Below the pieces are notes generated by a model that saw only the letters and a list, made by a program, of their open reading frames with translations, searched no databases and had not been told where the DNA came from. Source: an uncultured Pelagibacteraceae bacterium (GTDB taxonomy: Bacteria; Pseudomonadota; Alphaproteobacteria; Pelagibacterales; AG-422-B15). From it: a stretch of DNA of 33,928 bases. Position numbers and translations under genes: made by a program. Location: contig CACNSH010000009.1 of NCBI GenBank assembly GCA_902622985.1, forward strand, positions 1-33,928, written 5' to 3'. This document shows, in pieces, positions 1 through 33,928 of the stretch (position 1 is the stretch's first letter; every line of letters starts with the position of its first letter).

Positions 1-135
1 ATTCCAGGCATTCCCATCATAGGGTCCATACCCATCATCATTGGATCTGGTCCCATCATAGGACCCATTCCAGGCATTCCCATCATAGGATCCATCATTC
101 CCATCATCATCGGATCTGGTCCCATCATAGGTCCC
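1..135 (-). repeat. 66/69-bp tandem repeat encoding a Met/Gly/Pro-rich tail
   Basis: Bases 1-66 and 67-135 are two near-identical units, both starting attccaggcattcccatcat. The second carries one extra Met codon. On the minus strand they encode runs such as MMGPDPMMMGM and DPMMGMPG, in frame with the giant gene. The array continues off the left edge, so its copy number is unknown. The high identity between units contrasts with the diverged 45-bp array and suggests recent expansion. Confidence 0.85.
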
Positions 136-3100
136 ATGCCCATATCCATACCAGGAAGCATGCCCATATCCATGTCCATCATTCCACCAAAGTCTGCTGG
201 ACCCATCATGTCTGCGGTCATCATTGGCCCCATAAACATATCACCAGCCTGCATTGCATTTTGCATCATTGATTGCATATCAGCCATTTGTGATTGCATG
301 TTTGACTGCAGCTGCGCAGCCATGTCAGCTCCCATCACGTCACCCATGTCAGCCATGAATGCTGCTCCCTGGTTACCCATCATTTGAGTCATACCTGCAG
401 CCATCATTCCCGCCATCTCTGGGTTAGCAGCTGCCATCTGGCCCATAAATTCTCCAGCGAGATCAGCCATTCCACCTTGAGTAGCTAATTGAGCCATTCC
501 ACTTGCAATGTTTGCGGCCATTTCTGGATTAGCAGCAACCAAATCACCTGCGAACTGAGCTGCAGCTCCTGGATCAAACTGAGCCATTCCAGCAGCAACT
601 TGTCCTGCAATAGCAGGGTTTGCATCCGCCATAGAACCAGCAATTGCACCCACGGCGTCGGGTGCAAGTTCAGCAACACCTGCGGCAACTAAAGTTGCGG
701 CAGCAGGGTTAGCGGTTGCCATTGCGCCTGCCATATCTCCAGCAAGAGCTGGATCGATTGCAGCAAGGCTACCAGCAATTTCACCAGCAGCAGCGGGGTT
801 TGCTTGTGCCATTCCACCTGCAAAAGCTCCAGCTGCATCAGGATTTGCAGCCGCAACATCTTGCATAATTCCAACAGCAGCATCTCCATCAGGAACAGCT
901 GCTAAAACTCCACCTGCAACAGCTCCTGCCGCAGCAGGGTTTGCAGTCATCGCTGCATCAATTACTCCAGCAGCAACATCAGGGTTATCAGCAACCATTG
1001 CACCGACAACGCCTCCTGCAGTGGCGGGTGCCATCTCAGCAACACCCCCAGCAATATCGTTTACTAAATTTGGATCTGCTCCAACCATTTCCATTGCTAC
1101 ACCCGCAGCAACTTGAGGGTTACCAGCGGCAGCTCCTCCTGCAATATCGCCAGCCATATCAGGATTTGCTTCCATCATGCCAACAGCGATTTCACCTGCT
1201 TGTTGCGGAGCTCCTGCGGCCATACCACCAGCAATTTCACCTACAAAATTTTCAGCCATATCAGGATTAGCCATAGCAGCATCCATCATAATACCTGCCA
1301 TGTCACCTGCAATATCAGGGTCACCAACAGCCATTCCTTGAGCAATTGCTCCAACAGCATTTCCAGCAAAGTTATCTACGAGAGCATCAAGCTGATCTGG
1401 GCTTAAATCTGGGTTTGCAGTCGCTGCATTTTCAGCAAACTCTGTTGCAAATTCAGGTGCCATTGCAACTTCCATCATTGCTCCCGCAACATCACCTGCG
1501 ACTTCAGGAGCTGCATTCGCCATACCCGCGGCAGCCGCAGAGGCAGCAGCAGGATTAGCTTCCATCATCGCACCAGCGGCTTCAGCAGCAAGAGCTGGAT
1601 CCGCTTCAGCTATTGCGCCAGCTACAGCACCGGCAGCACCAGGAACATTTTCGGCAACAGTAGCAGCCATATCAGCGGCACCATCTGGATTTGCTTCAAC
1701 CATCGCACCGGCTACATCACCGGCAGCACCAGGAGCCATTTGTGCAACACCTCCTGCAATATCTCCCATCAATTCTGGATTGGCATTAACCATATCTGTT
1801 GCAACTTGAGCAGCAATATCAGCATCACCTCTTGCAACTCCACCAGCAATTGCACCAGCTGCATCAGGGGCAGCCTCCATCATTGCTGTTGCAGCGTCAG
1901 CTGCTAACTCGGGAGCAGCGTCTGCTAAACTTTGCGCTGCTAAACCTGCAGCATCTGGATTTGCGGCAACCATTGCGCTTGCAGCATCTGCAGCAATCTC
2001 AGGAGCGGCTTCTGCCATTGCTCCCATAGCAGCTCCTGCAGCAATTGGATTTGCTTCAGCCATTGCAGCGGCCATATCTGTTGCTGCATCTGGATTAGCT
2101 TCAACCATAGCGCCGGCAACGTCTCCTGCAGCACTTGGTGCAAACTCTGCTACACCACCCGCTATATCAGCTGCGGCATCTGGATTTGCAGCGGCCATAG
2201 CTGTTGCTATATCAGCAGCTTGTCCTGGGTCACCAGCGGCCATACCACCAGCAATATCTCCAGCAAATTCTGGATTAGCTTCAGCCATCGCACCAGCAAC
2301 ATCTGCAGCTTGATCAGGTGCAGCGGCAGCAATTCCTTGAGCAATTCCTTGAGCAGCCTCTGGAGCGGCATCCATCATAGCCCCAGCAATATCTCCAGCA
2401 ATTTCTGGATTTGCTCCAGCCATTCCTGCAGCAATATCTCCAGCAACGTCTGGGTTAGCGGCAGCCATAGCACCAGCAGCATCAGCAGCTAGATTAGGTA
2501 ATGTATCAGCTATTGCTCCAGCTGTACCCTCAGCAGCCATTGGGTTTGCTTCAGCCATCGCACCAGCAACGGCTAATGCGGCATCAGGATTCAATTCAGC
2601 AACGGAGCTCATCATATTGTCAGCAGCTCCAGGTGCAGTTTCTGCAAGAACAGCAGCCATCGTAGCTGTTGCTTCAGGGTTTGCTTCAATTAAAGTATTT
2701 GCAACATTTTCCATTGCAACAGGAGCGGCCATCGCAACACCAGTAGCAATATCACCCGCAATATCAGGGTTAGCTGCAACCATTGCGCCAGCAATATCAG
2801 CAGCAGCTTCAGGATTAGCCATTGCCATTCCACCTGCGATATCAGCAGCAGCTTCAGGCGCAGCAGCGGCCATCGCATTTGCTGCATCAGCAGCAAGCTC
2901 AGGTGCGGCTTCCATCATTCCTTCTGCGGCCATTTGTGCGGCAGCAGGGTTGGCCTCAGCCATTGCAGCAGCAGCCTCAACGGCTAGTTCAGGATTACTT
3001 TCGGCAATAGCAGCAGCCATATCTCCTGCCATTTCAGGAGCGGCTTGAGCCACAGCGCCAGCCATAGCAGCGGCAGCGTCAGGAGCGGCTTCCATCATAG

Positions 3101-6100
3101 CTCCAGCAACATCGGCAACAGCGTCTGGATTTGCATTTGCCATTCCACCTACAATTGCAGCGGCAGCATCAGGATTAGCTTCAACCAGTGCAGTAGCTGC
3201 ATCAGCAGCTGCTTCTGGTGCTTGAGCAGCAACGCCAGCGGCAATCGCTCCAGCGGCATCTGGGTTTGCTTGTATAAGTGCGGCAGCAGCTTCAGCAGCA
3301 GCTTCCGGAGCTTGAGCTGAAACAACATTAGCGATTGCTCCAGCGGCATTAGGATTAATCGCAGCCATGTCTCCAGCAATATCAGCAGCCAAGTCTGGAT
3401 CTGCAGCAGCAACAGTCGCAGCAATATTTGCTACAGCACCTGCCATAGCTTCTGGATTAACAGCGGCCATATCGGCAGCAATATCTCCAGCAAGTTCTGG
3501 TGCAGCCTGAGCGACAGAAGTAGCAATTAGCGCAGCAGCGGCAGGATTGGCCTCAGCAAGTGAGCCGGCCACATCCGCAGCAGCTTCAGGTGCAGCCTCT
3601 GCAACACCTGCGGCAATCATCCCAGCAGCTTGAGGCACAGCTTCTGCTAAAGCAGCAGCGGTATCTGCAGCAGCACCAGGATCAACTTCTATTATTGCGG
3701 CAGTAATATCTTGAGCGGCTGCGGGGTTAGCAGCAGCCATTGCAGTAGCAGCAGCAACTGCAGCTTCAGGGTTTGCATCAACAACAGCAGCCATTGCATC
3801 ACCAGCGGCAGCTGGTGCAATTTGTGCAACTCCTGTTGCAATATCATTTAGAGCTTCTGGATTGGCGTCGGCCATTGCTCCGATAACATCACCAACAGCA
3901 TCAGGTGCGCTTCTTGCCATTCCACCTGCGATTGCGGAAGCAGCATCAGGTGCAGCTTCTGCCATTGCAACAGCAACATCAGCGGCCATTTCAGGATTAC
4001 CAGTTGCAATACCTGCAGCAACTGAAGCAGCAACTTCTGGTGCGGCTTCTGCCATTGCAGCAGCGGCTTGCGTTGCTATATCAGCGCTTCCACCGTCAAA
4101 GAAACCTGCATCGGCCACAACAGCAGCCATGCCTTGTGCTGCAGATGCAGCGGCAGCAGGGCTAGCCTCGGCCATTGCTGCAGCAGCAGCTACAGCTTGT
4201 TCGGGTGCTGACTCCATTAATGCACCAGCAATATCACCGGCAGCAGCTGGATTTGCTTCGGCCATTGCAGCTGCAAGTTCACCCGCAGCTTCAGGGTCAT
4301 TAGAAATAAGTTCAGATGCAACAGATGCAGCAGCATCAGGTGCAAATTGGGCTACAGCAGCAGCCATGTCAGCCGCAGCGTCAGGGTTGGCATCAGCCAT
4401 TGCAGCTGTTACTTCAGCAGCAAATTCTGGATTTGCAGCAGCAGTGCTTGCAGCAATTTGTGCCGCAGCGTCCGGGTTTGCCTCTGCTAATGCGAGAGCG
4501 GCTTCAGCGGCAACCTCTGGGTTGCCCGATGCAACTCCAGCAGCCAGTACCCCTGATAATTCTGGTGCAGCTTCGGCAACGGCTCCAGCCACATCTGCAA
4601 CAAGTTCAGGTGCAGATTCTGCAAGTCCCGCCATTGCTTCACCAGTAGCAGCAGGGTTTGCTTCTGCCATTGCGGTTGCTAGTTCAGCGGCAGCCCCTGG
4701 ATCAGCGGCAGCCATTGCTCCCAACACCTCTCCTGCTGTTTCAGGAGCAACCTGCGCAACTTGTGCTGCCATGTCAGCATTAAAGTCTGCCATATCTTCT
4801 GGTGACACACCTGGTATGTCAGCCATTTGTTCCATCATCTGGCCTGCAATTTCACCTGCGGCTTCAGGATCAGCGGCTGCAACAGCTGTTGCAATGTTTG
4901 CTGTCATTTCAGCCATTTGTTCTGCAGGATCAAAATCTGCAGGAGCGCCAGGTATCTCAGCCATTTGCTCCATCATCGCTCCAGCTAGTTCCGCTGCCTG
5001 CTCTGGTGCAGCAGCTGTAGCTTGCGTAGCGATTGCAGTTGTCATGTCGGCCATTTGTGCGGCCATATCAAATTCTTCTGGTACATTAGGAATGTCGGCC
5101 ATAACATCCATCATGGCTCCAGCTAAATCAGCAGCTCCCTCTGGATCTGCCTGAACAGCAGCTGATGCCATGTTAGCAGTCATTCCAGCACCAGTTTCAG
5201 CAAGTGCTTCAGGTTCAATTCCAGGAATCTCCGCCATTTGTTCCATCATAGTTCCAGCCAATTCAGCTGCACCTTCTGGATCAGCAATAGTTGCTGCAGA
5301 TGCAACGTTTGCTGTCATTGCGGCAGCTGCTTCTGCAAGAGCGCCTTCACTTGCATTACCGTCAACGCTCGTCATAGCTTCTACCATTGCTCCTGCAACT
5401 TCAGCTGCAGCTTCAGGTGCTGCACTTGCAACTTGAGTTGCAATTGCTGTTTGCATAGCTAATGCTTCATCTTGAGAAAAGTTTTCATTTCCAGCAGCGA
5501 CTGCTGCCATTTCACTTGCAATTTCTGTAGCGGCTTCTGGATTGGCTTGAGCGACAGTTGCAGCAATATTTGCAGCAGCACTTGGTGCAGCTTCAGCCAT
5601 AGCAACAGCAGCTTCTGTGGCCAGTTCAGGTAAAGCCTCACTGACTGCTCCAACTGCAGCGCCTGCAGTTGCAGGATTGGCATCCGCCATTGTTGCAGCT
5701 GCTTCAACAGCTTGTTCAGGTGCAACTTCTGCGATTGCTCCCATAACTCCCTCAGCAGCACCAGGCGCTGACTCGGCGATTTGTTCGGCAATATCTCCAA
5801 TTGCTTCAGGGTTAGCTTCCATCATTGCGCCAGCAATATCGCCAGCTAATTCTTGTGCTACTTCTGCTGCAGCGCCTTGCGCTTCAGCAATTGTCTCTTG
5901 AGCAGCAGATTGTACCTCAGCTATTGCAGCTTGAGCTTGAGCTACTATGTTTGGATCGTCAGATGTTAAATCTGCCTGTAAGTCTGCAGTTGCCTCAGCA
6001 ACTTGTGCTTGTGCTTCAGCCTGAGCTGCAGCAACTTCTTGAGCAGCATTTGCTTGAGCAGCAACAGCAACACCTGTTGCAATATCAGCAGCAGCTTCTG

Positions 6101-7376
6101 GATCAGCGGCAGCCATTTCTGTTGCTACTTCTGCAGCAACCTCAGGATTACCTTGTGCAACGCCTCCAGCAATTGCAGCTGCAGCTTCTGGAGCAGCTTC
6201 TTGCATTGCCATAGCAGCATCACCCGCTTGGTCAGGCGCAAGTTCTGCCATTACCTCAGCAGCGGCTCCCGCAGCAGCAGGTGCAACTTCAGCCATCGCG
6301 GCAGTTGCTTCAATTGCTTGTTCAGGAGCGGCTTCAATAATTGCTTCTGTAGCAAGTGCAGCAGCGGCTGGATTTGCTTCAGCTATATCGGCACATAATT
6401 CAACGGCTCCTTCAGGATTAGATGCCATCATTTCTTGAACCATTTCAGCAGCAGCTTCTGGGTTTGATGCAGCAGTACCAGCGATAATTTCAGCAGCAGC
6501 GTCTGGATTCATTTCAATCATTTCTGCAATAATTTCTTGCGTTGCAGCTTGTGATGCTTCAAGTGCAGCTTCTTGACCTGCTTGGTTATTTTCTATTAAC
6601 GCACCTTGTAAATCAGCTTGAATATCAGCAATGCCATCCTGACCAGCTTCAGCAACTTGTGCTTGTGCATCAGCTTGGACTTCAGCATTAGCCTGTGCAG
6701 TTTCTTGATTAACCTCAGCAACAGCGGCCTGCGCAACACCAGATGCAACTCCTGCAGCAACAGCAGCAGCAGCTTCAGGTGCAGCCTGAGCCATTGCAGT
6801 AGCAACTTGTGAAGCAGCTTCGGGGTCAGCAGCAGCTACAGCACTTGCGGCTCCACTAGCAGCAGCAGGGTTAGCAGCAGCCATTGATGCAGCAGCATCC
6901 ACGGCATGTTCAGGCGCAGCTTGTGCAACAGCTGTGGCAACAGCGCCCGCAGCTGCAGGAGCAACTTCAGCAATTGCTGCGGCCATTTCAGCAGCACCGT
7001 CTGGATTAATTTGAGTAAGTGAGGCAGCGACAGCACCAGCGGCAGCTGGAGCATTTTGAACAACGTCAGATGCAACATCCTCTGCAATATCAGGTGCAGC
7101 AACTGCCATTGCAGCTGCGGTAGCATTAGCAGATTGCGGAGAAGCAGCAGCGATTGCGCCAGCTATTTCGGCTGCTTGTTCTGGAATTGCTTGTGCAGTT
7201 GCAGATGCGATTTGTTGAGCTGCAGCAGGGTTGGCCTGAACAACAGCTGCCAGCATTTCATCTGGATTATCATTATTGGCTGCATAGTCTTGAATTAAAG
7301 CCTGTTGTTCTTCCGGTGATCCCGCGGCGGCGACCTGTTGAAAAAACTCTTGTGCTTCTGCTGGCGTTACTGGCAT
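1..7376 (-). CDS. Giant alanine-rich 15-residue-repeat protein (C-terminus off the left edge)
   Basis: One reading frame stays open from ATG at 7376 to the left edge: 2458 codons without a stop, checked in frame across the stretch. I do not recognise the family. The N-terminus (MPVTPAEAQEFFQQ) has no signal peptide or membrane segment. From about residue 40 the protein is built of 15-residue units with Pro at a fixed place, close to NPDAAADIAGAMAEA, the first residue often alternating N and A. Two Gln-rich non-repeat blocks (6520-6715, 5855-6070), a long-period section (4780-5330) and a Met/Gly/Pro tail (1-400) interrupt or end the array. I read no Lys, no Trp, one Cys and about two Arg. A good ribosome site (AAAGGAA, 7384-7390) lies 7 bases before the ATG. 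Codons are mostly GCA and GCT, as expected of an AT-rich genome, so the higher GC reflects Ala content rather than foreign origin. It follows tolC by 54 bases, so export through that channel is plausible but inferred. Confidence 0.85.
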   Translation of the reverse strand, partial: MPVTPAEAQEFFQQVAAAGSPEEQQALIQDYAANNDNPDEMLAAVVQANPAAAQQIASATAQAIPEQAAEIAGAIAAASPQSANATAAAMAVAAPDIAEDVASDVVQNAPAAAGAVAASLTQINPDGAAEMAAAIAEVAPAAAGAVATAVAQAAPEHAVDAAASMAAANPAAASGAASAVAAADPEAASQVATAMAQAAPEAAAAVAAGVASGVAQAAVAEVNQETAQANAEVQADAQAQVAEAGQDGIADIQADLQGALIENNQAGQEAALEASQAATQEIIAEMIEMNPDAAAEIIAGTAASNPEAAAEMVQEMMASNPEGAVELCADIAEANPAAAALATEAIIEAAPEQAIEATAAMAEVAPAAAGAAAEVMAELAPDQAGDAAMAMQEAAPEAAAAIAGGVAQGNPEVAAEVATEMAAADPEAAADIATGVAVAAQANAAQEVAAAQAEAQAQVAEATADLQADLTSDDPNIVAQAQAAIAEVQSAAQETIAEAQGAAAEVAQELAGDIAGAMMEANPEAIGDIAEQIAESAPGAAEGVMGAIAEVAPEQAVEAAATMADANPATAGAAVGAVSEALPELATEAAVAMAEAAPSAAANIAATVAQANPEAATEIASEMAAVAAGNENFSQDEALAMQTAIATQVASAAPEAAAEVAGAMVEAMTSVDGNASEGALAEAAAAMTANVASAATIADPEGAAELAGTMMEQMAEIPGIEPEALAETGAGMTANMASAAVQADPEGAADLAGAMMDVMADIPNVPEEFDMAAQMADMTTAIATQATAAAPEQAAELAGAMMEQMAEIPGAPADFDPAEQMAEMTANIATAVAAADPEAAGEIAGQMMEQMADIPGVSPEDMADFNADMAAQVAQVAPETAGEVLGAMAAADPGAAAELATAMAEANPAATGEAMAGLAESAPELVADVAGAVAEAAPELSGVLAAGVASGNPEVAAEAALALAEANPDAAAQIAASTAAANPEFAAEVTAAMADANPDAAADMAAAVAQFAPDAAASVASELISNDPEAAGELAAAMAEANPAAAGDIAGALMESAPEQAVAAAAAMAEASPAAAASAAQGMAAVVADAGFFDGGSADIATQAAAAMAEAAPEVAASVAAGIATGNPEMAADVAVAMAEAAPDAASAIAGGMARSAPDAVGDVIGAMADANPEALNDIATGVAQIAPAAAGDAMAAVVDANPEAAVAAATAMAAANPAAAQDITAAIIEVDPGAAADTAAALAEAVPQAAGMIAAGVAEAAPEAAADVAGSLAEANPAAAALIATSVAQAAPELAGDIAADMAAVNPEAMAGAVANIAATVAAADPDLAADIAGDMAAINPNAAGAIANVVSAQAPEAAAEAAAALIQANPDAAGAIAAGVAAQAPEAAADAATALVEANPDAAAAIVGGMANANPDAVADVAGAMMEAAPDAAAAMAGAVAQAAPEMAGDMAAAIAESNPELAVEAAAAMAEANPAAAQMAAEGMMEAAPELAADAANAMAAAAPEAAADIAGGMAMANPEAAADIAGAMVAANPDIAGDIATGVAMAAPVAMENVANTLIEANPEATATMAAVLAETAPGAADNMMSSVAELNPDAALAVAGAMAEANPMAAEGTAGAIADTLPNLAADAAGAMAAANPDVAGDIAAGMAGANPEIAGDIAGAMMDAAPEAAQGIAQGIAAAAPDQAADVAGAMAEANPEFAGDIAGGMAAGDPGQAADIATAMAAANPDAAADIAGGVAEFAPSAAGDVAGAMVEANPDAATDMAAAMAEANPIAAGAAMGAMAEAAPEIAADAASAMVAANPDAAGLAAQSLADAAPELAADAATAMMEAAPDAAGAIAGGVARGDADIAAQVATDMVNANPELMGDIAGGVAQMAPGAAGDVAGAMVEANPDGAADMAATVAENVPGAAGAVAGAIAEADPALAAEAAGAMMEANPAAASAAAAGMANAAPEVAGDVAGAMMEVAMAPEFATEFAENAATANPDLSPDQLDALVDNFAGNAVGAIAQGMAVGDPDIAGDMAGIMMDAAMANPDMAENFVGEIAGGMAAGAPQQAGEIAVGMMEANPDMAGDIAGGAAAGNPQVAAGVAMEMVGADPNLVNDIAGGVAEMAPATAGGVVGAMVADNPDVAAGVIDAAMTANPAAAGAVAGGVLAAVPDGDAAVGIMQDVAAANPDAAGAFAGGMAQANPAAAGEIAGSLAAIDPALAGDMAGAMATANPAAATLVAAGVAELAPDAVGAIAGSMADANPAIAGQVAAGMAQFDPGAAAQFAGDLVAANPEMAANIASGMAQLATQGGMADLAGEFMGQMAAANPEMAGMMAAGMTQMMGNQGAAFMADMGDVMGADMAAQLQSNMQSQMADMQSMMQNAMQAGDMFMGPMMTADMMGPADFGGMMDMDMGMLPGMDMGMGPMMGPDPMMMGMMDPMMGMPGMGPMMGPDPMMMGMDPMMGMPG
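400..7290 (-). repeat. 45-bp (15-residue) degenerate tandem repeat array
   Basis: The Pro codon recurs every 45 bases. For example, plus-strand tgg triplets begin at 2046, 2091, 2136, 2181 and 2226. Each unit reads roughly [N/A/D]-P-[D/E]-x-A-A-x-[D/E]-[I/V/M]-A-G-x-[M/V]-A-E. At this period the array could hold up to about 150 units; I did not count them individually. The units are diverged at DNA level, so the array is old or under protein-level selection, not a fresh slippage product. An Asn-Pro start followed by about twelve helix-favouring residues suggests one short helix per unit, hence a possible helical solenoid (inference). Confidence 0.85.
4780..5330 (-). repeat. Longer-period sub-repeat (MMEQMAEIPG type) within the giant gene
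   Basis: Four successive blocks of roughly 45-55 residues carry a landmark of the form AG-x-MM-[E/D]-x-MA-[D/E]-IP, followed by an acidic linker and then an ordinary Ala-rich unit. In translation order the landmarks are AGTMMEQMAEIPG, AGAMMDVMADIPN, AGAMMEQMAEIPG and AGQMMEQMADIPG. They keep the overall Ala/Met/Glu composition but lengthen the period, so this looks like a distinct subdomain. Confidence 0.75.
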
Positions 7377-7430
7377 TTAAATATTCCTTTCTATGAATGT
7401 AACCGTAATTTTATCCTCACAATTTTTATT

Positions 7431-8771
7431 TTAAGACGACGTATTAAATGTTCCAATTTTAGAAGTGTCTTCAACCATATTAGGCTCTAATAAGTTGATG
7501 ACATCTAAAATTTCATAAACAGTTGTTAAAAGGGACATACTATCATCAGATAAATCTTTTAGCGCGCCCTCAAGAGCTTCTTCAGCAGATAAGACTGCCG
7601 CTGCATCTGTTTGGTCTGCAGCTCTTTCTTTTTGGGCAATTGATAAAAGTTCTTTAGCAATTGTTGCCTCGTTTTCACTGTAAGAGAGCATAGTCCTAGC
7701 ATTTGCATACTCTACCCATGCATCTTTTGCAGCTTTAATTGTATCTCTTTCTTTTAAAGCAAGGTCATTAATAGCTCTGTCAAGTGCTGAACGGTCGTTT
7801 AAGTAACCCGGCATTTCCATGTAAAGGCCTGATATAGGAAATTCAACGGTTACCTTAAACTGTTCCTCATAATGGTTGCCGCCAGTATGAGAAGCATCAT
7901 CCTTAGCGGAGTATTTTCCCTCTGCATCAACTGTAGGTCCAAAATTTGCTAACGCAGATGATAAATCGTTCTTTGCAGTTTCAACATCGATTTTTGCGAT
8001 TTGCAAGTCTCTATTTCCAGACAATGCCATGACAACTGTTGCTTCCATTGATTTAGGAACCATTGATATTGTTGAAGGGGCGAGTCTAGGTTTAGTTAAA
8101 TTATTTACGTCAACTCCAGATACGTTAAAAAGTTTTTCATAAGTATACATTGCAGCCTTGAAACTTTTTTCATCTGATATGACAGTTTTTTGAGCACTCG
8201 CGAGTTGTCTCTTAGCCTTTAAAACGTCAGAAGCCAAACCTGACCCAACTTGAACTCTGATTTCTTCTTGTCCAGTAGTTTGCCTTGTGTTGGCCTCAGC
8301 AGCGACAGATGCCTCCAATTTTTCAGAAGCTTTGATCAATCCAAGGTAAGCGTCTGCAGCTTCAATTAATAAATCATTTCTTGCTGTAATCAATTCAAGC
8401 TCTTTCTTTTGTACAGATAGATTTTTATTTCTTACGTCGGACATGGAAGCGCCTGAGTCCATAATTTTTTGTTTCCATGTCAAATCGTAGGTGTGAAATG
8501 CATCAATATTTGAATTAGATGAGGCATTATATTTGTTATTCTGACCACCTTCATATTTTATAGAGAGATCTGGCGCATAAACTAACATTGCGTCTGTAAC
8601 ATCTCGTGAGGCTTCTTCTAGTTCTTTTTTTGAATTTACAATATCTTCATGACTTTCAAGTACACCTTCAACCATTGAAGATAACCTTTCCGCCTTAGCG
8701 GATATTGCAGATGCTGATGCAAATGCAAAAACAATTAAGAATAAATTTATTCTTTTGAGCAATAGTTTCAT
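7431..8771 (-). CDS. tolC: TolC-family outer-membrane efflux/secretion channel
   Basis: 446 residues, the usual length for a TolC/OprM-type protein. These form a trimeric outer-membrane barrel with a periplasmic helical tunnel and serve type I secretion or drug efflux with an inner-membrane pump and adaptor. A signal peptide is clear: basic start MKLLLKR, hydrophobic core, likely cleavage after SAKA near residue 27. The mature part has long Ala/Glu/Lys-rich helical stretches and the typical two-fold internal plan. AAGGGG provides a strong ribosome site upstream of the ATG. A terminator separates it from ilvD, and the giant repeat gene follows 54 bases downstream on the same strand. In many alphaproteobacteria tolC sits between pcm and popZ; here it lies apart, beside the giant gene. 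No pump or adaptor gene is visible in the window. Family assignment is firm; the partner is inferred. Confidence 0.85.
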   Translation of the reverse strand: MKLLLKRINLFLIVFAFASASAISAKAERLSSMVEGVLESHEDIVNSKKELEEASRDVTDAMLVYAPDLSIKYEGGQNNKYNASSNSNIDAFHTYDLTWKQKIMDSGASMSDVRNKNLSVQKKELELITARNDLLIEAADAYLGLIKASEKLEASVAAEANTRQTTGQEEIRVQVGSGLASDVLKAKRQLASAQKTVISDEKSFKAAMYTYEKLFNVSGVDVNNLTKPRLAPSTISMVPKSMEATVVMALSGNRDLQIAKIDVETAKNDLSSALANFGPTVDAEGKYSAKDDASHTGGNHYEEQFKVTVEFPISGLYMEMPGYLNDRSALDRAINDLALKERDTIKAAKDAWVEYANARTMLSYSENEATIAKELLSIAQKERAADQTDAAAVLSAEEALEGALKDLSDDSMSLLTTVYEILDVINLLEPNMVEDTSKIGTFNTSS

Positions 8772-8819
8772 TTTGGACCCCTTTGAACAATTTGCTAATA
8801 ATTATGAAAATTATCATCT

Positions 8820-8845
8820 AAAAAATAGCTATACACAAGCTATTT
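8820..8845 (-). terminator. Rho-independent terminator after ilvD
   Basis: On the minus strand AAATAGCT (8845-8838), a 7-base loop and AGCTATTT (8830-8823) form an 8-bp hairpin that runs into further T residues, giving six Ts in a row (8825-8820). It lies about 45 bases past the ilvD stop and about 50 bases before the tolC start. It should separate the pcm-popZ-valS-ilvD unit from tolC and the giant gene. The stem is AT-rich, so strength is uncertain. Confidence 0.6.
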
Positions 8846-8888
8846 CACCACGATTCGTCTGCTTTTTTTATTGTTTTAGAGAGAATAT

Positions 8889-10604
8889 TTATATGTCACC
8901 ATAAACGTGGGTTTCTTTATCTGCTCCTGGATGAGTAACCGCACCATCCACAGCAGAACCCACTGTTTTACTATATTTCCAAAGAGTACCAGAATTAAAG
9001 TCTGTTTGTCTTCTTTTCCAGTTTTTTTGCCTTTTTTCCAATATTTGAGGCGAAACATTAAGGGATATTAAACCTTTTTCGGCATCGAGTGAAATTTCAT
9101 CTCCATCTTCAATAAGCGCGATCGGCCCACAGACCGCTGCTTCAGGTGAAACGTGACCTACACAAAAACCTCTAGTTGCGCCGCTAAATCGTCCATCTGT
9201 AATTAGAGCTACTTTGTCCCCCATACCTTGGCCATATATAGCTGCAGTAGTTGAGAGCATTTCTCGCATTCCTGGACCCCCTTTCGGACCCTCATAGCGA
9301 ATAACAAACACATCGCCTTCATTGTAGTTTTCATTCTTTACACATTCGAAAGCATCTTCTTCACAATCAAAGCATTTTGCTTTTCCTCTAAATTTTAAAT
9401 TTTCCATACCAGCAACTTTTACAATTGCGCCTTCAGGGGCCAAGTTTCCTTTTAATCCTACAACTCCTCCTGTAGGAGTTAATGGATTATCATATGGTCT
9501 AATAACTTTTTGATCAGCGTTGAATCTTACAGAGTCTAAATTTTCTGCAATAGTTTTACCAGTAACTGTTAAACAATCACCGTGTATAAATCCACCTTCA
9601 AATAAAGTTTTTATTATTATCGGAACCCCTCCTGCCTCATAAACATCTTTAGCGACATATTGGCCACCTGGTTTTAGATCAGCTAAATACGGTGTACGTT
9701 TAAATATCTCAACGACATCGTCTAAATTAAATTTTATACCACACTCATGCGCAATAGCAGGTAGATGAAGTCCAGCATTTGTTGAGCCTCCGGTTGCGGC
9801 TACAATAGTTGCAGCATTTTCAAGGGACTTTCTCGTAACTATATCACGAGGCCTGATGTTGTTTTCAATTAAATTCATTACTTGCTTTCCAGATTCATAT
9901 GCATATTTATCTCTTTCTTCATAAGGTGCTGGAGCTCCTGATGAATAAGGAAGAGCTAAACCAATAGCTTCTGAAACGCAGGCCATTGTATTTGCTGTAA
10001 ATTGTCCTCCGCAAGCTCCTGCACTTGGGCAAGCAACACACTCAAGTTCATGCAATTCCTCCTCAGTGGTATTTCCAGATGAATACTTTCCTACTGCCTC
10101 AAATACATCTACAACTGTTACATCTTTACCTTTATATTTACCTGGCAAAATACTTCCTCCATACATAAATACACTTGGTACATTTAATCTACACATGGCC
10201 ATCATCAAACCCGGCAATGATTTATCGCAACCGGCGAGTCCTACGATTGCATCGTAACAATGTCCTCGAACAGTTAGCTCTGTAGAGTCCGCAATTACCT
10301 CTCGAGAAACTAAAGATGATTTCATGCCTTGGTGACCCATGGCAATTCCATCTGTTACAGTAATTGTGCAAAATTCTCTTGGTGTACCTTCTGCCTCAGT
10401 TACACCTTTTTTTACTGACTGAGCTTGACGCATTAAAGCTATGTTACATGGTGCGGCCTCATTCCATGTAGAAACTACGCCTACAAATGGCTTATTAATG
10501 TCATTTTCGTCCATGCCCATAGCATAATAATATGATCGATGAGGAGCTTTTTCTGGTCCAACTGATACGTGACGACTTGGCAATTTGTTTTTATTAAACT
10601 TCAT
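8889..10604 (-). CDS. ilvD: Dihydroxy-acid dehydratase
   Basis: 571 residues, normal for the enzyme that dehydrates 2,3-dihydroxy-isovalerate and 2,3-dihydroxy-3-methylvalerate to 2-oxo acids in valine, isoleucine and leucine synthesis. It is cytoplasmic and iron-sulfur dependent. Visible signatures are NEAAPCN (Cys53), AGCDKSLPG (Cys126) and CPSAGACGG (Cys198), the three cluster ligands expected of the family, and near the C-terminus [19 protein letters not shown]. The ATG lies 3 bases after the valS stop, so the genes are probably co-transcribed and perhaps translationally coupled. Supply of valine precursor and charging of valine tRNA thus sit side by side. Identification is very secure. 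Confidence 0.97.
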
Positions 10605-10607
10605 TGT

Positions 10608-13247
10608 TTACTCAAAATTTTGAATAGTTTTTGTTATTTTATCTTTAGACAATTGGTACTCTTTTTCTCTTTCTTTTTGTTCTAAGATTATTTCCTCTGG
10701 CGCATTATTTATAAAATTTTTGTCATTTAACTTGCTGTGTATTTTAGTTAATTCTAGTTCAGTTTTTTTCAGATTTTTTTCTAGTCTTCTTTTTTCTTCT
10801 TCGAAATCAATAATACCCTTAAGTGATAAATATATCAAACCATCATTAAATATGACCTGAACCATGCCCTCATCTTTAGAAAATTCTTTTTTTTCAAATG
10901 AGATAGATCGTGTAAGTGAAATAATTATTTCTTTGTTTTTTTCAATTATTTCCTCTAAATCAGAACTAACACTTGTATAGCTTATTTTAACTTTGGACTT
11001 AACGGGCACATTTAGCTCAGCCCTTGTAGACCTAATTGAAGATATCAAATTAATAAATAAATTTACTTTCTCACTATTTATAGTATCAAAATCTAATTTT
11101 TGCGGCCACTGAGATCGGCTAATTCTCTGAGACCCTTTTTCTAAGATATTTGCTGCTTGATCCCAAACATGCTCTGTAAAAAAAGGCATAATTGGGTGCA
11201 GCATAACTAAAATTTTTGAAAGCACGAGTGAGGTAATTTGTTTGGTCTCATTGATTATTATTTCATCATTTGAAGAATATATAATTTTTGTAATTTCGAG
11301 ATACCAATCACAAAATATACTCCATGTGAACTTATAAAGAGCATTTGCAGCTTCATTAAACTTATAGTGTTTAATTGATTGTTCTGTTTGTTTTCTGCAA
11401 ATTTCAAGTTCATTTAAAATCCACAAATTAAATATATTTTGGGTGTTTTTGGTTTCAAAGTCTACGTAAAGACATTCATTCATTTCACATAACTTTACAG
11501 CATTCCAAATCTTAGTGATAAAATTTCTGTAGCCTTCAACTCTCTGCTTTGAAAGTTTTATGTCTCTACCTTGAGCGGCCATTGAACAAAGTGTCATTCT
11601 TAAAGAGTCTGCACCAAACTCATCCATCAATATCAAAGGATCTATTACATTTCCTTTTGACTTAGACATTTTCTGCCCTTTTTCATCTCTGACTAAAGCA
11701 TGAACATACACTTCACTAAATGGGACTTTATTTGTAAAATATAAGCCCATCATCATCATGCGAGCGACCCAAAAAAATATAATATCGAAACCGGTTACTA
11801 AAGTTGATGTGGGATAAAATTTTTCAAGCTCTGGTGTTTCATCAGGCCATCCTAGAGTAGAAAAAGGCCATAAAGCTGAAGAAAACCATGTATCAAGAAC
11901 ATCCTCATCTTGAACAAGTTTTACATCTTTTTTGTACCTTTCCCTGGCTATCTTGTGAGCATCATCAGAATTTTCGGCAACAAAAATTTCTCCATCTGGA
12001 CCATACCAAGCCGGTATTTGGTGACCCCATATTAATTGTCTTGAAATACACCAAGGTTGAATATTTTCCATCCAATCAAAATACGTTTTCTCCCAATTTT
12101 GAGGCACAAATATTGTTTCTTTTGTTTTTACCTTATCGATTGCATTTAAAGACAATTTTTTTGCATTTACAAACCATTGATCTGTAAGCCATGGCTCCAC
12201 CACTTCACCCGATCTATCTCCATATGGCACAGTATGAATATTCTCCTCAACTTTATTTAGTGCTCCAATAGATTCTAATTCATTAACGATTTTCTCCCTT
12301 GCTTTAAAGCGATCAAGGTTTTGATATTCAATTGGGCAGTTTTCATTAAGCTCAGCATTCTCATTAAAAATATTTATTACTTCAAGATTATGTCTCTTTC
12401 CAATTTCATAATCATTAAAATCATGAGCTGGAGTTATTTTAACAGCACCTGAGCCTTGATCCACTTTTACATACTCATCAGCAATGATAATAATTTTTTT
12501 ATTAATGATAGGAATATATGCACACTTACCAATAAAATCTTTAAACCTTTCATCTTCGGGGTGAACAGCAATTGCCGTATCTCCAAGCATTGTCTCGGGT
12601 CGAGTTGTTGCAATTGTAATTACCTTATCTTCATTTTCTAAATTGTAGTCTATATACCAGAGTGAACCTTTTACTTCTTTTTGGATCACTTCTAAATCTG
12701 AAATAGTAGTTTTTAATTTAGGATCCCAGTTACTCAGTCTTTTATCTTTATAAATAAGTTTATCATTATATAACTTGACGAATACAAATCTTACTGCTTT
12801 TGACAAACCTTCATCAAGAGTAAACCTTTCCCTAGACCAATCACATGAACAACCTAATCTTTTTAATTGATTAATAATTTCATTTCCAGATTGATTTTTC
12901 CATGCCCATACATGTTCTATAAACTGTTCACGAGATAAATCTTTTTTATTTATTTCTCTTTTTTTTAGTTCCCTTTCAACAACCATTTCTGTCGCTATGC
13001 CGGCATGGTCTGTACCAGGCTGCCACAAAACACTTTTGCCCTGCATTCTATAAAACCTTACCAAGATATCCTGGAGAGTATTATTTAGAGCATGGCCCAT
13101 ATGTAGGGTTCCTGTAACATTTGGAGGAGGGATCACTATGCAGTAAGCGTCACTTGAAGACTTTATAGGTTTAAAATCTCCTTCATTTTCCCATGTTTTA
13201 TAAATTTTATCTTCGACAAGACTGGGTTGATAATATTTTTCCAACAT
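10608..13247 (-). CDS. valS: Valyl-tRNA synthetase
   Basis: 879 residues, typical of bacterial ValS, the class I enzyme that charges tRNA-Val with valine and edits threonine. The HIGH-type signature HMGH is at residues 49-52 within PPPNVTGTLHMGHALN. The KMSKS loop (QKMSKSKGNVIDP) is near residue 525. The editing domain lies between them, and the last 65 or so residues form the Lys/Glu-rich coiled coil usual in ValS. The ATG overlaps the stop codon of the upstream popZ-like gene by one base (TAATG), implying translational coupling. The pairing with a PopZ/DUF2497 gene and pcm is characteristic of alphaproteobacteria. Confidence 0.98.
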   Translation of the reverse strand: MLEKYYQPSLVEDKIYKTWENEGDFKPIKSSSDAYCIVIPPPNVTGTLHMGHALNNTLQDILVRFYRMQGKSVLWQPGTDHAGIATEMVVERELKKREINKKDLSREQFIEHVWAWKNQSGNEIINQLKRLGCSCDWSRERFTLDEGLSKAVRFVFVKLYNDKLIYKDKRLSNWDPKLKTTISDLEVIQKEVKGSLWYIDYNLENEDKVITIATTRPETMLGDTAIAVHPEDERFKDFIGKCAYIPIINKKIIIIADEYVKVDQGSGAVKITPAHDFNDYEIGKRHNLEVINIFNENAELNENCPIEYQNLDRFKAREKIVNELESIGALNKVEENIHTVPYGDRSGEVVEPWLTDQWFVNAKKLSLNAIDKVKTKETIFVPQNWEKTYFDWMENIQPWCISRQLIWGHQIPAWYGPDGEIFVAENSDDAHKIARERYKKDVKLVQDEDVLDTWFSSALWPFSTLGWPDETPELEKFYPTSTLVTGFDIIFFWVARMMMMGLYFTNKVPFSEVYVHALVRDEKGQKMSKSKGNVIDPLILMDEFGADSLRMTLCSMAAQGRDIKLSKQRVEGYRNFITKIWNAVKLCEMNECLYVDFETKNTQNIFNLWILNELEICRKQTEQSIKHYKFNEAANALYKFTWSIFCDWYLEITKIIYSSNDEIIINETKQITSLVLSKILVMLHPIMPFFTEHVWDQAANILEKGSQRISRSQWPQKLDFDTINSEKVNLFINLISSIRSTRAELNVPVKSKVKISYTSVSSDLEEIIEKNKEIIISLTRSISFEKKEFSKDEGMVQVIFNDGLIYLSLKGIIDFEEEKRRLEKNLKKTELELTKIHSKLNDKNFINNAPEEIILEQKEREKEYQLSKDKITKTIQNFE

Positions 13248-13654
13248 TAGTTTTTTTTGTTTTCTGTACTAATGATGATTTTTGATGAATTTAATCTCTC
13301 TTGTATAATTTTTGTAAGCTCTTCATTAATGATTTGATCTAATTTTGACTGCGGCAATGAAGCTACTGCATCTCGCACCGCTCGTTTAATTTGTTCCTCA
13401 TTTACTGTATCTGCAATACTAATATCTAATTTGGCTCTATCCTCTTCAATATTTTTTATTTTCTTATCATTAATTGGATTAGATAATTCTAGTATATCTA
13501 TCTTCTGATCTTCTTTTTTTACCTCTTCATCAATTGGATTTGTGAGCTCAATTACATCTTTAGGCAGTCCTTCATCTTGACGAACAGATTTTTCGGACAT
13601 CATATTCTTGATAGCATCTAGTATCTCTTCTGTATTTGGACTGTTTTTATTCAT
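13247..13654 (-). CDS. PopZ/DUF2497-like polar organising protein
   Basis: 135 residues, short and highly charged. The start carries the conserved DUF2497 element (EEILDAIKNMMSEKS, around residues 9-23), then a low-complexity acidic middle, then a C-terminal helical region (AVASLPQSKLDQIINEELTK and following) resembling the family's self-association segment. In Caulobacter, PopZ forms a polar matrix that tethers the chromosome origin. Whether this short homologue does so is inference. Two near-copies of an ELxNPI motif (IELTNPIDEE and LELSNPINDK) occur in the acidic middle. Its stop overlaps the valS start, and it follows pcm by 26 bases. Synteny with valS adds support to a sequence match that is weak on its own. 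Confidence 0.65.
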   Translation of the reverse strand: MNKNSPNTEEILDAIKNMMSEKSVRQDEGLPKDVIELTNPIDEEVKKEDQKIDILELSNPINDKKIKNIEEDRAKLDISIADTVNEEQIKRAVRDAVASLPQSKLDQIINEELTKIIQERLNSSKIIISTENKKN

Positions 13655-13680
13655 TTTATTACTTTTATAGCCATAAGTAG

Positions 13681-14331
13681 TTAGAAACTAAAGCTATTTT
13701 TTTTAATGAACATGCTTAAGACTGGTAATGTGCAATTAAATAACTTTTGTTCACTAATTGAACGCCCGTTCTTTTTGAATAATTTGGCCGAACAGATTTC
13801 TCCTTCTTGAACAATAGCAAAAAGCCTTCCTCCTTCGTCTAATTGATCAATTATATTTAGTGGGATTTCTTGAATAGCGCCCTCAATTATAATTGCATTA
13901 AAAGGTGATTGTTCATTATATCCTTTCACAATTTCATTTTTAATAAAGACTACATTATTTATATTATTTTTTTTTATTGCATTTTCGGAATTATTTAGAA
14001 GTTGCTCATTTTCTTCAACAACGATAACTGTTTCCGCTTGATGCGATAAAATTGCACTTAGATAACCAGTAGTTGCTCCTAGTATCAAAACATTCTCGTT
14101 AGCTTTCAAGTTTATACTTAAAGCTATTTGAGCGATTAGGCTTGGCTTCAAAATTGTTCTTTTATCCTGTAATGTGATATTTTTTTCAACATATGACATT
14201 TCTTTCATGGCCTCGGGCATGAAGTCATTTCTATCAAGTGAATAGAAAACGGAGAGTAGTTCCCCACTCATACCGTTAATTGGCTTTATTTGCCCTTCAA
14301 TCATATTTTTATTGAGTGTTGCTTCTGCCAT
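13681..14331 (-). CDS. pcm: Protein-L-isoaspartate O-methyltransferase family protein
   Basis: 216 residues, the normal length for alphaproteobacterial PIMT, an S-adenosylmethionine-dependent enzyme that starts repair of isoaspartyl damage in ageing proteins. The family opening MIEGQIKPINGMS is at residues 9-21, and the SAM-binding strand-loop reads VLILGATTGYLSAIL around residues 77-91, followed by the acidic VIVVEEN. The loop has GATTGY where PIMT usually has a glycine-richer GTGSGY-type sequence, so activity may be altered. The chosen ATG keeps the usual N-terminal extension before the GQI motif; no good ribosome site is seen. It heads the pcm-popZ-valS-ilvD run. Confidence 0.8.
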   Translation of the reverse strand: MAEATLNKNMIEGQIKPINGMSGELLSVFYSLDRNDFMPEAMKEMSYVEKNITLQDKRTILKPSLIAQIALSINLKANENVLILGATTGYLSAILSHQAETVIVVEENEQLLNNSENAIKKNNINNVVFIKNEIVKGYNEQSPFNAIIIEGAIQEIPLNIIDQLDEGGRLFAIVQEGEICSAKLFKKNGRSISEQKLFNCTLPVLSMFIKKNSFSF

Positions 14332-14425
14332 AATTTTATTGATACGTTTTTATAGTATATGATTACTTACTTTTCAAAAGTATTCACGTTTTGTGATTAT
14401 TAATGATATATAAAACTTATATTTG

Positions 14426-14499
14426 GGCCACGTGGCGGAATGGTTACGCAGAGGACTGCAAATCCTTGTATACCGGTTCGATTCCGGTCGTGGCCTCCA
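14426..14499 (+). tRNA. tRNA-Cys (anticodon GCA)
   Basis: A 74-base cloverleaf with acceptor stem GGCCACG/CGTGGCC, anticodon loop CTGCAAA with GCA, T-arm CCGGTTCGATTCCGG, discriminator T (a known Cys identity base) and an encoded CCA. The next gene, read from the other strand, ends only six bases beyond. Confidence 0.96.
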
Positions 14500-14505
14500 T
14501 TCATA

Positions 14506-15531
14506 CTATGTTAAATGCTTTCTCAAAGAGGCAATAATTTTTTCCGCTTGATCATCCCTTATCCAAGAGTGAAAACTTTTAATCATAGAGGGCGAAAAAT
14601 TGGGCAATAATTGATTCAGTTTACTTTTCATTGATCTTATGGATCCCCTTTTTGGGTTAGTAGCAAGATAAGCTATGTAAGATTGAGGATATTCTGGCTG
14701 TAATCGTATGAGTTTTTCAGAATATTTCTGCGCATCTTTTATGTTTTCATCAATAAAATTAAATCTCCAAAGTTCAAAATACGTTCTCCATTGCCCGTAT
14801 ATATCTTCATATAGTTCAAGTGCCTTATGCATTTCTAAATAAGCTCTTTTTCTTTCGTCAATCTGAAATAATGAAGATCCAAATAATCGTCTTCCATGCG
14901 CAAATTTTTTATTTAACTTAATTGAATTATAGGAATGATTTAGCGCTAGATCAAAGTTACCTCCGTAATAATAGGAAAGTCCAAATGCAAATTGGCATAA
15001 AAAATTATTTTCATTTAATGAAACTGAACTTCTTGCTAAGTTTAATAAGGTTTTTCTAACTTTATTTGGATCTCTTACATTGAACATCCAGAGCTTATCA
15101 GCATAAGACATTGCAATTTTTGAAATTGTGATTGCTAGATCCTCTTTTGGAATTGAGTTGCTAAGTTTTTCATAAGAATTTTTTGAAAGCAAAAACCTTA
15201 TTGTCCTTTTATCTTTTTGATTTTTTGACTTTCTTATTACTCCATTTTCTTCAAGATACTTTAATCTCCTCCAAAGAGTTCTCTCCGGTGATTGAGTAAA
15301 ATATTGAATGTCATAAAATGAAAGGCCTTTAAAAAAATTAACATATAGTCTGAACACGATTTCTAAATCTAGCAAGCTTGTTAAGGCCAATGATTTGAGC
15401 ACTTTAAATAAGCCACCATATAAAAAGCTAAATACAGCCTCGTCTAGCAAGTTGACATTTTTGGATACTTGATCACTTCTTCCAAATCCAAACTCATAAA
15501 TATTGTCTTTTTGTACTGTCATTGAGATCAT
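14506..15531 (-). CDS. Winged-helix DNA-binding protein with C-terminal TPR region
   Basis: 341 residues. Residues about 45-120 look like a winged helix: a helix-turn-helix (FYDIQYFTQSPERTLWRRLK), a dimer-type helix (YLEENGVIRKS) and a wing (KDKRTIRFLLSK). Residues about 165-300 resemble TPR helices (NNFLCQFAFGLSYYYGGNFD, then KFAHGRRLFGSSLFQIDERK). The C-terminal end (LLPNFSPSMIKSFHSW, then KIIASLRKHL) recalls the tail of TPR regions attached to alphaproteobacterial transcription regulators and cyclases. There is no membrane segment, so a cytoplasmic regulator is likely. It stands alone between tRNA-Cys and tRNA-Asn on the opposite strand, and no target is evident. The start could also be the fourth codon, also ATG. 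Confidence 0.6.
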   Translation of the reverse strand: MISMTVQKDNIYEFGFGRSDQVSKNVNLLDEAVFSFLYGGLFKVLKSLALTSLLDLEIVFRLYVNFFKGLSFYDIQYFTQSPERTLWRRLKYLEENGVIRKSKNQKDKRTIRFLLSKNSYEKLSNSIPKEDLAITISKIAMSYADKLWMFNVRDPNKVRKTLLNLARSSVSLNENNFLCQFAFGLSYYYGGNFDLALNHSYNSIKLNKKFAHGRRLFGSSLFQIDERKRAYLEMHKALELYEDIYGQWRTYFELWRFNFIDENIKDAQKYSEKLIRLQPEYPQSYIAYLATNPKRGSIRSMKSKLNQLLPNFSPSMIKSFHSWIRDDQAEKIIASLRKHLT

Positions 15532-15597
15532 TTATATCTTTCTTATCAAAGTAAAACTAGATATAAACTTTATCTTTTGTTATAAGAAATTACATAA

Positions 15598-15673
15598 TCC
15601 CCGGTAGCTCAGTTGGTAGAGCAAGCGGCTGTTAACCGCTTTGTCACTGGTTCGAGTCCAGTCCGGGGAGCCA
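15598..15673 (+). tRNA. tRNA-Asn (anticodon GTT)
   Basis: A 76-base cloverleaf: acceptor TCCCCGG/CCGGGGA, D-arm AGCTCAGTTGGTAGAGC, anticodon loop CTGTTAA with GTT, T-arm CTGGTTCGAGTCCAG, discriminator G and an encoded CCA. It converges with aapP, whose stop codon begins three bases past the CCA end. Confidence 0.97.
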
Positions 15674-15690
15674 AATTATAGAATTTGGCT
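15669..15690. terminator. Perfect 9-bp hairpin between convergent tRNA-Asn and aapP
   Basis: AGCCAAATT (15669-15677), loop ATAG, AATTTGGCT (15682-15690) form a perfect inverted repeat. The left arm includes the tRNA discriminator and CCA; the right arm lies in the last codons and stop of aapP. It could be a compact bidirectional terminator or 3' end structure, though T-tracts are weak (TAAAAATGTTTTT follows on the plus strand). Confidence 0.4.
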
Positions 15691-16410
15691 TAAAAATGTT
15701 TTTGTTCGCTCACTTTCGGGGTTATCAAAAAAGTCTTTTGGATTTTTTGCTTCTACGATTTGTCCCTCATCCATGAAAATTATGCTATCAGCAACCTCTT
15801 TGGCAAATCCCATTTCGTGGGTAACAACAATCATTGTCATACCGCCTTGAGCAAGGCCAACCATCACATCTAACACTTCCTTAATCATCTCAGGATCAAG
15901 AGCTGAAGTGGGTTCATCAAAAAGCATAATTCTCGGCTCCATACAAAGTGCTCTTGCTATTGCCGCTCTTTGCTGTTGGCCACCAGATAACTGAGCAGGA
16001 TATTTGTGTGCCTGATCATCTATTTGAACTCTTTTTAAATATTCCATAGCTTTTTGTTTTGCTTCAGCTTTTGGTAGTTTGCGAACCCATATAGGAGCAA
16101 GCGAACAATTATCTAATATAGACAAATGAGGGAATAAATTAAATTGTTGAAATACCATTCCAACTTCTCCACGAATTCTTTCAATACTTCTGCTGTCATT
16201 AGTAAGTTCTGTGCCTTCTACAATAATATTGCCTCTTTGGTGCTCTTCTAATCTATTGATGCATCTGATAAGTGTTGATTTGCCAGATCCAGATGGACCA
16301 CAAATAACAATCTTTTCCCCTTTGTTAATTTCAAGATTAATATCATTTAAAACATGAAGTTCACCAAACCACTTATGAACATTTTTCATTTCTATCATTA
16401 ATTCAGACAT
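15676..16410 (-). CDS. aapP: General L-amino-acid ABC transporter, ATP-binding subunit
   Basis: 244 residues, the usual size of polar-amino-acid importer ATPases. The Walker A motif GPSGSGKS is at residues 38-45, the signature [15 protein letters not shown] in the middle, and the Walker B with D-loop [14 protein letters not shown] follows; the switch histidine is in VVTHEMGFA. It powers uptake of a broad range of L-amino acids in the AapJQMP (BztABCD) system at the inner membrane. It starts one base after the aapM stop and is the last gene of the operon. Subfamily assignment rests on the large paired permeases upstream. Confidence 0.95.
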
Positions 16411-16411
16411 A

Positions 16412-17494
16412 TTATCTCCCTGTATCTAATTTCTTTTCTAACCTTTGACTGTACCAACTCATACCGTAACAAAAAACCCAAAAAACTGCAGCAGCAAATA
16501 CATAACCTTCATGTGAGAATCCTAGCCAATCTGGGTTTGTTCCAACAAATTGAATGATACCAAGAAAATCAAATAAACCTATAACTAAAACAAGTGTTGT
16601 ATCCTTAAATATTGCTATAAAACTTCCTATAATTGCGGGAATTACCATTTTGAGTGATTGAGGTAAAATGACTAATGCCATCATTCTCCAATACGTTAAT
16701 CCTACTGCTTGCGATGCTTCGTACTGGCCCTTTGGCATTGCCTGCAAGCCGCCTCGGACAACTTCTGCTAAATATGCAGCTGAAAAAAACATAACTCCAA
16801 TCAATGCTCGAATTAATTTATCAAAGTTGACCCCCTCGGGCATGAACAGTGGAAACATATTTGAGGCCATAAATAAAACTGTTATAAGCGGAACACCTCT
16901 CCAAATTTCAATGAAGATTGTACATAAAATTGAAACTACTGGCAGCTTAGACCTTCTGCCTAGAGCAAGCATTACTCCAATTGGAAGAGATAATACAATT
17001 CCAACTCCCGCTATGACTAGTGTTAAAAACAAACCACCCCACAAACGAGTTTCAACGGCTTCAAGGCCAAGACCGCCTGACAACATAACCACACAAATGA
17101 TTGGGAAAATTATAAGCAGAAAAGCGCCAACCCATCCTTTGTGCTTTAGATTAGGAATAAGAAGATATACACCTGATATAAATAGAATAAGATAGACAAA
17201 ATTTATTCTCCATAATTCTTCAGTTGGGTATAGTCCATAAAATATAAGTTTGATATTTTGTTGAATAAATATCCAGCATGCTCCTTCATTTGTGCAGTCA
17301 TCTCGGGTTGAGCCGACAAAATTTGCATCTAAAAATATCCAGTTCACTAGTGGAGGGATTAGAATGTAAAGGAGGTATAAGCCAAAAATTGTAAGCAAAG
17401 AATTATACCAATTAGAAAAAAGATTTTTTCTAAGCCATCCCATTACTCCTAACTCGATAACTGGAGGCCCGATCTCTTTGTTGGCAGCGCTCAT
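16412..17494 (-). CDS. aapM: General L-amino-acid ABC transporter, permease AapM
   Basis: 360 residues, long for an amino-acid permease but normal for AapM/BztC, which carry an N-terminal extension with extra membrane helices. The C-terminal half has the permease core, including the ATPase-docking loop [20 protein letters not shown]. About eight hydrophobic segments are visible. The cytoplasmic start and helix 1 ([20 protein letters not shown]) are followed by a Cys-containing periplasmic loop. The start codon directly abuts the aapQ stop with no spacer, indicating coupled synthesis of the two permeases, which form a heterodimer. Confidence 0.95.
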
Positions 17495-18673
17495 TTATCT
17501 TTCACCATCAACTTTCATAAATCTGTTAAATAAATTCATAATTAAAGATGTGAATAGGCTTAAAAATAGATATACACCCATCACCATTCCAATAATTTCA
17601 ATTGCTTGACCAGTTTGCATCAATGCCGTTCCAGCAAATACCAAAACGAGATCAGGATATGCAATAGCAGCTGCCAAGGAAGAGTTTTTAGTTAAGTTTA
17701 AATATTGATTAGTTAATGGCGGCACAATAACTCGCAATGCCTGAGGAATTATAATTAGACGAAGTATTAGATTTTGTTTTAGACCTACAGATTTTGCAGC
17801 TTCTGTTTGACCTTTCGATACCGCCATGATGCCACCTCGAACTACTTCTGCAATAAATGATGCTGTGTACATGGCTAGCGCAAAAGTTAGAGCAACTAAT
17901 TCAGGTATTAATTTTACGCCACCTTTAAAATTAAAACCTTTTAATTCCGGGTATTCAAAAGAAACTGGAAAACCAGTTGCGGCTAAACTAATAGAGAATG
18001 TACCTAAAATTAATGCAGTTGATACATAGAAGGCAGGGAATCTCTCTCCAGTTCTATTTTGTCTACGTTTTGCCCAAATGAATATTCCAATTGAGATTAT
18101 TATTGTTAGCCAAAGCAAGTAAAATATTATTGAAGATCCCTCACCGAATACTGTGTCAGGTATAAATAAACCTCTGTTATTTAGAAAAAATGAATCGTAA
18201 AGCTCTAAACTTTGCTTAGGTTTTGGAAGTGCTCTTAAAACAGCAAAGTACCAAAAAAATATTTGAAGAAGTAATGGGATATTTCTAAGAATCTCAACAT
18301 AAGCCTCTGCAATTTTTGCAATCAACCAATTAGATGACAGACGCATAATGCCTACAGTAAATCCAATTATTGTTGCAAACAGAATACCTACTCCAGCAAC
18401 CAGTAAGGTATTTAACAAACCAACAATAAAAGAGTCAAAATAAGTAGATGTTGGAGAATACTCTATAAGAGTCATACCTATATCAAATTGAGACTCAACT
18501 CCTAAAAAGTGAAAACCGCTTGCTAAGCCCCGTTCCAGCATATTGCGAGCTGTGTTAGTAACAATGTAGTAAATACCAAGAGCTACTAACCCTAATGTGA
18601 TAAGCTGATAGAAGACTCCTTGAACACTTCTATTAAAAAGAAAACTTCCGATTTTTGATTTATCCGTCTCCAT
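17495..18673 (-). CDS. aapQ: General L-amino-acid ABC transporter, permease AapQ
   Basis: 392 residues, matching AapQ/BztB. There are about eight membrane segments, starting with GVFYQLITLGLVALGIYYIV near residue 20. The conserved permease loop EAAKSVGLKQNLILRLIIIP is near residue 290, followed by PPLTNQYLNLTKNSSLAAAI, typical of the family. It pairs with AapM, whose start abuts this stop. It lies 102 bases below aapJ, across a strong hairpin, so it is likely translated from read-through transcript in lower amounts than the binding protein. Confidence 0.95.
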   Translation of the reverse strand: METDKSKIGSFLFNRSVQGVFYQLITLGLVALGIYYIVTNTARNMLERGLASGFHFLGVESQFDIGMTLIEYSPTSTYFDSFIVGLLNTLLVAGVGILFATIIGFTVGIMRLSSNWLIAKIAEAYVEILRNIPLLLQIFFWYFAVLRALPKPKQSLELYDSFFLNNRGLFIPDTVFGEGSSIIFYLLWLTIIISIGIFIWAKRRQNRTGERFPAFYVSTALILGTFSISLAATGFPVSFEYPELKGFNFKGGVKLIPELVALTFALAMYTASFIAEVVRGGIMAVSKGQTEAAKSVGLKQNLILRLIIIPQALRVIVPPLTNQYLNLTKNSSLAAAIAYPDLVLVFAGTALMQTGQAIEIIGMVMGVYLFLSLFTSLIMNLFNRFMKVDGER

Positions 18674-18713
18674 AACAGCTAAAAACTATATATTGATTTG
18701 AATTATTTACACA

Positions 18714-18743
18714 TAAAAAAAAGGGGGCCAAGTGGCCCCCTTT
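18714..18743 (-). terminator. Intra-operon terminator between aapJ and aapQ
   Basis: On the minus strand AAGGGGGCC-ACTT-GGCCCCCTT (18742-18721) forms a 9-bp GC-rich stem followed by a run of Ts (18722-18715). It lies about 33 bases after the aapJ stop and 40 bases before the aapQ start. In binding-protein-first operons such a structure lets the binding protein be made in excess, by partial termination and by protecting the upstream message from 3' exonucleases. Confidence 0.85.
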
Positions 18744-18775
18744 AAAGTGATCTTTGCTAGAAATTACTTTTTCTA

Positions 18776-19801
18776 TTATCTAGCAGGAGGAGCATAAAGT
18801 ACTCCACCGTTTTTATAAGAAGCATTTGGTGATCCTGCTCTTGCAAGGCCAACAGGAGTATTTTCTCCTACATGTTTTTCATAAACATCACCGTAGTTTC
18901 CTACTTTTGTAACTATGTCATAAGACCAGCTCTCACCTAAGTTCAAGCCTGCACCTGTTCCACCTTCTTTACCACATAGTCTTGCAACTACAGGGTTTGA
19001 AGTCATTGCGCATGTCGTTTGAGCATTTGATTGAGTTAAGCCGAATTCTTCAGCCTCAATCATTGCGTTCAAAGACCATCTCACAACGTCTGCCCAGTCT
19101 CCATCACCTTCTCTAACAACAGGTCCTAAAGGTTCTTTAGAAATTGTTTCAGGAAGAACAACGTGAGCATCTGGATCAGCTAGTTTTGTTCTTTGGGCTG
19201 CTAAACCTGATTTATCAGTTGTATAAGTATCGCAACGACCTTCGTCATATGCGTTTACAACTTCGTCAGCTTTTTCAAATACAACTGGCTCATAAGCCAT
19301 GCCATTTGCTCTAAAAAAGTCAGCCATATTTAATTCAGTTGTAGTACCAAGGTTAGTACAAACACTTGCGCCATCTAGTTCCATTGCACTAGTAATGCCT
19401 GAGTCTTTTCTAACCATGAAACCTTGACCATCATAGAAGTTAACGCCCGCAAACTCTAAACCAATTTGAGCGTCACGTGACAATGTCCAAGTAGTATTTC
19501 TTGATAAAACATCAATTTCGCCAGCTTGAAGTGCTGTAAATCTCTCTTTTGCAGTAAGAGGTACATACTTTACTTTATCTGGATCACCAAAAATGGCAGC
19601 TGAGACAGCACGACATACGTCTACATCAATACCACTCCAGTTTCCATCCGCATCTGGGTTTGAAAAACCAGGAACTCCCTGACTTACACCACAGTTGAAA
19701 AATCCTTGTGATTTAACAGTGTCCAAGGTTCCAGCAAATGCAGCTGGTACCATTAACACTGAACAAACTAATCCAAGGAAACTAATTCTCATTGTATTCA
19801 T
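18776..19801 (-). CDS. aapJ: General L-amino-acid ABC transporter, periplasmic binding protein
   Basis: 341 residues, the size of AapJ/BztA. It has a signal peptide with likely cleavage after PAAFA (residue 23) and mature start GTLDTVKSQGFFNCGVSQG. Family landmarks are WSGIDVDVCRAVSAAIFGD, RFTALQAGEIDVLSRNTTWT and DTYTTDKSGLAAQR. It captures broad-specificity L-amino acids in the periplasm and delivers them to AapQM. The gene is less AT-rich than its neighbours, as is often seen in highly expressed transport proteins. The start could be codon 1 or the ATG at codon 4; AAAAAAGGAT is the nearest ribosome site, somewhat far for the first. It heads aapJ-(hairpin)-aapQMP. Confidence 0.96.
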   Translation of the reverse strand: MNTMRISFLGLVCSVLMVPAAFAGTLDTVKSQGFFNCGVSQGVPGFSNPDADGNWSGIDVDVCRAVSAAIFGDPDKVKYVPLTAKERFTALQAGEIDVLSRNTTWTLSRDAQIGLEFAGVNFYDGQGFMVRKDSGITSAMELDGASVCTNLGTTTELNMADFFRANGMAYEPVVFEKADEVVNAYDEGRCDTYTTDKSGLAAQRTKLADPDAHVVLPETISKEPLGPVVREGDGDWADVVRWSLNAMIEAEEFGLTQSNAQTTCAMTSNPVVARLCGKEGGTGAGLNLGESWSYDIVTKVGNYGDVYEKHVGENTPVGLARAGSPNASYKNGGVLYAPPAR

Positions 19802-19904
19802 AAGTGATTAATCCTTTTTTGATTTAATTAATTAAATAAAGGAAAATTTAATCACAGTTTTAATTCGAAGAGAAACAAATAAAGTAGAAACAGGAAAGGC
19901 AAAT

Positions 19905-19927
19905 TGACACCGCTATATATTGTGTCA
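19905..19927. promoter_or_regulatory. Inverted repeat TGACAC-N11-GTGTCA upstream of aapJ
   Basis: A perfect 6-bp inverted repeat with an 11-base AT-rich spacer lies about 105 bases above the aapJ start and just beyond the stop of the preceding Sel1 gene. It could be an operator for the aap operon or a weak transcript end. No factor can be named from sequence alone. Confidence 0.3.
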
Positions 19928-19932
19928 CTTAA

Positions 19933-20592
19933 TTACCGAACCACAATTGATCGTGCTGCAGTTATTCTTATATCTACCTCTTCAATTGTTTCATCTATCA
20001 ATGACAATGCGTAATCTAATTCTTCAGAACTTAGTTCCGCTATCAGATCATCAATACCTTCTTTCCCTGCCCCACATAATGAAGACTTATTACATTGCAA
20101 ATACCACCTCACTGACTGAACAAGGTCTTTTTTTACGCCATCACCAAACTCATACATATTTGCAACATTATACTGAGCTTCTGGTACACCTCTCTCGGCA
20201 GCAAACAAGTAATACTTAAATGCTTTTTTATAGTTTGGCCAAAATACCCAGTGATTATCGTAGTATTCTCCTATAGCGTAAGCCGCTCTTGGATCATTAT
20301 CATTTTCGTAAAGGTCTAAAAAAATTTCATAAGCTTTTTTGTAATTTGACTCATTCTCGTCAATACAAAAGTCGTCAATTTTACATAAATTTATAGAAGA
20401 AGCATCATTATACAAAAGTCCTAAAATATATCTTGCATCGGTGTTTAACTCAGTATTAACAATATCTTTTAAAACATTAATTGCTTCTTCTTTTTTTCCC
20501 GTTGCAAAGAGATCATATACATTTTCAGCTTTTGAAAACACTGTAGAAATAAGTACTAGTATAAATATAATTGTTATAAGTAATTTATTCAT
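19933..20592 (-). CDS. Exported Sel1-repeat protein
   Basis: 219 residues with a signal peptide (MNKLLITIIFILVLISTVFS, cleavage near KA-EN). Sel1-like repeats follow, the clearest being AFKYYLFAAERGVPEAQYNV and its continuation ANMYEFGDGVKKDLVQSVRW; earlier ones around residues 40-110 are degenerate. Two Cys pairs (CKIDDFC and CNKSSLC) could form disulfides in the periplasm. Sel1 proteins usually act as interaction scaffolds; no partner is evident here. The ATG is only 8 bases from the CCA end of tRNA-Arg on the same strand and has no recognisable ribosome site, so after tRNA processing the message would be almost leaderless. The signal peptide makes this start convincing. Confidence 0.8.
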   Translation of the reverse strand: MNKLLITIIFILVLISTVFSKAENVYDLFATGKKEEAINVLKDIVNTELNTDARYILGLLYNDASSINLCKIDDFCIDENESNYKKAYEIFLDLYENDNDPRAAYAIGEYYDNHWVFWPNYKKAFKYYLFAAERGVPEAQYNVANMYEFGDGVKKDLVQSVRWYLQCNKSSLCGAGKEGIDDLIAELSSEELDYALSLIDETIEEVDIRITAARSIVVR

Positions 20593-20600
20593 AGTAATTA

Positions 20601-20677
20601 TGGCGCGCCCGAGAGGATTCGAACCTCTGACCCACAGCTTAGAAGGCTGTTGCTCTATCCAGCTGAGCTACGGGCGC
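20601..20677 (-). tRNA. tRNA-Arg (anticodon TCT)
   Basis: A 77-base cloverleaf: acceptor GCGCCCG/CGGGCGC, D-arm AGCTCAGCTGGATAGAGC, anticodon loop CTTCTAA with TCT, T-arm AGAGGTTCGAATCCTCT, discriminator G and an encoded CCA. Its first base directly follows the stop codon of the NDUFS4-like gene, with no spacer. Confidence 0.97.
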
Positions 20678-20956
20678 TTACTTAAAGTTATCTGCGTACG
20701 ATTTATTTATAACTTTCCTCTCTGAGGTTTCAAGAACTTCATAATCAATGTTATTTTTTTTTGCATAACTGACTGCTTCTTCTTTAGTTGAGAATTTTAA
20801 TTCAATTTGAGAAACAGTACTACTACCACCATTCCAACCCATCATAGTATCTTTAAGCTGATTTTTTTGATCTAAAAATTTTAAAACCCATTTATTGTAT
20901 TTTGCTCTTCCAGACTGCATGGCAGTTTTAGTAGGTTTATAAATTTTGGCTTTCAT
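20678..20956 (-). CDS. NDUFS4-like NADH dehydrogenase accessory subunit
   Basis: 92 residues, matching the ETC Complex I NDUFS4-type family shared by alphaproteobacteria and mitochondria. Family blocks are visible in order: MKAKIYKPTKTAMQSGRAK, WVLKF, MMGWNGGSSTVSQIELKF, the STKEEAVSYAKKNNIDYEV stretch, and the closing KSYADNFK. In Complex I this small subunit sits on the peripheral arm and aids assembly or stability. No other Complex I gene is in the window, which is normal for this subunit. It begins five bases after the aguB stop, and its own stop codon touches tRNA-Arg, so mRNA and tRNA must be cut from one transcript. Confidence 0.92.
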   Translation of the reverse strand: MKAKIYKPTKTAMQSGRAKYNKWVLKFLDQKNQLKDTMMGWNGGSSTVSQIELKFSTKEEAVSYAKKNNIDYEVLETSERKVINKSYADNFK

Positions 20957-20961
20957 ATTAT

Positions 20962-21831
20962 CTATTCTGATCCATCTAAATTGAGTAAGCCTTTATATAG
21001 TTCAGGTCTTCGATCTCTAAATACCCCCCAAACGTTTCGTAAGGTCTCAGCTTCGGACAAATTAATTTTTCCTATCAGTACTTCTTCTTTGTCTCTGCTT
21101 CCTTCTGCAATCTTGTCGCCAACATGATTGGTTACGAAGGAACGACCATAAAAATAGTTTTCAATATCAATTCCTTTTTCAGTCCCAATTCTATTTGAAG
21201 CAATGACTGGTATTTGATTTGATGCAGAGTGACCTATCATTGCTCTTTGCCACATATCAGAGCTATCAAATCCATCATCTTCCGGTTCTCCCCCAATAGC
21301 AGTTGGATATAGTAATAATTCTGCTCCACTTAGAACCATGGACCTTGCGGCCTCTGGAAACCACTGATCCCAACATATACCAACCCCAATCTTTGCGTAT
21401 TTTGTATTCCATACTTTGAAACCTGTGTCTCCAGGATTAAAATAAAATTTTTCCTGGTAGCCTGGTCCATCAGGAATGTGCGACTTTCTATATTTTCCTA
21501 ATATGCTTCCATCTGCATCTACAATCGCAACTGAATTATAATGAGCCCTATTTGCTTTTTCAAAAAAACTCACTGGCAAAACAACTTTCAGCTCTTTAGC
21601 TAATTCAGAAAATTTCTTTATTGTTGGATGGTTATCAAAAGGCTTTGATAATTCAAACAGTTCTTCTTTTTGATCCATGCAAAAATATTGTGACTCAAAT
21701 AACTCTTGAATTAGAATTATTTGAGCGCCTTCGGAAGCAGCCTGTCTGACAAGCTTCTCAGCATTACTCACATTCTTATCAGTTTCATTAGAGCAAGCCA
21801 TTTGCGTTGCTGCCACGGTTACTTCTCTCAC
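20962..21831 (-). CDS. aguB: N-carbamoylputrescine amidase
   Basis: 289 residues of the carbon-nitrogen hydrolase (nitrilase) superfamily, with the catalytic triad Glu43 (IQELFES), Lys116 (YRKSHIP) and Cys153 (GVGICWDQWFPEA). The DQWFPEAAR and GPGYQEKFYF segments are typical of N-carbamoylputrescine amidase, which releases putrescine, CO2 and ammonia. The gene overlaps aguA by four bases (ATGA), so the two consecutive steps from agmatine are coupled. The length and the pairing with agmatine deiminase make the specific call safe. Confidence 0.95.
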   Translation of the reverse strand: MREVTVAATQMACSNETDKNVSNAEKLVRQAASEGAQIILIQELFESQYFCMDQKEELFELSKPFDNHPTIKKFSELAKELKVVLPVSFFEKANRAHYNSVAIVDADGSILGKYRKSHIPDGPGYQEKFYFNPGDTGFKVWNTKYAKIGVGICWDQWFPEAARSMVLSGAELLLYPTAIGGEPEDDGFDSSDMWQRAMIGHSASNQIPVIASNRIGTEKGIDIENYFYGRSFVTNHVGDKIAEGSRDKEEVLIGKINLSEAETLRNVWGVFRDRRPELYKGLLNLDGSE

Positions 21832-22865
21832 ATTTTACTCCTAGGTTGTTGTTGCGTGATGCAGTGTACACCACCTCCTCCCAAAAGTATATGGGACCCA
21901 TCAAGAGTAACTACTTTTCGATCAGGAAATGAACTTTTAACTATTTCTAAAGCATTTTGATCTGCTTTTTCATCTCCGAAAATTGGAAGGATTACAGCTG
22001 AATTTGCAATATAGAAGTTAATATATGAGCAGGGCTCATCATCATTTGGAATTATTCTTTTATAAGACATCTCTAATTCAATTACATCTAAGTCATTTCC
22101 ATTTGCATCTTTTGAAGTTTTTAAAATTTCTAGATTTTCATTTAGTAAGTCATAATATGGATCTTGTTTGTCTTGACATGTCATAGCCATAACTCTTCCA
22201 GGAGAGATAAAACATGCAACATTATCCACATGACCATTAGTGCCTTCATCTGTTCCGTGTTTTAGCCAAATAACATTTTTGACACCAAAAAAGTTTTTAA
22301 GGTTTGACTCTATTTCTGATTTAGAAAGATTAGGGTTCCGATTATCATGAAGCAAGCACTGTTCTGTTGTCAATAGTGTTCCATTACCATCTACATCAAT
22401 TGAACCACCTTCAAGCACCATATTGTTTTTAAAATATTGAGCTCCAGATTTTTCAATCATCATCTTAGCTACCTTATCATCAAGCTCATAATTTTCTTTG
22501 TAACCCCAACAATTAAAATCTGAATCCACTCCTGCTAATCCATGATTATGATCTAAAAGAAATATAGCACCGGAATCCCTTGACCATGCGTCATTGATAG
22601 GAAACTCGATAATGTCTATTTTTTCATTCAGTAGACTTTTGGCACTAGTAGAGTCCTTTGGATGAACTATCATTTTAGTTTTTTCAAATTGTGAAATAGC
22701 ATTTGCAACTTTTGCCCATGCATCTCTTCCCTTTTGATAATCAAAATGTGACCAAGATGATGTTACATCTGTTGGAAATGTCTCTGTTGGCCATTGCATC
22801 CAACAACACTCGTGAGGAAACCATTCAGCTGGCATTGAGTAAGAATTTTCGATAGGCGTGCTCAT
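21828..22865 (-). CDS. aguA: Agmatine deiminase
   Basis: 345 residues of the Porphyromonas-type peptidyl-arginine deiminase family. It hydrolyses agmatine to N-carbamoylputrescine and ammonia. The N-terminal [16 protein letters not shown], the [14 protein letters not shown] segment, [36 protein letters not shown] and the catalytic Cys335 in [11 protein letters not shown] are all present. With aguB it forms a putrescine pathway that starts from arginine-derived or scavenged agmatine. The ATG lies 12 bases after the CCA end of tRNA-Pro, with GAGG as ribosome site in between, so its message probably gains its 5' end from tRNA processing. No arginine decarboxylase is seen here. Confidence 0.96.
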
Positions 22866-22877
22866 TTAAAACCTCAT

Positions 22878-22954
<77 letters not shown>

Positions 22955-22995
22955 AAACGAGTGAGAATGTATCTAAAAACAGATAAATCTTCAAT

Positions 22996-23940
22996 CTATT
23001 TAAGAAAATCTAATAGTATATTATTTACTTCTTCAGGCTTCTCCTGTTGTACCCAATGACCTGCATTTTTAATTATATGATTTGAGACAAGGTTGTCATG
23101 TAGGGCTGGATTTATCAAACTCCATTTAGCCACAGGATCGTGCTCGCCCACAATAAAACATGAAGGAGGTGATATTTTTTTCTCATGTGTATCTTTTGTA
23201 ATTTCCCAATTTTTGTCAATGTTTCGATACCAGTTAATTGGTCCGCGCATTCCTCCATTTGTAAATTCATTAAGATAAAAATCAAAATCCTCTTCTGACA
23301 TAAACTCAGGAATTTTATTATGTTCACCAAGTGAGTCTAAGAATGTCATCTCATCTGTATACGGCTTAGGTTCAAAAGTTTGTGACTCTTCTCCATCGCT
23401 TGTGAGAGAACTATATACTGCAATCAGAGATTTTCTCATGTCTTGCTCTAATTCTTTCTCGACACGTCCTTCTTCTTGAAAATAAATCATATAAAAAAAT
23501 ACATCTTTGAATAAAAATTTCATTGTTTCAATTGGAGGCATTTTTGAAACTAAATATGGCACGCTCATTCCACAAACTTTATTAACTCTATCAGGATGAT
23601 ACAATGACGTATTCCAGGCAACTGGCGCTCCCCAGTCGTGTCCAATTAATGAAAAATTATCTTCTTTCATCTCATCTGCTATAGCAATAATATCTGAAGT
23701 GAGCTCCATTATATTGTAAGCATCGATTTCAGTTGGCTTTGAAGTTTTTCCATAACCTCTCATATCTGGCACTGCTACTTTGAAACCGTTTTTAACTAAA
23801 GAAGTAATCTGATGTCTCCAAGAATACCAAGACTCTGGCCACCCATGTGCCATTATAACTAATGGACCCTCTCCATCAATATATGTATTTATTTCGATAT
23901 CCTTATTTTTAATAATTTTAAAATTTTTCTGATTAAACAT
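22996..23940 (-). CDS. Epoxide-hydrolase-like alpha/beta hydrolase
   Basis: 314 residues, typical for soluble epoxide hydrolases. The oxyanion-side motif HGWPESWYSW is at residues 32-41, PDMRGYGKTSKP follows, and the nucleophile motif GHDWGAPVAWN gives Asp102. The charge-relay acid lies in FIVGEHDPVAKW and the His in NAGHWVQQEKPEEVN. A carboxylate nucleophile with HGWPES favours epoxide hydrolase over haloalkane dehalogenase, but substrate cannot be set from sequence. It starts two bases after the upstream thioesterase stop, so the pair probably forms an operon, perhaps handling a lipid or aromatic intermediate (inference). Confidence 0.85.
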   Translation of the reverse strand: MFNQKNFKIIKNKDIEINTYIDGEGPLVIMAHGWPESWYSWRHQITSLVKNGFKVAVPDMRGYGKTSKPTEIDAYNIMELTSDIIAIADEMKEDNFSLIGHDWGAPVAWNTSLYHPDRVNKVCGMSVPYLVSKMPPIETMKFLFKDVFFYMIYFQEEGRVEKELEQDMRKSLIAVYSSLTSDGEESQTFEPKPYTDEMTFLDSLGEHNKIPEFMSEEDFDFYLNEFTNGGMRGPINWYRNIDKNWEITKDTHEKKISPPSCFIVGEHDPVAKWSLINPALHDNLVSNHIIKNAGHWVQQEKPEEVNNILLDFLK

Positions 23941-23942
23941 TG

Positions 23943-24377
23943 TTAAGATGGATCCTTTTTTCCGTGATTTCTTAAAATTTTAAAAATCCCATCTGATGTA
24001 AAAATAATTTTATCATCTATAAATAAATTACACTTCATAAATAAAATTGATTTTGTTTCTCTCGTAATTTCTGCAAAACCATATACCCAGGATCCTTTTG
24101 GAGCGGGGCCTACATAATTAGCATTTAATTTAGCAGTTAAGCATGGGAATGAGTCCTTTTTCCAAGCAGTATACCCCATAATTCCATCTGCAAATGCAAT
24201 GAGTGTGCCTCCATGCGCTATACCAGCTTTATTGCAATTAATTTCCTCAACCGTAAATCCTTTATAAAAAATTCCATCGAGTTCTAAATTATAGAGAAAA
24301 CCATTATTTTTTGAGAACGGTCCAGGATCAGTATCCTTGGTATAGTTTTTTATATTTTTTAATATGTCAGTTTGCAT
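23943..24377 (-). CDS. PaaI-type hotdog-fold thioesterase
   Basis: 144 residues with the hotdog thioesterase core: NKAGIAHGGTLIAFADGIMG contains the HGG motif and the acidic catalytic position, followed by the LTAKLNANYVGPAPKGSWVYG strand region. Members hydrolyse acyl-CoA thioesters, and many clear aryl- or medium-chain acyl-CoAs. It shares the divergent intergenic region with the thiamine riboswitch and is immediately followed by the epoxide-hydrolase-like gene. The substrate is unknown. The ATG shown is the first plausible start; no strong ribosome site is seen. Confidence 0.85.
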   Translation of the reverse strand: MQTDILKNIKNYTKDTDPGPFSKNNGFLYNLELDGIFYKGFTVEEINCNKAGIAHGGTLIAFADGIMGYTAWKKDSFPCLTAKLNANYVGPAPKGSWVYGFAEITRETKSILFMKCNLFIDDKIIFTSDGIFKILRNHGKKDPS

Positions 24378-24390
24378 TGCAAAAATATAT

Positions 24391-24420
24391 TTGATTAATG
24401 ATGAATGATAAATATATAAT
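24391..24420 (+). promoter_or_regulatory. Sigma-70-type promoter for the thiB operon
   Basis: TTGATT (24391-24396), an 18-base spacer and a perfect TATAAT (24415-24420) lie just before the TPP riboswitch. Transcription would start near 24427, leaving a leader that begins almost exactly at the aptamer. Confidence 0.7.
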
Positions 24421-24430
24421 TGATTGAAGA

Positions 24431-24507
24431 TTATGGGGAGCTATTGCTGAGAGGTTCCAGATAATGGAACGACCCAAAACCTGATCTAGATAATGCTAGC
24501 GGAGGAA
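24431..24507 (+). promoter_or_regulatory. TPP (THI-box) riboswitch
   Basis: Conserved thiamine pyrophosphate aptamer blocks occur in order: GGGGAGC (24435-24441), GCTGAGA (24446-24452), a short P3 hairpin GTTCC/GGAAC (24454-24470), GACCC (24471-24475), ACCTGATCTAGATAATGC (24479-24496), then AGCGGAGGAA. The ribosome site of thiB, GGAGGA (24501-24506), is the tail of the aptamer itself, three bases before the ATG. This points to translational control: bound TPP would hide the ribosome site. No separate expression platform or terminator fits in the space. Confidence 0.93.
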
Positions 24508-24509
24508 AT

Positions 24510-25406
24510 ATGCAAAAAATATCAATAGTTTTATTTTTCTTTATTTATTTAAACAGCTCCTTTGCCCAAGAAAAATTAGTTGTTGGAACCTACGACTCTT
24601 TCTCAGCTGATTGGGGGCCAGGACCTATAATAGAAGAAAAGTTTGAAGAAATTTGCAATTGCGATCTTCAATTCATCTCAACCAGTCAAGCAGGCACTTT
24701 AAATAATGAGATTTTTCTGAATGGAAAGGATGTGATTCTTGGCGTAGAAATGCACGAATTTGATTATTCAATTGAAGATTGGCATGAGTATGATCATGGT
24801 TTCTTTTCGTTTATTTATGACAGTAGTAAACTAACTGACCCACCCAAAACTTTTGAGGAGTTGGTAAATCGTGAAGATCTTAAAATCGTTGTGCAAGATC
24901 CTCGTACAAGTCCAGTTGGCATTGGTTTGTTAAGGTGGATGAAATCAATATTTAAAAATGACTTCTCTATTAAGTTAAAACAATTAGATCAGAATATAAT
25001 AACATACTCACCAGGATGGTCTGAGGCTTATGGAATTTTTCTTGAAGGAAATGCAGACCTTGTTTTGAGTTATAGCACTTCACCATTTTATCACCAAGAA
25101 TATGAAAATGAATACAAATACAAGTCACTTAATTTTACTGAGGGTCACTTAGCCACAAGGGAGATTGTTTATGTTCGAGAGGAATCAATGAATCAAAAAC
25201 TTGCAAAAAAATTTATAGATTTCATTATTGAGGATGAAATTCAAAAAATAATATCTTCAATGAACATTATGTATCCATCAGTTGATAAAACTGAACTAGT
25301 TCCAGAAAAAATGAAAAATTTAATAAAACCTAAAGAAATTGATTATAAAGTGTTTCTAGAGTCTGAACCGTTAATTGAAACTTGGCTTGAGACTATTGCA
25401 GGCTAA
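24510..25406 (+). CDS. thiB: Thiamine ABC transporter, periplasmic binding protein
   Basis: 298 residues. A signal peptide (core IVLFFFIYLNSSFA, cleavage near residue 19) is followed by KLVVGTYDSFSADWGPGPII, the hallmark of ThiB. Further family segments are QDPRTSPVGIGLLRWMKSIF and the aromatic thiamine-site region YSPGWSEAYGIFLEG. It binds thiamine or its phosphates in the periplasm. It directly follows a TPP riboswitch whose tail forms its ribosome site, which supports thiamine specificity. It overlaps thiP by about 30 bases, depending on the thiP start. It is slightly shorter than the E. coli protein (327 residues). Confidence 0.95.
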   Translation: MQKISIVLFFFIYLNSSFAQEKLVVGTYDSFSADWGPGPIIEEKFEEICNCDLQFISTSQAGTLNNEIFLNGKDVILGVEMHEFDYSIEDWHEYDHGFFSFIYDSSKLTDPPKTFEELVNREDLKIVVQDPRTSPVGIGLLRWMKSIFKNDFSIKLKQLDQNIITYSPGWSEAYGIFLEGNADLVLSYSTSPFYHQEYENEYKYKSLNFTEGHLATREIVYVREESMNQKLAKKFIDFIIEDEIQKIISSMNIMYPSVDKTELVPEKMKNLIKPKEIDYKVFLESEPLIETWLETIAG

Positions 25407-26919
25407 TACAAAAAATCTAATTCCAATAGGAGTTTTTTTTCTCGTTTTAGCGGCAGTTGTGTTGCCTGTATTTGGTTTAGTTTATTATTACAATTTTAGT
25501 TTCACACTTAATTTCTCAAATTATTATTTTACCATTATTTTTTTTACAATCTTTCAATCATTTGCCTCTGCCTTTTTTTCTATAGTAATAGGTTCCGTAT
25601 TTGCAATTTTATTAATAAGGCACAGGCATCATAAAACTATAAAACTTATCGTAAATTTTTTGTCAATTTTATTTGTATTGCCAACAATACTATCAGTATT
25701 TGGAATCTTAACATTTTACGGACAATATTTTTCTATTTATGGAATAATTGGCATATTACTTGGTCATACAATTTTAAACACTCCATTAATAACAAGAATT
25801 ATATTTCAAAGTCTAAATGATATCAGTTCAAATGAATATATGATTGCAAAACAAATGTCTTTGGACAAGTTAGGAATTTTCTTTGCTATTGAATGGCCTA
25901 TTATAAAAAAAAATATACCCAGTCTCTTTGTTATTGTCTTTTTTATATGCTTTGTAAGCTTTACCCCAGTTTTAATTCTGGGTGGAAGCCCAATATATTC
26001 AACTTTAGAGGTAGCGATTTATTATTCTGTAATTTTTAATAATGATTTTGATGCAGCCTTAAATTTATTGCTTATACAATTATCAATATGTCTTTTCATA
26101 TACGCTGCTTTCTTTAAAAATTTTAAAAGTTCAAATTTTATAATTGATGAACAAAGAAATTTTTATGAAAATAAAAAGAGGGGATTTTCTTTCTATTTTG
26201 AAATTATATTAATAACACTGATTTCTATTTTCATTTTTTCTCCTATATGCTTCATAATCTTAAATGGATTCAATAAAGAACTAATAAATATATTTTCATC
26301 ATCATATTTGTGGCATGCAATAAATAACACATTTGTGATTTGTTTTTTTTCAGGAACCATTTCAGTTTTTGTAGCTCTCAACTACCTTAATTTGATCTAT
26401 CGCAAAAAATATTTTACAGAAATATTGATTTATTCACTTATTATATTTTCGCCAGTTGTAATGGCTGTTGGATATTATATTTTATTATTTAAAATCAGCT
26501 TGTTTGATATACCGAATATTCTTATTGTTATCGTTCTAAACGCAATTTTTTCACTGCCATTTACATATAACTTTCTAGCACCGTCTTACTTTAAAATTAC
26601 ACATGAGAATGAAGACATCTCAAAAAGCATCAACATGTATGGATTACAGAGATTTCTAATTATTGATTTTCCTCGACTAAAAGTACCAATAATTACCGCT
26701 TTCTCAGTATCTTCAATACTATCTGCAAGTGATCTCGTTATCATTTCCTTTTTTGGTACGAATAGCTTGTCAACTCTAACTCAAACAATATATAGACTTA
26801 TGGGAAGTTATAGGATGGATGAAGCATATTCAGTTTCTCTAATATTGCTAATCTTTTGCATCTGTTACTTTGGAGCTTCATATGTATTTATGAAAGGTAA
26901 GTTATGGAACACTCATTAG
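25375..26919 (+). CDS. thiP: Thiamine ABC transporter, fused permease
   Basis: 514 residues, near the usual 530 for ThiP, which contains two permease halves in one chain. About twelve membrane segments are visible. The first half carries the docking region EWPIIKKNIPSLFVIVFFIC and then FVSFTPVLILGGSP, a ThiP hallmark; the second half has FPRLKVPIITAFSVSSILSA. The start is uncertain: TTG codons at 25375, 25387 and 25396 are all in frame and no ATG precedes the first membrane helix, so the gene overlaps thiB under any choice. It overlaps nhaD by 16 bases at its end. The expected ATPase gene thiQ does not follow. Confidence 0.93.
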   Translation: MKLGLRLLQANTKNLIPIGVFFLVLAAVVLPVFGLVYYYNFSFTLNFSNYYFTIIFFTIFQSFASAFFSIVIGSVFAILLIRHRHHKTIKLIVNFLSILFVLPTILSVFGILTFYGQYFSIYGIIGILLGHTILNTPLITRIIFQSLNDISSNEYMIAKQMSLDKLGIFFAIEWPIIKKNIPSLFVIVFFICFVSFTPVLILGGSPIYSTLEVAIYYSVIFNNDFDAALNLLLIQLSICLFIYAAFFKNFKSSNFIIDEQRNFYENKKRGFSFYFEIILITLISIFIFSPICFIILNGFNKELINIFSSSYLWHAINNTFVICFFSGTISVFVALNYLNLIYRKKYFTEILIYSLIIFSPVVMAVGYYILLFKISLFDIPNILIVIVLNAIFSLPFTYNFLAPSYFKITHENEDISKSINMYGLQRFLIIDFPRLKVPIITAFSVSSILSASDLVIISFFGTNSLSTLTQTIYRLMGSYRMDEAYSVSLILLIFCICYFGASYVFMKGKLWNTH

Positions 26920-28196
26920 ATTTAACCTATCACTGGGCTGGTTTTTCAGCTTTAGTTGTATTTGTCATCGCTTATGCATTTGTGATGGCAGAAGAATTCA
27001 CCCATTTAAGAAAATCAAAACCGGTTGTACTTGCGGCTGGCTTAATATGGGGAATGATTGCAATTGCATATTCCAACACTCCTCATTACGAAATGGTTGA
27101 ACATGAAATTAGACACAGCTTTCTAGAATATACAGAACTGGCTTTTTTCCTCTTAGTTGCAATGACATATATAAATGCTCTTGAAGAACGCAATGTGTTT
27201 AATTCTCTTAAGTCATGGTTGATTAAAAATCAATTTAGTTACAGACAATTATTCTGGATTACAGGCGTATTAGCATTTTTCTTGTCTCCATTAGCTGATA
27301 ATCTAACAACTGCTTTAGTGTTATGTGCGGTTGTAGTAGCTGTAGGTTCATCAAGTCCTAAGTTTGTTGGATTAGCCTGTGTGAATATTGTTGTCGCTGC
27401 AAATGCAGGTGGTGCATTTAGTCCTTTTGGCGATATTACAACTTTAATGGTATGGCAAGCTGGTCAATTAGACTTTTTACAATTCTTTGCTTTGGTTATT
27501 CCATCTGTTGTAAATTATATTATTCCTGCAAGCATAATGCACTTTTTTGTTTCAGATCATAAGCCCGATGTTGCAGAGACAAGCGTAACAATCAAATATG
27601 GGGGAAAGACAATTATTCTACTTGGTCTTTTAACAATTGTGACTGCTGTAAGTTTTCATAATTTTTTACATCTTCCTCCAGTGTTTGGAATGATGACTGG
27701 TCTGGCATACTTACAGCTCTACAGTTTTTATATTAAAATTAGTGTTAAAGACATTGAGGAGCAAAAATATGACTTCTTCGAGAATGTTGCTCGTGTTGAG
27801 TGGGATACATTATTATTTTTCTTTGGTGTAATTCTGTCTGTTGGAGGCCTGGGCTTCATAGGCTATCTAGAATACGTATCAGAATTTATGTACACAGACT
27901 TGGGTGCAACTACTGCCAATGTCTTAGTTGGCATACTCTCAGCTATTGTAGATAATATTCCAGTGATGTTTGCAGTATTAACAATGGAACCTGCGATGCC
28001 AGACTCACAATGGCTGCTTGTTACTTTAACTGCTGGTGTGGGCGGTAGTATGTTGTCTATTGGATCTGCAGCAGGCGTTGCTTTAATGGGTCAGTCAAGA
28101 GGTATGTATACTTTCTTTGGTCATTTAAAATGGACACCAATTATTGCAATTGGATACTTTGCAAGTGTCTATGTGCATATATTGATAAATTTTTAA
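26904..28196 (+). CDS. nhaD: NhaD-type Na+/H+ antiporter
   Basis: 430 residues with about a dozen membrane helices. NhaD signatures are SPLADNLTTALVLCAVVVA, NAGGAFSPFGDITTLMVW and the second inverted-repeat signature IVDNIPVMFAVLTME with its conserved Asp. It exchanges cytoplasmic sodium for external protons, as expected in a marine cell, and can draw on the sodium cycle for pH control. Its ATG lies inside the last codons of thiP, with AAAGG as ribosome site, so it is translated from the same message. The GPx gene follows after six bases. Length and motifs are regular for the family. Confidence 0.95.
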   Translation: MEHSLDLTYHWAGFSALVVFVIAYAFVMAEEFTHLRKSKPVVLAAGLIWGMIAIAYSNTPHYEMVEHEIRHSFLEYTELAFFLLVAMTYINALEERNVFNSLKSWLIKNQFSYRQLFWITGVLAFFLSPLADNLTTALVLCAVVVAVGSSSPKFVGLACVNIVVAANAGGAFSPFGDITTLMVWQAGQLDFLQFFALVIPSVVNYIIPASIMHFFVSDHKPDVAETSVTIKYGGKTIILLGLLTIVTAVSFHNFLHLPPVFGMMTGLAYLQLYSFYIKISVKDIEEQKYDFFENVARVEWDTLLFFFGVILSVGGLGFIGYLEYVSEFMYTDLGATTANVLVGILSAIVDNIPVMFAVLTMEPAMPDSQWLLVTLTAGVGGSMLSIGSAAGVALMGQSRGMYTFFGHLKWTPIIAIGYFASVYVHILINF

Positions 28197-28202
28197 TTCA
28201 GA

Positions 28203-28748
28203 ATGAGAGTACTTTTAACTTTTTGCCTTATATTTCTCTTAAACACAGGATCCTCAATGTCAGAAAATGCATATAGTTATTCTTTTAAAGATATTAATGA
28301 AGAAGATGTGATTAACCTGTCAGACTACAAAGGTAAAACGCTTGTCGTTGTAAACACTGCAAGTTTATGCGGTTTTACTTATCAATACGATGGGCTACAA
28401 AAACTTTATGATGACTATAAAGATCAAGGTCTGGTTGTATTGGGTGTCCCATCAAATGATTTTGGAAATCAAGAGTCAGGTACAAATAGTGAAGTAAAAG
28501 AATTTTGTGAAAGTACTTTTAGTATAACGTTTCCACTTACAGAAAAAAATGTTGTCAAAGGTAAAGATGCTCATCCATTTTTCAAATGGTCCAAAAAAGA
28601 ATTAGGTTTTATCGGAGGAGTTCCTAGGTGGAATTTTCATAAAATTATAATAGGCAAAGATGGTAATGCAATTGCAGGCTATACGGCATTAACTCGTCCG
28701 TCCTCTAAAAAATTTATAAGTGAAATAGAAAAAGCTCTTCAGCTTTAA
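28203..28748 (+). CDS. Exported glutathione-peroxidase-family protein
   Basis: 181 residues. The N-terminus (RVLLTFCLIFLLNTGSSMS) is a probable signal peptide, so the enzyme likely works in the periplasm. The peroxidatic Cys56 is in VNTASLCGFTYQYDGLQ, the catalytic Gln90 in PSNDFGNQESG, and Trp143-Asn144 in VPRWNFHK. A second Cys102 (VKEFCESTF) is at the position of the resolving cysteine in thioredoxin-dependent members, so thioredoxin-like reductants are more likely than glutathione. It reduces hydroperoxides. It follows nhaD by six bases and precedes the photolyase gene by 15. Confidence 0.9.
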   Translation: MRVLLTFCLIFLLNTGSSMSENAYSYSFKDINEEDVINLSDYKGKTLVVVNTASLCGFTYQYDGLQKLYDDYKDQGLVVLGVPSNDFGNQESGTNSEVKEFCESTFSITFPLTEKNVVKGKDAHPFFKWSKKELGFIGGVPRWNFHKIIIGKDGNAIAGYTALTRPSSKKFISEIEKALQL

Positions 28749-28763
28749 TTCTTTTAATTACTT

Positions 28764-30242
28764 ATGAGCGATCTTTTTATTATTTTAGGAAATCAGCTTT
28801 TTGATCCAAAACATCTAAGTAAATATAAAAAGAATAAGATATTCATGTGTGAGGATCTTGGTCTGTGTTCGTATGAAAAACATCATAAGTTAAAAATTCT
28901 TCAGTTTCTCTCCTCTATGAGAAGTTACCGAGATTTATTAATAAAGAAAGGTTTTTCAGTTGACTATTATGACTGTCAAAACAACTTTGAAAAAAAGTAT
29001 GAAGATAAATTAGAAAAATCTATAAAAAAACATAAAATAAATAAAGTAAGCCACTTTGAAATTGAAGACACGCCATTCGAAAAACGTATTAAAAAATTTA
29101 TTATACAAAAAAATCTTGAGTATAACGTAATACAAACACCTATGTTCCTTAATTCACGTGATGATTTTAAAAAATATCTGTCAAAACAAAAAAAGCCTTT
29201 CATGGCAACTTATTATAAAGAAAGTAGATTAAAATTTGACTTACTAATTGAAAACGGAAAACCTGTCGGCGGCAAATGGAGCTTTGATAAAGATAATAGA
29301 AAAAAACTCCCACAAGACCTAAAACTTCCAAAACAACCAAAATCAAGTGAAACCAAACACACAAAACATTTAAAAAACTTCATAGAAGAAAAATTTAAAA
29401 AACACCCTGGTAGTACAAATAACTTTTGGCTACCAACGACACATAAAGATGCATCAGATTGGCTGGACGATTTCATTAAAAATAAACTGAATTTATTTGG
29501 AGACTACGAAGACGCAGTAAGTCAAAGAGATAATATCCTGTTTCATAGCGCATTAAGCCCACTTATTAATATAGGATTGATTACACCCCAAGAAATAATT
29601 AATAGATTGAAAAAATATAAAGGAAAGATAAGTATAAATTCACTTGAGGGATACATTAGACAAGTTATTGGATGGCGAGAATTTATGAGAGGTATTTATC
29701 ATAACTACTCGCCTAAAATGGAATCATCTAATTTTTTTAATCATAAAAGAAAACTCAAAAATGATTGGTATACTGCTGAAACAGGTATACCCCCTTTAGA
29801 TCATTCAATTAAAAATGCTCTTAATTTTGGTTGGACGCATCATATTGAACGGCTAATGATACTGTCTAGTTTAATGAACTTGTGTGAAATACACCCAAAA
29901 TATGTCTATAAATGGTTTATGGAAATGTTTGCTGACTCCTCTGAATGGGTGATGGTGCCAAATGTCTATGGGATGGGACTATTTAGTGATGGAGGCATCT
30001 TCGCAACCAAACCATATATTTGTGGTTCAAGCTATTATTTGAAAATGATGGACTTCAAAAAAGGAGAGTGGTGTGAGACTGTCGATGGTTTATATTGGAG
30101 ATTTATAAATAAAAATAGAAAGTTCTTCAGTAGCAACCCAAGACTAAATATGATGGTAAATGTATTTGATAAAATGAAACAGGATCGAAAGAGAAGAATA
30201 CTACAGAAGGCAGAAATTTTTATCAGAGAGCATACAAGCTAA
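28764..30242 (+). CDS. Photolyase/cryptochrome-family protein (PhrB/CryB-like), cluster ligands not seen
   Basis: 492 residues, full length for the deoxyribodipyrimidine-photolyase-related family (the bacterial PhrB/CryB branch that repairs 6-4 photoproducts). The antenna-type N-terminal domain begins LFIILGNQLFDPKHL. The FAD-binding C-terminal domain includes VIGWREFMRGIY, FGWTHHIERLMILSSLMNLC and WVMVPNVYGMGLFSDGGIFA. In the iron-sulfur members, as I recall them, one Cys lies before the HHI-RLM helix and a CxxC plus a later Cys lie before the LYW motif. Here the first place reads GIPPLDHS and the second DFKKGEWCETVDGLYW. Only Cys374, Cys420 and Cys437 remain in this domain, so a [4Fe-4S] cluster is doubtful. 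It is last in the run begun by thiB. A weak or absent ribosome site precedes the ATG. Confidence 0.88.
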   Translation: MSDLFIILGNQLFDPKHLSKYKKNKIFMCEDLGLCSYEKHHKLKILQFLSSMRSYRDLLIKKGFSVDYYDCQNNFEKKYEDKLEKSIKKHKINKVSHFEIEDTPFEKRIKKFIIQKNLEYNVIQTPMFLNSRDDFKKYLSKQKKPFMATYYKESRLKFDLLIENGKPVGGKWSFDKDNRKKLPQDLKLPKQPKSSETKHTKHLKNFIEEKFKKHPGSTNNFWLPTTHKDASDWLDDFIKNKLNLFGDYEDAVSQRDNILFHSALSPLINIGLITPQEIINRLKKYKGKISINSLEGYIRQVIGWREFMRGIYHNYSPKMESSNFFNHKRKLKNDWYTAETGIPPLDHSIKNALNFGWTHHIERLMILSSLMNLCEIHPKYVYKWFMEMFADSSEWVMVPNVYGMGLFSDGGIFATKPYICGSSYYLKMMDFKKGEWCETVDGLYWRFINKNRKFFSSNPRLNMMVNVFDKMKQDRKRRILQKAEIFIREHTS

Positions 30243-30252
30243 GCAAATTTAT

Positions 30253-30435
30253 TTACTCAATCGCATTATCTATATTCATAAGTATAGGTCTTCCATCATG
30301 AGCTGTACTTAGGGGAATAATTTTTCCATCATACTGCGCGCACAGGGTTGGAGCGCTTCTTTTCTGATTACCTAGATTGACCTCAAGATCAACTATAATT
30401 AGCTTTGCATCTTCATATGTTTTTAAAATTTTCAT
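30253..30435 (-). CDS. 60-residue protein of unknown function
   Basis: I do not recognise this small protein. It begins MKILKTYEDAKLIIVDLEVN, has one Cys, and closes with a YDGKIIPLSTAHDGRPILM segment; there is no signal peptide or membrane helix. A very strong ribosome site, AGGAGG (30441-30446), lies five bases before the ATG and overlaps the stop codon of the upstream DUF4149-like gene, which argues that it is real and coupled. It is the last gene of the recJ-aox run and converges with the photolyase gene ten bases away. Confidence 0.65.
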   Translation of the reverse strand: MKILKTYEDAKLIIVDLEVNLGNQKRSAPTLCAQYDGKIIPLSTAHDGRPILMNIDNAIE

Positions 30436-30444
30436 ATTGTCCTC

Positions 30445-30858
30445 CTAATAAAAATATACAAATACAATAAAGATAGATCCAAAAAGCTGTGAAATAAATA
30501 AAACTACTGAGAAAAAATGAAGCATTTTAAATTTTTTTTCAGCCTCAACGATACCACCTTTAAATTTATCTCTATAAATATTGATTCTAGGAGTTAGATA
30601 AATGAGATTAATTAAAAAAAAAGCAGCGGAAACCAACGATATAATTAGAAAATCAATTATACTAATTACAAAAAAAACAGCACACGATAAAATAGTAATG
30701 ATTAGCCCATAAATGAACATTCTGGGAAAAATAACTCGTAATAACTTGCCTGCCTCATCTTCATTTAAAATTGAAAATACAGATGGGGTTACAACAGACA
30801 TAAAAAAAATCATGAATCCAATAATTAAAGAATGTAGAAAAATTCCAAATTCCAACAT
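30445..30858 (-). CDS. DUF4149-like (TMEM205-type) membrane protein
   Basis: About 137 residues with four membrane helices; the first is LEFGIFLHSLIIGFMIFFMS, then a PSVFSILNEDEAGKLLRVIF loop typical of DUF4149, a second helix pair, a basic loop (PRINIYRDKFKGG) and a last helix. Function is unknown in the family. An upstream in-frame ATG at 30936 would add 26 residues but overlaps the alternative oxidase gene by 71 bases. The ATG at 30858 puts helix 1 at the N-terminus, as in relatives, and lies 7 bases after the oxidase stop. I therefore prefer it, though no clear ribosome site is seen. Confidence 0.75.
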   Translation of the reverse strand: MLEFGIFLHSLIIGFMIFFMSVVTPSVFSILNEDEAGKLLRVIFPRMFIYGLIITILSCAVFFVISIIDFLIISLVSAAFFLINLIYLTPRINIYRDKFKGGIVEAEKKFKMLHFFSVVLFISQLFGSIFIVFVYFY

Positions 30859-30865
30859 TATAAAC

Positions 30866-31534
30866 TTATTTAGTATTATCTTTTGAGAGTATTTCCCTTG
30901 AATCTGTATAAGTCTCTTTATGGTCTTTTTGATCAATAAGTGTTACAAATTCATGGTTAACATCACGGTGACCCATCTCATCGTTTCTAACGGCAATGAT
31001 AACATCTTTTAATTTTGCAAACTGTGATAAACCCCAATAATCAATTGCTATCTGAGGTGCTTTAACGTTTTCAATATTACCATTTTCAATTTCATCTAAA
31101 TATTCTGTGTAACTTATAATTGCTTGCTCCTCAAAATATCCCACAATCCTATGGCAGGTACGAGGTGAAACTAAATACATTACAAAATAAAGATTAAAAA
31201 ATATTCCTTGCACCATTATCACTAAAAATCTCTCAAAAACTGATGGCTTTGCAATATTAATAAAAGTCATTAAATGCATTCTTTCGTTCTCAGCTTCATC
31301 TAAAAGTGTTTTGATCCAGCCTCTATCTTGCTCCATATTTCTAAGGCTTTTTAAGTGATTAAGCATGCCGGCGACCATTCCAGGGACAGCTGCTACAGTC
31401 TCTAATATAACCGCTCTGTGCCCGTAACGTTTTTTAAAGAAAAGATCAGCGAAAAGACGGAGGGCTTTTGTAAATAATAGAGCTATGCGGTCACTATTAT
31501 TTATTGGTTTATAGTGCTTAAACATTTCGTTCAT
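30866..31534 (-). CDS. aox: Alternative oxidase (cyanide-insensitive ubiquinol oxidase)
   Basis: 222 residues, about the size of bacterial alternative oxidases. The di-iron ligands are all present: Glu45 in [10 protein letters not shown], Glu84 and His87 in AENERMHL, Glu135 in [10 protein letters not shown], Glu186 and His189 in [11 protein letters not shown]. The catalytic Tyr142 is seven residues after Glu135. The enzyme oxidises ubiquinol and reduces O2 to water at the inner membrane without pumping protons, bypassing the cytochrome chain. It lies 87 bases below tRNA-Glu and is followed by a DUF4149-like membrane protein gene. A palindrome lies in its upstream region. Mitochondrial AOX is thought to descend from alphaproteobacterial forms like this. 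Confidence 0.96.
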
Positions 31535-31590
31535 ACTAAATAGATAATATTTATTTATAGAAATTAAATACTATAAAACGGATGTTTTAC

Positions 31591-31603
31591 TGACATTTTG
31601 TCA
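31591..31603. promoter_or_regulatory. Palindrome TGACA-N3-TGTCA upstream of aox
   Basis: A 13-base perfect inverted repeat lies 57 bases before the aox ATG, between it and tRNA-Glu. It is placed where an operator would be. It does not match the FNR half-sites TTGAT/ATCAA. The regulator is unknown, and chance occurrence cannot be excluded. Confidence 0.3.
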
Positions 31604-31621
31604 CAGATAAGACCATAAAAA

Positions 31622-31697
31622 TGGCGGTCCCTACGGGATTCGAACCCGTGATCTTCTGGATGAAAACCAGATATCCTAACCGCTAGACGAAGGGACC
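31622..31697 (-). tRNA. tRNA-Glu (anticodon TTC)
   Basis: A 76-base cloverleaf: acceptor GGTCCCT/AGGGACC, anticodon stem-loop TCTGG-TTTTCAT-CCAGA with TTC, T-arm ACGGGTTCGAATCCCGT, discriminator G and an encoded CCA. It is flanked by recJ (47 bases upstream) and aox (87 bases downstream) on the same strand. Confidence 0.97.
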
Positions 31698-31744
31698 TTG
31701 TAACTTATTTATATATCTAATAATCGGTCTAAATCAATAATTGA

Positions 31745-33526
31745 TTAACTATTTTGTGATGCGGAAATATCAATAATATGTATTTGAGGTATTTTTTTAC
31801 CCCCCCACTCATTGATCTTTATTTTGCCGAATAAGCAAACTGATGAACCCTTATTTTTTATTAATTCTTCTCCAAGCTGTGTTTTTGCACTTCTAAAAGC
31901 CATCGCTTCAATAAATTTTCCTCCATCAGATTTAATAAGACATTTAAAATGCTCCTCACCTATTTGATCAACGGTCGCGAGTATCACATTTTTAAAAATA
32001 AAAGATGGTTCAGGATTCTCTGATCCAAAAGGACCAATTTTTTCAATTTCCCTATGAACATCTAAATTGATTGCTGATGTGCTTAAAATGTCATCAGCAA
32101 ATAAAATTTTATTATCTTGAGTATTTATTACTTTATTGGTCAATTGTTTTTCAAAAAATTTTTCTAATTCTTCTATCTTTTTAGATTCTATTGTTAATCC
32201 AGCTGCCATTGAGTGTCCTCCGCCTTTTTTAAGCAAATTACTTTGAACAGCAGAAATAACTAACTGTCCAAGATCGATGCCTTTTATTGAGCGTCCGGAA
32301 CCTTTAGCTTCACCATTGTTTATCGAGAAAACAATGCTAGGCTTATTAAATTTATCTTTAAGTCGACTTGCAATAATACCAATTACCCCCTCATGCCATC
32401 CTTCGCCAGATACGATCAATAGTTTATTTTTTAGTTTTTTATCATCAACTTGGGCGATAGCTTGATCTAAAACATAACTTTCTATAGTACGTCTCTCAGA
32501 ATTAAATTTGTCTAAATCGTTTGAGATGCTATCGATTTTACTTTTTTCACTTTCAGTTAATAAGTCTGTGCCAAAGTTTGAAAAACCTAATCTTCCGCCA
32601 GCATTAATTCTTGGACCAATCTTGAAACCAAGATCATGAACACTTACTTTTGATTTTATATTTGATTTTTCAATCAATGAATTTAAACCTGGATTTAATC
32701 GTTTTTGTATCACGTCGATTCCCTTTGAAACTAGAATTCGATTTAATCCTTTTAGTGGAACAGCATCGCAAACAGTTCCTAAAGCAACAAGATCTAACAA
32801 AGCAATAAGGTTTGGTTCTTTTAGGTTATTTTTTTTAAACCAATCTTCACGTCTTAATTTCCGGTTAAGCCCGATAATGAACATATACGTTACACCAACT
32901 GCAGAAAGATAGTTTAATCCTGAATTATCGTCCATTCTGTTTGGATTTATAATTGCTGTTGCTTTTGGTAGTTTTATTTCTGGAATGTGATGATCTAAGA
33001 CAATTACATCCATACCTTGCTCTCTCGCATATTCAATCTCAGAAAAGGCCATTGTTCCGCAATCGACGGTAAAAATAATTTTTACATCTCTTTTTTTAAA
33101 ATTTGAAAAAGTATCTACACTGGGTCCATATCCTTCACTAAATCTATCGGGTATATGAAATTTTAGATTCACTGAAATTTGTTTAAAATAATTAATTAAA
33201 GTCGAAGTCGAGGTTGAGCCATCAACATCATAGTCACCAAATACTGCAATTCGTTCTTTATTAATTATTGCCTGATAAAGTCTCTCGCAGGCTTTTTCCA
33301 TGTCTGCTAAAACGTATGGATCAGGTAAACTTTCTTTTAATGAGGGACTTATATAAGAAATAATGTCGTCTAAATTTACTTTTCTGATACTTAGTAATTT
33401 CGCAACTAGCGGGCTTACTTCATAACTTTGCGAAATATATTCCGTATCTTTTTCGCTGTATTCTTTTAAAGACCATTTTTTATTTGTTAGAGAAAAAAAA
33501 TCTTCGTTGAAAGAATCTTTTCTCAT
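31745..33526 (-). CDS. recJ: Single-stranded-DNA-specific exonuclease RecJ
   Basis: 593 residues, normal for RecJ, a 5'-3' exonuclease of the DHH phosphoesterase family used in RecF-pathway recombination, mismatch repair and base-excision repair. Metal-binding motifs are FGDYDVDG (residues 97-103), FTVDCGT (155-158) and LDHH (178-180). The DHHA1 motif GGGHSMAAGL follows near residue 435, and an OB-fold C-terminal domain follows. The ATG lies three bases after the glpX stop, and glpX-recJ pairing is common in alphaproteobacteria. All catalytic motifs are intact. Confidence 0.97.
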   Translation of the reverse strand: MRKDSFNEDFFSLTNKKWSLKEYSEKDTEYISQSYEVSPLVAKLLSIRKVNLDDIISYISPSLKESLPDPYVLADMEKACERLYQAIINKERIAVFGDYDVDGSTSTSTLINYFKQISVNLKFHIPDRFSEGYGPSVDTFSNFKKRDVKIIFTVDCGTMAFSEIEYAREQGMDVIVLDHHIPEIKLPKATAIINPNRMDDNSGLNYLSAVGVTYMFIIGLNRKLRREDWFKKNNLKEPNLIALLDLVALGTVCDAVPLKGLNRILVSKGIDVIQKRLNPGLNSLIEKSNIKSKVSVHDLGFKIGPRINAGGRLGFSNFGTDLLTESEKSKIDSISNDLDKFNSERRTIESYVLDQAIAQVDDKKLKNKLLIVSGEGWHEGVIGIIASRLKDKFNKPSIVFSINNGEAKGSGRSIKGIDLGQLVISAVQSNLLKKGGGHSMAAGLTIESKKIEELEKFFEKQLTNKVINTQDNKILFADDILSTSAINLDVHREIEKIGPFGSENPEPSFIFKNVILATVDQIGEEHFKCLIKSDGGKFIEAMAFRSAKTQLGEELIKNKGSSVCLFGKIKINEWGGKKIPQIHIIDISASQNS

Positions 33527-33529
33527 AGT

Positions 33530-33928
33530 TCAATCTTTTTTGTGATAAGTCTCGATATACTGAGATGCGGCTTCGCCAGTTCTTAGAACTAGTGAATGGG
33601 TTATGTAGTGACTGCTGTCAGATCTTACTCCTCTAACCATAGTGCCTTCTGTTACACCTGTAGCAGAAAAGATAATATCGCCGTGTGCAAGTTCATTAAG
33701 ATTATATTTTTTTTCTAGATCTTTAATACCAATCTTTTCAGCTCGTTTTTTTTCATCGTCATTATTGATTACAAGTCTAGTTTGCATTTGACCGCCAATG
33801 CATTGCAGTGCTGCAGCAGCTAAAACTCCTTCAGGAGCACCGCCGATGCCAAGGTAAATATCAACTGGATTATGTTCTTGTGTTGTCATAATTACTCCTG
33901 CTACATCGCCGTCAGGAATAAGAACAAT
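33530..33928 (-). CDS. glpX: Class II fructose-1,6-bisphosphatase, C-terminal part
   Basis: Only the last 132 or so residues are in the window; the frame is open to the right edge, and the full protein should be about 320 residues. The visible part starts IVLIPDGDVAGVI and continues NPVDIYLGIGGAPEGVLAAA, both hallmarks of GlpX, which hydrolyses fructose-1,6-bisphosphate in gluconeogenesis. The internal ATG at 33889 is not the true start, because homology extends upstream of it. It is followed by recJ after three bases. Confidence 0.95.
   Translation of the reverse strand: MVLIPDGDVAGVIMTTQEHNPVDIYLGIGGAPEGVLAAAALQCIGGQMQTRLVINNDDEKKRAEKIGIKDLEKKYNLNELAHGDIIFSATGVTEGTMVRGVRSDSSHYITHSLVLRTGEAASQYIETYHKKD

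Follow-up and report, generated by a model that had tools for sequence, protein, structure and literature searches.

A giant protein with a predicted helical 15-residue repeat and a putative type I secretion operon in a genus of SAR11-type bacteria

Substrates of type I secretion systems leave the cell with their C-terminus first and fold outside the cell. SAR11-type bacteria are seen as minimalists that live freely, and they have been reported to depend on reduced sulphur. The described systems closest to the locus analysed here are the RTX adhesins, which are described as consisting of a retention domain, repeated Ig-like extenders, distal ligand-binding domains and then a secretion signal (PMC12077191). 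A giant protein encoded by a SAR11-type bacterium resembles RTX adhesins such as AhLap, LapA, MpIBP and FrhA in being a giant single chain with a tandem-repeat shaft, in having, in the genome studied, a C-terminal RTX/secretion end and in being accompanied by its own type I exporter with TolC. However, its shaft is predicted to be built from 15-residue helices, whereas the shaft of RTX adhesins is described as made of Ig-like extenders (PMC12077191); it further differs by a Met-rich linker and by a C-terminus that covaries with the exporter as a unit. We consider it fairly likely that the protein is a type I-secreted giant fibre, located at the surface or outside the cells of one SAR11-type genus, which is RTX-adhesin-like but has a helical shaft. 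Among the matches listed in a literature search on SAR11/Pelagibacterales, RTX adhesins, type I secretion and 15-residue repeats, no title describes this protein, which is no proof of absence.

The window, a stretch of 33,928 nucleotides from an uncultured Pelagibacteraceae bacterium, is contig C9, from its first base, of a 1.3-Mb genome in 17 contigs. It starts with a minus-strand frame of 2458 codons, which begins with ATG and runs up to the contig start with no stop (Table 1). An earlier note, made from the sequence alone, had described this stop-free frame as encoding an Ala-rich 15-residue repeat, which was borne out: the 2458 residues include 897 Ala, and residues 1-2330 contain 139 Pro, whose successive spacings are exactly 15 in 106 of 138 cases. 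In 1000 shuffles of residues 1-2330, the 106 Pro pairs at distance 15 compare with a mean of 8.2 and a maximum of 17. The note had let the repeat run across 1..7376, which holds for residues 49-2330 but not for residues 2331-2458, a Met-rich tail, or for two Pro-poor interruptions, the second of which (residues 425-521) gives a weak Pfam match to ApoLp-III (18.9 bits, below the cut-off of 36.3). The unit consensus is N/A-P-E/D-A-A-A/G-D/E-I/V-A-G/A-A-M/V-A-E-A, with a large hydrophobic residue at position 8 in 73% and at position 12 in 94% of 106 units. Self-identity of the array is 0.32 at lag 15, 0.36 at lag 30 and 0.23 at lag 11, and the higher value at lag 30 than at lag 15 hints at a two-helix period. 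The Ala-rich helix is shared with the type I antifreeze protein, an 11-residue Ala repeat; however, the period of the giant protein is 15/30, not 11, and this candidate was rejected, as the difference in period pointed out in the earlier note had implied.

Table 1. Features of the giant-gene locus in the window.
Feature	Position	Strand	Basis
Giant gene, first 2458 aa	3..7376	-	ATG start; 3' end cut at contig start; 12 relatives share the frame
N-terminal leader, residues 1-48, precedes the regular repeat	7233..7376	-	unit list; no Pfam match
Repeat body, residues 49-2330, predicted 15-residue helices	387..7232	-	unit list; AlphaFold2 of residues 1326-1685
Pro-poor Q/E/A-rich stretch, residues 199-289, interrupts the array	6510..6782	-	Pro spacing
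Pro-poor Q/E/A-rich stretch, residues 425-521, interrupts the array	5814..6104	-	Pro spacing
Start of Met/Gly/Pro/Asp-rich linker, residues 2331-2458, 36% Met; contig breaks here	3..386	-	composition
Gene for a TolC-type outer-membrane channel, ending 54 bp upstream of the giant gene's start	7431..8771	-	PF02321, 116.2 bits, above cut-off
Presumed ilvD-like dihydroxy-acid dehydratase (named from its sequence), upstream flank	8889..10604	-	synteny in relatives

Lys, Arg and aromatic residues are nearly absent from the protein. Besides Ala, the 2458 residues comprise 339 Asp+Glu, 190 Met, 2 Arg and one each of His, Tyr and Cys, and there is neither Trp nor Lys, the latter of which accounts for 7.4% of the residues in the other ORFs of the window (at least 120 aa). 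A few Lys do occur in relatives, at 0-3 per body (13 bodies or partial bodies counted). Met makes up 26-36% of the residues after residue 2330 and amounts to 301-376 residues per complete protein, a content that would be striking in a cell dependent on reduced sulphur. The GC3 of the giant gene (0.224) is close to that of ilvD (0.228) and TolC (0.262); the high GC content of the gene is therefore attributed to its Ala codons, and a recent foreign origin was rejected.

The earlier note had suggested one Asn-Pro-capped helix per unit and a helical solenoid, and the AlphaFold2 models agree with this, with a cap that is Asn/Ala-Pro. For residues 1326-1685, modelled with an alignment of 15 additional rows drawn from relatives, from elsewhere in the same protein and from the protein L037, each unit was predicted to form one helix, 11-14 residues long (mean pLDDT 83.3, pTM 0.65). 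L037 is a second RTX protein, found in genome G022 of the same genus (L037:10463-15490, minus strand), of 1675 aa with a 15-residue period and a more ordinary composition. This divergent relative, which has far less Ala and is 23-29% identical to the rows used, gave the same helix pattern (pLDDT 76.3, pTM 0.60) in a model that is not fully independent, since its alignment contains segments of the window protein. In Foldseek and VIA, the neighbours of both models were solenoids of the importin/catenin type and designed repeats, with Foldseek TM-scores by query length of at most 0.39 among the 50 matches listed; the scores support the fold class only; among solved structures, 4 sequence matches were obtained at E 1, the best being 1klp (E 0.048), and none is close. 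By modelling, the body is predicted to be an ARM/HEAT-like helical solenoid; it would share with Armadillo/HEAT proteins a superhelix of stacked short helices but differs in that its 15-residue, Ala-rich unit holds a single helix and its location is presumably extracellular.

As in the earlier note, no described family was recognised in the body. In Pfam, XPC-binding (PF09280) reaches 53.3 bits as a whole-protein sum (cut-off 26.4), but no single stretch of the body passes, and the ORF has no NCBIfam match at E 1. No PHROG match at E 0.1 was found for the ORF, the C-terminal fragment described below or L037, and a phage origin was rejected. The 15-residue helix repeat is absent from Pfam, NCBIfam and PHROG except for the summed weak XPC-binding hits, which do not make it a member of a known repeat family.

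Homologues with the 15-residue period, which the earlier note had named as support for a new family, were detected in related genomes. The body is 86-98% identical to that of 12 relatives (3 partial), with dN of 0.008-0.086 and dN/dS of 0.03-0.09; because these relatives keep the frame at such ratios, the ORF is, judged from sequence comparison, a real coding frame, which speaks against the broken frame or assembly artefact that the note had considered. For comparison, TolC is 71-89% (8 relatives) and ilvD 91-95% (9 relatives) identical. The order of the units is kept as well, with 99 of 106 matching their positional counterpart in genome G034 best or tied best (14 ties). Pro is invariant, and variation is concentrated at the acidic unit positions 3, 7 and 14 (37-48% of columns variable, compared with 7-13% at positions 5, 9, 12 and 13); from the helix pattern, the variable positions probably face outwards. 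The pS of the body (0.21-0.56) is lower than that of TolC and ilvD (0.62-0.77), for which both recombination and codon bias are possible explanations.

The 3' end of the gene lies outside the window. When a relative's type I ABC transporter served as query, its best match lay close to the end of C4, another contig of the same genome. There, a single strand encodes a 373-aa fragment followed by an ABC transporter (551 aa) and a HlyD adaptor (402 aa; locus L047). The fragment combines GMDPGQMM-type Met repeats, that is, the Met-rich linker, with RTX repeats (HemolysinCabind PF00353, 54.6 bits, cut-off 23), and the statement of the earlier note that the protein does not resemble RTX is not supported in view of this presumed C-terminus beside a type I exporter. 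HlyD exceeds the cut-off of TIGR01843 (314.6 bits, 208.65), and the best models for the ABC transporter, which is above the Pfam cut-off, are type I permeases, below their own cut-offs; TolC of the window likewise stays below the cut-off of TIGR01844 (120.8 bits, 225). Complete homologues, each on one contig, have 3058 aa (L034), 2958 aa (L035) and 3176 aa (L036), with TolC upstream and ABC and HlyD downstream of the giant gene. Because of this synteny in relatives with the whole gene, we infer that the window ORF and the C4 fragment belong to one gene, from which a stretch estimated against L036 at the order of 350 residues is missing. The protein is hence longer than the at least 2458 residues given earlier, and the window ORF would represent roughly the N-terminal four fifths of some 3000 residues. 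Contigs tend to break in the Met-rich tail and to split the N- and C-terminal parts, which is why such a gene is easily missed.

It is very likely, and well supported by the genomic context, that TolC, ABC and HlyD form a dedicated type I secretion system which exports the giant protein. No hydrophobic stretch indicative of a Sec signal was seen at its N-terminus on inspection of the translation. RTX repeats form the C-terminus in L036, whereas Pfam detected none at the end of L034, and L035 lacks GGxGxD; at least one GGxGxD occurs in 15 of 23 C-terminal fragments and none in 8. Among features of LapA-type RTX adhesins, Ig-like extenders gave no Pfam match in the giant protein, whose units are predicted to be helical, nor did an N-terminal retention module, the regular repeats beginning by about residue 49. 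Neither Pfam nor NCBIfam recognised a ligand-binding domain in L047. The LapG-type periplasmic protease (PF06035) was found in none of 43 genus genomes, many of them incomplete, and in 1 of 14 control genomes, Caulobacter. In L034, L035, L125, L143 and L145, extra genes follow HlyD, both of which are absent, for example, from L036, L047 and L051. The first (L034:16231-17163) encodes an inverse-autotransporter β-barrel of about 310 aa with no passenger (PF11924, 110.6 bits in L034), which might anchor the giant protein; the second (L034:17169-18110) encodes a protein that looks secreted, measures about 313-362 aa, has no Pfam match in L034 and is split into two frames in L125.

The C-terminus and the exporter vary together. 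In 23 genomes with an ABC transporter and a C-terminal fragment (last 130 aa; 2000 permutations), identities of the C-terminus correlate with those of ABC (r 0.74, 0/2000), and those of ABC with those of HlyD (r 0.86, 0/2000). The body (12 genomes) is hardly correlated with ABC (r 0.15, 203/2000) or the C-terminus (r 0.10, 362/2000), but it follows TolC (r 0.75, 9 genomes, 3/2000), the downstream flank (r 0.74, 11 genomes, 0/2000) and, to a lesser extent, ilvD (r 0.46, 10 genomes, 12/2000). Correlations with the flank are weak for ABC (r 0.23, 11/2000) and the C-terminus (r 0.18, 22/2000; 22 genomes). Compared with the window, genome G020 is 98% identical in the body, 48% in ABC and 34% in the C-terminus, and for body and ABC on one contig the values are 97/49% (G026), 96/49% (G011) and 90/50% (G017), as opposed to 92/86% (G012). 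C-terminus, ABC and HlyD therefore resemble a cassette that is swapped as a piece while the flanks on both sides stay conserved, which suggests that the C-terminal end and the exporter are passed on together as a single exchangeable unit.

A search with the complete ORF matched 15 of 59 relatives; the protein in G030 is a different RTX protein (28% identity) and was excluded from the body count. G030 encodes a 749-aa protein (L038:4273-6522, minus strand) that looks helical and has RTX-like GGxGxD repeats. Of the 43 genomes of the genus, 16 have TolC, 25 ABC and 15 the body, and 28 have any of them, as far as the searches detected. Of the 15 genomes with none of the three, 11 also lack the downstream flank gene, and the other 4 have this gene with a HlyD frame beside it, recognised by motif in three and, for a cut frame (L146), by eye. 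Parts of the locus, if not all of it, are consequently present in 32 of 43 genomes. No empty site was seen, and a real absence from part of the genus was rejected in favour of what is mostly an assembly gap.

According to the reading we favour, the C-terminus of the giant protein would exit first and fold outside the cell, with calcium in the RTX versions, and the Pro-capped amphipathic helices would stack into a long acidic α-solenoid rod of some 130-150 helices, as estimated from the unit list. The rod may remain at the cell surface or close to it, holding the variable C-terminal end outwards, so that, by analogy with RTX adhesins, the conserved solenoid would be the shaft and the exchanged module the distal end. 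In our judgement, an extracellular rod is likely and an adhesin-like role slightly favoured. A swappable binding or secretion tip on a conserved shaft could serve attachment or alter what phages, grazers or particles meet; if so, a small-genome cell would change its outermost contact surface while the shaft is kept. That a single, presumably extracellular protein takes up about 9 kb of coding sequence and has an exporter of its own points to an overlooked surface structure, which would add a helical-shaft form to the type I-secreted giant proteins.

Alternatively, the protein might be shed as an extracellular polymer instead of forming a tethered fibre and act as a sticky matrix, a metal or oxidant sink or a decoy. 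Its acidic, nearly Lys-free and Met-rich composition (26-36% Met after residue 2330; 0 Lys, 2 Arg and 0 Trp in 2458 aa) fits this idea, as does the failure to find a retention module and LapG; however, more than 100 units kept in order, together with the low dN, exceed the needs of a bulk polymer, and shedding would be costly for a small genome, which makes this explanation unlikely. It is quite improbable that the solenoid forms an S-layer-like structural coat, which the exporter merely places: the giant size, the rod-like predicted fold and the occurrence of parts of the locus in 32 of the 43 genomes are compatible with a coat, but the variable C-terminal module and the exporter operon look like those of a tip-bearing substrate, and Pfam gave no match to an anchoring domain. 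A scaffold in the cytoplasm, similar to the NP-capped helices found in XPC-binding/STI1 domains, would account for the PF09280 sum of 53.3 bits above the cut-off of 26.4, but with no single stretch passing and with an exporter operon and an RTX end it has very little probability. Finally, a low-complexity artefact or misassembly, as might be suspected from contigs ending within the Met-rich tail here and in several relatives, is hardly credible given a frame shared by 12 relatives, dN/dS of 0.03-0.09 and a GC3 of 0.224 like that of the neighbours.

Eight repeat segments were combined into a profile (A1), which found matches in 15 of 397 genomes of the order sample, each belonging to the genus of the window (E 1e-10), and, with the window's own genome included, 4 of 385 in the class sample (E 1e-8) and 7 of 398 in the phylum sample (E 1e-10). 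Outside the genus, eight proteins carry short arrays with 7-14 Pro pairs at distance 15 (L083, L084, L148-L153), and a ninth locus (L085) has one such pair in the frame examined. These Pseudomonadota proteins share the period and the Pro-capped Ala-rich pattern with the giant protein but differ in their frames of 284-732 aa (L153 is cut) and in FecR (L083, L084) or MFS (L152) parts; Pfam at 0.01 gave no match in L148, L149, L151 and L153, and none of the seven searched (all but L150) matched RTX. A broader proposal, which we put forward tentatively and regard as rather doubtful, is genus-wide modular surface variation that combines a fixed, nearly Lys-free α-solenoid shaft with a hypervariable Met-rich linker and with a tip swapped between lineages along with matching ABC/HlyD, the short arrays belonging to a wider undescribed repeat class of Pseudomonadota.

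Three further loci show peculiarities. In the tail of the giant gene of G022 (L138:1-1416), a different-looking Cys/Leu-rich reading precedes the RTX end, possibly owing to a frameshift in the tail repeat. At L027:2-3088, TolC, cut at the contig start, and ilvD are convergent, that is, the locus is arranged differently. In G030 (L145:1309-1881), the C-terminal part of an exporter ATPase is fused in-frame to an unrelated N-terminus, which may reflect a deletion or a single-cell chimera.
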